Both the position numbers and the translations under genes were made by a program. Of a stretch of 64,000 bases of DNA, positions 1 to 64,000 are shown in pieces; position 1 is the first letter of the stretch; every line of letters starts with the position of its first letter. The notes under the pieces were generated by a model. That model was given only the letters and a program-made list of their open reading frames with translations. It was not told where the DNA came from and did no database searches. Source of the stretch: Halorussus pelagicus (GTDB lineage: Archaea; Halobacteriota; Halobacteria; Halobacteriales; Haladaptataceae); assembly GCF_004087835.1 (NCBI RefSeq), contig NZ_CP035119.1, positions 2,046,001-2,110,000 on the forward strand, read 5' to 3'.

Positions 1-557
1 CAAACCTCATCGTCCTCGAACGCGACTCGCCCGAGGTGCCCCAGACGCTGTTCGCCGACGACTTCGAGTGGATACTCGACCACGCGCCCTGCGACGTGCT
101 GGCGGTCGGCGGCCACGACCTCGGGTCGGTGAAGACGCTCGGCATCGTGACCGACAGAGGGCCGTACGACTCGCTGAAAGTCGGAGTCGCCAACGCGCTC
201 GCCAGCGAGACGGGCGCGATCATCGAACTGCTCTACCCCGTCTCGCCGGACGCCAGTCCGAAGCGCCGCGAAACGCTCCGGGATTACCACGACGAAATCG
301 CGTCGGTGTGTTCCGTGCCGGTCGAGTCCACGCTCGTGGAGTCGGACGGCGACACGCTGACCGACCTCACGAACGCGACCCGAGCGGTCGATCTCGTCGT
401 GGTCGGCGACGACGGCGGTCGAACCCGTCGGTCGCTGTTCCGGCGCGACCGCGACCAAATCGCCGACGAGACGGCGACGCCGTCGATTCAGATTCACGCT
501 CACGACTCCCGTCGACCGGGACTGTTCGGTCGATTGCTGGAACGGGTCGCGTTCTAA
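1..557 (+). CDS. Universal stress protein-like C-terminal part (5' end outside window)
   Basis: The frame is open from the first bases and has no start codon of its own, so this is the 3' part of a longer gene; a GTG at 36 lies inside it. About 184 residues are visible. They show an alternating beta/alpha pattern with the segments DVLAVGG, DLVVVGDDGG and a serine/arginine stretch, which resembles UspA-type nucleotide-binding domains. In haloarchaea such domains often form the cytoplasmic tail of amino-acid permeases, which would fit a truncated upstream part, but no transmembrane segment is visible here. The gene faces the GGGP synthase gene convergently with a 36 nt gap. Confidence 0.6.
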   Translation, partial: NLIVLERDSPEVPQTLFADDFEWILDHAPCDVLAVGGHDLGSVKTLGIVTDRGPYDSLKVGVANALASETGAIIELLYPVSPDASPKRRETLRDYHDEIASVCSVPVESTLVESDGDTLTDLTNATRAVDLVVVGDDGGRTRRSLFRRDRDQIADETATPSIQIHAHDSRRPGLFGRLLERVAF

Positions 558-593
558 ACTCCGAAGAGAACGAAACTGCCGTCGCCCGCCGAT

Positions 594-1316
594 TCAGACC
601 GACTCGGCGGTCGTCTTCTTGGCGTCCTTCGCGCCCTCGACGGTCTCGCGGACGGCCTCACAGCCCTCCTCGTGGACGAGATCGCCGACGACCACGGTAT
701 CCGCGTGTTCGGCCATCGTGCGGGCCGACTCGTAGTCGTGGATGCCGCCGCCGTAGAACAGCGTCGCCTCTTCGAGCGCGTCCGCGGCGGCCGCGACGAC
801 CTCGGGGTCGCCGAAGGTGCCCGAATACTCGATGTAGACGATTTCCTGCCCGAACATCTCCTCGGCGACTTCGGCGTAGGCCGCCACGTCCTCGGGGGTC
901 TGGTTGCAGTCGGCCTCGGTGAGTTCCGCGACGCTGGCGTCGGGGTTCATGATGATGTACGCCTCCGTCGTGGTGCGGTCCCAGTTCACCTCGTCCATCC
1001 GGACCCACTCTTTGTGCGCGCCGGTAATCCACGACACCGCCCCGGCGTTCAACACGACCGGCACGAGATAGCCGTCCAGCGCGTCGTCCTCGACGACGAC
1101 GGCGGGGTTGCTCGGTTCCTGATACAGCGGCACGTCGTACTTCGCGCAGGCGTCGATGACTCGCTGCATCTTCTCGGTGGTCATGTCGAGGGTGCCACCG
1201 ATTTCGAGGGCGTCGGTGCCGGTTCGGCATACGTCCTCGAAGGTTTCGCCCTCCACGAGCGTCTTGTCCGGGTCCAGTTTGACGATGTGGTCCCAGTCGG
1301 TCCACGAACTACTCAT
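594..1316 (-). CDS. Phosphoglycerol geranylgeranyltransferase (GGGP synthase)
   Basis: This 240-residue TIM-barrel enzyme of the PcrB/GGGPS family joins sn-glycerol-1-phosphate to geranylgeranyl diphosphate, the first ether bond of archaeal lipids. Family features seen are KLDPDK near residue 14, the ALEIGGT strand, the [10 protein letters not shown] loop, the YIEYSGTFG strand, and the phosphate-binding [12 protein letters not shown] loop near residue 189, followed by [14 protein letters not shown]. Length is normal for the family. The ATG at 1316 follows a short leader; the product is cytosolic or peripheral at the membrane. Confidence 0.93.
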
Positions 1317-1501
1317 TGTTGGTGTAAACCGTACTGGGTGCTAAAACCTCTTCGGAACCGACTCTCAAAGCAGACTAAATCGAGCAGGTCCGGCAGTCAA
1401 TACCTCGATAACCGCAGTAACGTTCGATGATCTGATGACCGAGCAAAGTGGAAATGGCGAACTCACAACTCGTCAACATATGATAGATATTATAACATGC
1501 G

Positions 1502-1509
1502 TTTTATTA
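1502..1509 (+). promoter_or_regulatory. TATA box of the cysteine-rich Tat protein gene
   Basis: TTTTATTA is centred about 27 nt upstream of the ATG at 1533 within an AT-rich stretch (1480-1530). This spacing suits a leaderless haloarchaeal transcript starting at the ATG. Confidence 0.6.
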
Positions 1510-1532
1510 GTCTGTAGTATGGATTAATTGAC

Positions 1533-1907
1533 ATGGGAAATGAGAAAATATCCCGTCGAGCAGTGTTGAACAATGCGGCGAAAGCAGGCGGAGTCGGAGC
1601 CGCAGTGTCGTTCGGAGCCATCGGGAGCGTTTCTGCGACTGGTGAAATAGAGAACGATTCTGTCGAGACACAGTGTGCTGACGGAGACTATACGGTTATC
1701 GACGAGTGTACCTGTGTGGACCTCAACAATCAGTGCGAGGACCCGCCAAACAGTCCAGCCCTTTACTATCAAGTCAACTGGGAAAAGCGCGAGTACTGCG
1801 ACGGTCAGACCGTCTGGTACGCCGCCAGTGCTAACTGTGGCTACACGGCCGACTGTTCGCTTCCCAAATGTAACTCAGACCAGAGTCGCCCCTGCGACGG
1901 CGTCTGA
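1533..1907 (+). CDS. Small cysteine-rich Tat-exported protein, function unknown
   Basis: The 124-residue product starts with a twin-arginine signal (SRRAVLNNAAKAGG, residues 7-20) and a hydrophobic stretch ending near SVSATG at residue 36. The mature part of about 88 residues has nine cysteines, including TQC, DECTC, NQC, REYC, ANC, ADC, PKC and RPC. That is very unusual for haloarchaeal proteins, which are generally cysteine-poor. The pattern suggests disulfides formed after folding in the cytoplasm, or a metal site. No family was recognised. Short exported cysteine-rich halophile peptides include halocin C8-type precursors, but the cysteine arrangement here does not obviously match. AT-rich upstream DNA and a strong TATA box indicate its own promoter. 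Confidence 0.8.
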   Translation: MGNEKISRRAVLNNAAKAGGVGAAVSFGAIGSVSATGEIENDSVETQCADGDYTVIDECTCVDLNNQCEDPPNSPALYYQVNWEKREYCDGQTVWYAASANCGYTADCSLPKCNSDQSRPCDGV

Positions 1908-1977
1908 GAACGGTCTGGACGCAGTATTTTGCCGAAGAGAGTGAGACGTGACGAGCTCTCGGCTTTCCGATTATCTA

Positions 1978-4900
1978 TTAGTCCGCCTTCGCCTGCCAGC
2001 CGCGAAGTCGGTCCTCGCTCACGCCCTGCACTTGCGAGGCCACGCGCTCAACTTCGGCGTCTTTCAGGTCCTCGATGCTCTCGATACCGGCCTCCGAGAG
2101 CTTTTCGGCGGTCTTCGACCCGATGCCGTCGAGCGATTCGAGGTCGCTTCCCGACTCGCTCTCGCGGGCTTGGAACTCCCGATAGTTGCAGATGGGACAG
2201 CCCAGTTCCCACGGTTCGTCGCCGCTGTGTACCACCAACTCCGGCAGGTCGTGTTCCTCACACCGCTCGTCCGTGACCTCGATGTCGCCCCGGCGCGGGA
2301 GCGGGAGCGAGTAGTCACAGTCGGGATACCGGGTACAGCCCACGAGCCGCGAGCCGTTCTGGAGGTGCTTTATCGCCAACTCGCCACCGTCCTCGTCGGC
2401 GGTGTCACCGCCTTCGTCTCGTTGCTCCTCCGGCCCAACGCCCTCGCCGCACTCCGGACAGACGCCAATCACCTTGTCCTCCTGCTCGTCGGCCTCCTCG
2501 GCCTTGCAGAGCGGACACCCGTGGACGAACGTCTGGCGACCAGCGAGCATCTTGACGTGGCGCAGGCCGTGGTCCCCACACTCCTCGTCCAAAATCAGGG
2601 GCTTGCCCGTGTTCGGGAGCGGCAGAGTGTACTCGCAGTCGGGGTAGCCGTCGCAACCCACGAAGTGCGACCCGTTCCGGCTCTGGCGCACCAGCAGTTC
2701 GTGGTCCGACTCGGGACAGGGACCGAGTTTCTTGTCGGCCTTCAGCGACTCCTGTAGCAGGTCGCCGACCTCCTCGCGCGACTCGCGCAACTCGGCGAAC
2801 ACCTGCTCCAGATACTCGCGGGACTCGTCTGCTACCTCGCTCAGGTCGGCCTCGCCCTCCGCGATGGCGGTCATGTCCTCCTCCAACTCGCGGGTCATCT
2901 CCTCGCTGACCACCAACTCCGCGAACTCCTCGGCCGCCGTGACGACGGCGTCGGCCAACTGGGTCGGCCGCGGCGGATCGCTCTCGATGTAACCGCGGTC
3001 GTAGAGCTTTTCGATGGTATTGTGTCGGGTCGAGTTGTGGACGATAACGCCGCCTTCGACCGCGAAGTTCGGTGCAGTCTCGTCGATGGTGAGGTCGTAC
3101 ACCCGTCCGTCGTAGTCGCGCGCTTCGACGTTCGTGACGGTAACGGTCGCCGGTCGCCGCTGTATCGTCGCGTAAATCGAATGCTCGAAGTCGGCTGCGG
3201 AGTAGTGGAAGCTTCGGTTCCCATCGCGGCTACGATTGCTTCCGTCGATTCGGGTCTCGATGTGGCCTTCCTCGTCGAGTTCACTGAGGGCGGTCCGGAC
3301 CACGGCCACCGACTCGTTTAACGACTCGCTAAGTTCTTCCGAGGTCATCTCGTCTACTGCGAGCGCTTCGAGTACGCGAGCCTTCCGTCGCATGACTGGG
3401 TAGCTGTCGAGTCGGTCGAGACCCCGATAGAACTTCTCGTCCGCGGCAATCGGAATCTCGTCGAGGAATCGCTCCAGATTCCGACGACCGCGAACGTAGA
3501 GCTTGTGCTGACTCTCGTTCAGCATCGCATCTATTCTCATCCCGTCGAGCATCGTAGAGACGCTGCGCAGGAGTTCGTGGTCGGTGTTGGAGATGAATGC
3601 CTTCCCGTCCGTCGAGATGTGGCCTTCGTCGTCGAACAGCGCGCCGACGAACGCCGGACGGAGTGCTTTCGGTACGCGGGGGCAACCGTCCTCCGTGACC
3701 GCATCGAGAACGAACCGAATAACTCGGCCGAGTGCTACGGGGAGCTGAACCTGATACTTCTGCTTGTGGTGGTCTTTACGCCCCGGTCTTTCCGTCACGT
3801 TCGGGTCGAAGCCGAAGACGGATTCGATGTCGGAGGCGAACCGCTCAATGAGCCGTCGGTCCGTGTTGTGATACCGGACATCCACCGTGTTCTCCGCTTC
3901 GTTGACGTGAACCGACCCGTCGCCGAGAAGATTCCCGAGTATCCTCGCTAGCTCCGGACTCCACTGAAGCGGGAACGGATTCGAAAACGTGGCGTCGTAG
4001 TTCAGCCCGTGGAGTTCGTCCGGTCGAATTCCGAGTTCGCCGAGAATCCACGCCGGAACGTCCTTGTCGTCGTTCTCGAAGTGCGAAATCTGGGCTCGGT
4101 ACGTTCCGATTCGGTCGGCGAGTTCCTGCTGAGTCGCGTCGCTCTCCCGACGATACTCTGCGAGTGCTTCGTTGCAGTCCACGCCGTAGAGTTTCGACGA
4201 TATGTCGCAGGAGGACACGAACTCTTCCCACGTCGCTACTATCCCCTCGCACTCGTCGGGTACCGCTGGGATTTGGCGCGACGCTATCAACTCGTCACCG
4301 TCACTGAGTTCTGCAACGGGAACGACCTGAATCTCTCCGTCGATTCGGGCGTACACCGGGTGGTCGTCGGTCGCCGAGAATCGCCCGGCAGTGGTCGTCA
4401 CCTCGAAGACGCGTTCGTCGGTCTCCATCGGACGAGCGCTCACCAACGTCTTCTCTCGCTCGGTCAGCCGTTCGGTACGTTCGTTTAGAGAGAGGACGGT
4501 CGGCCCGTCGTCGGTGACGGCGATGTCGGTATCTCCGTCGGCCATCACCACTTGGCCCTGCTCGAAGACTTCGGCTATCGGCTTTCGTTCGATGTCGTCG
4601 CCATCCTCGACGAGTACCTCGGTGTCTCCGGTCAGGCATTTCGTCCCAATCCCCATCTTCTCCATCGTCTCGATAAGCCGCGACTGGCCGTATCGGCGGG
4701 GCGGTTGGGTCTGCTTGTCCTCGATGCGGGCCGCTGTGACCGCCAACTCCTCGCCCTCGGTCACGTCCGGCACGTAGTTCTCGGAGGTGTTGAAGTAGGG
4801 GTAGACCGCGTGGTAGCCTTCTTCGAGGAGGCGCTTGCCGTTGGCCTTGAGTGTGTGGTCGCCCACGCCCGCGACGACTTTGAGGTGTTCCCACGTCGCG

Positions 4901-6150
4901 GACTCGGCGACGGTGGCGAAGAAGCGCCGGACGACGAGTTCGTAGATTTCCCACTCGTCGTCGCTCAGTTCGCCCTTCGCGGGGATGTCCTCTGTCGGGT
5001 GAATCGGCGGGTGGTCGGTGGTCTCCTCGTCGCCCTCGGTCGGTTCCAACTCGTCGAGGTCGAGCAGGTCGTCGGCGTCGTCGCCGAAGTGGTAGTCGCC
5101 CGAGAAGGCGTCGAGCAGTTCCTCGGGGTCCAAGTCGTCGGGGTAGACCGTGTTGTCGGTCCGGGGGTAGGTCATGTACCCCGCGGTGTAGAGGTCTTCG
5201 GCGATGCTCATCGCCTGCTGGGCGGAGTAGCCCAGACTCCCCGCCGCGCGAATGAACTGCGTGGTGTTGAACGGCGCGGGCGGGTCGTCGGTTCGAGTGC
5301 GCCGGTTGACGCGCTCGACGGTCGCCGCCGCGGCCGACTCCAGCGCCTCGAAGACGGCCTCCGCGGTGTCCTCGTCCCAGACGCGTTCGGCCTCGTTGTC
5401 GTCCTCGTCGCGGTAGAAATACTGCGCTTCGAACTCGACGACCTCCTCGTCCTCGCCGTCCTCGCTGTCGCTCTCTTTCAGCAGATCGGCGAACAGTTCC
5501 CAGTAGTCCTCGGGGTCGAACGCCTCGATTTCGCGCTCGCGGTCCACGATGAGTTTGAGCGTGGGCGACTGCACCCGACCGACCGAGATGAAGTCCTCGC
5601 CCAGTTGACGCGAGGAGAGCGAGAGGAACCGGGTGAGCGCCGCGCCCCAGATGAGGTCTATCTCCTGTCGGGCCTCGCCCGCGGCGGCCAAGTCGAAGTC
5701 CAACTCGTCGGGGTTCTCGAAGGCGCTCGTGACTTCGTTGTCCGTAATGGAGGAGAATCGGACCCGGCGAATCGGGACCTCCTCGTTCACCTCGCGGACG
5801 AGTTCCCACGCCTCCTTGCCAATGAGTTCGCCCTCGCGGTCGTAGTCGGTCGCAATCGTCACGGTGTCGGCCTTCCGGGCCAGCAGGCGAAGCGTCGAGA
5901 CGATGTTCTCCTTCGTGGCCTTCTTCTCGATTGGCGCGTCGATGAGTTCGACGGGTTCCACGTCGCGCCAGTCGTTGTACTCGTCGGGGAAGTCCACGCC
6001 GACGACGTGGCCCGAGAGACCGATACAGCGGCGGCCGCCCCACTTGTAGACGTTGACGCCGTTCTTGCGCTCGGCCTCGGCCGACTCGCCGCTCAGAATA
6101 TCGGCGATGCGTCTGGCCGCGTTGTCCTTCTCGGTGATTATCAGCTCCAT
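1978..6150 (-). CDS. topA: DNA topoisomerase I (TopA), intein-containing precursor
   Basis: Type IA topoisomerase, which relaxes negatively supercoiled DNA through a 5'-phosphotyrosine intermediate. The TOPRIM domain is at the N terminus, with TEK at residues 6-8 and the metal-binding DYDREGE at 102-108. The catalytic tyrosine is Y328 in MTYPRTD. A 535-residue intein (residues 505-1039) interrupts the conserved MGIGTK/STRHNTIE motif, which corresponds to GIGRPSTYA in bacterial TopA. The ligated extein would be 855 residues. The C terminus has repeated four-cysteine zinc ribbons (for example CPESD..VGCDGYPDCEY and CPECGEG..GCTRYPDCDY) and a final helix-hairpin-helix (LDGIGSKTAEKLSEAGI). Activity requires splicing out the intein. 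A strong Shine-Dalgarno just upstream supports the start at 6150. Confidence 0.95.
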   Translation of the reverse strand: MELIITEKDNAARRIADILSGESAEAERKNGVNVYKWGGRRCIGLSGHVVGVDFPDEYNDWRDVEPVELIDAPIEKKATKENIVSTLRLLARKADTVTIATDYDREGELIGKEAWELVREVNEEVPIRRVRFSSITDNEVTSAFENPDELDFDLAAAGEARQEIDLIWGAALTRFLSLSSRQLGEDFISVGRVQSPTLKLIVDREREIEAFDPEDYWELFADLLKESDSEDGEDEEVVEFEAQYFYRDEDDNEAERVWDEDTAEAVFEALESAAAATVERVNRRTRTDDPPAPFNTTQFIRAAGSLGYSAQQAMSIAEDLYTAGYMTYPRTDNTVYPDDLDPEELLDAFSGDYHFGDDADDLLDLDELEPTEGDEETTDHPPIHPTEDIPAKGELSDDEWEIYELVVRRFFATVAESATWEHLKVVAGVGDHTLKANGKRLLEEGYHAVYPYFNTSENYVPDVTEGEELAVTAARIEDKQTQPPRRYGQSRLIETMEKMGIGTKCLTGDTEVLVEDGDDIERKPIAEVFEQGQVVMADGDTDIAVTDDGPTVLSLNERTERLTEREKTLVSARPMETDERVFEVTTTAGRFSATDDHPVYARIDGEIQVVPVAELSDGDELIASRQIPAVPDECEGIVATWEEFVSSCDISSKLYGVDCNEALAEYRRESDATQQELADRIGTYRAQISHFENDDKDVPAWILGELGIRPDELHGLNYDATFSNPFPLQWSPELARILGNLLGDGSVHVNEAENTVDVRYHNTDRRLIERFASDIESVFGFDPNVTERPGRKDHHKQKYQVQLPVALGRVIRFVLDAVTEDGCPRVPKALRPAFVGALFDDEGHISTDGKAFISNTDHELLRSVSTMLDGMRIDAMLNESQHKLYVRGRRNLERFLDEIPIAADEKFYRGLDRLDSYPVMRRKARVLEALAVDEMTSEELSESLNESVAVVRTALSELDEEGHIETRIDGSNRSRDGNRSFHYSAADFEHSIYATIQRRPATVTVTNVEARDYDGRVYDLTIDETAPNFAVEGGVIVHNSTRHNTIEKLYDRGYIESDPPRPTQLADAVVTAAEEFAELVVSEEMTRELEEDMTAIAEGEADLSEVADESREYLEQVFAELRESREEVGDLLQESLKADKKLGPCPESDHELLVRQSRNGSHFVGCDGYPDCEYTLPLPNTGKPLILDEECGDHGLRHVKMLAGRQTFVHGCPLCKAEEADEQEDKVIGVCPECGEGVGPEEQRDEGGDTADEDGGELAIKHLQNGSRLVGCTRYPDCDYSLPLPRRGDIEVTDERCEEHDLPELVVHSGDEPWELGCPICNYREFQARESESGSDLESLDGIGSKTAEKLSEAGIESIEDLKDAEVERVASQVQGVSEDRLRGWQAKAD
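3034..4638 (-). mobile_element. Intein with LAGLIDADG homing endonuclease inside TopA
   Basis: The element is in frame from Cys505 to Asn1039 of the precursor. Splicing blocks seen are the N-terminal CLTGDTEVLV (Cys1 nucleophile), block B with DDHPV near 595, and the C-terminal VYDLTIDETAPNFAVEGG ending in VIVHN with Ser as the +1 residue. Two LAGLIDADG-like helices, ILGNLLGDG (736-744) and FVGALFDDEG (834-843), mark the homing endonuclease, and both keep an acidic residue. Two extra segments look like DNA-binding helix-turn-helices: an XRE-like one near 662-705 (TQQELADRIGTYRAQISHFE) and a winged-helix-like one near 918-982 (TSEELSESLNESVAVVRTAL). All splicing residues appear intact, so it is probably active in splicing. 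Confidence 0.93.
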
Positions 6151-6153
6151 GCC

Positions 6154-6161
6154 TCACCTCC
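6154..6161 (-). promoter_or_regulatory. Shine-Dalgarno of topA
   Basis: On the minus strand GGAGGTGA lies three bases before the ATG at 6150. This fixes the topA start and indicates a leadered transcript, unlike the leaderless promoters elsewhere in the window. Confidence 0.6.
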
Positions 6162-6305
6162 GGCCTCGGTGGAGTGCCCGGCCTGCGGGGGTCGCTCTCG
6201 GGGGCGTCGCCCGCCGCTCGGGGGTCGCTCGTCGTCCATCGTGTCCCCGCTAGGACAAGTGAATTGGTAAAGCTTTCGCCGCGAAAATCGCCAGAGGGCG
6301 GCGGC

Positions 6306-6566
6306 TCAAGGCGCGTACGCGTCGGACGGGTGCGTGCGAGGACGAGTGCGCGGGCACGCAAGGTTCATCGTCTTCGGGCGACGTTCGATTTCGTAGTAGT
6401 CGTCCTCCGGTCTCGCGCGGTAAACAAAAAGGTCGATGACACCGGGCAATTGGCCGCCGTCCCCGTCAACGCCGTAGGCGTCCCACGTCGCGGGCATGAA
6501 CTGCATCGACCCGCACGCGCCCGCGCCGGTCGCCCCGGTTTTCTTGAGAGCGTCGCGTCGTGATGG
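6306..6566 (-). pseudogene. Fragment resembling a lytic transglycosylase (SLT) domain
   Basis: Read from the minus strand, this frame gives KKTGATGAGACGSMQFMPAT, then WDAYGVDGDGG, which closely matches the core of bacterial and phage SLT-type transglycosylases (G-x-MQFMP-x-TW-x-x-YGVDGDG). After DGDGG the similarity ends and the frame runs into QLPGVIDLFVYRARPEDDYY and then an arginine/proline-rich tail. The only in-frame ATGs lie inside the motif (6504-6506 and shortly after), so no complete catalytic domain exists; the family's catalytic Glu would lie upstream and is absent. The segment SRRDALKKTGATGAGA just before it also looks like a Tat signal. Halophilic archaea lack peptidoglycan, so this is most simply a broken remnant of a transferred or viral gene. 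Chance resemblance in GC-rich DNA is possible. Confidence 0.4.
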
Positions 6567-6876
6567 TATGGCACACTTTCTATTTAATATATAACTAAGA
6601 TTTTAATATTCTTTAAAGTAATAAATAGCGAGTCTCCTCGACGGAAACACCGACGGCGAGAAGGCTCTCCCAAATTTCGACAGCGGACGACCTCACGAAG
6701 GTTTATCTCTGAAAACGGGACCAACCCCTCCCATGACCTGACGACCGCCGCGAGGGCGTCGAGGCGAGAGCGCGGTGCGCCCCTCGCGGATGCAAACCGG
6801 TACAAAATCGAATCGTAATCACGCACCGCCTGCTCGCCTTCTCTCTCCCGACACTTCTCAATCGTCGCTTGCGGGC
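6567..6876. other. Intergenic region with an AT-rich segment between topA and gatB
   Basis: About 310 nt without a convincing gene. Positions 6580-6630 are strikingly AT-rich (tatttaatatataac and ttctttaaagtaataaat), next to the transglycosylase-like fragment. The remainder is ordinary GC-rich DNA downstream of gatB. An 80-codon minus-strand frame here has arginine/serine-rich composition unlike haloarchaeal proteins and was not accepted. Confidence 0.5.
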
Positions 6877-8364
6877 CTACTCGTCCAGTCGCTCGCGGAG
6901 CAGTTGGTTCACCGAACCGGGGTCGGCGCTCCCACCGGTCTTCTGCATGACCTGCCCGACGAGGAAGTTGAGCGCGCCGCCTTCGCCGGTGTGGTAGTCC
7001 TCGACTGCGTCGGGGTTCTCCTCGATGGCCTCCTCGACCGCACCCTCGACTGCGCCCTCGTCAGCCTTGCCGAGACCTTCGCGGTCGATGACCGTCTCGG
7101 GGTCCTCGCCCTCGTCGAGCATGTCGCGCAGGACGACCTCCTCGGCGTTTTTCGTCGTAATCTCGTCGTCGGCGACCAACTCGATGAGGTGCATGAACTC
7201 GTCGAGGCGACCCTCCACGTCCGTAATCGCCATGTCGCGGTAGTTGAGTTCGCCCAGCAGGTTGTCGGCGACCCACGTCGCCGCGAGGTCGGGGTCGTAC
7301 TCGCTGGCCACGTCCTCGTAGAAGTCCGCGACCTGCTTCGTGGAGGTGAGTTTGCTCGCGGCCTCCTCGCTCAGGCCGTACTCGTCGCCGAATCGCTCGC
7401 GCCGAGCGTCGGGGAGTTCCGGGATGTCCAACTTCTGCTTCCAGTCGCTGACCCGGAGCGGCGGCAGGTCGGCCTCTCGGAAGTAGCGGTAATCCTTCTC
7501 CGCTTCCTTCGAGCGCATCGAGACGGTGACGCCTCGGCCCTCGTCCCAGTGGCGAGTCTCCTGCTGGATTTCCCGGCCGCGCTTGACCGAGTTCTTCTGG
7601 CGAGTCGCCTCGTAGGCCAGTGCCTTCTCCGCGCCCTTGTGGCTGGAGATGTTCTTGACCTCGGTCCGGTTGGCGGCTTCGAGCGCCTCGTCGCTGATGT
7701 CGCCGTCTTCGCCGATTTCCTCGGCGGGGACCACGCTGAGGTTGGCGTCGATGCGGAGGCTCCCGTCGCGCTGGCTGTCAAACACGCCGAGGTATTCGAG
7801 GACTTCCTCCAACTTTGCGAGGAAGGCCCGGACTTCCTCGGCCCCGCGGAAGTCGGGGTCTGTCACGATTTCCATCAGGGGGACGCCAGCGCGGTTGTAG
7901 TTGACCAGCGTGTAGTCCGCGCGGTCGATGGCCCCGCCCTCGTGCTGGAGGCTTCCGGGGTCCTCTTCTAAGTGCGCGCGCTGGATGCCCACGGTGCGGC
8001 GCTCGCCGTCCACTTCCACGTTGAGTTCGCCGTCCTGACAGACCGGCGCGTCGTACTGGGTTATCTGGAACCCCTTCAGCAGGTCGGGGTAGAAGTAGTT
8101 CTTCCGGTGGAACGTCGTCTCCTCGGGAATGTCGGCGTCGATGGCCTTCCCGACCTTGACTGCCGACTCGACGGCGGCCTCGTTCAACACCGGGAGCGCA
8201 CCCGGCAGACCGAGACACACCGGGCAGGTGTGGGTGTTCGGTTCGGCGTCGGCCACGTCGGTCGAACAGCCGCAGAAAATCTTCGTCTCCGTCTCCAGTT
8301 GAACGTGGACCTCCAGTCCGATGACGACCGCGAGGTCCTCCTGCTGGATAGCCTGTGCAGTCAT
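6877..8364 (-). CDS. gatB: Asp-tRNA(Asn)/Glu-tRNA(Gln) amidotransferase subunit B
   Basis: GatB binds the mischarged tRNA and carries the kinase and transamidation site of GatCAB, producing Gln-tRNA or Asn-tRNA. Family signatures are VIGLEVHVQLET at residue 14, the CGCSTD..HTCPVCLGLPG zinc-binding cysteines, FHRKNYFYPDLLKGFQITQY, LEEDPGSLQH, DYNRAG-type VNYNRAGVPLMEIVTDPD, and a C-terminal YqeY-like helical domain ending LLRERLDE. The 495-residue length is normal. The ATG at 8364 (MTAQAIQQEDLAVVIG) was chosen because the upstream extension has no family similarity. gatA and gatC are not in the window. Confidence 0.95.
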   Translation of the reverse strand: MTAQAIQQEDLAVVIGLEVHVQLETETKIFCGCSTDVADAEPNTHTCPVCLGLPGALPVLNEAAVESAVKVGKAIDADIPEETTFHRKNYFYPDLLKGFQITQYDAPVCQDGELNVEVDGERRTVGIQRAHLEEDPGSLQHEGGAIDRADYTLVNYNRAGVPLMEIVTDPDFRGAEEVRAFLAKLEEVLEYLGVFDSQRDGSLRIDANLSVVPAEEIGEDGDISDEALEAANRTEVKNISSHKGAEKALAYEATRQKNSVKRGREIQQETRHWDEGRGVTVSMRSKEAEKDYRYFREADLPPLRVSDWKQKLDIPELPDARRERFGDEYGLSEEAASKLTSTKQVADFYEDVASEYDPDLAATWVADNLLGELNYRDMAITDVEGRLDEFMHLIELVADDEITTKNAEEVVLRDMLDEGEDPETVIDREGLGKADEGAVEGAVEEAIEENPDAVEDYHTGEGGALNFLVGQVMQKTGGSADPGSVNQLLRERLDE

Positions 8365-8443
8365 TACCCGCCAGTTTGCGGCCGGGCCGCTAAAGACTAA
8401 CGAACGAAGGTTCATTACCCCGGAGTGAGCAAGTGCAGGAAAC

Positions 8444-10087
8444 GTGAAGGGCCGGACGAAGTTCGCGGTACTGATGCTGGTCATCACGCTCGCGCTGACC
8501 GCGGTCGTCTACGGCCAGTTCGAACTGGCCAAAGACCGGTCGGTCTCCCAGATGCGGGAGAACGTTGACCAGACTGCGGTCCAGACGGCCGATCAGATAG
8601 ACGCCCAGATTCGCCGCCAGAAAGACTACATCGGCTTCTACGCCTCGCGGCCGCGGGCCAGCGACTTCGACCGGTCCGACGAGTTCCTCCGCGGACTCCT
8701 GACCAACCCGTACGTGTTCGGCGGACAGGTCGTCTCGGCCAACGGTACCGTCGTCGCCTTCGAGGGCGACGTTCGCTCCGGGATGCGCCGCGAGACCATC
8801 GGCGACGACATCGGCGACCGGCCCTACGTGCGACGTCCCGCCCAGACGGGCGAGACGTACGTTACGGACCCCGAGCGCATCGAGGGGACCGACCAGTATA
8901 TCGTCGTCGTCAGCGCGCCCATCTTCGAGGACGGCGAGAGAGTCGGCGTCCTCGCGGCCGCACTCCCCATCAACGAGTTCACGTTCCTCACGATGGTGCC
9001 GCCGCTTGAGACCGACGTGCGGACGGTCTCGATCCAAGCGGGCAACCGGACGTTCCACGAATCGAAGATGACCTTCGCGGACAACGTCTCCAGTACGGCG
9101 ACCGTCATCTCCACGGGGTGGTCCGTGCGAGTCAGTCGGAGTCGAGCGGCGCTGGACGCCCGCCTCTGCCAGATGGCGATACTACAGGTCGGGAGCCTCG
9201 TGTTGGTGCTGTCGCTGGTCGTCGGACTTGCGGTCTGGGAGTACAACGCCAACATCCGGCAGGCCGAGAAGCTTCTCGACGGCTTTCAGTCGCTCCGCGA
9301 GGGCGACTACGACCACACACCCGGTCTCGGGTCGGGCGAGGAGTGGCACCAGATACGCGAGGGATTCGACGACCTCGCGGACGCGCTGGCCGCCCGCGAG
9401 GCCGAAGTCCGGGAGCGCGAACAGCGGATTCAGGTGTTCAATCGAGTGTTGCGCCACAACATCCGCAACGACATGACCGTCGTGGCCAACTACGCCGAGT
9501 TCGCCGTCGAGGAGTCCGACGACCCCGCAGTCCGGAACGCGGCCGAGAAAATCGCGGAACACGGGTGGGACCTCGTGGATTTGGGCGAGAAGGCCCGTCG
9601 TCTCGGGACCGGAATGGAGGGCGAGGGCACCGAACCGGTCGAGACCGACGTGGCCGCCGTCGTGACCGACGTTGCGGCCACGGTCCGCGAACAGTATCCG
9701 GAGGCCGACGTGTCGGTCGAGGTCCGCGACGAACGGTCGTCGGTGGCCATCCCGGCGTTCGACGCGGCAGTCGAAAACGTCTGTGAGAACGCGGTCGAAC
9801 ACAACGATACCGACGACCCCACGGTGTCGGTCGCCGTCGAGACGATAACCGAGGACGGCGAGGAGTGGACCCGCGTTGCGGTCGCCGACGACGGTCCCGG
9901 CATTCCGGCCCACGAGCGCGCAGTCCTGACCGACGGCGAGGAAACCGACCTCGACCACGGAAGCGGTCTCGGTCTCTGGCTGGTTCACTGGGTCGTCGAG
10001 CGCTCGGACGGCCGCTTGTCGTTCGCCGAGAACGACCCCCGCGGGTCGGTCGTCCGGATGGACCTGCGGCCCGCGGACGGTGACTGA
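8444..10087 (+). CDS. Membrane sensor histidine kinase with extracellular Cache-type sensor
   Basis: The 547-residue protein has an N-terminal membrane helix (residues 6-24) and an extracytoplasmic domain of about 200 residues with Cache-like features (DIGDRPYVRRPAQTGETYVTDP, then QYIVVVSAPIFEDGERVGVLAAALPI). A second helix follows near 247-266, then a HAMP-like linker (LLDGFQSLREGDYDHTPG). The phospho-acceptor box is VFNRVLRHNIRNDM (His in LRHN). The ATP-binding domain shows the N box ENAVEHND, DDGPGIP and GSGLGLWLV. The start is GTG. No response regulator is adjacent, so the partner is unknown; phosphotransfer to a stand-alone receiver protein is likely. Confidence 0.88.
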   Translation: MKGRTKFAVLMLVITLALTAVVYGQFELAKDRSVSQMRENVDQTAVQTADQIDAQIRRQKDYIGFYASRPRASDFDRSDEFLRGLLTNPYVFGGQVVSANGTVVAFEGDVRSGMRRETIGDDIGDRPYVRRPAQTGETYVTDPERIEGTDQYIVVVSAPIFEDGERVGVLAAALPINEFTFLTMVPPLETDVRTVSIQAGNRTFHESKMTFADNVSSTATVISTGWSVRVSRSRAALDARLCQMAILQVGSLVLVLSLVVGLAVWEYNANIRQAEKLLDGFQSLREGDYDHTPGLGSGEEWHQIREGFDDLADALAAREAEVREREQRIQVFNRVLRHNIRNDMTVVANYAEFAVEESDDPAVRNAAEKIAEHGWDLVDLGEKARRLGTGMEGEGTEPVETDVAAVVTDVAATVREQYPEADVSVEVRDERSSVAIPAFDAAVENVCENAVEHNDTDDPTVSVAVETITEDGEEWTRVAVADDGPGIPAHERAVLTDGEETDLDHGSGLGLWLVHWVVERSDGRLSFAENDPRGSVVRMDLRPADGD

Positions 10088-10139
10088 GCGTTCGACCACC
10101 CGCAAAAAAGTAACCAATCCGACATACGTCTGACGTACG

Positions 10140-10146
10140 TTTATGG
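10140..10146 (+). promoter_or_regulatory. TATA box upstream of the smc operon leader gene
   Basis: TTTATGG lies 27 nt before the ATG at 10170. This places transcription start at that ATG (leaderless) and argues against the upstream in-frame ATG at 10143, which falls inside the TATA element itself. Confidence 0.6.
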
Positions 10147-10169
10147 TTCTGCCGTGGGGCAACACGGAC

Positions 10170-10451
10170 ATGAGCGACCAAGGCGAGCGCGTCGAGGAAC
10201 TCGAATCGAAAGTCGAGCGACTCGAAGCGACGATTCAGGGACTCACCGAGGAGTTAGTCGAAGTTCACGACCGACTCGAAACGCTTGAAGAGAGCGGCGC
10301 GACCGAGACGGCGACCGCGAGTCCGTCGCGCAAGTCCGGACCTGACGGGACCGAAACCGCGGAAAACGACGAGGCTAAAAGCCAAGAGTCCCAGAACGAA
10401 GACGAGACGGGGGAAGATTCCGGATTAGGCGACGACATCATCGTCGCGTAA
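10170..10451 (+). CDS. Small coiled-coil protein upstream of smc (DUF7518-like)
   Basis: The 93-residue acidic protein has a heptad-patterned coiled coil at residues 3-41 (VEELESKVERLEATIQGLTE) followed by a disordered Asp/Glu/Ser-rich tail ending DDIIVA. It lies 25 nt upstream of smc on the same strand and is likely co-transcribed with smc and scpA. I recall haloarchaeal genomes often having a small coiled-coil gene in this place, but its role is not established. No catalytic motif is visible. The start at 10170 is chosen from the TATA spacing. Confidence 0.7.
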   Translation: MSDQGERVEELESKVERLEATIQGLTEELVEVHDRLETLEESGATETATASPSRKSGPDGTETAENDEAKSQESQNEDETGEDSGLGDDIIVA

Positions 10452-10476
10452 CGGGAGTCCCCACGTACGAGCAACC

Positions 10477-13400
10477 ATGCACATCAAAAAGCTCGTCTTG
10501 GACAACTTCAAGAGCTTCGGGCGACGAACCGAAATCCCCTTTTACGAGGATTTCACCACCGTTAGCGGTCCGAACGGCTCCGGGAAGAGCAACATCATCG
10601 ACAGCGTCCTGTTCGCGCTCGGGTTGGCGCGAACGCGGGGCATCCGCGCCGAAAAGCTGACCGACCTCATCTACAACCCCGGCCACGCCGACGGGAGCGA
10701 AGAACAGAGCGGCCCGCGGGAGGCCATCGTGGAGGTCGTACTCGACAACGGCGACGGCACGCTGGACCGCGCGCAGGTCGTCAACGCCGCTGGCTCGGAG
10801 AACGTCGGCGACGTGGGCGAAATCGTCATCAAGCGCCGGGTCAAGGAGACCGAGGACAACTACTACTCGTACTACTACCTCAACGGCCGGTCGGTCAACC
10901 TCTCGGACATTCAGGACCTGCTCGCGCAGGCCGGAGTGACCCCCGAGGGGTATAACGTCGTCATGCAGGGCGACGTGACCGAGATTATCAACATGACGCC
11001 GTACGAGCGTCGCCAGATAATCGACGAAATCGCGGGCGTCGCGGAGTTCGACGCCAAGAAGGAAGACGCGCTCGAAGAACTGGAGACGGTCAAAGAGCGC
11101 ATCAGCGAGGCCGAACTCCGCATCGGCGAGAAGCAGGACCGACTCGACCAGTTGGCCGACGAGCGCGAGACCGCCCTTGAGTATCAGGGACTGCGCGACG
11201 AGAAACAGGAGTACGAGGGCCACCTCCGGGCCGCCGAGTTGGAAGAGAAGCGCGAAGACCTTTCGAACACGCGCGCGGACATCGAGGACCGCGAGACCGA
11301 ACTCGCCGACCTGCAAGCCGAGTTGGACGAAAAGCAGGGGCGAGTCATCCGCCTCGAAGACGAGTTGGAGGAGCTGAACGCCGAAATCGAGCGGAAGGGC
11401 GAAGACGAGCAGTTGCGCATCAAGAGCGAAATCGAGGAAGTCAAAGGCGAGATTTCGCGCCTCGAAGACGCCATCGAGTCCGCCGAAGAGAAGATTCAGG
11501 ACGCCGAAAACACCCGGCGACAGGCGTTCGTCGAAATCGACCGCAAGCAAGAGAACGTCGAGGAGTTCGAGTCGGACATCCGCGATTTGAAGATAGAGAA
11601 GTCCTCGGTGAAGGCCGACGTACAGCAGAAGGAGGCGGAGTTGGAGGAGGTCGAGACCGAAATCGATGCCATCGACACCGAGTACGACGAGGTGAAAGCC
11701 GAACTCGCCGCGAAGAAAGACGAACTGGAGACCCAGAAGAGCGAGCGAAACGACCTCCAGCGCGAGAAGGACCGACTCATCGACGAGTCGCGCCGACGGT
11801 CGAACGCCGAGCGCGACACGGAACAGGAACTCGACGAGGCCCGCGAGTCGATTCCCGAACTGGAGACCAAACTCGACGACCTCGAAGACGAGTTGGCGAA
11901 GGCCGAGCGCAACCGCGCCCAGATAGACGACGTGGTCTCGGACCTCAAGCAGGAGAAACGAGAGCTACAGGACGACCTCGATTCGGTCGAGGACGAGATT
12001 CAGGCCAAACAGCAGGAGTACGCCGAACTCGAAGCGAAGGCCGGACAGAGCGGCGACTCCTCGTACGGCCGCGCGGTGTCCACGATTCTGAACGCCGAGA
12101 AACCCGGCGTTCACGGCACCGTCGGCCAGTTGGGCGGCGTCAACCAGAAGTACGCCACGGCGTGCGAGACCGCCGCTGGCGGCCGGATGGCGCACGTCGT
12201 GGTGGACGACGACGGCGTGGGCCAGTCGTGCATCGAGTACCTGAAGTCCCGGAACGCCGGGCGTGCGACCTTCCTGCCCCTGACCGAGATGCACGACCGG
12301 AACCTCCCGAGCGCGCCGAGCGTTCCCGGCGTCGTGGATTTTGCGTACAATCTCGTGGACTTCGACTCGCAGTTCTCGGGCATCTTCGCCTACGTCCTCG
12401 GCGACACGCTAGTCGTCGAGGACATGGAGACCGCCCGCGACCTGATGGGCGACTACCGACTCGTGACCCTCTCAGGCGAACTGGTCGAGAAGAGCGGCGC
12501 GATGACCGGCGGGTCGTCGTCGGGGTCGCGCTACTCCTTCTCGAAGTCCGGCAAGGGCCAGTTGGAGCGCGTCGCCCAGCGAATCAACGAGTTGGAGGAC
12601 GAGCGCAAGTCCATCCGCGAGGACGTGCGCGACGTGGAGGGCCGACTGGACGACGCCCGCGACCGCAAGAGCGATGCGACCGATCAAGTCCGGTCCATCG
12701 AGTCCGACATCGAGGCGACCGAGGACGAACTCGACTCGGTGAAAGCCCGAATCGGCGACCTCGAAGACGAACTCGTGGCGATGGAGACCGAACGCGAGGC
12801 CGTCAACGAGCAGATGGAGGAGTTAGAGGCCAAAATCGACGACCACGAGGCGACCATCGCCGACATCGAGGACGCCATTGCAGACCTCGAAACCGAACTC
12901 GAAGACTCGAAGATTCCGGAACTCACCGCCGAGGCCGAGGATATCGAGACCGAGATAGACGAGTTAGAGGCCCGGATGGACGAGTTGGACGGCGAACTCA
13001 ACGAACTCCAACTCGAAAAACAGTACGCCGAGGAGGCAATCGAGGACCTTCACGACGACATCGAGCAGGCCCAAAACCGCAAAGCCGACCAGGAGGAGAC
13101 AATCGAGGAGTTGGAGGAGAAAATCGAGGACCAAGAGGCCCTGCTCGAAGAAAAACGCGAGGCCGTCGCGGAACTCGAAGACGAACTCGCCGACCTCAAA
13201 GACGAGCGCGGGGACGTGAAAGACGACCTCCGGGAGGCCCAACAGGAGCGCGACGAGAAGAAGTCCGAGGTCGAGTCCGTCGAGAACCGCCTCGAAAGTT
13301 TAGAGCGGAGCGCCGACCGACTCGAAGACGACATCGCGGAACTCGAAGACGCGGTCGGCGACTACGACGCCGACGAGATTCCCGACCTGCGGGAGGTCGA

Positions 13401-14058
13401 GCGGAACATCGAGCGTCTGGAACGCCAGATGGAGGAGTTGGAACCTGTCAACATGCTGGCCATCGAGGAGTACGACGACGTGCAAGCGGACTTGGACGAC
13501 TTGGAGGAGCGCAAGTCGGTCCTCGTCGAGGAGCGCGAGGGCATCCGCGAGCGCATCGACTCCTACGAGGACCAGAAGAAGGCGACGTTCATGGACGCCT
13601 ACGAGGCCATCGACGACCAGTTCGAGGACATCTTCGAGCGCCTGTCGAACGGGACCGGGACGCTCCACCTGGAAGACGACGAGGACCCCTTCGATGGCGG
13701 CCTGACGATGAAGGCCCAACCGGGCGACAAGCCCATCCAGCGCCTCGACGCGATGTCCGGCGGCGAGAAGAGTCTGACCGCGCTGGCGTTCATCTTCGCC
13801 ATCCAGCGGTACAACCCCGCGCCGTTCTACGCGCTGGACGAGGTGGACGCCTTCCTCGACGCCGCGAACGCCGAGCGCGTCGGCGAGATGGTGGACGAAC
13901 TCGCGGGCGACGCCCAGTTCGTCGTCGTCTCGCACCGCTCGGCGATGATGGAGCGCTCCGAGCGTGCCATCGGCGTCACGATGCAAGGCGACAACGTGAG
14001 TACGGTGACGGGCATCCAGTTGGGCGAGAGTGACGAGGAGGTGCCCGCAGATGATTGA
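10477..14058 (+). CDS. smc: Chromosome segregation protein SMC
   Basis: The 1193-residue condensin ATPase has the normal SMC layout. The N-terminal head has Walker A GPNGSGKSN near residue 32. Two long coiled-coil arms flank a hinge near 515-680 (GVHGTVGQLGGVNQKYATAC, then LVEKSGAMTGGSSSG). The C-terminal head has signature motif LDAMSGGEKSL and Walker B FYALDEVDAFLD, followed by FVVVSHR. It dimerises at the hinge and compacts DNA with the kleisin ScpA. scpA begins 8 nt before the smc stop, so the two are translationally coupled. Confidence 0.97.
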   Translation: MHIKKLVLDNFKSFGRRTEIPFYEDFTTVSGPNGSGKSNIIDSVLFALGLARTRGIRAEKLTDLIYNPGHADGSEEQSGPREAIVEVVLDNGDGTLDRAQVVNAAGSENVGDVGEIVIKRRVKETEDNYYSYYYLNGRSVNLSDIQDLLAQAGVTPEGYNVVMQGDVTEIINMTPYERRQIIDEIAGVAEFDAKKEDALEELETVKERISEAELRIGEKQDRLDQLADERETALEYQGLRDEKQEYEGHLRAAELEEKREDLSNTRADIEDRETELADLQAELDEKQGRVIRLEDELEELNAEIERKGEDEQLRIKSEIEEVKGEISRLEDAIESAEEKIQDAENTRRQAFVEIDRKQENVEEFESDIRDLKIEKSSVKADVQQKEAELEEVETEIDAIDTEYDEVKAELAAKKDELETQKSERNDLQREKDRLIDESRRRSNAERDTEQELDEARESIPELETKLDDLEDELAKAERNRAQIDDVVSDLKQEKRELQDDLDSVEDEIQAKQQEYAELEAKAGQSGDSSYGRAVSTILNAEKPGVHGTVGQLGGVNQKYATACETAAGGRMAHVVVDDDGVGQSCIEYLKSRNAGRATFLPLTEMHDRNLPSAPSVPGVVDFAYNLVDFDSQFSGIFAYVLGDTLVVEDMETARDLMGDYRLVTLSGELVEKSGAMTGGSSSGSRYSFSKSGKGQLERVAQRINELEDERKSIREDVRDVEGRLDDARDRKSDATDQVRSIESDIEATEDELDSVKARIGDLEDELVAMETEREAVNEQMEELEAKIDDHEATIADIEDAIADLETELEDSKIPELTAEAEDIETEIDELEARMDELDGELNELQLEKQYAEEAIEDLHDDIEQAQNRKADQEETIEELEEKIEDQEALLEEKREAVAELEDELADLKDERGDVKDDLREAQQERDEKKSEVESVENRLESLERSADRLEDDIAELEDAVGDYDADEIPDLREVERNIERLERQMEELEPVNMLAIEEYDDVQADLDDLEERKSVLVEEREGIRERIDSYEDQKKATFMDAYEAIDDQFEDIFERLSNGTGTLHLEDDEDPFDGGLTMKAQPGDKPIQRLDAMSGGEKSLTALAFIFAIQRYNPAPFYALDEVDAFLDAANAERVGEMVDELAGDAQFVVVSHRSAMMERSERAIGVTMQGDNVSTVTGIQLGESDEEVPADD
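14036..14043 (+). promoter_or_regulatory. Shine-Dalgarno of scpA inside the smc 3' end
   Basis: AGGAGGTG lies 7 nt before the ATG at 14051 and within smc codons. It selects this start over the in-frame ATG at 14030 and supports coupled translation of smc and scpA. Confidence 0.65.
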
Positions 14059-15112
14059 CGAGTCCGATGGTGACGACGACGAGAGCAACGAGGACTTCTC
14101 GCTGAACATCGCGGGCCACGAGGAGGAGAAGCGCAAGCGCGAGGGCGAGACCTCGGACCTCTTGGGCGATGAGGATGACGAGGGGTCCGAATCGTCGGAC
14201 GACGCCGAGGAGTCTGAGTCGTCGGGCGATTCGGTCGAATCGCCCGACAACGGCGAAAACTCCATTATTAGCGAGGAACTGGGGGTGAACCCGGACCCCG
14301 GCGACGACGAGGCCGAACCCGTCGAACTCCTCGTGCAACTCGCTGAGGACGGCGAAATCGAGCCGTGGGACATCGACATCGTGACGGTCACCGACAAGTT
14401 CCTCGACAGACTCGACGGCGCGGACCTCCGGACCTCGGGCCGGGCGCTGTTCTACGCGAGTGTCCTGCTCCGGATGAAGAGCGACGCGATGCTGGCCGAC
14501 GACGACCAGGAGGACGTGGAACCGGAGGACCCGTGGGACGACTGGGGACCCGGCGCGGACGCGCCGCGACCCGACGACGGGGAGTTCCCCGACTTCGACC
14601 CGGTCGAGCAGTTGGAAGACGAAATGGAGCGTCGCCTCGACCGCAAGAGCGCCCGCGGGTCGCCCGAGACGCTTGACGAACTCGTCCGTGAGTTGCGAGA
14701 ACGCGAGCGCGGGTCGTGGTGGAAAGAATCCAGAAGCTACGACACGACCGACTCGCCGTCGGGGTTTCAGCGGGGAACCCAGACGCTCGACTACCGGACG
14801 GACGACGACATGCGCGTCGAGGAAGAACCCTCCGCGGACGACGTGACGGGCACGGCCCACGCCGAGGACATCGAGGCGGTCATCGACGACGTGCGCGAGG
14901 AGTTGCGGGACCACTACGAGAAGGGCCGGTCCGAGGTGCTGTACGCCGAAATCGACTCCATCGGCGGGTCCCGAATCCAGACGTTCCTCGCGCTGCTGTT
15001 TCTCTCCCACCGCGGGACCGTCACCTTAGAGCAAGACGACATGTTCGGCGATTTGTGGGTCGAAGACGCCGAGACCGCCGAGGAATCCGAAACGCCCGCG
15101 ATTGCCGACTGA
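14051..15112 (+). CDS. scpA: Segregation and condensation protein A (kleisin ScpA)
   Basis: The 353-residue kleisin bridges the SMC heads. It has a long acidic, low-complexity N terminus (residues 1-80), then the ScpA N-terminal domain (PVELLVQLAEDGEIEPWDID, followed by IVTVTDKFLD and ALFYASVLLRMKSDAML). A variable middle follows, then a C-terminal winged helix (EIDSIGGSRIQTFLALLFLS, then LEQDDMFGDLWVE). ScpB is not adjacent. The start overlaps smc by 8 nt and has its own Shine-Dalgarno sequence. The acidic N terminus is longer than in bacterial ScpA, a typical halophilic trait. Confidence 0.93.
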   Translation: MIDESDGDDDESNEDFSLNIAGHEEEKRKREGETSDLLGDEDDEGSESSDDAEESESSGDSVESPDNGENSIISEELGVNPDPGDDEAEPVELLVQLAEDGEIEPWDIDIVTVTDKFLDRLDGADLRTSGRALFYASVLLRMKSDAMLADDDQEDVEPEDPWDDWGPGADAPRPDDGEFPDFDPVEQLEDEMERRLDRKSARGSPETLDELVRELRERERGSWWKESRSYDTTDSPSGFQRGTQTLDYRTDDDMRVEEEPSADDVTGTAHAEDIEAVIDDVREELRDHYEKGRSEVLYAEIDSIGGSRIQTFLALLFLSHRGTVTLEQDDMFGDLWVEDAETAEESETPAIAD

Positions 15113-15151
15113 CCGCCGGAGTTGAGTTGGTCTCGGCGCTCCGCAGACCTT

Positions 15152-15622
15152 TCAGGCCGAGGATTCCGGCAATTCGTTCTGCGCGTCTTCGGACTCTCCT
15201 TCGTCGTCGGCCACCGTTTCACGCTCTTGGATGGCTTTGACCTCGTGTATCAGTTCCTCGTGGTTGTAGACGATGTCGGTACTGGTGACGATGCCACAGA
15301 GGACGCCATCGGCCGCGACCGGGAGGTGTTTGACGGTGTTGTCGGCCATCACCTCGACGGCCTCGCTGACGGTCGCCGTCGGCCGGACCGTCACCACGGG
15401 GTCGGTCATCACGCGCTCGACCGGCAGGCGACTGAACGGTTCGTCGGACCTCGCGCCCGCCTCCACCGCGTCCGACCGCGTGATGATGCCGGTCGGCGTC
15501 TCGTCTCTCAGGACGATGACGCTCCCCACGCCGTAGTGGAGCATTCGGTTCGCGGCGAGTCGGAGCGTGTTGTCGATGTCTATCGTGACGACCCGCTCGG
15601 TCATCACGTCGCTGACTTTCAT
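15152..15622 (-). CDS. CBS domain pair protein
   Basis: The 156-residue protein consists of two CBS motifs: VSDVMTERVVTIDIDNTLRL near residue 3 and VERVMTDPVVTVRPTATVSE near 70. Each ends in a hydrophobic strand followed by the sugar-binding GIITRSD or GIVTSTDIV. Such pairs bind adenosyl ligands (AMP, ATP, SAM) and act as stand-alone sensors. A charged acidic tail follows. The ATG at 15622 (MKVSDVMTERV) is preferred because CBS proteins usually start here. Its target is unknown; it converges with scpA. Confidence 0.88.
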   Translation of the reverse strand: MKVSDVMTERVVTIDIDNTLRLAANRMLHYGVGSVIVLRDETPTGIITRSDAVEAGARSDEPFSRLPVERVMTDPVVTVRPTATVSEAVEVMADNTVKHLPVAADGVLCGIVTSTDIVYNHEELIHEVKAIQERETVADDEGESEDAQNELPESSA

Positions 15623-15721
15623 ACCCGGATATCTCGCCGGTGACACGAATACCTGTCCACCTCTGGTCGGCCGACGCTCGTCTGCCTCGGTCGGCCAACC
15701 GACGTCGCGTCGTGCGCTCGC

Positions 15722-16576
15722 TCAGTTCAGGTACTCGCCGACGAACGGTTCGACGCGCTCGCGGGTCTCGTCGGGAATCGCCTCGGTCGGCGTGTTGATG
15801 GTTCCTTCGAGCGCGTGGCCGCAGTCACAGTCGCGCTCGTCGGGCATGTTCCGAACTGCGTGTTCGACGACTTCCTTGATGGCCTCCTCGTTCTCCGCGG
15901 CGTTGTTCAGCACCTCTTGGAGCGTGACCTCGCTGTCTTCTTTCCACACGTCGTAGTCGGTGACGCCGGTAATGGTGGCGTAGCACATCTCGGCCTCGCG
16001 GGCGAGTTTCGCCTCCGGAATCGTCGTCATGCCGATAACGTCCCAGCCTTGGTCGCGGTAGAACTCGCTCTCGGCGCGCGTCGAATACTGCGGTCCCTCG
16101 ATGCAGACGTAGGTGCCGCCTTCCTCGGAATCCGCGTCGGTCGCCGTCTCGCACGAGTCGGACAGATGTTCGACCATGTGCGGGCAGTAAGGGTCCGCGA
16201 AGGGCATGTGGACGACGATGCCGTCGCCGAAGAACGTCGAGTCTCGATGCTTCGTCCGGTCGAAAATCTGGTCGGGAACCAGCAGGCTCTGGGGCGGCAG
16301 GTCCTCGCGCAGGCTTCCGACCGCGTTGCTCGACAGGATTCGCTCGACGCCGACCTGCTTGAGCGCGTGGATGTTCGCCTTGTAGGGCGCGTTCGTGGGC
16401 GTGTGCTGGTGGTCCGGGCCGTGGCGCGGCAGGAACGCGACCTCTTTTCCGGCGAGTTCGCCGATGGTGACCGGCGCGCTCGGGTCGCCGAACGGCGTCG
16501 AAATCTCTTCCTCGCGGGTGTCTTCGAGCGGCAGTGCTTCGTAGATTCCGCTTCCGCCGATGAAGCCAATCGTCAT
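15722..16576 (-). CDS. mtnP: S-methyl-5'-thioadenosine phosphorylase
   Basis: The 284-residue trimeric purine phosphorylase cleaves methylthioadenosine to adenine and methylthioribose-1-phosphate in methionine salvage. Motifs are IGFIGGSGIYEALPL at the N terminus, the phosphate-binding FLPRHGPDHQHTPT, ILSSNAVGSLREDLPP, GTYVCIEGPQYSTRAE and DVIGMTTIPEAKLAREAEMCYA. The active-site residues of the MTAP branch are present. A purine nucleoside phosphorylase with mixed specificity is an alternative. The C-terminal CDCGHALEG cysteines are an added feature. Confidence 0.92.
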   Translation of the reverse strand: MTIGFIGGSGIYEALPLEDTREEEISTPFGDPSAPVTIGELAGKEVAFLPRHGPDHQHTPTNAPYKANIHALKQVGVERILSSNAVGSLREDLPPQSLLVPDQIFDRTKHRDSTFFGDGIVVHMPFADPYCPHMVEHLSDSCETATDADSEEGGTYVCIEGPQYSTRAESEFYRDQGWDVIGMTTIPEAKLAREAEMCYATITGVTDYDVWKEDSEVTLQEVLNNAAENEEAIKEVVEHAVRNMPDERDCDCGHALEGTINTPTEAIPDETRERVEPFVGEYLN

Positions 16577-16692
16577 GCCCCACAGTCGTGTCGGCGGGTA
16601 CTAAACGGCTATCCTTCGCCATCGCAACGGACAGTCTCCGTTCAGGTCGGCGCTCTCCGAGACCCGCCGGTCGAAGGCCGTCGAACGGCCGG

Positions 16693-17031
16693 TCAGTGGG
16701 CGGGGTTGTAGGCCTCGGAGAAGACGTTCAGGACGACGACGCCGCCGACGATGAGTGCCATTCCGACGACGCCCGCCGCGTCAACCGTCTCGTCGAACAG
16801 GAAGACGCCGAGGAGCGCCGCGGCCACGATTCCAATGGCCGACCACGTCGCGTACACCAGCCCTATCGGTAACTCCTGCAGAGTGAGACTCAGGAGGTAG
16901 AACGACCCGATGTACCCGGCGACGACGACGAGCGACGGAACGAGGTTCGTGAACCCCTCCGAGAACTTGAGCGCCGCGGTGCCGGTCACCTCGGCCGCGA
17001 TAGCGACGCCCAAGTAGAGATACGCTTTCAT
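16693..17031 (-). CDS. Small multidrug resistance (SMR) family transporter
   Basis: The 112-residue membrane protein has four predicted helices. The first contains the essential glutamate of EmrE-type exchangers (AIAAEVTGTAALKFSEGF, E14). The family motif LPIGLVYATWSAIGIV is in helix 3, and VVGMALIVGGVVVLNVFS forms helix 4. These proteins exchange protons for cationic drugs or guanidinium. Substrate cannot be read from sequence. It stands alone, divergent from nothing nearby, with the phosphoribosyltransferase gene downstream-facing on the same strand. Confidence 0.92.
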   Translation of the reverse strand: MKAYLYLGVAIAAEVTGTAALKFSEGFTNLVPSLVVVAGYIGSFYLLSLTLQELPIGLVYATWSAIGIVAAALLGVFLFDETVDAAGVVGMALIVGGVVVLNVFSEAYNPAH

Positions 17032-17132
17032 ATCTCGGCCTTCTGTCTCCGGTAGTAAAATTCCATCTGTTCGACTTTTTCCGGGACCGAGCGCCGGAGC
17101 GTCCCCGGACGTACACTCTCTTTGGCGCGGAG

Positions 17133-17843
17133 TTAGGCTCCCACGCCCTCATTCTCGACGAGTCGCCACATCTCGCCCTCGTCGGCCAGCACGTCCCGGC
17201 GGACCATCTCGTTTAACACTTCGTCCATCCGGTCCGGTTGGGCTATCTCCATCTCGATGCGTTCCACGTCGTGGAACTCGCTGAGCAGGTGTCGAATCTC
17301 CTCGGTGGTGAACTGCTCGCCGTCGGCCTTATCCATCACGCCGCTGGTGATGTCGATCATGTCCTCGATGAAGTTCCACGGGTAGACTATCCACGCCCAC
17401 TCGTCCAGTCCCTCCCCGATGTAGTCCGGTTCGAACTCGCTGGTCTGGAGGAGTTGGAGCGTCGCGGTCCGGACCTCCCCGGCGTCGCGGTCGGTAACGT
17501 ACTCCTCGGCGCGCTCGATGGACCCGCCGGTGTCGGCGATGTCGTCGATGATGAGTACGTCTTTGCCCGCCACGCTCCCCTCCGGCATCGGATAGCGTAC
17601 CTCGGGTTCCGCCGACTTCTCGGCGGTTCCGACGTAGTGTTCCATCTTCAGACTCGTCAGGTCGTCCATCCCGAGGAAGTCACAGATACACCGCCCCGCG
17701 AACCACCCGCCGCGGGCCAGCGCGACCACCACGTCGGGGTCGAACGAGTCGTGTTTGACTTGGTCGCTGACATCGCGGCAGAGACCGTAAATATACTCCC
17801 AGTTCGTAATCGTGCATTTGAACTCGTCGGGGAGTTCGCTCAT
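17133..17843 (-). CDS. Phosphoribosyltransferase with C-terminal extension
   Basis: The 236-residue protein has a type I PRTase core: VVVALARGGWFAGRCICDFL near residue 39 and the PRPP-binding VLIIDDIADTGGS near 98. The hood and specificity region (VYPWNFIEDM) resembles Gpt/xanthine-guanine or hypoxanthine phosphoribosyltransferases. The final ~70 residues (QFTTEEIRHLLSEFH, then VLNEMVRRDVLADEGEMW) look like a small helix-turn-helix or winged helix added to the core. It likely salvages a purine base; exact substrate is uncertain. It is divergent from the PhzF gene, sharing a 163 nt promoter region. Confidence 0.85.
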   Translation of the reverse strand: MSELPDEFKCTITNWEYIYGLCRDVSDQVKHDSFDPDVVVALARGGWFAGRCICDFLGMDDLTSLKMEHYVGTAEKSAEPEVRYPMPEGSVAGKDVLIIDDIADTGGSIERAEEYVTDRDAGEVRTATLQLLQTSEFEPDYIGEGLDEWAWIVYPWNFIEDMIDITSGVMDKADGEQFTTEEIRHLLSEFHDVERIEMEIAQPDRMDEVLNEMVRRDVLADEGEMWRLVENEGVGA

Positions 17844-18006
17844 ACCACCTCGCAAATCGAGGCCCTGCACACTTAACCGTTTACAGGTGGGTTTCGCGTC
17901 CGTCTCGGCGATTTTGGGCGTGTCTGGTGGTTTCGTGGGCGGCGGACGTGTCGGCCGTCGATTCGTCCCACAAACGCCTAAGGGGGCCGCGCAACTGAGT
18001 GCGAGC

Positions 18007-18921
18007 ATGGACACGCGACGCGCCCTACAGGTCGATGCCTTCGCCGACGAACCGTTCGCGGGGAACGCCGCCGGGGTGGTCCCCGACGCGGACGACCTCA
18101 CCGAGAGCCAGATGCAGGCCATCGCCAACGAACTGGCGGTCAGCGAGACCGCGTTCTTCCGGTCAAGCGACGAGGCCGACCGCCGGGTTCGGTACTTCAC
18201 GCCGACGACCGAAGTGGACCTCTGCGGACACGCAACCATCGCCTCTCACGCCCATCTGCTGGAGGAAGGCGTCGTCTCGCCCGGCACTCACAGCCTCGAA
18301 ACCAACGTCGGCGTCCTCGAAATCGAAATCGAGGACGACGGCACCGTCTGGATGACCCAGGACCGCCCCGAAGTCCGCGAGGTGGACCTCGACTACGAGC
18401 GACTCGGCGACGCGCTCGGCATCGACCACGCCGCGATGGAGGACGTTGGCGCGGACCTCCCGCTCGCGGTCGCCTCGACCGGTCTGCCCTTCCTCGTCGT
18501 ACCGGTGAACTTCCTCGAACATGTCTCGGCAATGGACCCCGACTTCGGCGAAATCGAGACCATCACCGACGAGGTGGACGCGACCGGACTCTACGCCTTT
18601 AGCTTCGACGCGCTCGGCGTCGATTCGACACTCCACGGCCGGATGTTCGCGCCCGCCGCGGGCGTCCCGGAGGACCCGGTGACCGGCACCGCCAGCGGCG
18701 CGACGGGTGCCTACCTGCGCGAGGTCGAGGCGTTCGACGGCGAGGGCGTCCCCGAGGAGATGGTCTTCGAGCAGGGCCACTTCGTGGACCGACCGGGCCA
18801 CGTCCGCGTGTGCGTGGGCGAGCAGGTGCGCGTGGGCGGTCGGGCGGTCACGGCGCTCGACGGCGAGTTACGAGTTCCGGAGATGGAGGACGGCGACGAC
18901 ATTATCAATGCGGCGGAGTAG
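18007..18921 (+). CDS. PhzF family isomerase/epimerase-like protein
   Basis: The 304-residue protein has the two-domain diaminopimelate-epimerase fold of PhzF. Signatures are VDAFADEPFAGNAAGVV near residue 9, the catalytic glutamate E47 in VSETAFF, RYFTPTTEVDLCGHATIASH, and EDPVTGTASGATGAYL near 221. Known members isomerise a phenazine precursor, but most are uncharacterised, and no phenazine genes are present here. The ATG at 18007 fits family N termini; the longer open frame upstream is not conserved-looking. Confidence 0.9.
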   Translation: MDTRRALQVDAFADEPFAGNAAGVVPDADDLTESQMQAIANELAVSETAFFRSSDEADRRVRYFTPTTEVDLCGHATIASHAHLLEEGVVSPGTHSLETNVGVLEIEIEDDGTVWMTQDRPEVREVDLDYERLGDALGIDHAAMEDVGADLPLAVASTGLPFLVVPVNFLEHVSAMDPDFGEIETITDEVDATGLYAFSFDALGVDSTLHGRMFAPAAGVPEDPVTGTASGATGAYLREVEAFDGEGVPEEMVFEQGHFVDRPGHVRVCVGEQVRVGGRAVTALDGELRVPEMEDGDDIINAAE

Positions 18922-19292
18922 GCAAATGAGGCAACGTTTTGCATAGTAATTAGAACGGATCGGCGCTTTTCAATCATCTATTCCACAATTACTATTCGGT
19001 AACTATAGTATATAATACCAAATATGGAGATAACCAATGCGAATATTGATGCTCGATTAACTCTTGTACCCTCCGCATTTGAGAACACGAAAACTGACAT
19101 AGTGGCTAATAGAAACATCATCATCAACGAAAATAGGTCTGCGTCTTCCATACTTTTAGTTAAATATATGATAGTAACTTGATTCCGGTTTTAATGTCCA
19201 ATTTCAACATAACATTTTACTCAGTTAAAGGTGAAAAATAGTGTGGTGGTTCTCATAAATAGAGACCCTATTTCACCCCTCTAAATATTATT
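18922..19292. other. AT-rich intergenic island
   Basis: About 370 nt of far lower GC than its surroundings, from the PhzF stop to the next gene. It contains runs such as tatagtatataatacc and ttagttaaatatatg, and holds one candidate small membrane-protein ORF on the minus strand. An overlapping 52-codon ORF on the plus strand (19024-19182) is less convincing. The composition suggests relatively recent acquisition or a decayed element. Confidence 0.6.
18978..19151 (-). CDS. Candidate 57-residue two-helix membrane protein in AT-rich DNA
   Basis: An intact ATG-to-TAG frame encodes MEDADLFSLMMMFLLATMSV, then FVFSNAEGTRVNRAS, then IFALVISIFGIIYYSYRIVI and VE. Two hydrophobic segments (about 6-24 and 35-55) separated by a polar, arginine-containing turn give a plausible membrane hairpin. 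The acidic start and positive loop predict both ends on the same side. Codon use is AT-rich, unlike the neighbours. No homologue is recognised. The TATA-like catatattta is only about 13 nt upstream of the start, so the promoter is not clearly placed. Real coding is plausible but unproven. Confidence 0.42.
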   Translation of the reverse strand: MEDADLFSLMMMFLLATMSVFVFSNAEGTRVNRASIFALVISIFGIIYYSYRIVIVE

Positions 19293-19724
19293 TCACTGCT
19301 GTTCGCCGAACTGGAACTCCTCGGCGTCGTCCTCGCGCTTGAGTTCCGACATCTGGCGGCGCGTCTCCGACACGTCGTGTTCGACTTCCGAGAGGCGTTC
19401 GTCCAGCACCGACAGAATCTCGCTCTTCACTCGCTCGCCGTCGAAGCGCTCGCGCATCTGCTCTTCGACCGCGGCGGTGAACACCCGCACGAACGCTGTG
19501 ACGGTACCGATGGCCCAGACGACGACGCCGAGGAACGCCAGCGCGAGACCCGGCGCGGCCGTGGTAAGCGCGGCCGTGAGCGCCGCGCCGTTGGTCAACT
19601 GTTCGTACCCTTCCGCGATTCCTAAGAGGACGCCGCCGCCGACCAGCGCACCACCGAGAAGGGTAGCGATTCCGGCAAGGACGACGTAGTAGACTGCCCA
19701 CCGAAGCGAACGACTCGCATCCAT
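19293..19724 (-). CDS. Two-helix membrane protein with C-terminal coiled coil
   Basis: The 143-residue product has hydrophobic segments at about 8-32 (WAVYYVVLAGIATLLGGALV) and 52-77 (APGLALAFLGVVVWAIGTVT). A charged amphipathic tail follows (EEQMRERFDGERVKSEILSV, then LDERLSEVEHDVSETRRQMS), predicted to be a coiled coil ending EFQFGEQQ. No catalytic motif is seen; haloarchaeal proteins of this layout are uncharacterised. The ATG at 19724 is supported by a TATA box 27 nt upstream. Upstream direct repeats suggest regulated transcription. Confidence 0.75.
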   Translation of the reverse strand: MDASRSLRWAVYYVVLAGIATLLGGALVGGGVLLGIAEGYEQLTNGAALTAALTTAAPGLALAFLGVVVWAIGTVTAFVRVFTAAVEEQMRERFDGERVKSEILSVLDERLSEVEHDVSETRRQMSELKREDDAEEFQFGEQQ

Positions 19725-19745
19725 GTCCGAGAGAGGCGAGCGCGG

Positions 19746-19757
19746 GAGTATAAACGC
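19746..19757 (-). promoter_or_regulatory. TATA box for the membrane/coiled-coil gene
   Basis: GTTTATACTC on the minus strand is centred 27 nt before the ATG at 19724, consistent with a leaderless transcript. Confidence 0.6.
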
Positions 19758-19784
19758 ATCCGTTTTCTCGTCGGAGTGAACGAC

Positions 19785-19849
19785 TGTCGGTTGTGGCGTC
19801 GAAGTAGAGCAATTGTCGGTTGTCGGGGAGTACAACGGTTGTCAGTTGT
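19785..19849. promoter_or_regulatory. Three spaced 10-bp direct repeats upstream of the promoter
   Basis: TGTCGGTTGT occurs at 19785-19794 and 19814-19823, and TGTCAGTTGT at 19840-19849, with starts 29 and 26 bp apart. They lie 60-125 bp upstream of the start at 19724, just beyond its TATA box, as expected for activator or repressor sites. The alternative is association with the adjacent dispersed repeat copy starting at 19858. Confidence 0.45.
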
Positions 19850-19857
19850 GAATAGGT

Positions 19858-19970
19858 GGCTAGCTACTACCGACGCCACTCAGACCCCACGGCACCGCCA
19901 CTGCACAGCACCGCGCCCCGAACCTCCCGACCGCGCCCTCGGCCGCGCTTGCAGTTCCGCGCGGCCGAGG
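19858..19970 (+). repeat. Dispersed intergenic repeat, copy A
   Basis: The copy begins GCTAGCTACTACCGACGCCA and continues through CACGGCACCGCCACTGCACA to CCCCGAACC. A perfect 12-bp hairpin follows (19937-19948 pairing with 19959-19970, loop of 10). Two further copies are at 41377-41520 (minus orientation) and 47756-47870. It lies between the membrane/coiled-coil gene and ppsA. Confidence 0.75.
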
Positions 19971-20242
19971 ACGCGGCGCGTCCCGTGGTTGGTGGTGCCG
20001 AGCGCGTCCCGTGGTCGCTGACACGGGGCGAGTTCCGAGACGATTCGGCGAGCGCACTCCGGTGGTTCGTTCCACCGAGCGCGTTCGGAAATCCGCCGAC
20101 TCGGACGTTCGTTGGCAAAAATTGTCGGCGACTGGGCACGGCTCCCGACGTTACAAAATCAAATCCGGTTACGAGTTAATATCCATTTCGCTAACCGGTC
20201 GGAACATTCTTTATTCACCTTCTTGTTCTCCCACATGCACCA

Positions 20243-22582
20243 ATGGCTGTACTCTGGCTGGACGAAATCACCGCGGACGACCTCGAACTGGTCGGCGGGA
20301 AGGGCGCGTCGCTGGGGGAACTCACCGGCGCTGGCCTGCCGGTCCCCTCGGGGTTCGTGGTTTCGGCTGGCACCTACCGCTCGTTCATCGAGGAGACGGG
20401 AATCGACGAGGAACTGTTCGAGGTCGTAGACGTGGACACCGAAGACTCGAAGGCGCTCGCGGAGGCTCAGTCTCGGGCCAAGGAACTCGTTTTAGAGACC
20501 GAGATGCCCGAAGAGATTCGCCAAGAAATCTACGACTCCTACGACCGGATGGGAGACGGCGAGGACTTCGTGGCGGTCCGCTCGTCGGCGACCGCCGAAG
20601 ACCTGCCCGACGCCTCGTTCGCCGGGCAACAGGAGACGTTCCTCAACGTCACCCGCGAAGACCTTGTAGACCGCGTCAAGCGATGTTGGGCGTCGCTGTT
20701 CACTCAGCGCGCCATCTACTACCGCCAAGAGAAGGGCTTCGCCCACGACAAGGTGGACATCGCCGTCGTCGTCCAGCGCATGGTGGACGCCGAGAAATCC
20801 GGCGTGATGTTCACCAGCCACCCCTCGACCGGCGCGCCGCGCATCATCATCGAGGCCGCGTGGGGTCTCGGCGAAGCGGTCGTCTCCGGGTCGGTCTCGC
20901 CCGACAACTACGTCGTGGACCGCGAATCGGGAGCGGTCGAGGAGACCACCATCGCCGACAAGAAGACGATGATGGAGAAAGACGACGCGACCGGCGAGAC
21001 CGTCGAGCGCGAGGTCGCCGAAGACCTTCGCGAGACCCAAGTCTTGGACGAGCGCGACATCGAACGCCTCGTGGAACTCGGCGAACGTGTCGAAGATCAC
21101 TACGAGACGCCCCAAGACGTGGAGTGGGCCATCGTGGACGGAGAGGTCTTCATGCTCCAGTCTCGGCCCATCACGACCATCGACGACGACGCGGAAATCG
21201 AGACCGACACCGAGGCGAGCGCCGCCGCTGACTCCGAGGGCATCGCCGACGGGAGCGGTGCGGTCGAGGCCGCCAGCGGCGGCGCGAGCGACACCGGTTC
21301 GGGCGGTGGCGACGACGTACTCGTCTCCGGTCTCGGCGCGAGTCCGGGCATCGCCTCGGGCGCGGTCCGCATCGTGGACCAACTCGACCAACTCGACAAG
21401 GTGAGCGAGGGCGACATTATCGTCACCGAGATGACGACGCCCGACATGGTGCCCGCGATGAAGCGCGCGGCGGGCATCGCCACCGACGAGGGCGGCATGA
21501 CCAGCCACGCCGCCATCGTCTCGCGCGAACTCGGCGTCCCCGCAGTCGTCGGCTGTACCGACGCCACAACGACGCTGACCGACGACCAGCGCATCAGTCT
21601 CGACGGCGACAAGGGCACCATCACGGAGGGTCGCACGGAGACCTCCGACGAGCGCGAACCCATCGAGGAGGCCCGCCCGAAGACGCCGGTCAAGCCGATG
21701 ACCGCGACGGAGGTGAAGGTCAACGTCTCCATTCCGGAGGCCGCCGAGCGCGCGGCGGCGACGGGCGCGGACGGCGTGGGCCTGCTCCGGATGGAACACA
21801 TGATTCTGTCCACGAACAAGACGCCCGCCAAGTACATCGAAGACCACGGCGAGGACGCCTACGTCAACGAAATCGTGGAGGGAATCCGCGGCGTCGCCGA
21901 CGAGTTCTACCCCCGGCCCGTCCGGGTCCGGACGCTCGACGCGCCGACCGACGAGTTCCAGCAGTTGCAGGGCGGCGAGGACGAACCCGACGAACACAAC
22001 CCGATGCTTGGCTACCGGGGCATCCGACGGAGCCTCGACCGGCCGGACGTGTTCAAACACGAACTCGACGCGTTCGCCCGCCTCTACGAGATGGGCTACG
22101 ACAACGTCGAAATCATGTTCCCGCTGGTCAACGACGCCGAGGACGTGATTCGGGCGCGCAACCTCATGGCGGAGTCGGGCATCGACCCCGACAAGCGGAC
22201 GTGGGGCGTGATGATAGAGACGCCCGCCTCGGCGCTCGGCGTCGAGGGGATGGCCGAGCAGGGCATCGACTTCGCCTCGTTCGGCACGAACGACTTGACC
22301 CAGTACACCCTCGCGGTGGACCGCAACAACGGGAACGTCGCCGACCGGTTCGACGAACTCCACCCCTCGGTCCTGCAACTCATCAGCCAGACCATCCGGA
22401 CCTGCCGGGAACACGACGTGGACACCTCCATCTGCGGGCAGGCCGGGTCGAAGCCGAAGATGGTCCAGCACCTCGTGGACGAGGGCGTCAGTTCCATCTC
22501 GGCGAACATCGACGCGGTCCGTGACGTGCAACACGAAGTCAAGCGCGTCGAGCAGAAGCTATTGCTCGACTCGGTGCGCTAA
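20243..22582 (+). CDS. ppsA: Phosphoenolpyruvate synthase
   Basis: The 779-residue enzyme converts pyruvate, ATP and water to PEP, AMP and phosphate for gluconeogenesis. The N-terminal ATP-grasp domain starts VGGKGASLGELTGAGLPVPS. A Gly/Ala/Ser/Asp-rich linker lies near 335-365. The swivelling domain carries the phospho-histidine motif GGMTSHAAIVSRELGVPAVV. The C-terminal PEP barrel ends CGQAGSKPKMVQHLVDEGV. Length is normal. The reverse-direction pyruvate kinase gene is at 36021 in the same window. A TATA-like ctttatt lies about 30 nt before the ATG, suggesting a short or absent leader. Confidence 0.95.
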   Translation: MAVLWLDEITADDLELVGGKGASLGELTGAGLPVPSGFVVSAGTYRSFIEETGIDEELFEVVDVDTEDSKALAEAQSRAKELVLETEMPEEIRQEIYDSYDRMGDGEDFVAVRSSATAEDLPDASFAGQQETFLNVTREDLVDRVKRCWASLFTQRAIYYRQEKGFAHDKVDIAVVVQRMVDAEKSGVMFTSHPSTGAPRIIIEAAWGLGEAVVSGSVSPDNYVVDRESGAVEETTIADKKTMMEKDDATGETVEREVAEDLRETQVLDERDIERLVELGERVEDHYETPQDVEWAIVDGEVFMLQSRPITTIDDDAEIETDTEASAAADSEGIADGSGAVEAASGGASDTGSGGGDDVLVSGLGASPGIASGAVRIVDQLDQLDKVSEGDIIVTEMTTPDMVPAMKRAAGIATDEGGMTSHAAIVSRELGVPAVVGCTDATTTLTDDQRISLDGDKGTITEGRTETSDEREPIEEARPKTPVKPMTATEVKVNVSIPEAAERAAATGADGVGLLRMEHMILSTNKTPAKYIEDHGEDAYVNEIVEGIRGVADEFYPRPVRVRTLDAPTDEFQQLQGGEDEPDEHNPMLGYRGIRRSLDRPDVFKHELDAFARLYEMGYDNVEIMFPLVNDAEDVIRARNLMAESGIDPDKRTWGVMIETPASALGVEGMAEQGIDFASFGTNDLTQYTLAVDRNNGNVADRFDELHPSVLQLISQTIRTCREHDVDTSICGQAGSKPKMVQHLVDEGVSSISANIDAVRDVQHEVKRVEQKLLLDSVR

Positions 22583-22699
22583 CGACTCTCGGGCGAGTGA
22601 GTTAGACCGACCTGCTTTTTGCCGGTCTCACTGAGTAGGCCGCGATTAAGACACGAAATACACAGCTACGCCCGCGAACGCGGCGTCACGATACCCTCG

Positions 22700-22708
22700 G
22701 TTTATGAG
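22700..22708 (+). promoter_or_regulatory. TATA box of the lipoprotein gene
   Basis: GTTTATGAG is centred about 28 nt upstream of the ATG at 22733 and fixes this start rather than the upstream open frame from 22619. Confidence 0.55.
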
Positions 22709-22732
22709 GACGGCCGTTGGACGGGACTGAAA

Positions 22733-23776
22733 ATGGCGTCACGCAGAGCCGCGCTCGTCGTCGCCCTCCTCGTCCTCGCTGGCTGTGCCGGAAGCGCCGA
22801 CGGCCCAGCGGCGACGACGGCGACAACGACCACGACGGCGAACGACGAACCGATAGCCGACACGCCGACGACCACCGCCGAGAACGGAGCCGGGGCGAAC
22901 GGACCCGAAGCGAACGAACCGGGGACCAACGAAACCGCGACGAACGACTCGTCGGTCAACGCCTCGCTCCCGCCGGGGGTGAACGCCACGGGGGTCGAGG
23001 ACCCCGAGGCGCTGGTCGCCGCCCACCGGAGCGCGCTGAACGGGACCAGTTTCGCGTTCCGCTTCCGGTCGAACGTCTCGGTCGGCCCTGCGAACCAGTG
23101 GACGCTCCAGCGCGGGCGCGTCGCGGCGGGTCTCTCGCCGCTGGTCGTCCACTCGACCAGCGTCCGGCAGTTCGACGGCGGCACTTCCTCGACGGCGACG
23201 GACCTCTGGGCCAACGAGACGGCCGTGGTCGTCCGATACGATGGGGACAGCCGGAGCGAACTCCGGCGCTACAACCGCTCGGGCGGGAATGTCGCCGACG
23301 AGACGTGGGCACACCTGCCCAGAGCCGACCTCGACTCGCAGGTCACCCAATCGTGGCTCCTCGAACTCGCGCTGGCCGCCGGGGAGTACGAGCGCGTCCG
23401 GACCGAGCGAGACGGCGACGACGAGCGAAACCCCACCCGCTCCGCGCGCAACGAGACACGGACGATGACGGTCCTGCGCGCGACCGACCCGGTCGCGGCC
23501 GCCAACTACACTGACCTCCGCTCGACAATTCGCGTGGACTCGGAGGGCCGAGTCCACTCGCTGTCGCTGACCGCGACCTACGAGGGCGACAACGAGACCC
23601 GGATTCACTACGAGTTCGAGCTGACCGAGGTCGGCGACGCCACGGTCCAGCGCCCGGCGTGGGTCGGTGCCGCGACGCGGCCGACGACCACGCGCTCGGA
23701 GAACGCGACGACGACGGTGTCGGTAGAGACGACCGCCGAAAACGCGACAGCCGTGACGACCACGACAGAGAGCTAA
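22733..23776 (+). CDS. Haloarchaeal lipoprotein, function unknown (DUF7537-like)
   Basis: The 347-residue product has a signal with lipobox LLVLAGC at residues 12-18, so the mature protein would be anchored to membrane lipid at Cys18. A Thr/Asn/Glu-rich spacer of about 80 residues (many potential N-glycosylation sequons, e.g. NETATNDSSVNAS) leads into a beta-rich domain with DPEALVAAHRSALNGTSFAF. The C-terminal tail is again Thr-rich. The layout fits the haloarchaeal DUF7537 lipoproteins, whose function is unknown. The signal lacks a twin arginine right at the start but begins MASRRAAL, which allows Tat export. Confidence 0.8.
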   Translation: MASRRAALVVALLVLAGCAGSADGPAATTATTTTTANDEPIADTPTTTAENGAGANGPEANEPGTNETATNDSSVNASLPPGVNATGVEDPEALVAAHRSALNGTSFAFRFRSNVSVGPANQWTLQRGRVAAGLSPLVVHSTSVRQFDGGTSSTATDLWANETAVVVRYDGDSRSELRRYNRSGGNVADETWAHLPRADLDSQVTQSWLLELALAAGEYERVRTERDGDDERNPTRSARNETRTMTVLRATDPVAAANYTDLRSTIRVDSEGRVHSLSLTATYEGDNETRIHYEFELTEVGDATVQRPAWVGAATRPTTTRSENATTTVSVETTAENATAVTTTTES

Positions 23777-23867
23777 GTCGGATTTCCAACGAGTCGAATC
23801 GATTCGCGCTATCGCACGATTCGACACATCCGCCACGTTCAAGCCCTCCGGATACAAGCCTGAGAAC

Positions 23868-25034
23868 ATGACACGCTCTGTCTGGCTCAAGGCCGACGAC
23901 GCGGTCGGCGACTGGGACGCCCGCCGGAAGCGAATCACGGCGGGACTCGAAGCGGGCGTCGATTGGGTACTGGTAGACGCCGCCGACGTGGAACGAGTGC
24001 GCGAACTCGGCGAGGTGAACGTTGCGGTGTTCGCCGACGGCGACGCGCAGGTCATCGACGGGAGCGACTCGCGGGCCGAGGCCGACGCCTACATCGTCGG
24101 CAAGGACGGCGAGGGCGACGGGACTGTGGACCTGCCCAACGACTTCTCGGGGTCGGCGGACCTCTCGACGCTCCGGCGCGATGACGACCGGGCGGACGGC
24201 GCGTACGTCCGCATCCTGAACGAGGACTACGAGGCGTTCGCCGAGGCGGCCGCCAACGAGGCCGACTACACCATCGTCGTCGGCGAGGACTGGACCATCA
24301 TCCCGCTCGAAAACCTCATCGCGCGCATCGGCGAGGAGACCGACCTCGTCGCGGGCGTCACCACGGCCGAGGAGGCCAAGACCGCGTTCGAGACGCTGGA
24401 AATCGGGAGCGACGCCGTCCTGCTGGACACCGACAGCCCCGACGAGATTCGGGAGACCGTCGAGGTCCGCGACGAGGCCGAGCGCGAGACGCTCGAACTG
24501 GACTGGGCAGAGGTCACGACCATCGAGCGCACCGGGAGCGCCGACCGCGTCTGCGTCGATACGGGGAGTCTGATGGACCACGACGAGGGGATGCTCGTCG
24601 GGTCGATGTCGCGCGGCCTCTTTTTCGTCCACGCCGAAACCGCCGAATCGCCGTACGTCGCCTCCCGACCGTTCCGGGTCAACGCTGGCGCGGTCCACGC
24701 CTACGTCCGGACGCCCGACGGCGGCACGAAGTACCTCGCGGAACTGAAGTCCGGCGACGAGGTGCAACTCGTTGACACCGAGGGGCACACACGCGAGGCG
24801 ACGGTCGGCCGAGTCAAAATCGAGAAGCGCCCGATGTTCCGGGTGGTCGCCGAGTTCGACGACGGCGACCGGGTCGAGACGCTCCTCCAGAACGCCGAGA
24901 CCATCAAGGTCGCCACGAGCGAGGGGCGCAAGGCTGTCACCGACCTCGAAGCGGGCGACGAACTCCGGGTCTTCCGCGAGGGCGGCGCTCGGCACTTCGG
25001 CGAGGCGGTCGAAGAGAGCATCATCGAGAAGTAG
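23868..25034 (+). CDS. aroB: 3-dehydroquinate synthase II
   Basis: The 388-residue archaeal enzyme makes 3-dehydroquinate from 2-amino-3,7-dideoxy-D-threo-hept-6-ulosonate, replacing the usual AroB route. Family features: MTRSVWLKADDAVGDWDARR at the N terminus, EDWTIIPLENLIA, RVCVDTGSLMDHDEGMLVG near 225, SRPFRVNAGAVHAYV near 265, and LKSGDEVQLVDTEG. Length fits. The symbol aroB is used loosely, since the protein is not homologous to classical AroB. aroD for the next step lies 0.55 kb downstream on the opposite strand. Start is the first in-frame ATG. Confidence 0.94.
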   Translation: MTRSVWLKADDAVGDWDARRKRITAGLEAGVDWVLVDAADVERVRELGEVNVAVFADGDAQVIDGSDSRAEADAYIVGKDGEGDGTVDLPNDFSGSADLSTLRRDDDRADGAYVRILNEDYEAFAEAAANEADYTIVVGEDWTIIPLENLIARIGEETDLVAGVTTAEEAKTAFETLEIGSDAVLLDTDSPDEIRETVEVRDEAERETLELDWAEVTTIERTGSADRVCVDTGSLMDHDEGMLVGSMSRGLFFVHAETAESPYVASRPFRVNAGAVHAYVRTPDGGTKYLAELKSGDEVQLVDTEGHTREATVGRVKIEKRPMFRVVAEFDDGDRVETLLQNAETIKVATSEGRKAVTDLEAGDELRVFREGGARHFGEAVEESIIEK

Positions 25035-25064
25035 CGCCGTCGGTCCGCGACGAGTTACGTCGGG

Positions 25065-25514
25065 TTAACGCGAGACGGCGTTGCTTTCGGTCGGTCCGTT
25101 GGGACCCTCGCGCTCCGGAAGCGGCGTCGTACACCACTGACAGAAGTCCAGTTCTTCGTCCACGGGCTTGCCGCAGTAGGGGCACTGCTCGCCCTCCTCT
25201 TCGTCGGGTTCGCGCTGGAGCGCCAGCCAGTAGGCGTCGATGGAACTGAACAGGCGAACGACCCAGATGGGGAGCAACGTTTCCCAACCGAGGTCCTGCG
25301 TCGCCTCCATCGCGGCCTCGAACGCGGCCGAGATGTCTCCCGAGGCGGCCGCCGTCTCGGGGAGCGGGACGAACAGCAATACGGCGCTGACCATGAACGC
25401 GAACCACATCGCCGAGCGAAGCCACTTTCGGAGGTAGACGTGGCCGAGTCCGGGGAGGAAAAACGACAGCAGTGCGCCCAACCACGGACGCTTCTCGGAA
25501 TTCGTACGAGTCAC
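25065..25514 (-). CDS. Membrane protein with C-terminal zinc ribbon (DUF7575-like)
   Basis: The 149-residue protein starts at GTG. It has hydrophobic segments near 11-28 (LGALLSFFLPGLGHVYL) and 34-52 (AMWFAFMVSAVLLFVPLP), followed by a membrane-proximal helix (LLPIWVVRLFSSIDAYWLAL). The C-terminal zinc ribbon is CPYCGKPVDEELDFCQWC. The LPGLGHVYLR pattern recalls TM2-domain-like small membrane proteins. Function unknown. It converges with the DHQ synthase gene and lies between two shikimate genes. Confidence 0.8.
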   Translation of the reverse strand: MTRTNSEKRPWLGALLSFFLPGLGHVYLRKWLRSAMWFAFMVSAVLLFVPLPETAAASGDISAAFEAAMEATQDLGWETLLPIWVVRLFSSIDAYWLALQREPDEEEGEQCPYCGKPVDEELDFCQWCTTPLPEREGPNGPTESNAVSR

Positions 25515-25587
25515 TACTCGGCGCTAACCGGCCGACGCTAATAAATGCTGTCCCACGAAACCGGCGCTATCCGTCAATGCAGGCGCT

Positions 25588-26259
25588 CTATTTTAATTTC
25601 TCCACGAGGTTCGCCAGCGTTTCGAGGTCGTACTGGCCCGGCGCAGTCGCGTCTTCGGGTTCAACGGGAGCGTAACCAATCGCCGACCCGTAGAGGGGCG
25701 CGACCGCCCGCGAGTGGCGACCGGGCGCGCCCATCGCCATCGTCGCCACGCGCTCGCCCGCGGCGTCGAACTCGTGGGTGACCGCCAGCAGGTCCAGCAC
25801 GTCGCTCCGACGCTCGGCGGTGACCGCGAGTTTGCCCACGTCGGCGCGCTCGGTGGCGGTTTCGAGGTGCCCGCGCAGGTCGGCTTTCGGCGGCGTGCGC
25901 TCGAAGTTGTGGACCGAGGCGACGACGCTCGTTCCGGTCCGGCGCGCGCGCTCGGCGACGCGCTCGCCCTCGCCCGCGGTGAGGCTCTTCAGTTCCACGT
26001 CCACTGCCCCGACGCAGGCGAGTTCCGCGGCCTCCGCGAGTTGGGCGAGTCGCCCCTCGTCGTCCTCGGCCTCGCCGCCCTCCCACGCCGCGCGGTTGGT
26101 GGCGAGGACGGGTAGTCGGCCGTCGTAGTCGTCGAGCGCCGCGAGCGGGTCGCTGGCGAGGTCCATCCGGAACTCCACGGCGTCGGCGTGCTCGCGGGCG
26201 CGGGCCTCCGCGTCGAGGTCGGTGAGACTCGCGGCGAGGACGAACTCCTCGAAGTTCAT
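25588..26259 (-). CDS. aroD: 3-dehydroquinate dehydratase, type I
   Basis: The 223-residue TIM barrel dehydrates 3-dehydroquinate to 3-dehydroshikimate by a Schiff base. The Schiff-base lysine is in VGKLAVTAE near residue 141, the catalytic histidine in VVASVHNFERTP near 116, and the substrate-binding arginine in AVEFRMDLA near 31. MAMGAPGRHSRAVAPLYGSA forms the C-terminal loop. Length is normal for the archaeal family. It follows the methylase gene on the same strand with a 93 nt gap. Confidence 0.94.
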   Translation of the reverse strand: MNFEEFVLAASLTDLDAEARAREHADAVEFRMDLASDPLAALDDYDGRLPVLATNRAAWEGGEAEDDEGRLAQLAEAAELACVGAVDVELKSLTAGEGERVAERARRTGTSVVASVHNFERTPPKADLRGHLETATERADVGKLAVTAERRSDVLDLLAVTHEFDAAGERVATMAMGAPGRHSRAVAPLYGSAIGYAPVEPEDATAPGQYDLETLANLVEKLK

Positions 26260-26352
26260 GCGTGGGTCTCTGTCGGGGGCGTGGAAAAGTGTACTCGTTG
26301 CGGGGACGGCGAGCGAAACGACGCCGAAGCGCGAGTCGTCCGGGCGTCGGAG

Positions 26353-27384
26353 TCACTTCTCGCCGAACGGCCGATGGCTGACGACGTACCGGTCGCCGTC
26401 GCGCTCGTAGCCCTCGACCGTGTACAGCTGCAACTGTCGCTCCTGTTTGGTCTTGACCTCGAAGTCGTAGTTCTCGGCATCGTACGCGAGGTCTTGGCCC
26501 GCCGCGAACTCGCGGTGGGCGTCGAGTCGCCCGCGGGTCTTCTCGTCGGCGAATCCTTCGATGTCCGCGAGGCGGTCGTCGAACACCTCGCGGAACTCCG
26601 TGCTGAGTTCGTAGCCCGCCGAGTTGCGCCCGGCGACCATCGCCGCGAGGCTGGTGGTTCCGGTGCCCCAGAAGGGGTCTAGAACTGTGTCGCCGTACAC
26701 CGAGTACATGTTGATGAGTCGGTAGGGAACCTCGAAGGGGAACGCCGCCGAGCGCGTCCGGAGGTCGTCGTGGTCCAGTTGTTGCCCTTCGCCCTGCACG
26801 TCGGTCCAGAGGTCCGAGAACCAGTCGTTGCGCTCCTCCCAGAAGTACGCGGCCTCGTAGCGTCGCTCGGCCCCTGGCTCGAACGACCGTCGGTCGCCGC
26901 CGTTTCGGAAGAGCAGGACGTACTCGTGTTCGAGCGTCGCGTAGGCGTTGGGCGGCACCATGCCCGACCCCATGAACTTCGTGAGGCTGTTGACCGGCTT
27001 GCGCCACAGCACGTCCGGCAGGAGGTCGAAGCCTCGGTCCCGGAACCGGGTGATGAGTTCGGCGTGGTTCGGGTAGAGTTGGAAGCCGTCGCCGACGCTC
27101 CGCGTGGCATCCCCGACGTTGACCGCGGCGACGCCGCCGTCCACGAGGACCCGCGAGAGTTCGTCCCAGACGGGAGCCAGCGCGGCGTGCATCGCCTCGA
27201 AGGCGGCCTCGCCGTCGCCCTCGGCAAGCAAGTCCTCGATTTCGGGGTCCAACCCTGCGAACAAGTCGTCCCACATCGCTATCATGGGATACGGCGGCGA
27301 GGTGACGACGAGTTCGACGGAGTCGTCGTCCAGCGCCGTCATCTCGCGGGCGTCGCCAACGTGAATCCGGTGTTCGGTCTCCAT
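26353..27384 (-). CDS. zim: DNA methyltransferase, probable CTAG-specific N4-cytosine type (Zim-like)
   Basis: The 343-residue beta-class methylase has the catalytic motif IV TSPPYPM (SPPY, typical of N4-cytosine enzymes) near residue 29. The SAM-binding motif I, DPFWGTGTTSLAAMVAG, lies near 233. The target-recognition region lies between them (WRKPVNSLTKFMGSGMVPPN). No restriction endonuclease gene is adjacent, so this is an orphan methylase. In Haloferax volcanii the conserved orphan HVO_0794 (Zim) modifies CTAG and lies near aglD (HVO_0798), as here; identification as Zim rests on this synteny and the SPPY class. CTAG is also visibly rare in the window. Confidence 0.8.
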   Translation of the reverse strand: METEHRIHVGDAREMTALDDDSVELVVTSPPYPMIAMWDDLFAGLDPEIEDLLAEGDGEAAFEAMHAALAPVWDELSRVLVDGGVAAVNVGDATRSVGDGFQLYPNHAELITRFRDRGFDLLPDVLWRKPVNSLTKFMGSGMVPPNAYATLEHEYVLLFRNGGDRRSFEPGAERRYEAAYFWEERNDWFSDLWTDVQGEGQQLDHDDLRTRSAAFPFEVPYRLINMYSVYGDTVLDPFWGTGTTSLAAMVAGRNSAGYELSTEFREVFDDRLADIEGFADEKTRGRLDAHREFAAGQDLAYDAENYDFEVKTKQERQLQLYTVEGYERDGDRYVVSHRPFGEK

Positions 27385-27518
27385 CCGCTCTGTAACCCGT
27401 CTCTGGGGGCGTTACAACTCTCTTTCGGTTTCGTACACTCGGTAACTAGAAACGTTCGCTCGCTCGGGTCGTCGTCGTGTCGGCCGTTCCGACCGACGAA
27501 CGGGGTCTCGCCGACGAC

Positions 27519-28487
27519 TCAGGCCATCGCGGGGGCCTCTTCGGCCTCCAGCAGTTCGTGGTAGCGGTTGCGAATCGTGACCTCACTGATGTCGGCGACC
27601 TCGCTGACTTCCGCCTGCGTGGTCTTCTCGTTGGTCAGGAGCGCCGCGGCGTAGACGGCGGCCGCGGCGAGACCGACCGGCGACTTGCCGCTGTGGACGC
27701 CCTTCTCCTTGGCGGTCTGGAGCAGTTCGCGGGCGCGGTGTTCGGCCTCGTCCGAGAGGTCGAGTCCGGAAGCGAACCGGGGGACGTAGCTCTCGGGGTC
27801 GGCGGGTTTGACTTCGAGGTTGAGTTCCCGAACGACGTAGCGGTACGTCCGGGCGACCTCACTCTTCTCGACGCGGCTTACGTCCGCAATCTCGTCCAGA
27901 CTGCGCGGGACCCCCGCCTGTCGCGCGGCGGCGTAGACGCAGGCCGTCGAGACGCCCTCGATGGAACGACCGGGCAGAAGGTCCTCGTCGAGCGCGCGCC
28001 GATAGATGACCGATGCCGTCTCCCGGACGTTGTTCGGCAGACCGAGCGCGGAGGCCATGCGGTCGATTTCGCCGAGCGCCTGCTTCAGGTTGCGCTCCTT
28101 GCTGTCTCGGGTTCGGAATCGCTCGTTCCACTTTCGAAGTCGCTGCATCTTCTCGCGCTGGCGCGACCCCAGCGAGTTACCGTAGGCGTCCTTGTTCCGC
28201 CAGTCGATGTTGGTCGAGAGACCCTTATCGTGCATCGTGTTCGTCGTCGGCGCGCCGACACGGGACTTCTCGTTTTTCTCTTTGGAGTCGAACGCGCGCC
28301 ACTCCGGGCCGCGGTCAACTTGGTCTTCGTCCACGACGAGTCCGCACTCCTCGCAGACGGTCTCGCCGTGTTCGGTGTCCGAGATGAGGTTACCGCCGCA
28401 CTCGGGGCAGGCGGTGGACTGTTCGGACTCTTCTTCGACCTGTTCCTCTTCTTCCGTTCGCTTGACTCGCGTAGTTACGTCTGACAT
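27519..28487 (-). CDS. tfb: Transcription initiation factor IIB (TFB)
   Basis: The 322-residue general factor recruits RNA polymerase to TBP-bound promoters. The N-terminal zinc ribbon is CPECGGNLISDTEHGETVCE plus ECGLVVDEDQ. The B-finger/linker follows (GPEWRAFDSKEKNEKSRVG). Two cyclin-like repeats are at about 125-215 and 225-310, the second ending in the BRE-binding helix-turn-helix (AEVSEVADISEVTIRNRYHE). Haloarchaea encode several TFBs, and which paralogue this is cannot be told. An inverted repeat upstream may control it. Confidence 0.95.
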   Translation of the reverse strand: MSDVTTRVKRTEEEEQVEEESEQSTACPECGGNLISDTEHGETVCEECGLVVDEDQVDRGPEWRAFDSKEKNEKSRVGAPTTNTMHDKGLSTNIDWRNKDAYGNSLGSRQREKMQRLRKWNERFRTRDSKERNLKQALGEIDRMASALGLPNNVRETASVIYRRALDEDLLPGRSIEGVSTACVYAAARQAGVPRSLDEIADVSRVEKSEVARTYRYVVRELNLEVKPADPESYVPRFASGLDLSDEAEHRARELLQTAKEKGVHSGKSPVGLAAAAVYAAALLTNEKTTQAEVSEVADISEVTIRNRYHELLEAEEAPAMA

Positions 28488-28572
28488 GATGACTCCTCGT
28501 TGCGGAGATGGCGCGGGCTACCGGGCAGGGAGAACCTGAAAAACCCGGTCTCAATTCCTTGACGTTGGCTTC

Positions 28573-28600
28573 TTCCGAAAGGTATTTAGTATTTTCGGAA
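28573..28600. promoter_or_regulatory. Inverted repeat around a TATA-like core upstream of tfb
   Basis: TTCCGAAA (28573-28580) and TTTCGGAA (28593-28600) form a perfect 8-bp dyad around a 12-nt spacer containing tatttagtat. It lies 86-113 nt upstream of the tfb start. A regulator bound here would cover a TATA-like element. It could instead serve an unannotated transcript. Confidence 0.45.
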
Positions 28601-28747
28601 ACGGATTTGGCGAGTATCGTGAACGGTACACATGCCACGTCGAGACGCCAGTCTCGATTCTCCGCCGGGAAAATTTAAAACCCGTCTTCCCCGGTCCGAG
28701 CGCGGGCGTCGGACGATTTAACCCAACGGGCTTCGAAGGCTCCGGCG

Positions 28748-29524
28748 ATGGCAGTCCAGACCGATCACGTTGCGGCCCGAGTCGTCTCCTTGGCCCCGAG
28801 CGCGACCGAGACCCTGCGGGCACTCGGCGCGACTGACCGCCTCGTCGGCGCGACCCACCACTGCGACGCCGACGCTCCGGCGGTCGGCGGCTGGCTCAAT
28901 CCCGACTACGAGACCATCGCCGACCGGGACCCGGACCTCGTGTTGACCGCCGACGATCTGCAGGACGACGTGGCCGACGCGTTGCGCGAGCGCGGCCACG
29001 AAGTGGTTCATCTGACGCCGAGTACGCTGGAGGAGGTCGTCGAGTCGTTCGCCGACCTCGGCGCGGCGGTGGGCCTGCCCGACGAGGGCGAGGCGCTGGT
29101 CCGACGCGCGCGGAGTCGCCTCGACCGCGTTCGGCGACTCGTCCCGGACGACGACGCCGAGCGCCCCGCGGTCTACTGCGAAGAGTGGTCCGAACCGCCG
29201 ATGGTCGCGGGCAACTGGGTGCCCGAGGTGGTCGAAGTCGCGGGCGGGCGCTACCCCTTCCTCGAACCGGGCGAGCGCTCCCGCGAGGTCTCGACCGCCG
29301 AGGTAGAGGCCGCCGACCCGGACCACGTTGTCTTGCACGTCTGTGGCCACGGGGCCTGTGCCGACCCCGAGACCGTCACCGACCGCGACTGGGACCTCTC
29401 GGCGATAGCCCGCGACAACGTCCACGTCGTGGACGACTCGCTGTTGAATCAGCCGAGTCCGCGACTCGTGGAGGGCGTCGAGCGACTGGCCGCGCTCCTC
29501 CATCCCGAGGCGTTCGACGCGTAG
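28748..29524 (+). CDS. Cobalamin-binding protein, BtuF-like, without export signal
   Basis: The 258-residue protein has the periplasmic-binding-protein fold of the BtuF/FepB class: RVVSLAPSATETLRALGATD at the N terminus, then WLNPDYETIADRDPDLVLTA. The long interdomain helix lies near 100-120, and the C-lobe has GNWVPEVVEVAGG. It begins MAVQTDHVAARVVSLAPS with no signal or lipobox, so it appears cytoplasmic; such forms are annotated as cobalamin-binding proteins in haloarchaea. A TATA-like gatttaac lies about 30 nt upstream of the ATG. No permease or ATPase gene is adjacent. Confidence 0.85.
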   Translation: MAVQTDHVAARVVSLAPSATETLRALGATDRLVGATHHCDADAPAVGGWLNPDYETIADRDPDLVLTADDLQDDVADALRERGHEVVHLTPSTLEEVVESFADLGAAVGLPDEGEALVRRARSRLDRVRRLVPDDDAERPAVYCEEWSEPPMVAGNWVPEVVEVAGGRYPFLEPGERSREVSTAEVEAADPDHVVLHVCGHGACADPETVTDRDWDLSAIARDNVHVVDDSLLNQPSPRLVEGVERLAALLHPEAFDA

Positions 29525-29572
29525 CGCCGCCGGAGCGCAACCGCCAAGTCGGCCGGGCGTCTCCACTCGCCC

Positions 29573-30091
29573 ATGCGAGTCGGCGTCGGAAGCACCAATC
29601 CCGTGAAACGCGCCGCGACCGAGTCCGCCCTGACCGACTTTTCGGCCACGACCGTCGAGTCGGTCGCCGTCGAGTCGGGCGTGAGCGAGCAACCGGTCGG
29701 CGAGCGAGAGACCGTCGCGGGCGCACGGAACCGCGCCCGCAACGTCCTCGACGCGGGCGACTACGACCTCGGCGTCGGACTGGAAGGCGGTGTCGCCGAG
29801 GTCGAAGGAACAGAGGGACTCTTTCTGATTATGTGGGCGGCCGCGACCGACGGCGAGCGCGTCGGTCGCGGCGCGGGTCCCCGCCTTCGCCTGCCCGAGT
29901 CCATCGCGGGCAGGGTCCGGGACGGCGAGGAACTGGGACCGGTGATGGACGACGTGCTGGACATGGAGAACGTCGCCGAGAAGCAGGGCGCGGCGGGCGC
30001 GCTGACCGGCCACGTCATCGACCGCGAGGGCGCGCTCGAACAGGCTCTCGCGGGCGCGCTCGGGCCGTTCGTGACCGAGTTGTACGACTGA
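29573..30091 (+). CDS. Inosine/xanthosine triphosphatase (DUF84/YjjX family)
   Basis: The 172-residue protein has the family N terminus VGSTNPVKRAATESAL, the SGVSEQPVGERETVAGARNR loop (SGV..QP..E..GA.NRA), and GLEGGVAEVEG at about 65. It removes deaminated purine nucleotides (ITP, XTP). Length fits the archaeal members. It lies 48 nt downstream of the cobalamin-binding protein gene on the same strand and may share its transcript. Confidence 0.9.
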   Translation: MRVGVGSTNPVKRAATESALTDFSATTVESVAVESGVSEQPVGERETVAGARNRARNVLDAGDYDLGVGLEGGVAEVEGTEGLFLIMWAAATDGERVGRGAGPRLRLPESIAGRVRDGEELGPVMDDVLDMENVAEKQGAAGALTGHVIDREGALEQALAGALGPFVTELYD

Positions 30092-30238
30092 GACGATTCC
30101 CGCAAGCCGTCACTCCCGAATGCGCTCTGTCTCTCGCTCGCCGACCGTCTCGAAGTCGAGGTCGCGGTCGAGCGTACCGCTCCGGAAAACAATTACTGTG
30201 ACTGCTGGTGCGAACGCCGAAAGGCGAATCGCACGTCG

Positions 30239-32089
30239 TCAGTCGTCGGTCGGTTCCGCCGCGGCCCGCGCGTCCTTGCTCTCCTCGACGGCCGTCGTCA
30301 ACGAGACGTTCAGCCACAGCATCGAGGCGACGCCACCGACCAGCGTGACGATGTTCTTGACGGCGTGGTCGAGGATGGCCGCGCCGAGCGCGATGCTCCA
30401 GCCAATCGGGGTCAGACCGACCACGAGCAGGGTGAACGCGCCCTCGTAGAGACCGACGCCGCCGGGCGACAGCGGCAGGACCTTGGCGAGGTTGCCCACG
30501 CTGACCGCGAAGAAACACACCGCCACGAGCATCGGAACCGGGAGCGAGACGGTCGGGAACGCGACGAGTACGAGCAGGGCCGTCAGCACGTCCAGCGTCC
30601 AGATGGCGAGACTGCTCGCGCCGACCGTGAGGAAGGCCCTCCGGTTGCCCGCGACAGTCTGTACGTCGCCCGTGAATCGCTCGACGATGCCCGCCACGTA
30701 ATCGGCGTACGAGTCGCTACTGATGCCCGAGACGACCTCGCGGACGAGATTGCGGTCAGACCGGGCGCTCAACACGATGACTCCGACCGCGAGGATGGCC
30801 GCGGCACCGACACCACCAGCGACGTAGAGAGCGGTCTGTCCGGCCGCGCCGTACTCACTGCCCGCAGCCGCCTCGCCGCCTGCTGGCCCGGACCCGAACA
30901 GCGTCGATTCGAGACCACCGGTCGCGCCGGTCAGCGCGAGACCCATCAGGACGACGCCCGCGAGCATCGTGATGGTTAGCAGGTCGAAGACGCGCTCGAC
31001 CGCCAGCGAGGCGAACCCCGTGGGATAGGGAATCGACCGGCGGGCCTTCACGACGTAGGCGCGGACCGCGTCGCCCGCCCGTGCGGGGAACACGAGGTTC
31101 CCGGTCTGGCTGACGAATATCGCCCCCGTGAGGAAGTTCGCGTCCTCGGTGTAGCCCAGTTCTTCGAGGATGTCGCGGTACCGGCTTCCGCGCAGGGGCC
31201 ACGAGACGGCGTAGACCAGCGCGGCGAGACCGACCAGCGCCGGATCGGCCTGACTCATCCGCTCGACAACGTCGCCGAGTGGGAGATACTCGCCCATCAA
31301 CACGACTGCCACGATGGTCAGGAGGATGCCCGCGGCGATGGAGACGCGCTTGGTGATGCGCGGTTGGACCGAAAACTCCCACCAACAGCGCATAATCTGG
31401 CTCCCCATCCCGAACACGTCTCGGACGATATCTACTTTCGAGTCGCCCTTGGGTTCCCAATCGACCGCGAACTCCTTGACGCCGTAGCCCCGGCGCTGTG
31501 CGCGCACGAGGACTTCGGTGTCCCAGAACCAGTGTTCGTCCTCCACATCCTCCAGCACGTCGAAGAGCGCGGTCCGGTCGAATGCCTTGAACCCGCACTG
31601 GTGGTCGCGCATCTCCGACCCGAGGAACGTCCGGGTCAGTCCGTTGAACCCCCGACTCGCCACGTCGCGCTTGGCGGGCCGGTCGGCCGTCTCGCCCGGC
31701 ATCCAGCGCGACCCGGTGGCAAAGTCGTACTCGCCCGACCGGACGCTCTCGACCAGTTCTTCGAGGTGGCGCATGTCCGTGGCGAGGTCGGTGTCGAAGT
31801 ACACCAACGTCTCGCCGTCAGCGGCCTCGAAGGCGCGATTCAACGCTCCTCCACGGCCCAACCGCTCGTCGCTGTGGTAGTGGCGGACCCGCTCATCCTC
31901 GGCGGCCATCCGGTCGGCGATTTCGGGCGTGCGGTCCTCGCACCCGTCCTCGGCGACGATGACCTCAAAGGTTCCCGCGGGAAGGAATCCGTTTAGCGTG
32001 GCGAGCGTCGTCTCGACCGTGTTCTCGATGGTCGCCTCCTCGTTGTAGGCCGGAAGGACGACGCTCACTTCGACTCCACGACCGCTCAT
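30239..32089 (-). CDS. aglD: Glycosyltransferase AglD (GT2 domain plus flippase-like membrane domain)
   Basis: The 616-residue protein has an N-terminal GT2 domain of the dolichol-phosphate sugar synthase type: VVLPAYNEEATIENTVETTL, then VIVAEDGCEDRT, LVYFDTDLATDM, and HQCGFKAFDR. From about residue 250 there is a lysylphosphatidylglycerol-synthase-type domain with about eight membrane helices (GNLVFPARAGDAVRAYVVKA is its conserved loop). In Haloferax AglD adds the last hexose of the S-layer N-glycan. The ATG at 32089 gives a standard N terminus (SVVLPAYNEE). After its TGA the same frame stays open for 42 codons. Confidence 0.9.
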   Translation of the reverse strand: MSGRGVEVSVVLPAYNEEATIENTVETTLATLNGFLPAGTFEVIVAEDGCEDRTPEIADRMAAEDERVRHYHSDERLGRGGALNRAFEAADGETLVYFDTDLATDMRHLEELVESVRSGEYDFATGSRWMPGETADRPAKRDVASRGFNGLTRTFLGSEMRDHQCGFKAFDRTALFDVLEDVEDEHWFWDTEVLVRAQRRGYGVKEFAVDWEPKGDSKVDIVRDVFGMGSQIMRCWWEFSVQPRITKRVSIAAGILLTIVAVVLMGEYLPLGDVVERMSQADPALVGLAALVYAVSWPLRGSRYRDILEELGYTEDANFLTGAIFVSQTGNLVFPARAGDAVRAYVVKARRSIPYPTGFASLAVERVFDLLTITMLAGVVLMGLALTGATGGLESTLFGSGPAGGEAAAGSEYGAAGQTALYVAGGVGAAAILAVGVIVLSARSDRNLVREVVSGISSDSYADYVAGIVERFTGDVQTVAGNRRAFLTVGASSLAIWTLDVLTALLVLVAFPTVSLPVPMLVAVCFFAVSVGNLAKVLPLSPGGVGLYEGAFTLLVVGLTPIGWSIALGAAILDHAVKNIVTLVGGVASMLWLNVSLTTAVEESKDARAAAEPTDD

Positions 32090-32473
32090 TATCGAAGAGA
32101 GTCTTTCCGCCCGCCTAAGTACCTTCTGCTCCGTTCCAGCCAGTACACGCCCCTAAGCCCGACCTTGCGGCGTCGTTCACGCTCGTTCACGTCGAAAAGC
32201 CCTTGTGGAAGCCAGTCGCGGACTCGTTACGCTCGGTAATCCGGGCTTACCTCGCGGTGCGACCCCGAACGGTCGCCCGCCGAGAGGTCCCTCTCGCTAC
32301 CCGGCGTCTCCGCGGAACGTTCTCTGGAAATTTCGGATTAACCAGCCGTACCAACAGTCCCCTCGGGGGTGGTTTAGTTCAAGCAAAATTGAGGTGAAAA
32401 CGCAAGAGGGCGAGGTGTTAACTCCACGTACCAAATCCACTAAGACGGCTTCGGCCCAAGGACTGAGTACGTC
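32090..32473. other. Divergent intergenic region aglD / DUF7123 gene
   Basis: About 384 nt. It contains no convincing ORF or RNA. Features seen are AT-rich tggaaatttcggattaacc (32329-32347), agcaaaattgaggtgaaaac (32382-32401), and a partial dyad gaggtgttaactccacg (32413-32429) preceding the 32474 gene. Both promoters should lie here. Confidence 0.4.
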
Positions 32474-32716
32474 ATGAGCACGACCGCAACTGCTGGCACG
32501 ACGACCCTGACCGACAAGCAACAGCGCATCCTCCAGTACCTCCGCGAGAAGGGCCAGATGAAGACTTACTTCAAGTCCCGCCTCATCGGCGACGAACTCG
32601 GCATGACCGCCAAGGAGGTCGGCGCGAACATGACCGCCATCTCCGAGGGCGAGTTCGACATCGACGTGGAGAAGTGGGGCTACTCCTCGTCCACGACATG
32701 GAAGGTCACAGCCTGA
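32474..32716 (+). CDS. Small helix-turn-helix protein (DUF7123-like)
   Basis: The 80-residue protein has TLTDKQQRILQYLREKGQMK, then YFKSRLIGDELGMTAKEVGA, then NMTAISEGEFDIDVEKWGYS. This reads as a winged-helix fold: helix 1, the HTH at about 33-55, and a short beta wing ending TTWKVTA. It matches conserved small haloarchaeal proteins of unknown target. It is probably a DNA-binding regulator. A divergent position opposite aglD is suggestive but not proof of control. Confidence 0.82.
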   Translation: MSTTATAGTTTLTDKQQRILQYLREKGQMKTYFKSRLIGDELGMTAKEVGANMTAISEGEFDIDVEKWGYSSSTTWKVTA

Positions 32717-32928
32717 CGGGTCTCGGAGTCCGACGCCTGCGACGCTGAGACACCCGAGACGACCGGTGCCGGTACGTGCTCGGGGGAGTGGGTTTCCCGC
32801 CGTCCGTTCGGTCCCGTTATTCGTTTTCTCTTTTGAAGTTTCGCCACGACCGTTTCGCCGACCAGCCGAGCAGTCGCTCGGCCTTGCTCGCGTCAGTAAA
32901 GAGTATCGGACTGCGAGCGACTGAAACG

Positions 32929-33540
32929 CTACGGATCGAACGAGATGAACTCGTCGGCCTCGGCCGCGAACGTCGCCGCGCCCTCGCCGAACGAGTCGGC
33001 GTACCGGACGAGCAGAGTAATGACCGTCTCGGGGTTCCGGACCGCGTAGCCGTCCTCGCGGTCCAACAGGCCCGCGTCTTCGAGGTCGGCGGCGTACTTG
33101 CTCACGGTCGGTCTCGATACGTCCAGCGCGTCGGCGAGGTCGCTACCGGTCGCCGACGGGTCGCGCAGTAACTCGACGAGCATCCCCCGCGGCGTCTCTC
33201 TGCGGAGGTAACCCAGTGCGACCTGCTCGAACGAGGAGAACTGCTCGGCCGGGTAGAACCGGCGGTAGTCGCCGTCTCGTCGGCTCTCGACCACGCCCGC
33301 GTCGAGCAACTGTCGGAGGTGGTGCTGGGCCTCTCCCGTTCCCAGTTTGAGGTCGTCACGGACCTTCGAGAAGTGCGCGCCCGGCGTGGTGGCGACGTAA
33401 CCCGCGATGGCGTCGCGGGCCTCGCTCTCGCCGCTGTCGGCCTCGGCTCGAAACGACGCCAGCGGCGTGGCGGCCCCCAAGACTGCAAATCGGCGGAGGG
33501 TCGCTCGCTTATTTTCATCCACTTCGGAGCGCTCAACCAT
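32929..33540 (-). CDS. Transcriptional regulator with two winged-helix domains
   Basis: The 203-residue protein has two winged-helix segments. The first is at about 42-97 (DAIAGYVATTPGAHFSKVRD, then LGTGEAQHHLRQLLDAGVVE). The second is at about 112-165 (GMLVELLRDPSATGSDLADA, then DVSRPTVSKYAADLEDAGLL). The N terminus has RRFAVLGAATPLASF, weakly hydrophobic and possibly a vestigial membrane or Tat-like segment, though the DNA-binding role argues for the cytoplasm. This tandem layout is common in haloarchaeal regulators. Its target is not evident; it stands alone. Confidence 0.85.
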   Translation of the reverse strand: MVERSEVDENKRATLRRFAVLGAATPLASFRAEADSGESEARDAIAGYVATTPGAHFSKVRDDLKLGTGEAQHHLRQLLDAGVVESRRDGDYRRFYPAEQFSSFEQVALGYLRRETPRGMLVELLRDPSATGSDLADALDVSRPTVSKYAADLEDAGLLDREDGYAVRNPETVITLLVRYADSFGEGAATFAAEADEFISFDP

Positions 33541-33799
33541 CTACAACCGAAGGGTCGGCATGGAGGATTAAAACACCTTCGGCTTGAGGGGTGGTTGCAC
33601 GGCCGAGGGTTTTAGGACCGACCGGAGAGCGGCCGTGCCAACGGTCGCGGGGTAGTCGGCGAGTCGTCGTTTCGGGCATCGGTCACGATTCGGTCGCTCG
33701 CGCGACGATTCCGAGCGTTACCGAGGACGCTGAATCCCGCGAGACGGGAAGATGCCCCTCACGGACTGAAACGGCGGAAAATCGAAAGCGGCGAGCGGA

Positions 33800-34957
33800 C
33801 TACTTCTCCAACTCGGCGTCCATCTCGGCCTGCACGTCCTCCAAGTCGGGGTCGTCTTCGTCCATCTCCTTGATGACCTCGTCGGCGCTCTTGATGCTCG
33901 CGGGGTCCTCGCCCTCCTTGATGGCTTGGGCCTCCTGCTCCATCGCTTCCACGTCCATCTCGGCCTCCTCGTCTATCTGGCCGAGGATTTCCTCGATGTT
34001 GTCGAGACCGATGAGTTCGCGGGTCTCCTCGTCGAAGTCGAGGCTGTCGAGTTCGCCGTTGTCTTCCTTCACGTCGCTCCCGGTGAGATGCTTGCCGTAG
34101 CGGCCGAGCATCGAGGAGAGTTCCTGCGGGAGGACGAACGTCGTGGACTCGCCCTGACCGATGCTTTCGAGCGTCTCCATCCCCTTGTCGATGACTGCGC
34201 GCTCGCCCATCGACTCGGCGGATTTCGCCCGGAGAACGGTCGAAACCGCGTCACCCTGCGCTTCCAGAATCTGGCTCTGCTTTTCACCTTGCGCGCGGAT
34301 AATGTTGGACTGCTTGTCACCTTCTGCCGTCTCGACGGCGCTCCGTCGCTCACCCTGCGCTTCCAGAATCATGGCGCGGCGCTTGCGCTCCGCGGAGGTC
34401 TGTTGCTCCATCGCCTGCTGCACGTCCTTGCTCGGGTTCACTTCCCGGACTTCGACGCTTTCGACGCGAATACCCCACTCGTCGGTGGGTTCGTCCAGTT
34501 CGCGCCGGATTTTCGCGTTGATTTCTTGGCGCTTGTTCAGCGTGTCGTCGAGTTCCATGTCACCCAGCACGGCCCGCAGGGTCGTCTGCGCGAGGTTCGA
34601 CACTGCTCGCTTGTAGTCTTCGACTTCGAGGAACGCCTTCTTGGCGTCCATGACCTTGATGTAGACCACGGCGTCGGCGGTCACCGGCGAGTTGTCGCGG
34701 GTGATGGCTTCCTGCCGGGGCACGTCGAGGGTCTGGGTCCGCATGTCGAAGCGGTGGGTCGCGCTCACGAACGGCGGCACGAAGTTGATACCGGGTTCGA
34801 GGAGCTTTCGGTACTCACCGAACACCGTCAGCGCGCGCTTCTCGGTCGCATCGACGATTTCGACCGCCTGCCAGATGGTGATAACTGCCAGTGCAAGGAC
34901 CAGCAGTGCGACTATCGTGAAACCGCCTGCCGCGGCGGCCTGTAGTGGAACCAACAT
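33800..34957 (-). CDS. SPFH/Band 7 (stomatin-like) membrane protein
   Basis: The 385-residue protein has a membrane helix at about 12-34 (GGFTIVALLVLALAVITIWQ). The SPFH domain follows (VFGEYRKLLEPGINFVPPFV, then ALTVF and VYIKVMDAKKAFLEVEDYKR), then a coiled coil rich in Ala/Glu/Gln (EQQTSAERKRRAMILEAQGE, with repeats of AQGEKQSQIL). The tail is very acidic. Stomatin-like proteins form oligomeric membrane scaffolds and often pair with NfeD. The NfeD gene lies immediately upstream in the same orientation, so they are a likely operon. Confidence 0.92.
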   Translation of the reverse strand: MLVPLQAAAAGGFTIVALLVLALAVITIWQAVEIVDATEKRALTVFGEYRKLLEPGINFVPPFVSATHRFDMRTQTLDVPRQEAITRDNSPVTADAVVYIKVMDAKKAFLEVEDYKRAVSNLAQTTLRAVLGDMELDDTLNKRQEINAKIRRELDEPTDEWGIRVESVEVREVNPSKDVQQAMEQQTSAERKRRAMILEAQGERRSAVETAEGDKQSNIIRAQGEKQSQILEAQGDAVSTVLRAKSAESMGERAVIDKGMETLESIGQGESTTFVLPQELSSMLGRYGKHLTGSDVKEDNGELDSLDFDEETRELIGLDNIEEILGQIDEEAEMDVEAMEQEAQAIKEGEDPASIKSADEVIKEMDEDDPDLEDVQAEMDAELEK

Positions 34958-35056
34958 ACTCGGACTGTTAGCAAGAGTGAATGTTAAGCGTTCCCCTCGC
35001 CGTCGGCCGTCCGCCGACGAAATTTTGTCGCACGGACGGGACGGACTACGACCTGT

Positions 35057-35644
35057 TCAAATTTCTTCGGTATCGGTCTCGCGCCCCGGCGAGTCGTCGC
35101 TCGCGCGCTCGTCGGCGAGTTCGCGGTCGATGGCGTCGTCTTCCAGTCCCTTCGCCAATTCGCGGTCGATGGAGTCCTCGATGGTCTCCAGCGCCTCGAC
35201 TTTCACGACGTTGCCGCCGCCGGGGTCCACGACCATCACCTCGGTCCCCTCCGGAATCTCGCCCCGGACGGTCCGGGCGGCGTAGTGGGGGTTGAACCCG
35301 CCCTTGTCGAGCTTTATCTGACCCTCTTGGGTCGTGACGCGCTCGGTGACGCGGCCGGTCTCGCCCTTCAGGGAGTCGGAGTCGCGGGTACGAGCGACGC
35401 CCTTGCCGCCGTAGAGGTCGAGTTCCCGATAGGCGTACAGTGAGGCCGCGCCGAAACCCAACACCAACACGGCGAGTAGCAGCGGCGAGGCGGCCGGTCC
35501 GAGCAACAGTCCGACGAGTCCCGCGAGGACGAGCGCGACGCCAAGGACGACGAAGTGCGCGCCCGGAATCAGCGCCTCGGCGATGGCGAGACCGATGCCA
35601 GCGACGAGGAGCAACAGCGGGAGCGAGTCCAACAGCGGTGCCAT
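35057..35644 (-). CDS. NfeD family membrane protein
   Basis: The 195-residue protein has three to four N-terminal membrane helices (LLLLVAGIGLAIAEALIPGA, then FVVLGVALVLAGLVGLLL). The C-terminal OB-fold domain follows (LKGETGRVTERVTTQEGQIK, then ARTVRGEIPEGTEVMVVDPG), ending in an acidic tail. NfeD partners with SPFH proteins; the SPFH gene starts 99 nt downstream on the same strand. The short form lacks the ClpP-like protease domain. The ATG at 35644 gives the hydrophobic N terminus MAPLLDSLP. Confidence 0.9.
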   Translation of the reverse strand: MAPLLDSLPLLLLVAGIGLAIAEALIPGAHFVVLGVALVLAGLVGLLLGPAASPLLLAVLVLGFGAASLYAYRELDLYGGKGVARTRDSDSLKGETGRVTERVTTQEGQIKLDKGGFNPHYAARTVRGEIPEGTEVMVVDPGGGNVVKVEALETIEDSIDRELAKGLEDDAIDRELADERASDDSPGRETDTEEI

Positions 35645-35754
35645 ACCAACGTCTTGGGATTCGGACCGGTTAACGTTTTGCAGTCTCAAAGCGCGAGTTC
35701 GCCGGGTCCGGAATCTGGTCGTCGTGGAGAACTATCTCCCGGCGACGGGGAACA

Positions 35755-35934
35755 CTATCCACCGGCGAGCAGGACGACGCGGGCGAAGACGAACAGCGTC
35801 GAGACCACGCCGAGCGCGACAAAAAAGGCGTTCTCCACCGTCGGCGACCCCGGCTCTATCGGTTCGAAGTCGGGTTCTTCGGGTTCGTAACCGTCCTCGC
35901 CGACCTCGTCGGTGTCAAACTTCCAGTCCGACAT
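35755..35934 (-). CDS. Small single-helix membrane protein (DUF7312-like)
   Basis: The 59-residue protein begins MSDWKFDTDEVGEDGYEPEE, a strongly acidic cytoplasmic stretch. It ends in one membrane helix (VENAFFVALGVVSTLFVFAR, then VVLLAGG). Haloarchaeal genomes commonly have such small proteins of unknown role. The ATG at 35934 is chosen over one 21 nt upstream because MSDWKFD resembles the usual start. It follows the pyruvate kinase gene's promoter-proximal neighbours but no operon is evident. Confidence 0.7.
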   Translation of the reverse strand: MSDWKFDTDEVGEDGYEPEEPDFEPIEPGSPTVENAFFVALGVVSTLFVFARVVLLAGG

Positions 35935-36020
35935 GACCGGAGGTACGCACGCCACCGGGAAAAGGTTGGCTCCGGAGGCGTCGCGTCGTTATCGAGAGCG
36001 AAGGTCGGCGTCAGCGTCAG

Positions 36021-37784
36021 TTACGAGCGCTCGGCGTGAGTCACGTCGCCCTCGTAGACCACGCCGCGCTCGGCGTCGAGAGTCACCACGTCGCCGCCCC
36101 GAATCGTGGGGTCCAGCGGCGCGCCGCTGACCATCGGGAGGTCGAGTTCCCGCGCGACCATCGCGGGGTAGCCCGTCATACCCGGCCGGGCGTCCACGAT
36201 GCCGACGAGTTTCGAGGCGTCGCCGTCGAACTCGCCGTCGAAATCGGGTTCGAGCGCCAGAACCGACCCCTCGGGCACGCCCGAGAGGTCGCCGTCCTCG
36301 GTCCGAACGACCGGGGCGGCGACCCGCCCGCGCACGACGCTCCGGCCGGTAGCGATGGTCTCGGCCGCGACGTGAACCTTGAGCGTGTTCGTCGTGGAGG
36401 TTCCCTCCAGTTCCGACATCATCCCCGAGAGAACGACCACCGTGTCGCCGCTATCGGCCACGTCCGCGTCGAGGGCGGCCTGCACGGCGTCCTCGATGAC
36501 GTTGTCCACGCCCGACGAGAGCGGCGTGTACTGGGAGTTGACTCCCCACGTCAGCGAGAGTTGGCGGCGCACGTCGTCGTTGGGCGTGGTGGCGACGACC
36601 GGGACCTGCGGCCGGAACTTCGCCACCTTCAGCGCGGTGTATCCGGACTCGCTGGCCGCCACGATGGCCGACGCGCCGATGTCCCGCGCGAGATAGCGCG
36701 CCGACCGCGCCAGCGCGTCGGTCCGGGCGTCCTCGGCGGTCGGGACGCGCTGTTCGCGGATTTCGTCGTACTCGCCGCTGGCCTCGACCTGCCGGACGAT
36801 GCGGTCCATCGTCTCGACGACCTGCACCGGGTCGTCGCCGATTGCAGTCTCGCCCGAGAGCATCACCGCGTCGGTGCCGTCGAGGACGGCGTTCGCTACG
36901 TCGGAGGCCTCCGCGCGTGTGGGTCTGCGAGCGTGGACCATCGAGTCCAACATCTCGGTCGCGGTGATGACCGGTGTGCCGGTCTGCTGGCACTCCCGGA
37001 TGATGCGCTTTTGAATCATGGGCACGTCTTCGAGCGGGCACTCGACGCCGAGGTCCCCGCGCGCGACCATCACGCCGTAGGCGGCGTCCACGATTTCGTC
37101 CAGATTCTCCACCGCGCCGCGGCGCTCTATCTTGGCGACGATGGGGATGTCCGCGCCCAGTTCCTCCAGCACTTCGTTGACCGCCAGCACGTCCGCGGCG
37201 CTCCGGACGAAACTCGCGGCCACGAAGTCGGCCTCCTTCTCGGCGGCGAGTTCGAGGTCTCGGCGGTCCTTCTCGGTGATAACGTCGAGGTCCAAATCCA
37301 CGCCGGGGACGTTGACGCCCTTCCGACTGCTCAGGTCGCCGCCGCTCACGACGCGCGCGACGACCGCGCCCTCGCCGTCCGCGTCCGCGTCGATTTCCTC
37401 GACGACCGTCTCGATGCGGCCGTCGTCCAACAGCACCTTGTCGCCGGGTTCGACGTTGGTAATGGAGTAACTCAGACCGACCTCCTCGGGGGTGGCGGTG
37501 TCACCTTTCACGAACCGCACCGTCGAGTCGGTTTCGAGGTGGACCGGGTCGTCGGTCTCGGCGGTCCGAATCTCGGGACCCTGCAGGTCAACCATCACCG
37601 CGAGGGGGTCGGCGGTGGTCTCGTCTACGTGTCGGACGTGGTCTACGAGTTCGGCACGGTCCTCTCGCGTACCGTGACTGGCGTTGAGTCGGGCGACGGT
37701 CATCCCCGCGTCGGCCAACTCTCGGATTGTCCGCTGGGAGTCGGAGGCCGGACCCAGCGTACAGACGATTTTCGCGTTTCTCAT
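36021..37784 (-). CDS. pyk: Pyruvate kinase
   Basis: The 587-residue glycolytic enzyme transfers phosphate from PEP to ADP. Motifs: RNAKIVCTLGPASDS at the start, the TIM barrel with VAKIERRGAVENLDEIVDA (catalytic Lys) near 220, VMVARGDLGVECPLE near 240, and the substrate loop TATEMLDSMVHARRPTRAEA near 280. The C-terminal part after about residue 475 (GRSVVRGRVAAPVVRTEDGD) is the PEP-utilising swivel-type extension found in some bacterial and archaeal pyruvate kinases. The ATG at 37784 is chosen because MRNAKIVCTLGP is the conserved start. Confidence 0.95.
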   Translation of the reverse strand: MRNAKIVCTLGPASDSQRTIRELADAGMTVARLNASHGTREDRAELVDHVRHVDETTADPLAVMVDLQGPEIRTAETDDPVHLETDSTVRFVKGDTATPEEVGLSYSITNVEPGDKVLLDDGRIETVVEEIDADADGEGAVVARVVSGGDLSSRKGVNVPGVDLDLDVITEKDRRDLELAAEKEADFVAASFVRSAADVLAVNEVLEELGADIPIVAKIERRGAVENLDEIVDAAYGVMVARGDLGVECPLEDVPMIQKRIIRECQQTGTPVITATEMLDSMVHARRPTRAEASDVANAVLDGTDAVMLSGETAIGDDPVQVVETMDRIVRQVEASGEYDEIREQRVPTAEDARTDALARSARYLARDIGASAIVAASESGYTALKVAKFRPQVPVVATTPNDDVRRQLSLTWGVNSQYTPLSSGVDNVIEDAVQAALDADVADSGDTVVVLSGMMSELEGTSTTNTLKVHVAAETIATGRSVVRGRVAAPVVRTEDGDLSGVPEGSVLALEPDFDGEFDGDASKLVGIVDARPGMTGYPAMVARELDLPMVSGAPLDPTIRGGDVVTLDAERGVVYEGDVTHAERS

Positions 37785-37884
37785 GGGTTCGGATAGGTCC
37801 GACCGCGTCAAAAACCTACGGTGATTCAATTGGGATTCACTCGGCTCCGAGTTGTTTCGACGCTCGAAAAGATAGAGAACCGTT

Positions 37885-38475
37885 CTACAGGTTGTGGTCG
37901 ATGCGAACCGAGTCGTATCCGCCACTATCCGTTTCGACCATCACGGCCTGAATAGTCCCGTCGAGGTAGTACGAGTCGGTGTCGTCCAATCCGTCGAGGT
38001 GCCCGTCGCAGTGTTGGCCGTCGCTATCGACGGCGTCCTTCGATTCGAGATTATCGTACTGCTCTTCCATGCTCTCGCTCGATTGGACGAGATAGTAGGC
38101 TCCGTCGCCTCCTTGCACGTCCAGACGGCCACCGCGATTCATCCCGTTCGGGTCGGAGACGACGACCGTGATGTCGCCGTCGAGAAAGAGACGCGTGACC
38201 TGTCCTTCGAAATCGTACGTGTCCGCGTCTCCGCTGACTGACCCATCGAGGATAGACTTATTGGGGTCCGAATCGATCATATCGTCGTCCTCGACATCGT
38301 CCTGCTTCGTAGCGTTTGGGTCGTTGACGAAGATATCGTAGCTACCAGTCCCCTTGATTTTGATCGTTTGAGTCGATGCCGCGACTGGCTCTGCACTAGC
38401 GAGCAGACCGCCGCCCAGTACGGCGGTCGTCGCCGTTTTCTTGAGGAACGCGCGTCGGTTGGAGGTATTTCCCAT
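37885..38475 (-). CDS. Tat-exported protein of unknown function
   Basis: The 196-residue product begins with a Tat signal (SNRRAFLKKTATTAVLGGGL) and an alanine-rich cleavage region (ASAEPVAASTQTIK). The mature part is predicted to be beta-rich and acidic (IKIKGTGSYDIFVNDPN, then VTRLFLDGDITVVVSDPNGM, then YYLDGTIQAVMVETDSGGYD). It has one cysteine. No family is recognised; the repeated GTGSYDIFV and DGDITVVV strands suggest a beta-sandwich secreted domain. A second ATG directly precedes the chosen one. The upstream DNA is extremely AT-rich. Confidence 0.78.
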   Translation of the reverse strand: MGNTSNRRAFLKKTATTAVLGGGLLASAEPVAASTQTIKIKGTGSYDIFVNDPNATKQDDVEDDDMIDSDPNKSILDGSVSGDADTYDFEGQVTRLFLDGDITVVVSDPNGMNRGGRLDVQGGDGAYYLVQSSESMEEQYDNLESKDAVDSDGQHCDGHLDGLDDTDSYYLDGTIQAVMVETDSGGYDSVRIDHNL

Positions 38476-38514
38476 CATGGAAACAACAGCTAGCGAATAC
38501 ACTCCCACCAAGGT

Positions 38515-38600
38515 AATTCATTATATTAGTTATCAGAGAATAGATAATATCTATTTATAAATATTAGAATTAAATATTTTATAATTTATATAATATGGGC
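38515..38600. other. Extremely AT-rich intergenic stretch
   Basis: An 86-nt run with almost no G or C (for example aatatctatttataaatatt and atattttataatttatat), in otherwise GC-rich DNA. It lies upstream of the Tat protein gene start (38475), so it may contain its promoter, with several possible TATA boxes. The rest of the 38.5-38.87 kb gap holds a hairpin and no gene. Confidence 0.6.
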
Positions 38601-38686
38601 GTAGTATCGACTACCGAAGCTAATCTCGTACGACGCGCTATCGACTCCAAGCCACGTCGGCGCGACGCGAACAAATGGGGGGAACC

Positions 38687-38729
38687 CGAGATGGCGTGAG
38701 GGATAACTCACGCGATAACTGCCATCTCG
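38687..38729. other. Nested perfect hairpin downstream of metG
   Basis: The inner stem GCGTGAG (38694-38700) pairs with CTCACGC (38707-38713) around a 6-nt loop. The outer arms CGAGATG (38687-38693) and CATCTCG (38723-38729) also pair, leaving a bulge of about 9 nt. The octamer GATAACTc/GATAACTg occurs on both sides of the inner right arm. It lies about 140 nt past the metG stop, far for a terminator. Confidence 0.5.
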
Positions 38730-38868
38730 TTCTTTCACGGCGGAGCGGACGTTCCGGTACCGGAGGTTGCGTGTGACATTGGTACGACCGCTACGTCCAC
38801 CGTAATCATCTCTTATCGTTGGGCGGAAAATACTTTTTGGTTGTTACTTCGCCGCGGTCGGGCCGCCC

Positions 38869-41040
38869 TCACTTGACTTTCGTGCCCGGCACGCTGTCGC
38901 CGTGGGTCGTCAGCAGGTCGGCGTCCTCGCCCGCCGCCAGCACCATCCCGTTGCTCTCGACGCCGAACAGTTCGGCCTGCTCTAAGTTCGCTACGACGAC
39001 GACCTTCGTTCCCGGCAGTTCGTCAAGGTCGTGGAGTTGCTTGATGCCCGCGACGATTTGGCGGGTCTCGACGCCGATGTCTACTTCGAGTCGCGCGAGG
39101 TCGTCTGCACCTTCGATGCCCTCCGCGACCTCGATTTCCCCGACGCGAACGTCGAGGTCTTGGAACTCTTCGAAGCCGATGCGGTCCTCGTCGATGGGTT
39201 CGATGTCGATGTCGTCGCTCATGGTTTCGTCTTCGTCGGTATCCGCAGTGTCTTCGTCAGTCTCGTCGGTGTCTTCGTCCTCGGTCGCCGCCGCGATTCG
39301 CTCGTTTAGCTTCTCGTTCAGTTCCTCGACGCGCTCGTCCTCGATTTTCTCGAAGAGTTCGTCCGGTTCGCCGAACTCGTCGGCGGGCGCTTCGAGGCAG
39401 GCGTCGAGGTCGGCGTCGTGGACCGACTCCTCCTCGCCCAACTGCTCCCAGAGGTGTTGGGCCTTGTCGGGCAGGATGGGTGCCGAGAGGACGGCGACGG
39501 CCTTCGCCAACTGGACGCAGTCGTAGATGACCTGCTCGGCGCGCTCGGGGTCGTCGTCGGTCAGGTTCCACGGTTCGTTGCGCTGGATGTACTCGTTGCC
39601 GAATCCGGCCAGCGAGACGGCGGCCTCGCCCGCCTGCTTGAGCGAGTAGTCGTTGACCGCGGCCTCGAACTCCTCGACAGTCGCTTCGATTCGGTCGGCG
39701 ACCTCCTCGGAGGTGGTTGCGTCCGGGGTGCCGTCGTAGTTCCGAGCCGCGAACAGCAGGCTCCGGTAGGCGAAGTTACCCAGCGTGCCGACCAACTCGC
39801 CGTTGACGCGCTCTTGGAACTTCTCCCACGAGAAGTCCACGTCCTGCTGGAACCCGCCGGTCGTGGTCAGGTAGTAGCGCACAAGGTCGGGATGGAAGCC
39901 CTCGTCAAGGTAGTCATCGGCCCAGACTGCTCGGTTGCGACTGGTCGAGAACGCCTGCCCGTCGAGGTTGACGAAACCGCTGGCCATGACCGCGCGCGGT
40001 TCGTTGTAGCCCGCGCCCCGGAGCATCGAGGGCCAAAAGACGGTGTGGTGCTGGATGATGTCCCGGCCGATGACGTGGACGATTTCGCCGGTGTCGGAGT
40101 CTTCCCACGTCTCGTCGTCGGTCTCGCCGTCGGCGCCCGCGTCCGGGGCACCGTCTTTCCAGACCGCCTCCCAGTCGTACTCGTCCGCTCCGACGCGCTC
40201 GGTGTACTGCTTGGTCGAGGCGACGTACTCGATTGGAGCGTCCACCCAGACGTAGAGGACGAGGTCTTCAGCACCCTCGCCAGACTCCCCATCGTCGCCG
40301 GGGTAGTCGATACCCCAGTCCATGTCACGGGTGATACAGAGGTCCTGTAGCTCGCCCTCTATCCATTCTTTTGGCTGGTTGCGCGCGTTGGAGGTGCCTT
40401 CGAGGCGGTCGATGAATCCCTGAAGGTACTCCTGAAAGTCAGCGAGACGCAGGAACTCGTGTTCGCGGGCGCGGTACTCGGCGGGATTGCCGGTGAGCGT
40501 CGAGCGCGGGTCCTCGATTTCGCCCGGTTCGAGGTGGCGCTGACACCCCTCGTCGCACTCGTCGCCGCGGGCCTTCGCGCCGCAGTAGGGACAGGTCCCC
40601 TCGACGTAGCGGTCGGGTAGGGGCTGGTCGGCCTCGGGGTCCCACGCGACCTGAATCTCCTTCTCGAAGACGTGGCCCTCGTCTATCCACGACCGAACGA
40701 ACTCCTGAGTCAACTCGGTGTTGGTCTCGTCGTGGGTGTGGCCGTAGTTGTCGAACTCGACGTTGAACCGAGGGAACGTCTCTTCGTAGGTCTCGTGGTG
40801 GCGGAGCGCGAACTCCTCGGGAGAGACGCCCTCCTTCGCGGCGTTGACCGCGACAGGGGTCCCGTGCATGTCCGACCCGGAGACGAACGCGGTCTCCTGA
40901 CCCAGTTTCTCCAGCGAGCGAGCGTAGGCGTCGCCGCTGACGTATGTCCGGAGGTGCCCGATGTGCAGGTCGCCGTTGGCGTAGGGCAACCCGCAGGTCA
41001 CCACCGCTGGCTTCTCCGTGGGGAAGTCGTCGTGGCTCAT
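38869..41040 (-). CDS. metG: Methionyl-tRNA synthetase with C-terminal tRNA-binding domain
   Basis: The 723-residue class I synthetase has the HIGH motif in YANGDLHIGHLRTYV, a zinc-binding insert (CPYCGAKARGDECDEGCQRH), and KMSKS replaced by a relaxed FSTSRNRAVW, as in many archaeal enzymes. The alpha-helical anticodon domain follows. The C-terminal 100 residues (FQDLDVRVGEIEVAEGIEGA, then GTKVVVVANLEQAELFGVES) form a CsaA/Trbp111-like OB-fold that dimerises and increases tRNA affinity. A long Asp/Thr/Glu-rich linker joins them. The ATG at 41040 (MSHDDFPTEKPAVVTCGLPY) is chosen because upstream residues are not conserved-looking. Confidence 0.95.
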   Translation of the reverse strand: MSHDDFPTEKPAVVTCGLPYANGDLHIGHLRTYVSGDAYARSLEKLGQETAFVSGSDMHGTPVAVNAAKEGVSPEEFALRHHETYEETFPRFNVEFDNYGHTHDETNTELTQEFVRSWIDEGHVFEKEIQVAWDPEADQPLPDRYVEGTCPYCGAKARGDECDEGCQRHLEPGEIEDPRSTLTGNPAEYRAREHEFLRLADFQEYLQGFIDRLEGTSNARNQPKEWIEGELQDLCITRDMDWGIDYPGDDGESGEGAEDLVLYVWVDAPIEYVASTKQYTERVGADEYDWEAVWKDGAPDAGADGETDDETWEDSDTGEIVHVIGRDIIQHHTVFWPSMLRGAGYNEPRAVMASGFVNLDGQAFSTSRNRAVWADDYLDEGFHPDLVRYYLTTTGGFQQDVDFSWEKFQERVNGELVGTLGNFAYRSLLFAARNYDGTPDATTSEEVADRIEATVEEFEAAVNDYSLKQAGEAAVSLAGFGNEYIQRNEPWNLTDDDPERAEQVIYDCVQLAKAVAVLSAPILPDKAQHLWEQLGEEESVHDADLDACLEAPADEFGEPDELFEKIEDERVEELNEKLNERIAAATEDEDTDETDEDTADTDEDETMSDDIDIEPIDEDRIGFEEFQDLDVRVGEIEVAEGIEGADDLARLEVDIGVETRQIVAGIKQLHDLDELPGTKVVVVANLEQAELFGVESNGMVLAAGEDADLLTTHGDSVPGTKVK

Positions 41041-41376
41041 ACTATCTACTCCTTCGCGGCGGGTGTAAAACCCGCCGATTTCCGTGTTCGTGCATGGCTG
41101 TCGTCGCGTGATTCGATGGTACACTGGCTGGCGATTCGACCGATGGGTCGGGTTTCGCCACCGCAAAAATACCGCGCGCCACGGTCCGGCGGGTCCTCCC
41201 GACGCTACGCATCGCTGTGCATGCGCATAGCGCGAGCGAGCGCCTGCGACCGCGAGAGGTCTCGGACCGTGAGTGGCACGATTTCGGGGTCGTCGCCTTG
41301 ACAATTAAACGTTGGTCTCGCGTGTTACTCGTTTACGGGCGTCTCGCTCGTTGGACCATCTGTGTCGGCGCGCGCT

Positions 41377-41520
41377 GGCGCGACCCCGTGTCGCGCCTTC
41401 AGCGCGCGAGGGCTGAGGACCGCAGCGAAGCGAGGACCGCAAGCGGTTGGGGAGGCGTGAGGCCTGCGGTGCGGTGGCGGTGCCGTGCGGTCATGATTGG
41501 CGTCGGCAGTAGCTAGCTAC
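41377..41520 (-). repeat. Dispersed intergenic repeat, copy B (inverted orientation)
   Basis: On the minus strand it reads GCTAGCTACTGCCGACGCCA, then ACCGCACGGCACCGCCACCG, then TCACGCCTCCCCAACCGC. The far end carries a perfect 8-bp hairpin (41377-41384 with 41390-41397, loop of 5). It lies in the 610-nt gap between metG and the coiled-coil gene, which otherwise has no convincing gene. Confidence 0.7.
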
Positions 41521-41650
41521 TACTCGTCGTCGCTCCGTCGTTCGGTAACGAAATGTGGCTTCGTCGGCTAACTCACTCACCACCTTCGCTCGACACACCC
41601 AACGCTACCCGCGCTGAGAGCGAAGAAACGAGAATCGCAAAATTACAAAC

Positions 41651-42514
41651 TTACAGCAGGCCCGTCTTCTGGAGCTTCATGAGGTCCTCGGTGTCGAGGG
41701 TCTCGCCGTCCTTGAACTGCTGGTAGATTTCCTCGGCCTCTTCTTTGGCCTCTTCGCGCTCCTTTTCCTTCTCGGACTTGCGCTCTTCTTCTTCCTGCTT
41801 GTCGAGTTCGCGCAGGCGCTTCTGGACGCGCACGAAGTCCTCGTGGTGCTGGTCGGCCGACTCTTGGGCCTCGACGAAGCTCTCGTGCATCTCGTCGGCT
41901 TCGTCGCGGATTTCGTCGGCTTCCCGGTAGGCCTCGATCATCTGGTTGTGATGCTCTTGGGCCTTGTCGGCGAGTTCCGTGACCTTCTCGTGGTGACGGC
42001 TCGCTTCGGCGCGGACTTCCTCGGCCTCCTCGACGAGTTCGTCGAGGTTCTCGCTGTCGTCGAGCTTCTCCTTTCGCTCCTGAAGCTTCTCGCGCTTCTC
42101 CTCGATCTCCTCGATGAGTTCGCGCTCGTCCTCGGTCGAGAGAACTTCGGTCTGCTGTTTGAACTCGAGGTCTTCGATTTCGGACTCGAGTTCCTCGATG
42201 TCCTTGCCCTCGTCGAGTTCGAGGTCGGACTTCTTCTGCTCGACCTCGTCGAACAGCTCGTTGGCCTTCGCGTTGAGCTCGTTGCGGCTCTCCTTGTGCT
42301 CTTGAACCTGCTCGTTGAGCTCGTCGCGCTTCTCGCGGTGTTCCTGAGCCTCGTCAACCTTCTCGCGCGTCTCGGCGTTCAGGTCGTCGCGCTTGGAGGC
42401 GCGCTTGCTGGCCTTCTGGTTCAGCTCGTTTCGTCGGTCTCGGAGCTGTCCCGCAAGTTTGATTAGTTCGCCTTTCGACTTGTTCTGAAGTTCCTCTTCT
42501 GTTACACTTACCAT
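41651..42514 (-). CDS. Archaeal coiled-coil protein (COG1340/DUF7121-like)
   Basis: The 287-residue protein is almost entirely coiled coil, very rich in Glu, Lys and Asp (e.g. LNEQVQEHKESRNELNAKAN and LIEEIEEKREKLQERKEKLD). It ends YQQFKDGETLDTEDLMKLQK, a short conserved-looking motif. It matches a widespread archaeal coiled-coil family that is sometimes misannotated as phosphoserine phosphatase. Function is unknown. The leader region upstream has strong hairpins and TATA-like elements, so it is probably transcribed from its own promoter. Confidence 0.85.
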   Translation of the reverse strand: MVSVTEEELQNKSKGELIKLAGQLRDRRNELNQKASKRASKRDDLNAETREKVDEAQEHREKRDELNEQVQEHKESRNELNAKANELFDEVEQKKSDLELDEGKDIEELESEIEDLEFKQQTEVLSTEDERELIEEIEEKREKLQERKEKLDDSENLDELVEEAEEVRAEASRHHEKVTELADKAQEHHNQMIEAYREADEIRDEADEMHESFVEAQESADQHHEDFVRVQKRLRELDKQEEEERKSEKEKEREEAKEEAEEIYQQFKDGETLDTEDLMKLQKTGLL

Positions 42515-42718
42515 GCTTAATTAAACCTCGATTCCATGCCCGCCGTCGCGTTCGGCAGTCCAGTGAGCGACAGCAACCGCTCTATACAACTGGCAATCGA
42601 CCGGTGACAATAGTCCCATGTCATTTGTCGCACGATGCTGGCCGAACGCTCGTGGCGTTCTGGTATCTGTACATATTTCCTGCGACCATATAAATGTTCC
42701 GGCTATTTAGACGGTGGA

Positions 42719-42756
42719 AACGGTTCACACGGCCGCTAACGGCCGTGTAAGCCGTT
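42719..42756. other. Strong hairpin upstream of the coiled-coil gene
   Basis: A perfect 9-bp stem ACACGGCCG/CGGCCGTGT with loop CTAA is embedded in outer arms AACGG/CCGTT (a 3-nt mismatch on each side). TATA-like sequences lie on both sides (catataaatg near 42687, gttataaatagcc near 42774). Transcription leftwards from the second would put the hairpin near the RNA 5' end. It could also be the terminator of an unrecognised transcript. Confidence 0.5.
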
Positions 42757-42881
42757 ACCACACTTTTCGAGGGGTTATAAATAGCCGCCGCGGAAGCGGA
42801 GGAATCACCCGCGGACGGTGGGGAGCGACGCCGAGAGATGCCGGGTGCAGCGCGTCGAATCGACAGTCGAGACGCGCGAAC

Positions 42882-44756
42882 TTACAGCGGATACACGTTC
42901 TGCACCGCTCCGTCCGCGTGCCCGAAGGACAACTCGACGCTCTCGGCGTCCGCGGGCACGGTCAGCGACCCCGTCCGCTCGCGGTCGAGGGGCGCGACTT
43001 CCACGTCGCTTCCGCCGCTCTGGCCGCCAGCAGTCCACGAGACGGTGCCAGCGACCGCCTTGGTCGTGTCGTTGAGGACTGTGAGTTCGCGGGTGTCACC
43101 GCCCGCGGGGTACTCGTCCAAGACGACTTGCACGGGTTCCAGCGAGGCCGCAATCGCCTCGTAGCCTGCCTTCTCGCTCCCGTCAGCCGACACCACGCCC
43201 ATGCCCGCGCCTTCGTCGGCGTCGCGGAGTGCATCGGCCGCGAGGAGACCGCTCCCGCGCCGTCGAAGCGTTTCGGTCACGTCCTTTAGGACCCGCGCCT
43301 GATACGCCTGCGAGGACTCGACTGGGGCGTCGTCACCGCTCGAACCGACGTACGCGCGGTGGGCGTCGGCGTCGAATCCGGCGGCGTCGTGGCCGTCTTC
43401 GCCGACGAGCGACCCCGCGCCGAACGCGCCGACCGGGCCGTCGCAGTCGTACTTCTCCAGCGCCCACTCGGCGTCGCCGGGCGTGCCGAACTGCCAACCG
43501 GGATAGAGGTGGGTCGCGTCGGCGTCGATGCCCGGCCCGCCCGAGACGGGGAAAACCGGCGTTTCCTCCGGAAGTGCCTCCGCGATGTCGCGGTCCGCGC
43601 CGCCGTCGTAACTCGCGCGCCACGCCCACCAGCGGACCTTGTAGCGCGCAACCCGCGAGGGACCGACGCCCGCGAGATGGTCGGTCGGGTCGGCCCGAAC
43701 GCCGAACGCGGCCACGCAGGGGTGGCGCTCGACGGAGGCGGCGACCGTCTCCGCCAGCGACTTCGCGCGCTCGGTGTCGGTCTCTGCGGTCCCGACCAGC
43801 GGTAGGTCCTGCCAGACCAGCAGGCCCGCGTCGGCCGCGGCCTCGTAGAACTCCGCGGGCGGGACGTGGCCGTACGCCCGGACGAGGTTCGCGTTGGCGT
43901 TCGCGGCGCGCTCCACGTCCCACGTCGGGTCGCCCGTGGGGAGCAGGGAGAATCCGCGGGCGGGAACCCGCTGGCCGTTGACCAGCAGGGCGTCGCTGTC
44001 GTCCGCTTGCGCGACCTCGCAGAGTCCCGTCTCGACGACACGCTCAGAGTCGCCGAGTTTCGCCCGGACCGCGTACTGGTGTTGGGGACCGAATCCTGTC
44101 GGCCACCAGTAGGCCGGGTCCCGGAGTTCGAGGGTCTTCTCGACCGTCGTGCGCTCCCCGGTGTCGGTCTCGACTCGCGCGCGCTCCATCACGCCGCCGC
44201 CCCGGAACCCCTGCGGGCGCACCGACAGCGAGATGCGGTCGTCAAGCGCCTTGCCCGCCTCGACGGCGATTTCGGCGTCGATGACCGCGCCCGCGTCGGT
44301 CCGACGCGGCGTCAGCGAGAGCGCGTCCACGAACGTCTCGGGGTGGGTTTCCAACTCGGCGGCCCACCAGATGCCGGGGACCGCGCGTTCGTCGGGCACG
44401 CGGTCGGTGGTGTAGACGCCGCCGAACGCGTCGGGCGCGCGACACTCCACGACCAGTTCGTTCTCGGCGTCGAGGTCCAGTTCGTATCTCGCGGGGACGA
44501 AGTGGGCGTCGTGTTCGCCCACCTGCTCGCCGTTGAGCCAGATTCGGGCGTGCGCGAACAGGCCGCGGAGTTCGAGGGTCGCGCGTTCGTCGCCGTCACG
44601 GGGGTCGCCGAACTCGGTTCGGTAGGCGACGGCGTCGGCGTCCGCGAACCGCTCGGGGCGGCCCGGCACCTCCACTGGGTGCCACTCGTCGGGAGAGGGC
44701 GGTCCGTCCTCTGCGGACGGTTCGACTGCCGCGCCCGTCCAGTCGGTCAGAGACAT
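42882..44756 (-). CDS. GH2-like (beta-mannosidase/galactosidase fold) protein, catalytic residues not recognised
   Basis: The 624-residue protein has the GH2 jelly-roll N domain (ATLELRGLFAHARIWLNGEQ, then VGEHDAHFVPARYELDL). An immunoglobulin-like domain follows, with PAYWWPTGFGPQHQYAVRAK near 218, leading into a TIM-like part (ANANLVRAYGHVPPAEFYEA, then DAGLLVWQDLPLVG). In active GH2 enzymes the acid/base glutamate lies in a GNNE-type motif after HPS; here the segment reads HPCVAAFGVRADPTDHL. The nucleophile motif SEFG is also not seen (GPVGAFGAGSLVGED). It may be a non-catalytic or altered member. Start chosen at MSLTDWTG. Confidence 0.7.
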   Translation of the reverse strand: MSLTDWTGAAVEPSAEDGPPSPDEWHPVEVPGRPERFADADAVAYRTEFGDPRDGDERATLELRGLFAHARIWLNGEQVGEHDAHFVPARYELDLDAENELVVECRAPDAFGGVYTTDRVPDERAVPGIWWAAELETHPETFVDALSLTPRRTDAGAVIDAEIAVEAGKALDDRISLSVRPQGFRGGGVMERARVETDTGERTTVEKTLELRDPAYWWPTGFGPQHQYAVRAKLGDSERVVETGLCEVAQADDSDALLVNGQRVPARGFSLLPTGDPTWDVERAANANANLVRAYGHVPPAEFYEAAADAGLLVWQDLPLVGTAETDTERAKSLAETVAASVERHPCVAAFGVRADPTDHLAGVGPSRVARYKVRWWAWRASYDGGADRDIAEALPEETPVFPVSGGPGIDADATHLYPGWQFGTPGDAEWALEKYDCDGPVGAFGAGSLVGEDGHDAAGFDADAHRAYVGSSGDDAPVESSQAYQARVLKDVTETLRRRGSGLLAADALRDADEGAGMGVVSADGSEKAGYEAIAASLEPVQVVLDEYPAGGDTRELTVLNDTTKAVAGTVSWTAGGQSGGSDVEVAPLDRERTGSLTVPADAESVELSFGHADGAVQNVYPL

Positions 44757-44868
44757 ACTCGGGGAACGAAACCCACACCTGATAGGTTTTACGTCCCGGC
44801 GACGACCACTTTCACTTTCACTCCGCCCTTGGCACAATTTAAGTAGGGTGGCGCGACGACCTCGTTCC

Positions 44869-45021
44869 ATGCTCGAAGACTTGCAGTGTGCCTGCGACGG
44901 CCGGAACTGCGAGCGCACCCTCGGCGAGAGCGAGTTGATGCTCCGGATGACGACCGACGCGGGCGAGCGCCGCGCCTACGAGTGCGCCTGCGGCGCGGTC
45001 ACGGTGACGGTGGTTCGGTAG
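44869..45021 (+). CDS. Small zinc-finger-like protein, 50 residues
   Basis: ATG-to-TAG frame of 50 residues: MLEDLQCACDGRNCERTLGE, then SELMLRMTTDAGERRAYECA, then CGAVTVTVVR. Five cysteines in C-x-C, C, and C-x-C arrangement suggest a single zinc-binding finger. TATA-like caatttaag lies 27-30 nt before the ATG, giving a leaderless promoter. Haloarchaea have many such tiny zinc-finger proteins, a few of them linked to motility or biofilm formation in Haloferax. Function here is unknown. Confidence 0.7.
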   Translation: MLEDLQCACDGRNCERTLGESELMLRMTTDAGERRAYECACGAVTVTVVR

Positions 45022-45121
45022 CTGAGACGGGTCGGTAACTGAGACAGGTCGGTAGCCCTGCCGACGAGAAGCGTCGTCTCGAAAGGCGACCCTCAAGTGG
45101 CCGGTGGCGAAACCGAGACGC

Positions 45122-45553
45122 ATGGAAGAAGTCATCCACGCGCGGGGCCACGAGAACGTCTCGGCCGCCCATCAAAGCACCTTCGAGGTGACGACCGACG
45201 ACTACCTCACGCCCGCGGGCGACTGCATCCTCGGCATCGAGGCCGACCGCTCCCCGGCCGACTTCGACCCCGAGTTCGTCGCGGCCTGCCAGCACGCCGA
45301 CGCGACCATCACCGCGAGGTTCGAGGTCGCTGGCGACGACGAGACCTATAGCCAGACCGTCACGGGTCGCGGCCACCCGGACCTCGCGTTCGAGAACGAC
45401 CGGAGCGCCGTAGGCCGAACCAGCGACTACGTGGACGACCGGACGATTCTCGTCGGGTCCGAGTTCGCCGCCGAGGGGTTCGACCGCGAACTGGTCGCGG
45501 CGCTCGCGGACGGCGCGGACCTGACCGTGACGTTGACCGTCGAGCGCGAGTAG
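45122..45553 (+). CDS. DUF371 family protein
   Basis: The 143-residue protein starts MEEVIHARGHENVSAAHQST, the conserved DUF371 N terminus (H-A-x-G-H-x-N-v-x-a-x-H-x-T). It continues FEVTTDDYLTPAGDCILGIE and ends with a beta-rich C half (GRGHPDLAFENDRSAVGRTS, then RTILVGSEFAAEGFDRELVA). This is a conserved archaeal family (COG2090) of unknown function. The conserved histidines and aspartates could bind metal. The ATG at 45122 is preferred over an upstream GTG at 45104. Confidence 0.9.
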   Translation: MEEVIHARGHENVSAAHQSTFEVTTDDYLTPAGDCILGIEADRSPADFDPEFVAACQHADATITARFEVAGDDETYSQTVTGRGHPDLAFENDRSAVGRTSDYVDDRTILVGSEFAAEGFDRELVAALADGADLTVTLTVERE

Positions 45554-45598
45554 CCGAGGGCCGACCCTTTTAATCCGATCCGGTCCTCATCTCCAGTC

Positions 45599-46486
45599 AT
45601 GAGTGAGGAGTCCGACGCCGAGCCTGCCGACTCCACCGACCCCGTCGAACGCAGCGCGAGCGACGACTCCGGAACCCGCGTCGAACCCGCGGAGAACATC
45701 AGCGGCGGCGACAGCGAGGCGAGTTCGGTCGCCGAGTTCACCCCCGGCGAGGCGGCGACCCGCGCAGAAGCCGTTGTGGACCGCCTCGGGGAGCGCTACT
45801 GGCAGAAGACCTACGGTGGGCGCGACGCCTTCGAGTGTCTGGTGCGAACCGTCCTGAGCCAGAACACAAGCGACGTGGCGAGCCAGCCCGCCCACGACGC
45901 CCTAATGGAGCGATACGGCGGCGAGGGCGACGAATCGAGCGACCTCGCCGCGGCGCTCGCGGCGGCCGACTGCGACGAACTCGCGGACGCGATTCGGCCC
46001 GCAGGTCTCTACAACCGGAAGACCGAGGTGCTGGTCGGCGTCGCCGAGCGCGTGCTGGACGAACACGGGAGCGCGGCCGCGTTCGACGCCTTCGTCCGGG
46101 AGCGTCCCTCCGCGGAAGTCCGGCCCGCGCTCCTCGACATGGACGGGGTCGGTCCGAAGACGGCCGACTGCGTCCTGCTGTTCGCCGGGGGTCAGGCAGG
46201 CGTCTTCCCCGTGGATACGCACGTCCACCGCATCTACCGCCGACTCGGTATCGCGCCCGCCGACGCCGACCACGAGGAAGTTCGGGCAGTGCTGGAACGC
46301 GACGTGCCCGCCGAGAAGTGCGGGTTCGGCCACACGGCAACGATTCAGTTCGGACGAGAATACTGTACGGCCCGCAAGCCCGCCTGTCTTGATGGACTGG
46401 ACGAGTGTCCCGTGTCGGACAGTTGCGACCGAGTGGGCGTCGATGTCGAGTCCGGCGGAGTCGTGGACCCCGCGGACGCCGACTAA
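45599..46486 (+). CDS. nth: Endonuclease III family DNA glycosylase
   Basis: The 295-residue protein has a disordered acidic N terminus of about 45 residues, then the HhH-GPD fold: FECLVRTVLSQNTSD near residue 78, the helix-hairpin-helix with catalytic lysine LDMDGVGPKTADCVLL near 180, and the catalytic aspartate in VFPVDTHVHRIYRRLG. The iron-sulfur loop reads CTARKPACLDGLDECPVSDS plus C. Its spacing is C-x6-C-x6-C-x5-C, four residues longer in the middle than E. coli Nth (C-x6-C-x2-C-x5-C). It excises oxidised pyrimidines. Its stop overlaps the end of the convergent downstream gene by 4 nt. Confidence 0.9.
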   Translation: MSEESDAEPADSTDPVERSASDDSGTRVEPAENISGGDSEASSVAEFTPGEAATRAEAVVDRLGERYWQKTYGGRDAFECLVRTVLSQNTSDVASQPAHDALMERYGGEGDESSDLAAALAAADCDELADAIRPAGLYNRKTEVLVGVAERVLDEHGSAAAFDAFVRERPSAEVRPALLDMDGVGPKTADCVLLFAGGQAGVFPVDTHVHRIYRRLGIAPADADHEEVRAVLERDVPAEKCGFGHTATIQFGREYCTARKPACLDGLDECPVSDSCDRVGVDVESGGVVDPADAD

Positions 46487-46920
46487 CGAGCCTCTCTCTG
46501 CTTGCCCTCCTCGCGTTCGACGGTCGCACGCAGGTGGTCCCGAAGGTGTAACACGTCCCGGCGCTCGCGGTTGCGCCACGGCAAAAGGCGGAGTTTTCGC
46601 GCTCGCTTGCGAAGGAACGACGAGAGGTACGCCACCTGCCGGTCGGCGAGCGCGACGGTCTCCGTGACGCCCGCGATGTCGTTGTCCTCTCCCGTCTCCG
46701 GGCGGTCCGCCGTCTCCGACTCCTCACCGCGCTGGCGCTCGACGCTCCGCCGGAGGTCACGGACGAACGCCCACTCGTCGGACTTCGGCCGGAGCGCGTA
46801 CTGAAGCCGGTTCTCGCGCTCGCGGAGCCAGTTCGTCAGGACGTACCACTCCTCGGCTTCCAGCGTCACCCGCACCGTCGGCCCGCCCGGTGGCGGCCGG
46901 TTCGCCGACGTTCCGTCCAT
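46483..46920 (-). CDS. Conserved-looking haloarchaeal protein of unknown function
   Basis: The 145-residue protein contains no membrane segment or signal. It begins MDGTSANRPPPGGPTVRVTL, with a helical, charged core (EWYVLTNWLRERENRLQYAL, then EWAFVRDLRRSVERQRGEE). A Glu/Thr-rich linker leads to ALADRQVAYLSSFLRKRARK and RRDVLHLRDHLRATVERE. The two tryptophan/arginine-rich helical segments could form a repeat. Unusually basic for a haloarchaeal protein. No family is recognised. It overlaps the nth-like stop codon by 4 nt in convergent orientation. Confidence 0.65.
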   Translation of the reverse strand: MDGTSANRPPPGGPTVRVTLEAEEWYVLTNWLRERENRLQYALRPKSDEWAFVRDLRRSVERQRGEESETADRPETGEDNDIAGVTETVALADRQVAYLSSFLRKRARKLRLLPWRNRERRDVLHLRDHLRATVEREEGKQREAR

Positions 46921-46981
46921 CGTCGTACTGTCAGTTCTTCGAGAGCCGCACTTTTGCCGTTTCGGGCGCTAGAAGGCGAAA

Positions 46982-47701
46982 ATGGCCCCAGAGGTAACGG
47001 TGAGGATAGACCCGCACGTCCACTCGGACGGCTCGTACGACGGTCACGAACCGGTCGAGATGCTGTTGGCCCAAGCCAGCGACATCGGACTCGACGGCGT
47101 CGTCGTCACCGACCACGACACCATCCGCGAGTCGCTCCGGGCGGCCGAACTCGCCCCGGAGTACGGACTTGTCGGGATTCCCGGCGTCGAGGTCTCGACC
47201 GCCGCGGGCCACCTGCTCGCCATCGGCGTCACCGAGCGCCCGGAACCCCACCGACCGCTCGATGAGACCGTCGCGAAGGTCCGGGACGCGGGTGGCGTCG
47301 CAATCGTGCCCCACCCGTTCCAGCGCACTCGCCACGGCGTCCGTCGGGGGCGAATCACCGACTGCGACGCCATCGAGGTCTACAACGCGTGGATTTTCAC
47401 GGGCTATCGGAACCGCCGCGCTCGGGAGTTCGCGGCCCGCAACGACTACCCTGGCGTCGCGGCCAGCGACGCCCACTCCGCAAAGTATATCGGCCGCGCG
47501 TACACCGAACTCACGATCGAAGCCACCTCGAAGGCCGCCCTCGACAGCGACCGCATTGTGAGCGCGCTGGCCGACGGCGACGCGGCCGTTCACGGCCGCC
47601 GTCAGCCGCTTCACCGGAGCGTCCAGCACTACGCGATGGGTGCCGGGCGGAAAGTCGGCCACGGCGTCGCGGCGAGTGTGGCGAGTTTCACACGGTTGTG
47701 A
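46982..47701 (+). CDS. PHP domain metal-dependent phosphoesterase
   Basis: The 239-residue protein has the PHP motifs: DPHVHSDGSYDGHEP (motif I), VVVTDHDTIRESLRAAELAP (II), VSTAAGHLLAIGV with its histidine, VPHPFQRTRHG (III), and VAASDAHSAKYIGRAYTEL (IV). The histidines and aspartates bind a trinuclear metal centre. Related proteins hydrolyse nucleoside or histidinol phosphates; the actual substrate here is unknown. It is divergent from the unknown gene upstream with a 61 nt gap. A dispersed repeat copy lies 55 nt downstream. Confidence 0.9.
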   Translation: MAPEVTVRIDPHVHSDGSYDGHEPVEMLLAQASDIGLDGVVVTDHDTIRESLRAAELAPEYGLVGIPGVEVSTAAGHLLAIGVTERPEPHRPLDETVAKVRDAGGVAIVPHPFQRTRHGVRRGRITDCDAIEVYNAWIFTGYRNRRAREFAARNDYPGVAASDAHSAKYIGRAYTELTIEATSKAALDSDRIVSALADGDAAVHGRRQPLHRSVQHYAMGAGRKVGHGVAASVASFTRL

Positions 47702-48087
47702 GGGCGTTGTGGTCGGGACTTGTTACGAATACGTCGGTGGTGAACGTTCGTCGGAGCTAGCTACTACCGACACCAATCATACCGCACGGCACCGCGACTG
47801 CACAGCACCGCCCCGCATGGGTCTCACGCCCCCCAACCTCCTGCGTTGTCTGCGAACCGCGTTCGCAGACTACTCGTCCACCGTCAGAGGCACGCTCTGA
47901 CGAGCCGTCGTTCACGTCCATTCACGACGACGCCGGCGCGCGCCGGGCAAGTAGACGACCGTCGAGCGCCCCATGGTTTGCGACGAGTTCGCCGACGGTC
48001 CACTTTCCCTGCCTGCGGCGCGGTCGCGCGGAGGTTCACCGAGACGAGGGTTTTTAACGCCCGACCGTCTGGATTCAGATACGCGAC
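47702..48087. other. Intergenic region with repeat and hairpins
   Basis: 386 nt between the PHP gene and the DUF373 gene. It holds dispersed repeat copy C and an 8-bp hairpin CGTCAGAG/CTCTGACG (47880-47900). A TATA-like gtttttaac lies about 35 nt before the next ATG. No gene recognised. Confidence 0.5.
47756..47870 (+). repeat. Dispersed intergenic repeat, copy C
   Basis: Begins GCTAGCTACTACCGACACCA, continues CCGCACGGCACCGCGACTGC and TCACGCCCCCCAACCTC. It ends in a perfect 10-bp hairpin (47848-47857 with 47861-47870, loop CGC). Same orientation as copy A. Confidence 0.75.
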
Positions 48088-49245
48088 ATGAGTACGCTGG
48101 TAGTGTGCGTTGACCGGGACGACGACATCGGGACCAAGACCGGCCTCGAAACCCCCGTTGCGGGGTGGGAAGCGGTCCGGTCGCTCGTCACCGAGGTCGG
48201 TCTCGCGGACCCCGAAGACGCCAGCGTCAACTGCCTGCTCGAATCCCTTCGCGTGGCCCGCGACCTGCGGGACGGCGACGAGGAGGTCACGGTGGCGGTC
48301 ATCTCGGGGGCCGCCGAGACGATGGTCGGCCGGGACCGCGCGGTCGCCGACCAGATGGACGACCTCATCTCCGAGTACGACCCCGACTCGGCGGTCGTCG
48401 TCATCGACAGCGCCCAAGACGAGCGACTGGTCCCCATCATCGAGAGCCGCGTCACGGTGGACGCGGTCGATAGGGTGGTCGTCCGGCAGGCCCGCGACAT
48501 CGAATCGACCTACTACCTGCTCAAGCAGTTTCTCGCCGACGAGGAGTTGCGCCAGACCGTCCTCGTTCCGGTCGGGGTCGCCATGCTGGCGTTCCCAATC
48601 CTGCTGATGGCGTTCGGCCCGGCGATGGCTGTCGCCTCCATCACGGCGGTCATCGGCCTGTTCGTCCTCTACAAGGGTCTCGGCGTCGATGACTACGTGT
48701 CCGACGTGCCGAGCGAGGCCAAGGACGCGCTGTACTCGGGTCGGGTCTCCATCGTCACTTACGTCATCGCGGCGGGGCTGTCGCTCATCGGCATCTTCGC
48801 CGGGGCGCTCCGCGTCTCGAACCCCACCGCGCCCACGGGAGGCATCCTGATGCCCGCGATGGCGTTCGCGTTCGCCAGCGTACCGTGGCTGGCGTCGGCG
48901 GCACTGGCGGCCTCGACGGGCCGACTGTTGGACGAGGTCATCCGCAACGACAACCTTCGCAACTCCTATCTAAACCTCCCGTTCGGCGTGCTGGCGGTCG
49001 GACTGGTCGTCCGCGGCTTCTCGGCGTACTTCCTCCAGCGCGAGGCGTACGTCGAACCGCTGGTCGTGCCCCACACGACGGTCGGGAGCCTCGCCGTCGA
49101 GCGCATCGTCCTCGAACCCGGCACGCGGATGGCACTGTTCGTCGTCGCGGGCGTCGTGGTGAGTCTGCTCGGCGTCCGCGTCTCGACGTACGTCACCGGG
49201 TCAGCGCTCGACGAGGAGTTCGAGGACGAGGAACTGGCGGAATGA
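48088..49245 (+). CDS. DUF373 family membrane protein
   Basis: The 385-residue protein has a cytoplasmic N-terminal domain with the DUF373 signature (LVVCVDRDDDIGTKTGLETP, then ASVNCLLESLRVARDLRDGD and AVISGAAETMVGRDRAVADQ). From about residue 155 there are six or so membrane helices (VLVPVGVAMLAFPILLMAFG, then IVTYVIAAGLSLIGIFAGAL, then MALFVVAGVVVSLLGV). It is a conserved archaeal family of unknown function. The first domain resembles a nucleotide-binding fold. The ATG at 48088 has a TATA-like element about 35 nt upstream. Confidence 0.88.
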   Translation: MSTLVVCVDRDDDIGTKTGLETPVAGWEAVRSLVTEVGLADPEDASVNCLLESLRVARDLRDGDEEVTVAVISGAAETMVGRDRAVADQMDDLISEYDPDSAVVVIDSAQDERLVPIIESRVTVDAVDRVVVRQARDIESTYYLLKQFLADEELRQTVLVPVGVAMLAFPILLMAFGPAMAVASITAVIGLFVLYKGLGVDDYVSDVPSEAKDALYSGRVSIVTYVIAAGLSLIGIFAGALRVSNPTAPTGGILMPAMAFAFASVPWLASAALAASTGRLLDEVIRNDNLRNSYLNLPFGVLAVGLVVRGFSAYFLQREAYVEPLVVPHTTVGSLAVERIVLEPGTRMALFVVAGVVVSLLGVRVSTYVTGSALDEEFEDEELAE

Positions 49246-49293
49246 GCGGCCCGATTCGCCGCACCTAAATCCACAGCCTCCGGAGTGGCCGCC

Positions 49294-50049
49294 ATGACCG
49301 AAGACACCGCCGCGACCGACGACGCCGCAGACGACGGGTCGTGGGTCAGCCTCTTTTCGGGCGGCAAGGACTCCTCGTGGGCGCTCTACCAAGCCCTTGA
49401 ATCGGGACTCGACGTGTCGCGTCTCGTCACGGTCCACCCGGAGGGCGACTCCTACATGTATCACGTTCCGGCGACACGACTCGCCTCGCTCGCCGCCGAG
49501 AGCATCGGTGTGCCGCTCGTGGAGGTCGAACCGGACGACTTCGAGGCCGAGGACGCCGCGGAGTCGGGCGCGCAGGGCGACGCGGAACTCAGACCGCTGG
49601 AAGCCGCGCTGGGCGAACTGGACGCGGACCTCTCCGGCGGCCTCGCGGGCGTCACTGCGGGCGCGGTCGAGAGCGAGTACCAGACCTCTCGCATCGAGGC
49701 GATGGCCGACCGCCTCGACGCCGAGGTGTTCGCGCCGCTCTGGCAGGAGGACCCCCGAGAACTCGCCGACGCGATGCTCGACGCGGGCTTCGAAATCACC
49801 ATCATCCGGGTCGCGGCGTACGGACTAGACGAGTCGTGGCTCGGCCGGACGCTGGACGAAGAGGCACTCGCCGAACTGGAGGGGTTGAACGAGAGCCACG
49901 GCGTCCACATCCTCGGCGAGGGCGGCGAGTTCGAGACGCTGGTGACCGACGGCCCGCACATGGACCGCTCTATCGAACTTGACTACGAGACTGAGTGGGA
50001 TGGGACGCGGGGCACCCTCCGGATTACCGACGCTCGACTCGGCGAGTGA
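49294..50049 (+). CDS. Diphthine--ammonia ligase (Dph6/DUF71 family)
   Basis: The 251-residue ATP-pyrophosphatase completes diphthamide on elongation factor aEF2, converting diphthine to diphthamide using ATP and ammonia. The PP-loop is FSGGKDSSWALY near residue 22, and the C-terminal family signature is LGEGGEFETLVTDGPHM. The intervening GVTAGAVESEYQTSRIEAMA and APLWQEDPRELADAMLDAGF regions also match. Length fits. The ATG at 49294 (MTEDTAATDD) is preferred over the GTG 9 nt upstream. It lies 48 nt after the DUF373 gene and may be co-transcribed. Confidence 0.92.
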   Translation: MTEDTAATDDAADDGSWVSLFSGGKDSSWALYQALESGLDVSRLVTVHPEGDSYMYHVPATRLASLAAESIGVPLVEVEPDDFEAEDAAESGAQGDAELRPLEAALGELDADLSGGLAGVTAGAVESEYQTSRIEAMADRLDAEVFAPLWQEDPRELADAMLDAGFEITIIRVAAYGLDESWLGRTLDEEALAELEGLNESHGVHILGEGGEFETLVTDGPHMDRSIELDYETEWDGTRGTLRITDARLGE

Positions 50050-50356
50050 CCGCCAGCGAGCGGTAGAACGCGGCCCTTATCGACCAGCGTCTAACACGTC
50101 GAACCGATGGTCTCTGACAGTCGAACCGACGCGGACGCAAAAACCGATTTCTGCGAGTTCTGTCCCGTCGTCTGCTCGAACCTCCTGCCGTTCAGCGGCG
50201 CTGTTCACCGAACGACACATCGCCATCGAGGGCCGGAGTATGCACCTCCCCGGTGTCAGCACGGAGACCGACCTCGGGCCGAAGTGAGATGACGAATCTC
50301 GGCGGACTCGCTACGTGGTTCACGCCGGAAGACCGCAAGAAGAGTAGTTCGAACAG
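50050..50356. other. Intergenic gap after the diphthine ligase gene
   Basis: About 307 nt. A 61-codon frame at 50107-50292 contains CEFCPVVCSN, suggestive of a decayed zinc-finger segment, but the rest is histidine/arginine-rich and not haloarchaeal in character. I see no promoter, RNA or confident gene. Confidence 0.35.
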
Positions 50357-51325
50357 TTACTCGCCGTTCAGAATCTGGGTGTGCGCGCCGATGAGCGCCC
50401 CCGAGAGGTCCATCTCCTCGACGCGGGTCTTCTCGTCGATGATGGAGTTGCGGATGTCGCAGTCTCGAATCGTCGCCGACGGGAAGACGATGGAGTTGTT
50501 GACGCTGGAGTTGACGAGTTCCGCGCCCGGCATGACGTGGACGTTGTCGCCGAGCGTGGTGTTCTCGACCGTCGCGGAGTCGGCGATTTGATTCTCGCCG
50601 TCGAGTTTCCAGCCCACCGCTTCCAGATAGCTCTCGGGCGTGCCAATGTCGAACCACGCCTCGTCGAAGGTGTAGGCGTACACCGAGTCGCGCTGTTGGA
50701 GCCACTGGACGAACCAGCCGGGTTCGTCGGGGTTGTTGCCGTTTTCGAGGTATTTCTCGAACAGCGGGATGGTCTCGGCGGTGAAAGCGTAACACGCGAT
50801 GGAGACCAGCGTACTCGCCGGGTCCTCGGGTTTCTCTTGGAAGTCCACGACCTCGTCGTTGTCGAGTTCGACCAACCCGTAGGATTTCGCTCGCTCGCGG
50901 GAGCCAACGTCGTAGGCCGCGAGCGTCGGCGAGTCCTTCGCTTGGAAAAAGTCCACGAAGTCGCTGACGCCGAAACTGATGAGGTTGTCACCGGCGATGA
51001 CGAGGGTGTCCTCGGTGATGGTCTCTCGGTCGAACAGTTGGGCCAGCGCCCCGACGACGCCGAACTTCTCGTCTTCCTCGGTCGTGTCCTCGACCGTGAG
51101 ACGCGGCTTGTCGAACTCGCTCTCGGAGAGGTGAGTCCGGAAGTCGTCGGCGAAGCGTTCGTTTGTCGAGACGTACACCTCGTCGATTCGGTCGTCGGCT
51201 TCCAGTTCCGAGAAAATCTGGTCGATGACTGTCGAGTCACCGACCGGCAGGAACATCTTGGGGCGGTGCTTGGTAATCGGCCAGAGTCGCGTCGCGTATC
51301 CACCCGCAAGAACGACGGCTTTCAT
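50357..51325 (-). CDS. Sugar-phosphate nucleotidyltransferase
   Basis: The 322-residue protein has the nucleotidyltransferase signature MKAVVLAGGYATRLWPITKH plus RPKMFLPVGDSTVIDQIF. The metal-binding aspartate lies in LVIAGDNLISFGVSDFVDFF, and the sugar-binding motif in VDFQEKPEDPASTLVSIACY. The C-terminal left-handed beta-helix (SATVENTTLGDNVHVMPGAE) resembles a trimerisation or acyltransferase-type domain. It activates a hexose-1-phosphate (UTP or dTTP) for glycan synthesis, perhaps serving AglD-type pathways. The exact sugar is unknown. The ATG at 51325 is chosen at the conserved MKAVVLAGG start. Confidence 0.9.
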   Translation of the reverse strand: MKAVVLAGGYATRLWPITKHRPKMFLPVGDSTVIDQIFSELEADDRIDEVYVSTNERFADDFRTHLSESEFDKPRLTVEDTTEEDEKFGVVGALAQLFDRETITEDTLVIAGDNLISFGVSDFVDFFQAKDSPTLAAYDVGSRERAKSYGLVELDNDEVVDFQEKPEDPASTLVSIACYAFTAETIPLFEKYLENGNNPDEPGWFVQWLQQRDSVYAYTFDEAWFDIGTPESYLEAVGWKLDGENQIADSATVENTTLGDNVHVMPGAELVNSSVNNSIVFPSATIRDCDIRNSIIDEKTRVEEMDLSGALIGAHTQILNGE

Positions 51326-51448
51326 ACGACGAGCGTCGGTCCCGCGCGGTAAGTCCTTTTTCATTTTCGAGATTTGCCGACGCTGGCGTCGCTCGGGGGT
51401 AACGTCTCGAATACGGCGATGAGGATAGCGTTCGGGTCGAGGCGAAAA

Positions 51449-51853
51449 CTACAATGGCTGGCGGTTCGGTTCGTAGGTGCGGGCCAACTCGACCCACTCG
51501 TTGACGACTGGACCGCCTCGATACCGGACCGTCTCGCTTCGCGGATCGTACTCAACGAGATTCGCGTCTTCGAGTTTCGGCAGGTGGTTGTGGTGGAGAT
51601 TCACCGCGACCCGCTCGCGGTCTTCGTTCGATACCGCGACTGATTCGTCGGCGGCGTGTTCGACGAGTTCCGAAAATGCCGCAACGTCATCCTCGGTGCG
51701 GTCAAGATAGGCGAGGAGGCGACGGCGTTGTCCGTCCGCGAGAACCCGGAACAGCTCGTCGAGTCCTACGGCTGCGGTCTGCTGGTCGGAAACGGACGGG
51801 TTACCGTCCATCGTTGCCCCCTCTCCTCCTGTCGGTGCGTGTTCGTTGCTCAT
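51449..51853 (-). CDS. Winged-helix regulator (DUF7344-like)
   Basis: The 134-residue protein has a disordered N terminus of about 27 residues. The helix-turn-helix segment is LDELFRVLADGQRRRLLAYL plus DRTEDDVAAFSELVEHAADE. The wing region reads VNLHHNHLPKLEDANLVEYD. These match the haloarchaeal ArsR-like DUF7344 domain. No sensor domain is visible, so it may be constitutive or bind DNA as a dimer only. It lies 61 nt downstream of the Bat-like regulator on the same strand and may be regulated with it. Confidence 0.86.
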   Translation of the reverse strand: MSNEHAPTGGEGATMDGNPSVSDQQTAAVGLDELFRVLADGQRRRLLAYLDRTEDDVAAFSELVEHAADESVAVSNEDRERVAVNLHHNHLPKLEDANLVEYDPRSETVRYRGGPVVNEWVELARTYEPNRQPL

Positions 51854-51913
51854 GTTGCGGCGCGCCCATGATTAGTTTTCTACCGGACCACAAAGAACAG
51901 TGGACCTAAACAG

Positions 51914-53530
51914 CTAGGGTCGGTCGTCGTTTCGGTCGAAAAACGCCGCGAGAAGTTCTTGCTGTGCCTTGCGAATGTGCTGGTGAAACGTTGGCGAGGA
52001 GACCCCGAGCGCCTCGGCAACGTCCTCGGCGGTGCTGTCGCGGGGCCACTCGTAGTAGCCCGCGAAGTAGGCCGCTCGGAGCGCGGTGCGCTGTGCGTCG
52101 GTAAGTTGGTTCCCCAAGTCGCGCCGGAACTCGCGGGCGGTCCGGAGGTCGCGGTCGGTCTCGCGCTTGGCGACGAGTTCGATGTCGGGGAATTTCGCGC
52201 GGGCGCGTTCGACCACGCTCCGCACGTCTGCGTCCGAGGGGAGTTCCGCGACGACGGTCGCCTCGCCGCCCTCGCTTATCGCGTCGGTGGTCTTCGCGCC
52301 GTACTCCGAGAGCGTCACGACGAGCGACGACGCCGACATGGTGAACTCGAACAGCGCCTCCCCGCCGTGGTCGCTGACGAGGCGGGCGTTCTCGACGCCG
52401 TCCCAGTCCTCGACAAACTCGAAGACGGCGTCGGGGTCGGCACCGGAAACCGTGTCGTAGAACAGGAGGCTGCCCTCGGGACCCGCGGCCATGCCTTCGA
52501 GTTTCAGGGTACAGTCCAACCGCTCGGAGACGGCGACGTAGAACGAGTCAGGGTCGGTGAGACCGAACGTAAGTTCGACTACCGTGTCCGACAGCGCGAG
52601 TCGGCGGTGTTTGACCGCGCCGATGGCGAAGCCGATGACCACGCCCAACACATCGAAGGCGTCCACCTCGCGCTGGCTGAACGCCGATTTGCGTTCGGTT
52701 CCGACGCCGAGCAGTCCGTAGGTGGTATCGCCGTACCGAATCGGAACGACGATGCCCGAGCGGTAGCCGAGTTCGAGCAGTTGCTCCCCAATCGGGTCGG
52801 GAATCGTCTCGTCGTCGGAAACGTTCTCGATGACCTGCGGAACGCTGTCGTGATAGGCGCGGGACGCAGGGTCCTCGCTCTTTTCGCTCACGTTCACGAG
52901 TTCGACGAGCGTTCGAATCCGGTCTTTCAGGCCCGCGCCGACGAAGTCGGTCATCCTCGAACTGGCGGGGTCGGGGTCGCCGACCCACGCCGACCGGTAC
53001 AGTTCGGTCTCCACGAGTCGGTCGCAGACGGCCTGCTCTATCTCCTCGCGGGTGGGTTCGCCGATGAGCGCCCGGATAATCTCTTGGGCGACCTCGTTGA
53101 TTCGGTCGAGCGTCGCCAACTCGTCGCGCTGGTTTTCCAGCGTTCGCTCGCGGACCTTCGACTCGGTCACGTCGCGGCAGACCGAGACGGTTCCCGCGAG
53201 GTCGTCCGACGCATCGTAGTAGGGCGAACACGTCGTCTCGAACACGCGTTCGCCGTCCGCAGTCGGAAGCGTCTTCTCGAACGTCGCGGTCGTCTCGGTG
53301 TCGAGAACGCGACGCTCCTGTTCTCGGAGTTTCCGGGCGGTCTCCTCCCCGAAGAGGTCGGCGTCAGTCTCTCCGACAAGGTCGTCGGGTTCGGAGTCAA
53401 GGAACGCCGCGGCGCTCTCGTTGCAGAACTGATACCGGCCCTCGGTGTCCTTGACGAGGATGGCGTCGGTGCTGCTCTGGACGATAGTTTCTAGCTGTCG
53501 GGCGTACTCGGAGAGTTCGTCCCCGTTCAT
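51914..53530 (-). CDS. Bat-like transcriptional regulator: PAS, GAF and HTH-10 domains
   Basis: The 538-residue protein has a PAS domain (residues 10-120: IVQSSTDAILVKDTEGRYQF, then VSVCRDVTESKVRERTLENQ). A GAF-like domain follows (about 140-300: ETELYRSAWVGDPDPASSRM, then GYRSGIVVPIRYGDTTYGLL). Next come a bacterio-opsin activator-type middle domain (FYVAVSERLDCTLKLEGMAA) and the C-terminal HTH-10 (LTDAQRTALRAAYFAGYYEW, then VAEALGVSSPTFHQHIRKAQ). It is probably a redox, light or small-molecule responsive activator; the target is unknown. The ATG at 53530 is chosen at MNGDELSEY. Confidence 0.9.
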   Translation of the reverse strand: MNGDELSEYARQLETIVQSSTDAILVKDTEGRYQFCNESAAAFLDSEPDDLVGETDADLFGEETARKLREQERRVLDTETTATFEKTLPTADGERVFETTCSPYYDASDDLAGTVSVCRDVTESKVRERTLENQRDELATLDRINEVAQEIIRALIGEPTREEIEQAVCDRLVETELYRSAWVGDPDPASSRMTDFVGAGLKDRIRTLVELVNVSEKSEDPASRAYHDSVPQVIENVSDDETIPDPIGEQLLELGYRSGIVVPIRYGDTTYGLLGVGTERKSAFSQREVDAFDVLGVVIGFAIGAVKHRRLALSDTVVELTFGLTDPDSFYVAVSERLDCTLKLEGMAAGPEGSLLFYDTVSGADPDAVFEFVEDWDGVENARLVSDHGGEALFEFTMSASSLVVTLSEYGAKTTDAISEGGEATVVAELPSDADVRSVVERARAKFPDIELVAKRETDRDLRTAREFRRDLGNQLTDAQRTALRAAYFAGYYEWPRDSTAEDVAEALGVSSPTFHQHIRKAQQELLAAFFDRNDDRP

Positions 53531-53619
53531 CCGATGACTCGGAGACAAAGATTCACTCCGTCTACATAAATCCACTCCCGCGGGAAAGGATTATACTTTC
53601 GCAGTGGCGACCCAGAGGC

Positions 53620-53910
53620 ATGCGCGAGGCCGACGAAACCACCCGCGAGCGAATCGCCGCCCACCTCCGCGAGACGGCCGCCTCGCCGAGCGCGCTGGCC
53701 GTGGAGTTCGACGTGACTGCGGGCGTCGCCATCGACCACGTCCGCCACGTCGCCGAGTCGCTGTCCGCCAGCGACGAGCAGTTGCTCGTCGCGCCCCCCG
53801 AGTGTAGCGACTGCGGCTTCAGCGACTTTGACGACCCGGCGAACCGCCCCTCACGGTGTCCCGAGTGCAAGAGCGAGGCCGTCGAGCAACCGACGTTCAG
53901 AATCGAGTGA
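53620..53910 (+). CDS. Predicted transcriptional regulator with HTH and zinc ribbon (COG3357-like)
   Basis: The 96-residue protein has an N-terminal winged-helix segment (RERIAAHLRETAASPSALAV, then EFDVTAGVAIDHVRHVAESL). The C-terminal zinc ribbon is CSDCGFSDFDDPANRPSRCP plus ECKSEAVEQPTFRIE. The layout is that of a small archaeal regulator family with unknown target. It diverges from the Bat-like gene, with an 89 nt shared promoter region. Confidence 0.87.
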   Translation: MREADETTRERIAAHLRETAASPSALAVEFDVTAGVAIDHVRHVAESLSASDEQLLVAPPECSDCGFSDFDDPANRPSRCPECKSEAVEQPTFRIE

Positions 53911-54038
53911 GGTGAGCGAGAAGCGTCGCGCGGCGCGAAACGCCGCGACCGACGACCGTCGCCGCTCCCGTATCGCGGCGCACGTCGTCGAACCCGCGAC
54001 CGAAAGGAAATTTGCGACCCTCCAGCTACACGCAGGTA

Positions 54039-54458
54039 ATGAGTTCTGACCAACGGATTACGTCGGTTGAGAACGTCCCGGCCGATACGACCGTTCTGTT
54101 CACGGTCCGCGACGAGGAGTCAAACGAGGACGACGAGGCGATTCTGACCAAGGTAGACGGGACGGTCACCGGCTGGCTCAATCGGTGTATGCACTTTCAG
54201 CATATCCGACTCGATAAGGGGACGGGCGCGCCGAAGCGGAACGGCGAACTCGTCTGCGCGAATCACGGCGCGCTCTTCGAGGGGGATAGCGGACGCTGTA
54301 CCCACGGGCCGTGCGAAGGCGCATATCTGGACCCAATCGAGGTCGAGGTCAGCGACGGAACTGTCTACCTCACCGACGACGAGTACGAGTTCGTTCGGGA
54401 GGGCGGAATCGAGACGGACCCGACAGATTTGACCTCGAAGTCGAACATCGAGTTCTGA
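54039..54458 (+). CDS. Rieske [2Fe-2S] ferredoxin-like protein
   Basis: The 139-residue protein has the Rieske cluster ligands in NRCMHF near residue 49 (Cys-x-His) and LVCANHGALFEGDSGRCTHG near 70 (Cys-x-x-His). A further RCTHGPCEGAYLDPIEVEV stretch follows. There is no signal or membrane helix, so it is a soluble electron carrier rather than a bc1 subunit. Its redox partner is not adjacent. The ATG at 54039 is chosen over one 27 nt upstream because MSSDQRITSVENVPA resembles family starts. Confidence 0.9.
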   Translation: MSSDQRITSVENVPADTTVLFTVRDEESNEDDEAILTKVDGTVTGWLNRCMHFQHIRLDKGTGAPKRNGELVCANHGALFEGDSGRCTHGPCEGAYLDPIEVEVSDGTVYLTDDEYEFVREGGIETDPTDLTSKSNIEF

Positions 54459-54545
54459 GTGCTCTTCCGTTCTGAGAGTTTCCCTCGGTTCCAAGCCTTC
54501 GGCTTCTGGGTGACTGAGTGCGGTATAAGAATGCGGCGTATGAAT

Positions 54546-54856
54546 GGTTGGACGCCCGAACTTGCCCGGCGTTCCGTGCCGGGGAGTCCCGGTCGCGTCC
54601 TCCACCCCGTAACCCTACGAGCGACAGGTGTCCAATGGCCCGCTGCTCGCTTCCGCGCCTGACGGATTACCATCGGCTAACTCCGACTGCGGCACTCCTG
54701 CGAGTGCCCGCCGGAGACCGCTGTCCCCGCAGGACGAGGCTTCGAAGTCGGCTTCCGGGGCCCGGCACGGTCTGACCGGACGCCTCCGGGGTTTGGTCCC
54801 CGCTAAAGGCCATAGTGCGGGTAACGAGCAGGGCCTAACTGCCCGACCTAGTCCAT
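54546..54856 (-). ncRNA. ffs: 7S RNA (signal recognition particle RNA)
   Basis: The region is unusually GC-rich and structured with no ORF. Read on the minus strand, the conserved SRP54-binding loop reads GTCAGGCGCGGAAGCGAGCA (reverse complement of about 54640-54664). Helix 6 is visible as GGCACTC/GAGTGCC with a GCAG tetraloop (GNAR type) at about 54691-54708. The termini pair: TGGAC at 54851-54855 with GTCCA at 54549-54553. The length of about 310 nt suits a haloarchaeal 7S RNA. The Alu-type 5' domain begins near GGTCGGGCAGTTAGGCC. The RNA scaffolds SRP19 and SRP54 for co-translational membrane insertion. Ends are approximate. Confidence 0.93.
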
Positions 54857-54874
54857 TTTAGAATAAGCGGCCAC

Positions 54875-54887
54875 GGCCTTAAGGGCC
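54875..54887 (-). promoter_or_regulatory. Putative TATA element of the 7S RNA
   Basis: A palindromic GGCCTTAAGGGCC-type element lies about 25 nt upstream of the predicted RNA 5' end, at a position suitable for TBP binding. Assignment is by spacing only. Confidence 0.4.
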
Positions 54888-55014
54888 TTTCGCTAATCGC
54901 TCGACGGCGGGTGTCCTCGACACCGAATACGCCGGTGGAATGGACCAAAAACGTCGCCAAACTGCGCCGGAAACACCGTGAGACTGCACCGAAAACACCG
55001 CGAGACCCCCCGAC

Positions 55015-55479
55015 TCACGCGACGGCGAGGATGGCCCACGCGTTGCCAGCGACGACGGCCAAGCCCACGAAGAGGTAGACCGCGCTCCCCGCCCGGAAGG
55101 TTTGGCGGGCGTCGCTGGTGATACCGGGCAAGAGCAGGAGGACGATTGCCGCCAGCGTCTTCAGCAGGACGAGACCGCCGAGACCGGCCTCGGCGATGAG
55201 CGCGGCGGCGACCGGGTTCACCTCTTCCAGTCCCATCGCCAGACCGACCGCGGTCGTGATTACGTCGCCGACCATCACCGCCAGCACCGCGCCGAAGACG
55301 GCGGGCGAGACGTATCCCAACCACGACCGGCCCTCGTCGCGCAGGACGTACTCGCGGTCCTCCTCCAACAGGAACTCGTCGTCCCGGAGCATCCACTTCT
55401 CGCGGGCGGCGGAGTCGTCGGCGAGGTCCCCCAGTCGGTCGTCCTCGGACGCGTCGATACCGACATCGTTCCCTGACAC
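55015..55479 (-). CDS. Membrane protein with DUF5658-like domain
   Basis: The 154-residue protein has an acidic cytoplasmic N terminus of about 50 residues. Three or four membrane helices follow (LGYVSPAVFGAVLAVMVGDV, then LVLLKTLAAIVLLLLPGITS, then AGSAVYLFVGLAVVAGNAWA). The GDVITTAVGLAMGLEEVNPV motif resembles the DUF5658 signature, where helix-embedded D/T/N residues are conserved. Function unknown. It stands between the 7S RNA and another small membrane protein gene. Confidence 0.78.
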   Translation of the reverse strand: MSGNDVGIDASEDDRLGDLADDSAAREKWMLRDDEFLLEEDREYVLRDEGRSWLGYVSPAVFGAVLAVMVGDVITTAVGLAMGLEEVNPVAAALIAEAGLGGLVLLKTLAAIVLLLLPGITSDARQTFRAGSAVYLFVGLAVVAGNAWAILAVA

Positions 55480-55597
55480 GACGCCGAGTAGCGCCTCGCG
55501 GGGCTTCGTTATGTACCGACTGACAAAATTTTACGGTCGGCCTGCCGGGTAGTAACGGGTCGCTACCGGCGAAAATCCGCCGTCGCGCGGCCGCGGG

Positions 55598-56017
55598 TCA
55601 CAGCACCTCGTTGGCGAACCATCCGGCGCTGGCCGCGACTCCAACCGACGCCGCGACCAGCAGCCAGCGGTGATAGTCGAACATCGCGTTCGCGGTGAGA
55701 CTGCCGACGAGACCGCCGACCGCGACCGCCCACCAGAGGACGAGCAGTGTCATGAATCCGCCGAGGACGACCGCCACGCCCGCCGCGGTCGGCGCGTCCG
55801 TTCGGCCGTTGCGCCCGGCCGCGAAGACGATGACGGCGACTGCGGAGAACAGGCCGACGACGAGGTGGACCGGCAGCGCGGTCGGTTGATTGTAGTAGAC
55901 ACCGGCCGCGGCGGCGTCGATGAGGAAGTACGGTACGACGATGACGGCCAGTACGGTGAGCGCGGCGACGACGCCGACCGTCGGCGCTGGCGTCTCGGGC
56001 AACCGTTCCTGCGACAT
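55598..56017 (-). CDS. Four-helix membrane protein, unknown function (DUF7548-like)
   Basis: The 139-residue protein has about four hydrophobic segments: VVAALTVLAVIVVPYFLIDA, then LVVGLFSAVAVIVFAAG, then VVLGGFMTLLVLWWAVAVGG, then WLLVAASVGVAASAGWFANE. No catalytic or transport signature is visible. This composition matches a conserved haloarchaeal family of unknown role. The ATG at 56017 is preferred (MSQERLPETPAPTV). It diverges from the coiled-coil protein gene at 56099. Confidence 0.78.
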   Translation of the reverse strand: MSQERLPETPAPTVGVVAALTVLAVIVVPYFLIDAAAAGVYYNQPTALPVHLVVGLFSAVAVIVFAAGRNGRTDAPTAAGVAVVLGGFMTLLVLWWAVAVGGLVGSLTANAMFDYHRWLLVAASVGVAASAGWFANEVL

Positions 56018-56098
56018 GTCCGACGCTTTTCGGGGCGAGAGCAAAAGACCAGCGGTCGAGTCGGAAAAGTCACGTATCAGGCGACACGACTGTCCGGT

Positions 56099-56401
56099 AT
56101 GGGATTCGGAAGCACGGCCAAGAAAGTCCAGAAGCTAGCCGACACCGCCGAGAAACTGTACAGCAAACTCAACGACCTCCGCCAGCAGGTCGCCGAGATG
56201 CGCGAGCAGTTGGACTCGACCAGCGAGCGCGTCGAGCGACTGGAGCGCGAGAACGCCCAACAGCGAGCGCTCCTCGAAGCGCTCGCCGAGGAACGAGGCA
56301 TCGACGTGGACGCCGTCGAGACCGACACCGTGGACCTCGACGAGAACGAGACCGGAGACGACGAATCGAGCGACGACGAGAAGGCCGAGACGGAAGCGTA
56401 A
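56099..56401 (+). CDS. Small coiled-coil protein (DUF5798-like)
   Basis: The 100-residue protein begins MGFGSTAKKVQKLADTAEKL with heptad-like YSKLNDLRQQVAEMREQLDS and ends in a strongly acidic, disordered tail rich in Asp/Glu. This matches a conserved haloarchaeal family of unknown function. Coiled-coil length predicts a dimer or partner binding. The ATG at 56099 is the natural start; the upstream frame is open but not coding-like. Confidence 0.8.
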   Translation: MGFGSTAKKVQKLADTAEKLYSKLNDLRQQVAEMREQLDSTSERVERLERENAQQRALLEALAEERGIDVDAVETDTVDLDENETGDDESSDDEKAETEA

Positions 56402-56501
56402 CGACCACACAGCGTCTCCGCGGTCCGCGTGCCGACGTTTCACGAGCGGCGCGAGCGCCACACAAAAAACGTTAACCGCCCTCCCAACTTTTGCCTACTC
56501 A

Positions 56502-57482
56502 ATGACGACCCACGAGACGCCACTCGATTCCGTCTTGGAGACGATTGGCGAGACGCCGCTCGTTCGGGTGCAGGCGTCGCCCGACGAGGTGCCGGTGTAC
56601 GCCAAGGCCGAGTCGTTCAACCCCGGCGCGAGCATCAAGGACCGCATCGGGAAGTACATGGTCGAGACGATGCTGGAACGGGGCGAACTGGAACCCGGCG
56701 GCACCGTCATCGAACCGACCGCCGGGAACACCGGCATCGGGTTCGCCATCGCGGCGGGCCAATTAGACGTGAACGCGGTGTTCGTCGTTCCCGAGCGGTT
56801 CAGCGTCGAAAAACAGCAGTTGATGGACGCGCTCGGCGCGGAAGTCATCAACACGCCCACCGAAGACGGTATGGGCGGGGCCATCGACCGCGCGCACCAA
56901 CTCGCCAGCGAGATGGACAACGCCGTCGTTCCCCAGCAGTTCTCGAACCCGCTGAACGTCGAGGCCCACTACGAGACCACCGGCCCGGAAATCTTCGAGG
57001 CGCTGGACGGCGAGGTCGGTGCAGTCGTCGCGGGATGTGGCACCGCGGGCACGCTGATGGGCATCGCGGAGTACGCGCTTGAACAGAACCCCGACATCCA
57101 TGTCACCGCGGTTGAACCCGAGGGGTCGCTCTACTCGGAGACGAAGGGCGAGGCTGTCGCGGAGTCCGAGTACAAAATCGAGGGCATCGGCACGCACGAC
57201 CTCGACACGAACGAACTGTTCGACCCGGACCTCGTTGACGAGGTGTTGCAGGTCCCGGACCGCCGCGCCCACGACGAACTCAAGCGCCTCGCTGCCGAGG
57301 AGAGCCAACTCGTCGCATCGAGTGCGGGCGCGGCCAGCGCGGCCGCCCGAAACGTTGCCGAGCGCATCCGCGACGACGAACTCGATGTACCCCACGACTC
57401 GGTCGTGACCGTCTTCGCCGACTCCAGCGAGCGCTACCTCTCGAAGGGCATCTACCGCTCGTTCGAGGAGTGGGACGGATAG
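56502..57482 (+). CDS. cysK: Cysteine synthase family PLP enzyme
   Basis: The 326-residue protein is a fold-type II PLP enzyme. Motifs: the PLP lysine in NPGASIKDRIGKYMVE near residue 47, the substrate-binding loop EPTAGNTGIGFAIAAGQLDV near 70, and the phosphate-binding GCGTAGTLMGIAEYALEQNP near 180. ASSAGAASAAARNVAERI lies near the C terminus. It makes cysteine (O-acetylserine plus sulfide) or cystathionine; specificity cannot be told. Length is normal. It opens a sulfur and redox themed block that runs to 62.6 kb. Confidence 0.9.
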   Translation: MTTHETPLDSVLETIGETPLVRVQASPDEVPVYAKAESFNPGASIKDRIGKYMVETMLERGELEPGGTVIEPTAGNTGIGFAIAAGQLDVNAVFVVPERFSVEKQQLMDALGAEVINTPTEDGMGGAIDRAHQLASEMDNAVVPQQFSNPLNVEAHYETTGPEIFEALDGEVGAVVAGCGTAGTLMGIAEYALEQNPDIHVTAVEPEGSLYSETKGEAVAESEYKIEGIGTHDLDTNELFDPDLVDEVLQVPDRRAHDELKRLAAEESQLVASSAGAASAAARNVAERIRDDELDVPHDSVVTVFADSSERYLSKGIYRSFEEWDG

Positions 57483-57563
57483 CTCTTCTCGACAGTTACC
57501 TGCTCTCGGTCCCCGCCCCGACTCTCGCAAACTTTCAAGCGCGCCGACACCCAACGGAGGGAC

Positions 57564-58220
57564 ATGGACGCCGACACGTTTCCGGACGCGATTCGCACCG
57601 CCAAGGCGACCGAACTCGACCGCCTCGGTTCCCAGCAGGCGCTCGTCGCGCTCACCGACGCCGACCTCGACACCGAACAGGTCCTACGGGCCGCCGCCCG
57701 GAGCGAGCACACCGCCAGCGAAACCTTCAGCGAGTGGGCCGAGTCCGCGACGGTGGACGGGGAGAAAGAGGGCGACGGAGCGACCGACGCCGCCGAAACC
57801 TTCGCCGCGCTTGCCGAACAGGAGCGCGACCACTACGACCGCGTAGCGGCCGAACTCGACGCAGAGTTCGAAGTCGCTGGCGAAATCGACTCGATGCACG
57901 AGTACCTCCGCGACCTCGACACCGCCGTCGAGTGGGCGGCAGGTCTGGTTGGGCGGTCGCTCGCCAGCGACCGCACGCAGTTGCAGGTCGTGAACTTCTT
58001 CGTCAACGAGGCCGACGAGCGCCGGGCCGACCTCTTCCGCGACCTGCGCTCGGACACGCAGGCGGGCGTCTCGACCGGTGCTGACCTGCTTGCCGACCGC
58101 TGTGACGGCGACGACTGGGAGCGCGCGATGGAAGTCGCCGAGCGAACCGTGCAAATCGCCTACGACGAGTACGCCGAGACGTTGGAGGGGATGGGACTCG
58201 ACCCGAAACCGATTTGCTGA
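57564..58220 (+). CDS. Ferritin-like helical bundle protein
   Basis: The 218-residue protein has the helices and metal motifs of rubrerythrin/ferritin-like bundles: ARSEHTASETFSEWAESA, then LAEQERDHYDRVAAELDAEF (ExxH-type), and TQLQVVNFFVNEADERRADL with a C-terminal EVAERTVQIAYDEYAETLEG. No rubredoxin centre is visible. It may be a metal-binding bundle of the haloarchaeal type whose function is unproven. It follows the cysteine synthase gene with an 81 nt gap on the same strand. Confidence 0.7.
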   Translation: MDADTFPDAIRTAKATELDRLGSQQALVALTDADLDTEQVLRAAARSEHTASETFSEWAESATVDGEKEGDGATDAAETFAALAEQERDHYDRVAAELDAEFEVAGEIDSMHEYLRDLDTAVEWAAGLVGRSLASDRTQLQVVNFFVNEADERRADLFRDLRSDTQAGVSTGADLLADRCDGDDWERAMEVAERTVQIAYDEYAETLEGMGLDPKPIC

Positions 58221-58335
58221 GCGCGCCTGCCGTCGTATTCTCGTTTCGTTCCCATCTTCGGTCTCGAAATCGCGCTTTCCGAGAACGGCATACCGACGTG
58301 TCCGCGCTGTGGCGCGCCAAACTGATACGCAGAAT

Positions 58336-58349
58336 TTAGGTTCGCCTAA
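58336..58349. promoter_or_regulatory. Iron box 1 (DtxR/IdeR-type dyad)
   Basis: TTAGGTTCGCCTAA is a perfect dyad with 5-bp arms and a 4-nt spacer. It closely matches the DtxR/IdeR operator (TTAGGTTAGCCTAA). It lies about 15 nt upstream of the TATA region of the binding-protein gene, and is matched by a second identical-spacing box 36 bp downstream. Confidence 0.75.
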
Positions 58350-58371
58350 GAATCGAAGTCGTTATCTATGT

Positions 58372-58385
58372 TTAGGCGGGCCTAA
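58372..58385. promoter_or_regulatory. Iron box 2 (DtxR/IdeR-type dyad)
   Basis: TTAGGCGGGCCTAA, part of a longer dyad TTTAGGCGGGCCTAAA, ends 5 nt before the ATG at 58391. Together with box 1 it flanks the TATA region (gttatctatg near 58361-58370), so an iron-loaded repressor could clamp the promoter. Confidence 0.75.
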
Positions 58386-58390
58386 ATCAT

Positions 58391-59617
58391 ATGGAAGACG
58401 ATGACGGCGGGCACGAGGCACCGACGCGACGAGATTACGTGAAGTACGGCGGCGCGCTTCTCGGCGGCGGTCTCCTCGCAGGCTGTGTCGGTGGAGACAA
58501 CGGCAGCACCACCCCGACCGACAGCACCACCGCAAGCGAAACGGAGACCGATACGCCGACGAATACGACCACGGCCGACGAATCGTACACGGTCGGCATG
58601 GCCCCGATGGGGACCGTCGAGTTCGAGTCGCCGCCGGAGAGGATTTTCACGCGACTGACGCATCTCGCGGGGATGGCGTTCGCGCTCGGGCGCGGTGACG
58701 ACGTGAACGCGATGCACGCCCCGGATTACTACGACGCGCTCTGGAACCAGTTCACGCCGCGACTCGACGGCGTCACGCTCGATTGGACGGGCCTGTACTC
58801 CTCGTGGGAGCCGAGCAAAGAGAAACTCTACGAACTGGACAGTGATGTCCACCTCGCGGACCCGGCCAGTGTGTTCGCACTCCAAGGCTGGAGCATGACG
58901 GACCTCGAAGAGATACGAAACAACGTCTCGCCGTGGTTCGGGAACCAGTTCAGCGACACGCACGCCGAGCCTCCCTCCGAATGGGCGGACCGATACGAAT
59001 ACTACGGTCTCTGGGAGATGTTCGAGAAGGTCGCGCAAGTCTTTCAGGAAGAGGACCGATATCGGGCGCTCGCCGAGGTGCGGAGCAACCTCCTGAACAC
59101 GATTGCGTCGAATCTCCCCCCTGAGTCCGAGCGTCCGACGGCCGTGATGATCGGAGCCAGCGATCTGTCGAGCATCTACGCCTACCGCCTCGACGACCCC
59201 GGCTTCCTGACCGCACATACCCGTCCGCTGGAACCGAATAGCGCCTTCAGCCCGACTGTCGCGTCCGGCGATACCGTCGATACGGAGGCCCTGCTGGAAG
59301 CGAATCCGAAGGTGATTCTCGCACTCGGCGGGATGCATCCGGGGACCGACATCGGGGCGATTCGAAACGGACTCCGAGACGACGAGGTAACCAAGCAGAT
59401 CGATGCCGTCGAAAACGACCGCATCTACGCGCAGGGTGCCCGCTATCAGGGACCGATTCTGAACCTGTTCCAGTTGGAGATGACGGCGAAGCAACTCTAT
59501 CCCGAGCAGTTCGGTGACTGGCCGACCTACGCCGAGGGTCCGTATCCAGAGATTCCCGAAGGGGAGCAGTTGTTCGACCGCCAGCGCGTCGCCAACATCG
59601 TGAGCGGAGCGTTCTAA
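58391..59617 (+). CDS. Iron ABC transporter substrate-binding lipoprotein
   Basis: The 408-residue protein has a Tat signal and lipobox: TRRDYVKYGGALLGGGLLAG followed by C, so the mature form is anchored at Cys. A Ser/Thr-rich spacer follows. The class-III binding fold (FepB/BtuF type) shows PPERIFTRLTHLAGMAFALG, the interdomain helix, and VIMIGASDLSSIYAYRLDDP. It probably binds a siderophore or other iron chelate. Two perfect iron boxes flank the promoter, and a leaderless start 5 nt from the second box supports iron-dependent repression. No permease or ATPase gene is adjacent. Confidence 0.87.
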   Translation: MEDDDGGHEAPTRRDYVKYGGALLGGGLLAGCVGGDNGSTTPTDSTTASETETDTPTNTTTADESYTVGMAPMGTVEFESPPERIFTRLTHLAGMAFALGRGDDVNAMHAPDYYDALWNQFTPRLDGVTLDWTGLYSSWEPSKEKLYELDSDVHLADPASVFALQGWSMTDLEEIRNNVSPWFGNQFSDTHAEPPSEWADRYEYYGLWEMFEKVAQVFQEEDRYRALAEVRSNLLNTIASNLPPESERPTAVMIGASDLSSIYAYRLDDPGFLTAHTRPLEPNSAFSPTVASGDTVDTEALLEANPKVILALGGMHPGTDIGAIRNGLRDDEVTKQIDAVENDRIYAQGARYQGPILNLFQLEMTAKQLYPEQFGDWPTYAEGPYPEIPEGEQLFDRQRVANIVSGAF

Positions 59618-59737
59618 CGAGGGGCGCGACGGCGAGTATATCTTTCGGGCCGAGACTGACCACTGGTCACGACCCACACAGCGGTTTTCGACAGTCGTAC
59701 CAGATTACCTTTAGCCGGGGGGTGGTAAGGACCGAGC

Positions 59738-60415
59738 ATGAACCGGCGCGACTATCTTCGGACTGCAACCGCGGTCGGACTCGCGGGAAGTGTTGCGGGA
59801 TGTACGGGCTTGCTCGACGGCGACGGAAACCCGAACGTGACGCTGGGCGAACCGGACCGCGAAGTCGATGCCAGTAGCGAGGACCTGCCCTATCCGGCGT
59901 GGGGCCAGAAGGTGCCGGATGTCTCGGTTCCGGTCCCGCTGGAGGACCGGACGGTCAGCCTTCGGAGCATCGACAAAGCGAGCCTTGTGACCTTCTTTTA
60001 CAGTCACTGTAACACCGTGTGTCCGGTCCTCATCTCTGCCATGCGGAACATACAGACTCACTCGCTGAACGAGGGCTACGCCGACGAGGTGGCGTTCTTC
60101 CCGACGACGTTCGACCCGGCCCGCGACGACGCCGACCGTTTCCGGGCCTACGCCGACGAGATGAACGTGGACACCGACGCCGGAAACTGGCACTTCCTTC
60201 GGCCCGAATCGAAAGATCGCGCGAAGGCGGTCGTCCAAGAGCAGTTCGGCGTCCGCTTCGACCGGACCGAACCCGAAGACATGGACATGTACATGTTCGC
60301 TCACAGCGCGCTCACGTTTCTCGTCAACGCCGACGGCTACGTCGAGCGCGCCTATCGGTCGAAATCGCCCGACGCCGACCAGATAATCTCGGACCTCGAA
60401 GACATTCGAACATGA
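59738..60415 (+). CDS. Sco1/SenC-like copper chaperone lipoprotein
   Basis: The 225-residue protein has a Tat signal with lipobox (NRRDYLRTATAVGLAGSVAG followed by C). The thioredoxin-fold domain carries the copper-binding HCNTVCP (CxxxC) near 92, and the third ligand histidine in MFAHSALTFLVN near 190. Sco proteins deliver copper to the CuA site of cytochrome oxidase or act as thiol-disulfide reductases. The stop codon overlaps the next start (ATGA), so translation is coupled to the TlpA gene. Confidence 0.92.
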   Translation: MNRRDYLRTATAVGLAGSVAGCTGLLDGDGNPNVTLGEPDREVDASSEDLPYPAWGQKVPDVSVPVPLEDRTVSLRSIDKASLVTFFYSHCNTVCPVLISAMRNIQTHSLNEGYADEVAFFPTTFDPARDDADRFRAYADEMNVDTDAGNWHFLRPESKDRAKAVVQEQFGVRFDRTEPEDMDMYMFAHSALTFLVNADGYVERAYRSKSPDADQIISDLEDIRT

Positions 60416-60939
60416 ATCGACGCCGCGCCCTGCTCGCGCTCGGGGGATTCGGTCTCACCGGCGCGAGCGCGTGGGTCCTCCAAAACGGCGTGGGCGAGAC
60501 CGGAGACGGTCTCCCCATTCGCGTCGAGACGATGGACGCGCCGGGGTCGTCGGCGGGGAACGCCCGCGTTCCCGCCGACGGAACCGTGACAGTCGTGGAC
60601 CTGTTTGCGACGTGGTGTGCGCCCTGCGAAGAGCAGATGCACGCGCTCGGCACGGTCCGCGAGGAGTACGGCGACGAGGTGTCGATGGTCTCGGTCACGA
60701 ACGAGCGCATGGGCGGGTCGCTCACGCGAGGCGACGTTCGGGACTGGTGGCGCGACAACGACGGCGAGTGGACGCTCGGTCTCGACCCGGCCAGCGACCT
60801 CATGTCCGCGCTCGGCGCGGGGTCTATCCCTCACGTCGCCGTCTTCGACGCCGCGGGCGAGGTCCGCTGGCAGGAGGGCGGTCTCACCGACGCGGCGACG
60901 CTCCGGACCGAAATCGACCGCGCGCTCCGAGAGCAATGA
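60412..60939 (+). CDS. TlpA-like membrane-anchored thioredoxin
   Basis: The 175-residue protein starts MNRRRALLALGGFGLTGASA, a Tat-type signal that may serve as an uncleaved anchor. The thioredoxin domain has the active site DLFATWCAPCEEQM near residue 63 (WCAPC), and the cis-proline region AGSIPHVAVFDAAG. TlpA-type proteins reduce disulfides outside the cytoplasm, here probably for Sco. Start overlaps the Sco stop by 4 nt; its stop overlaps a short ORF start (ATGA) leading to ccdA. Confidence 0.92.
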   Translation: MNRRRALLALGGFGLTGASAWVLQNGVGETGDGLPIRVETMDAPGSSAGNARVPADGTVTVVDLFATWCAPCEEQMHALGTVREEYGDEVSMVSVTNERMGGSLTRGDVRDWWRDNDGEWTLGLDPASDLMSALGAGSIPHVAVFDAAGEVRWQEGGLTDAATLRTEIDRALREQ

Positions 60940-60992
60940 CCGTGGAACGCCGGATGACGAGCGCCGGACCGAGCGCGGAGGCCGACCCGTGA
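60936..60992 (+). CDS. Short coupling ORF between tlpA and ccdA (18 residues)
   Basis: ATG at 60936 overlaps the tlpA stop (ATGA). The 18-codon frame MTVERRMTSAGPSAEADP ends at 60992, whose TGA overlaps the GTG of ccdA (GTGA). Either a tiny peptide or a re-initiation device that carries terminating ribosomes to the ccdA GTG start. No Shine-Dalgarno is obvious for ccdA. Could also be chance. Confidence 0.35.
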   Translation: MTVERRMTSAGPSAEADP

Positions 60993-61645
60993 CGAGCGCG
61001 GAGTTCGCTGGTGCGCTCGCGTTCGCAGCTAGCACCGGCGTGACGACGTTCTTCGCTCCCTGCGCGTTCCCGCTGTTGCCGGGGTACGTGGGCTACTACG
61101 TCGAGCGCAGCGACGACACCTCTGGCGTCCCCTCCGCGGGGGCGGCCGCCGGGGGCGCGCTGGTCGCGCTCGGCGCAATCGCCGCCCTCGCGTTCGCGCT
61201 CGGTCGGACTCTCACCTCGGCGCTCCCGCTCTTCGAACCGCTGGTCGGCGCGGGACTGGTTGCGTTCGGCGCGCTGACGCTGGCGGGTCGCGTGCCCGAC
61301 CTCCGGGTCGCGCTCCCCGAGCGCCCGCGGTCGGTTCTGGGCTTCGGCGTCTTCGGCGCGGTGTACGCCGTCGCGGCCGCGGGATGCGTCGCGCCGCTGT
61401 TCCTCGGCGTCGTGACCCAAGCCCTCGCGTTCTCGCCCGCCCGCGGCGTCGCCGTCGTCGGCGTCTACGCGGGCGGCGTCGCGGCCCCGCTCGTGGGCGT
61501 TACCCTGCTGGCGAGCGCGGGCGTCGAGACGTGGCGTGACCTCGGACGCTACGCCGGGTCGCTGGAGCGCGCGGCCGCGGTCGTGATGATTCTTGCGGGT
61601 CTCGGGCAACTGTACCTCTCGGTCGTCGTGCTGGACGTGCTGTGA
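60989..61645 (+). CDS. ccdA: CcdA-like thiol-disulfide transport membrane protein
   Basis: The 218-residue protein has about six membrane helices and the two conserved cysteine positions of the CcdA/DsbD family: FFAPCAFPLLPGYVGYYVE near 25 and AVAAAGCVAPLFLGVV near 130. It transfers reducing equivalents across the membrane to extracytoplasmic thioredoxins such as the TlpA-like protein encoded upstream, and through it to Sco. Start is GTG within GTGA. The frame remains open upstream but that part is not coding-like. Shares a transcript with sco and tlpA. Confidence 0.88.
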   Translation: MTSAEFAGALAFAASTGVTTFFAPCAFPLLPGYVGYYVERSDDTSGVPSAGAAAGGALVALGAIAALAFALGRTLTSALPLFEPLVGAGLVAFGALTLAGRVPDLRVALPERPRSVLGFGVFGAVYAVAAAGCVAPLFLGVVTQALAFSPARGVAVVGVYAGGVAAPLVGVTLLASAGVETWRDLGRYAGSLERAAAVVMILAGLGQLYLSVVVLDVL

Positions 61646-61771
61646 GGCGGGCGAGTAGAAGCGGTTGCGGTCGAGGCTCGCGCTCGGTGGACCAATCACC
61701 CGGCGGACGCTCGACGCCACGGACAACTGTTTGGGTGGACTGAAAGGGGCCGTCCGCTCGTGTTCAGTTCA

Positions 61772-61950
61772 GTCGCCTCAGCGACCTCTATCTGCGCCGG
61801 GCGGTGCGGAGAGGCGCAGATATGTCGCTGAGCGACCGTCTCGTGAGCGAAGCGAACGAGACCTCGGAAGTCGCAGCCCGCGCAGGCCGAAGGCCGAGCA
61901 GGACCGTCTTCCGGCGGCGAGCGGACGGGGGCTTTCGAGGAGTTTTCGAC
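61772..61950. repeat. Cluster of consecutive hairpins downstream of ccdA
   Basis: A long two-step hairpin (61772-61785 with 61824-61836 and inner ATCTGCGCC 61790-61798 with GGCGCAGAT 61813-61821) is followed by a 7-bp hairpin GTCTCGT/ACGAGAC (61838-61862), a GGCC-gaa-GGCC hairpin near 61886, and CCGTC..GACGG arms near 61904-61927. The 3' flank contains GGGGGCTTTCGAGGAGTTTT. The 380-nt gap has no gene. Such hairpin-rich intergenic repeats are seen in many haloarchaeal genomes. Confidence 0.6.
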
Positions 61951-62031
61951 CGAGTCAGCTTGCTACCTGTTGACTACATCACCTAGCCGCTTCCCGCAAA
62001 CCTAACCGTCTGGACGCCCTATCTACAGTCC

Positions 62032-62571
62032 ATGACGACGAACAGCGCCACCCTCGCCGGTGGCTGTTTCTGGTGTACCGAGGCGGCGTTCAAGGAACTC
62101 GACGGCGTCGAGGAAGTCACGTCCGGCTACGCGGGCGGCCACGTCGAGGACCCGACCTACGAGGAAGTCTGCTCGGGCGACACCGGACACGCGGAGGTCG
62201 TGCAGATCGAGTACGACCCCGACGTGTTGAGCTTCGAGGACGTGCTGAAGGTGTTTTTCACGGTCCACGACCCCACCCAACTCAACCGGCAGGGACCGGA
62301 CGTGGGCACCCAGTATCGGTCGGCGGTCTTCGCCCACGACGACGACCAGCGCGCGACCGTCGAGCGCTTCGTCGAGGAGTTGGAGGCCGAAGGTGCCTAC
62401 GACGAGGACGACATCGTTACCGAAATCGAACTCCTCGACACGTTCTACGAGGCCGAGGAGCACCATCAGGACTACTACGAGAAAAACCCGAACGACCAGT
62501 ACTGTTCGATTCAGGCCGAACCGAAGGTCCAGAAGGTCCGCGAGAAGTTCGGCGAGAAGGCGACGCAGTAG
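62032..62571 (+). CDS. msrA: Peptide methionine-S-sulfoxide reductase MsrA
   Basis: The 179-residue enzyme reduces methionine-S-sulfoxide in proteins. The catalytic motif is GGCFWCTEAAF at residues 10-20. Other features are SGYAGGHVEDPTYEEVCSGD, then VQIEYDPDVLSFEDVLKVFF, then HDPTQLNRQGPDVGTQYRSA. A resolving cysteine may be that of NDQYCSIQAEPKVQK. Length is normal. It lies downstream of the redox operon but behind a 380-nt hairpin-rich gap, so it probably has its own promoter. Confidence 0.95.
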   Translation: MTTNSATLAGGCFWCTEAAFKELDGVEEVTSGYAGGHVEDPTYEEVCSGDTGHAEVVQIEYDPDVLSFEDVLKVFFTVHDPTQLNRQGPDVGTQYRSAVFAHDDDQRATVERFVEELEAEGAYDEDDIVTEIELLDTFYEAEEHHQDYYEKNPNDQYCSIQAEPKVQKVREKFGEKATQ

Positions 62572-62823
62572 GGTCCGTATCGGTAGCCACCTCGGTTTCC
62601 GCGTTCGGGACGCGAACGGTGGCGGGGAGACGACCGTAAGGACTCTCGAAGCGACGACGGGGTCCGAGTCGTCGCCGGACGGCCATACGACGAGGTGAGG
62701 TGGCGATACGTGCCATTGCGAGGAACCGGACGACTGCGTCGGGCGGATGGTGAAGCCACCGGAACTCTCGGGCGGGACTGAGCAGTAGCTTTCAAACCCT
62801 CGCGTTCCCTACCTCGACCAACG

Positions 62824-63807
62824 ATGGGAAACACGGACCTGCGCCAACTGGCGGTTCTCTCGGAAGTCCCCTTCGACGAGTTGGAGGGGAGCGTCGTCGC
62901 GGTTGACGCCCACAACTGGCTCTACAAGTACCTCACGACGACGGTGAAGTGGACGCGGGACGAAATCTACACGACCGACGACGGCACGGAGGTCGCCAAC
63001 CTCATCGGCGTCGTGCAGGGCCTGCCGAAGTTCTTCGAGAACGACCTCACGCCGGTGTTCGTCTTCGACGGTGCGGTCACCGACCACAAGTCCGCGGAAA
63101 TCGAACAGCGCCGCGAGGAGCGCGCCAAGCGCGAGGAAAAACTCGAAGAAGCCCGCGAGAGGGGCGACGCGGTCGAAATCGCTCGCCTCGACGCCCACAC
63201 CCAGCGCCTGACCAACACCATCCAGCGGACCACCCGCGAACTGTTCGACCACCTCGACGTGCCCTACATCGAGGCACCCGCGGAGGGGGAGTCCCAAGCC
63301 GCGCACATGGCCCGCACGGGCGCGGTCGATTACTGCGGGACTGAGGACTACGACGCGCTCCTGTTGGGCGCGCCCCTCACGCTCCGCCAACTGACCAGCA
63401 AGGGCGACCCCGAACTGATGGACTTCGAGGCGACCCTCGACGAACACGATGTGACGTGGGAGCAACTGGTGGATATCGGCATCCTCTGTGGCACGGACTT
63501 CAACGAAGGAGTGTCGGGCGTCGGGCCGAAGACAGCCCTGAAGGAGGTCAGGGAGTACGGCGACATCTGGGGCGTCTTGGAGGCCCGCGGCGCGAGCATC
63601 GAGAAGGACGTGGACGTGATTCGGGACCTGTTCTTGAACCCGACCGTCTCGGACGACTACGAGTTCGACGCCGAGATGGACCCCGACTTGGAGGCAGCGC
63701 GAGAGTACGTCGTCGAGGAGTGGGAAGTCGCTGAAGACGAAGTGGAACGCGGTTTCGAGCGCATCGAGGAGTCCGTCGTACAGACGGGGCTGGACAACTG
63801 GACGTAA
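62824..63807 (+). CDS. fen: Flap endonuclease 1
   Basis: The 327-residue structure-specific nuclease removes 5' flaps during Okazaki fragment maturation. N-region: [20 protein letters not shown], then [14 protein letters not shown]. Metal-binding acidic residues lie in [32 protein letters not shown] and [12 protein letters not shown], and the H3TH region in [20 protein letters not shown]. The C terminus ends VQTGLDNWT, a PCNA-interaction (PIP) motif. A start at MGNTDLRQ is standard. Window ends 193 nt later. Confidence 0.94.
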
Positions 63808-64000
63808 CGGTGTGATTCTACCGCGTACCAATCCGTGATTGTTTCGAGGGTCCCGATACACTCTCGACGGACTCCGGCAAGAAACTTAAACGCGTGAAAT
63901 CGCTCTAAGTGTAGGATAGTTACTGAGTAGCCCAGAAAGAGAGAGAGAGTGAGAGTTGGCCGATAGTTGTGGATTCCAACCGATATTCTGCTGTCCACAG
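63808..64000. other. Intergenic end of window
   Basis: 193 nt after the FEN1 stop. A TATA-like aaacttaaac (about 63880-63890) could drive a gene beyond the window edge; a GA-rich tract (agagagagagtgagag) lies near 63940. No gene recognised. Confidence 0.35.

Follow-up and report, generated by a model that had tools for sequence, protein, structure and literature searches.

A mobile topA intein in Halorussus pelagicus whose putative homing endonuclease is probably a three-part unit, a LAGLIDADG core between two helix-turn-helix domains

The DNA topoisomerase I gene (topA) of Halorussus pelagicus is interrupted by an intein that we consider, with good but not complete confidence, to be a mobile element aimed at topA, with an endonuclease that is one inherited unit of three parts: an XRE-type helix-turn-helix (HTH) domain, a two-motif LAGLIDADG core and a winged HTH domain, nested together within the Hint splicing domain, whose HTH domains would grip DNA. 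Its features within the 64,000-nt stretch of DNA analyzed (the window) are as follows.

1978..6150, minus strand: topA precursor (DNA topoisomerase I plus intein), 1390 aa (NCBIfam PRK07220.1, E 3.6e-286)
3034..4638, minus strand: intein, 535 aa, at GIGTK/STRH (Pfam Intein_splicing, 42.4 bits, cut-off 35.8)
4273..4638, minus strand: Hint N-part (splicing), intein residues 1–122 (TIGR01445, 32.6 bits, cut-off 24.5; AlphaFold model; retained in mini-intein L024)
3985..4242, minus strand: XRE-type HTH domain, intein residues 133–218, HTH helices 156–201 (Pfam, AlphaFold model, homologue cut-offs, profile matches)
3427..3984, minus strand: LAGLIDADG_3 endonuclease core, intein residues 219–404 (Pfam LAGLIDADG_3, E 1.5e-14, 54.5 bits, cut-off 22.5)
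3184..3426, minus strand: winged HTH domain, intein residues 405–485 (Pfam, AlphaFold model, homologue cut-offs, profile matches)
3034..3156, minus strand: Hint C-part (splicing), intein residues 495–535, terminal HN (TIGR01443, 16.4 bits, cut-off 15.6; alignment)

The host protein is an archaeal topoisomerase I, and the intein occupies precursor residues 505–1039, from C505 directly after GIGTK to HN1039 directly before STRH. It interrupts a conserved host motif without shifting the reading frame and has the hallmarks of a Cys1-type Hint intein (C1, a TxxH block at T90–H93, an invariant H534–N535 and S+1). The initial annotation had placed a 535-residue intein in this motif, and its coordinates (3034–4638) proved exact to the base. 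The extein of 855 aa that it proposed was likewise confirmed. TopA is uninterrupted across the GIGTK/STRH junction in 17 of 17 Halorussus congeners, so that an insert-free host allele exists. Elsewhere in the window, a Cys-rich protein of 124 aa, with a twin-Arg-like signal at its disposal, is encoded at positions 1533–1907 (plus strand); Pfam gave no match to it, and a search of 40 related genomes a single weak relative.

The domain architecture was modeled with AlphaFold from an 18-sequence alignment (pLDDT 85.1, pTM 0.86). In the resulting model, the two parts of the Hint domain enclose an HTH domain, a LAGLIDADG core with two motifs and a winged helix. Both HTH domains (predicted pLDDT ~75–95) fold outside the LAGLIDADG core in this model. 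In intein numbering, the XRE-type domain has helices at 156–165, 170–177, 181–188 and 196–201 with short flanking strands, coinciding with the XRE-like HTH first noticed at precursor residues 662–705 (intein 158–201); the winged domain has helices at 414–428, 433–440 and 444–456 followed by the strands of a beta wing at 460–465 and 476–481, over the winged-helix-like segment first noticed at 918–982 (intein 414–478). Pfam scans of the isolated segments of the window protein gave HTH_19 (E 5e-6) and DprA_WH (E 1.6e-4), both slightly under curated cut-offs; homologues from DPANN genomes exceed such cut-offs (HTH_3, 34.6 and 27.8 versus 23; HTH_24, 28.7 versus 21.9; MarR_2, 27.5 versus 27). Furthermore, the family profile of the N-side domain matches solved HipB and 434 repressor chains (about 1e-5 to 7e-4) as well as MBF1-like chains, and that of the winged HTH matches solved AdcR, ArsR-type and Lrs14 chains (1e-7 to 1e-3). 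Fold and profile match thus assign the segments to the XRE/Cro type and to the ArsR/MarR-like winged type, respectively, with the window sequence itself under the Pfam cut-offs. Since distant homologues exceed the cut-offs and the family profiles recover solved HTH chains, both segments are, as far as computation shows, real HTH domains, predicted to be separate from the LAGLIDADG fold as was initially supposed. The core between them carries two LAGLIDADG motifs, LLGDGS (237–242) and GALFDDEGH (332–340), acidic residues included, as in a two-motif homing endonuclease; every TopA intein and free-standing enzyme that was read retains these presumptive catalytic residues.

Full-length relatives of the intein were found in 18 of the 392 genomes sampled in the order (its own included), all at the same junction, 532–540 aa long and 51–62% identical. 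Both HTH domains are present in all 18 aligned inteins (with a shorter wing in L018) and in further full-length haloarchaeal TopA inteins, so the search for the two insertions that the initial annotation had proposed found them in every full-length haloarchaeal homologue. A 167-aa mini-intein at the same junction (L024) retains Hint and lacks the N-side HTH, LAGLIDADG core and winged HTH together. In divergent pairs, dN/dS of both HTH domains is about 0.05–0.25, similar to LAGLIDADG and Hint, a range that places both under purifying selection as estimated from these alignments. Intein and extein trees are in strong conflict, as expected for a mobile element: the L010 intein falls within intein family f8 and its extein does not (AU 2.6e-57), and L011 and L012 share 56% identity in their inteins versus 89% in their exteins. 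The TopA intein, by the measure of these trees, moves horizontally. All six matches in a wider search of the phylum (393 sampled genomes) came from its own genome or the same order; no match was found in plasmid and phage collections, and a search of viral contigs returned short Hint or chance matches only.

Beyond the haloarchaea, a genome scan identified same-junction TopA inteins in MAGs titled Woesearchaeota, Aenigmatarchaeota and Nanoarchaeota, and a fragment in one MAG titled Thaumarchaeota; a further same-site intein (L181) came from the search of 371 DPANN genomes described below. The DPANN inteins (29–33% identical) carry the N-side HTH and, mostly, the winged HTH. Every one that spans the N-domain has it; the winged HTH occurs in L052–L055, L058 and L181 and is cleanly absent from L056 and L057. 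The Pfam scan of L181 gave only a C-side HTH_5 match, under cut-off, and no HTH match in the N-domain. Because L056 and L057 retain the acidic residues, the winged HTH is, to judge from their sequences, not indispensable, at least for persistence.

The same layout also occurs outside inteins. A search of 371 DPANN genomes with the intein profile yielded three non-intein ORFs at E <= 1e-25, which are separate genes of 365–385 aa lying on the topA strand directly upstream of a complete topA with an empty insertion site (LGTK/ATR or LGTK/TTR). A profile including these ORFs recovered a fourth gene, adjoining topA in divergent orientation, whose topA was read as an N-terminal 398-aa frame. The four (L185–L187 and L198, in DPANN genomes G950, G713, G874 and G1049) thus comprise three beside a complete, intein-free topA and one, L198, whose topA was read in part; that these ORFs might be interruptions of topA was ruled out by their flanks and by the complete topA in three cases. 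None of 17 other free-standing genes examined has topA within about 1.5 kb (4/4 versus 0/17, Fisher test P-value 1.7e-4, for candidates pre-selected with the profile). Because profile A3 contained three of the four topA-adjacent genes, the ranking was redone with an intein-only profile, and the four took ranks 1–4 of 38 candidates, all chosen with A3, the fourth by a small margin over the next (86.2 versus 84.3 bits).

At the C-terminal end, HTH_5 is matched in 15 of 18 free-standing proteins and the intein and free-standing profiles agree (E 6.4e-12). The N-domain profiles match more weakly (hhalign E 1.4e-7 over 35 columns) and Pfam HTH matches are nearly absent among free-standing N-domains; their reading as HTH draws on this 35-column match and on an AlphaFold model of the L186 enzyme (pLDDT 88.6) with a helical, HTH-like N-region. 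The initial description of the two HTHs as "extra" segments did not hold: every full-length haloarchaeal TopA intein, most of the DPANN ones at this site and free-standing endonucleases share the same three-domain unit. Shared by the DPANN same-site inteins, lost en bloc in the mini-intein and arranged alike in free-standing genes, the two HTHs are most readily understood as belonging to the endonuclease.

Some other free-standing genes have neighbors of their own. Each of four sister pairs (L199/L206, L203/L208, L210/L212 and L200/L202) adjoins the same conserved gene in different genomes, the shared neighbors being, by eye, hjc (Holliday junction resolvase), a hel308-like helicase gene, carA/carB and endA (tRNA-splicing endonuclease). 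This recurrence suggests that DPANN hold gene-linked free-standing homing endonucleases.

An unrooted tree built from 58 LAGLIDADG domains separates TopA inteins, together with free-standing DPANN enzymes, from the other sampled inteins (support 99/97). The TopA inteins group as one clade (100/98), divided into a haloarchaeal and a DPANN half. Support is lacking (64/0) for the branch that sets every free-standing gene apart from them, and the unrooted tree gives no direction or order of events. A single clade of TopA inteins and topA-adjacent genes was not recovered in the best tree, a grouping that is nevertheless not rejected (AU 0.29). Descent of the intein and free-standing forms from one topA-directed endonuclease is uncertain, and we propose only tentatively, as somewhat less probable than its opposite, that one archaeal lineage dedicated to topA leads two lives, inside a same-site intein in haloarchaea and DPANN and as a free-standing gene beside intein-free topA in DPANN.

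To place the HTH pair among inteins, we delimited 123 LAGLIDADG inteins in haloarchaeal loci, picked non-randomly by similarity to the TopA intein. HTHs were found in representatives of several alleles: MCM (C-side, some with more than one), XPB-type helicase (C-side), and SpoVR-like and AtpA (N-side, under cut-off). This census ruled out the notion that HTHs are rare in inteins. These inteins resemble the TopA intein as LAGLIDADG elements with HTHs in their linkers and differ in that scanned representatives had an HTH on one side only, with no good match to the winged-HTH profile (best domain E 0.039), and in that their cores, where sampled, lie on the opposite side of the tree. The Halorussus pelagicus genome itself holds an XPB-type helicase intein (L090, contig 2, about 43.5–50 kb) with HTH_3 above cut-off and, following its LAGLIDADG core, a second HTH-like segment, as well as further inteins (L087, L088 and L089), by eye in B-family DNA polymerase, PolII large subunit (short) and MCM.

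Archaeal inteins commonly carry HTH accessory domains (PMC8966425), two solved ones among them, so that HTHs as such are not new, and the initial remark that such additions are known in principle stands. The supposition that the pairing is unusual stood in part: an N-side XRE with a C-side winged HTH was absent from the other haloarchaeal inteins sampled, but it recurs in same-site TopA inteins and in free-standing endonucleases. The top Foldseek matches to our model are the endonuclease-bearing archaeal inteins PI-TkoII (PDB 2cw7, the best, 1.2e-16), PI-PfuI and TliVMA (PDB 7qss), with single-domain matches to CzrA and an Archaeoglobus HTH regulator lower down. Like the TopA intein, TliVMA and PI-TkoII combine archaeal Hint, LAGLIDADG and an HTH-like accessory domain, which in TliVMA lies between the endonuclease and the Hint C-part; the TopA intein differs in host gene and in having an XRE HTH on the N-side besides the winged HTH on the C-side, and PI-TkoII has a further domain IV. 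Passages of Soucy et al. 2014 (PMC4071816) on the haloarchaeal topA intein allele, which matches ours in gene and lineage, record a few large topA inteins and contain no reference to HTH domains, DPANN homologues or free-standing relatives.

A role of the HTHs in homing-site recognition is plausible by analogy, TliVMA being the measured precedent: without its HTH-like accessory domain it bound DNA less well and no longer cut a second site, grafting the domain conferred that site, and the isolated domain gave no added affinity (PMC8966425). Most likely, the enzyme is a homing endonuclease directed at topA, and its two HTHs extend or adjust how it binds target DNA. The LAGLIDADG core would cut intein-free topA at the insertion site, the HTHs would bind close to the cleavage point and thereby set or widen specificity, and the intein would be copied into the cut gene during repair.

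Three other explanations were weighed against this reading. The HTHs might be separate add-ons, captured singly from host transcription factors and merely decorating an ordinary intein endonuclease. Such capture of accessory domains was proposed by Beyer et al. 2022 (PMC8966425), and it fits the varying positions and numbers of HTHs in many other inteins, including the C-side location of the XRE-like HTH in MCM inteins. We nonetheless regard it as unlikely here, given that the N-XRE/C-winged-HTH layout recurs in TopA inteins of haloarchaea and DPANN as well as in free-standing enzymes, and given the position of the TopA core on the free-standing enzymes' side of the tree. That the HTH segments are no true HTHs, being either normal elements of the LAGLIDADG fold or matches by chance, is scarcely credible: the single-sequence Pfam scores of the window protein are compatible with it, and the DPANN scores over cut-off, the profile matches to solved HTH proteins and the folds predicted outside the core speak against it.

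Autoregulation, in which the HTHs would let the excised intein repress topA or the intein itself, gained no support in this analysis and is in our view quite improbable. Both HTH types are repressor types, some free-standing relatives lie directly upstream of topA, and the LAGLIDADG-HTH transcription factor WhiA is a structural (Foldseek) match of like layout. WhiA is a bacterial regulator whose nuclease domain is degenerate; the TopA intein, unlike WhiA, keeps its acidic residues, as do all TopA inteins and free-standing enzymes read, and its distribution is scattered, with apparent horizontal movement. A three-part endonuclease directed at topA remains our preferred reading.

Two questions are open in the field: how inteins come to carry endonucleases, and what their HTH accessory domains do. 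As the same three-domain enzyme occurs in an intein and in free genes, some beside an intein-free target, matched natural pairs, among them natural versions lacking the winged HTH alone, can be used to test how endonucleases are acquired, whether targets are shared and what each HTH contributes. If the two-lives proposal is true, the lineage would offer a natural intermediate for an intein gaining or shedding its endonuclease, and would belong to a larger group of DPANN homing endonucleases that are free-standing and linked to particular genes.
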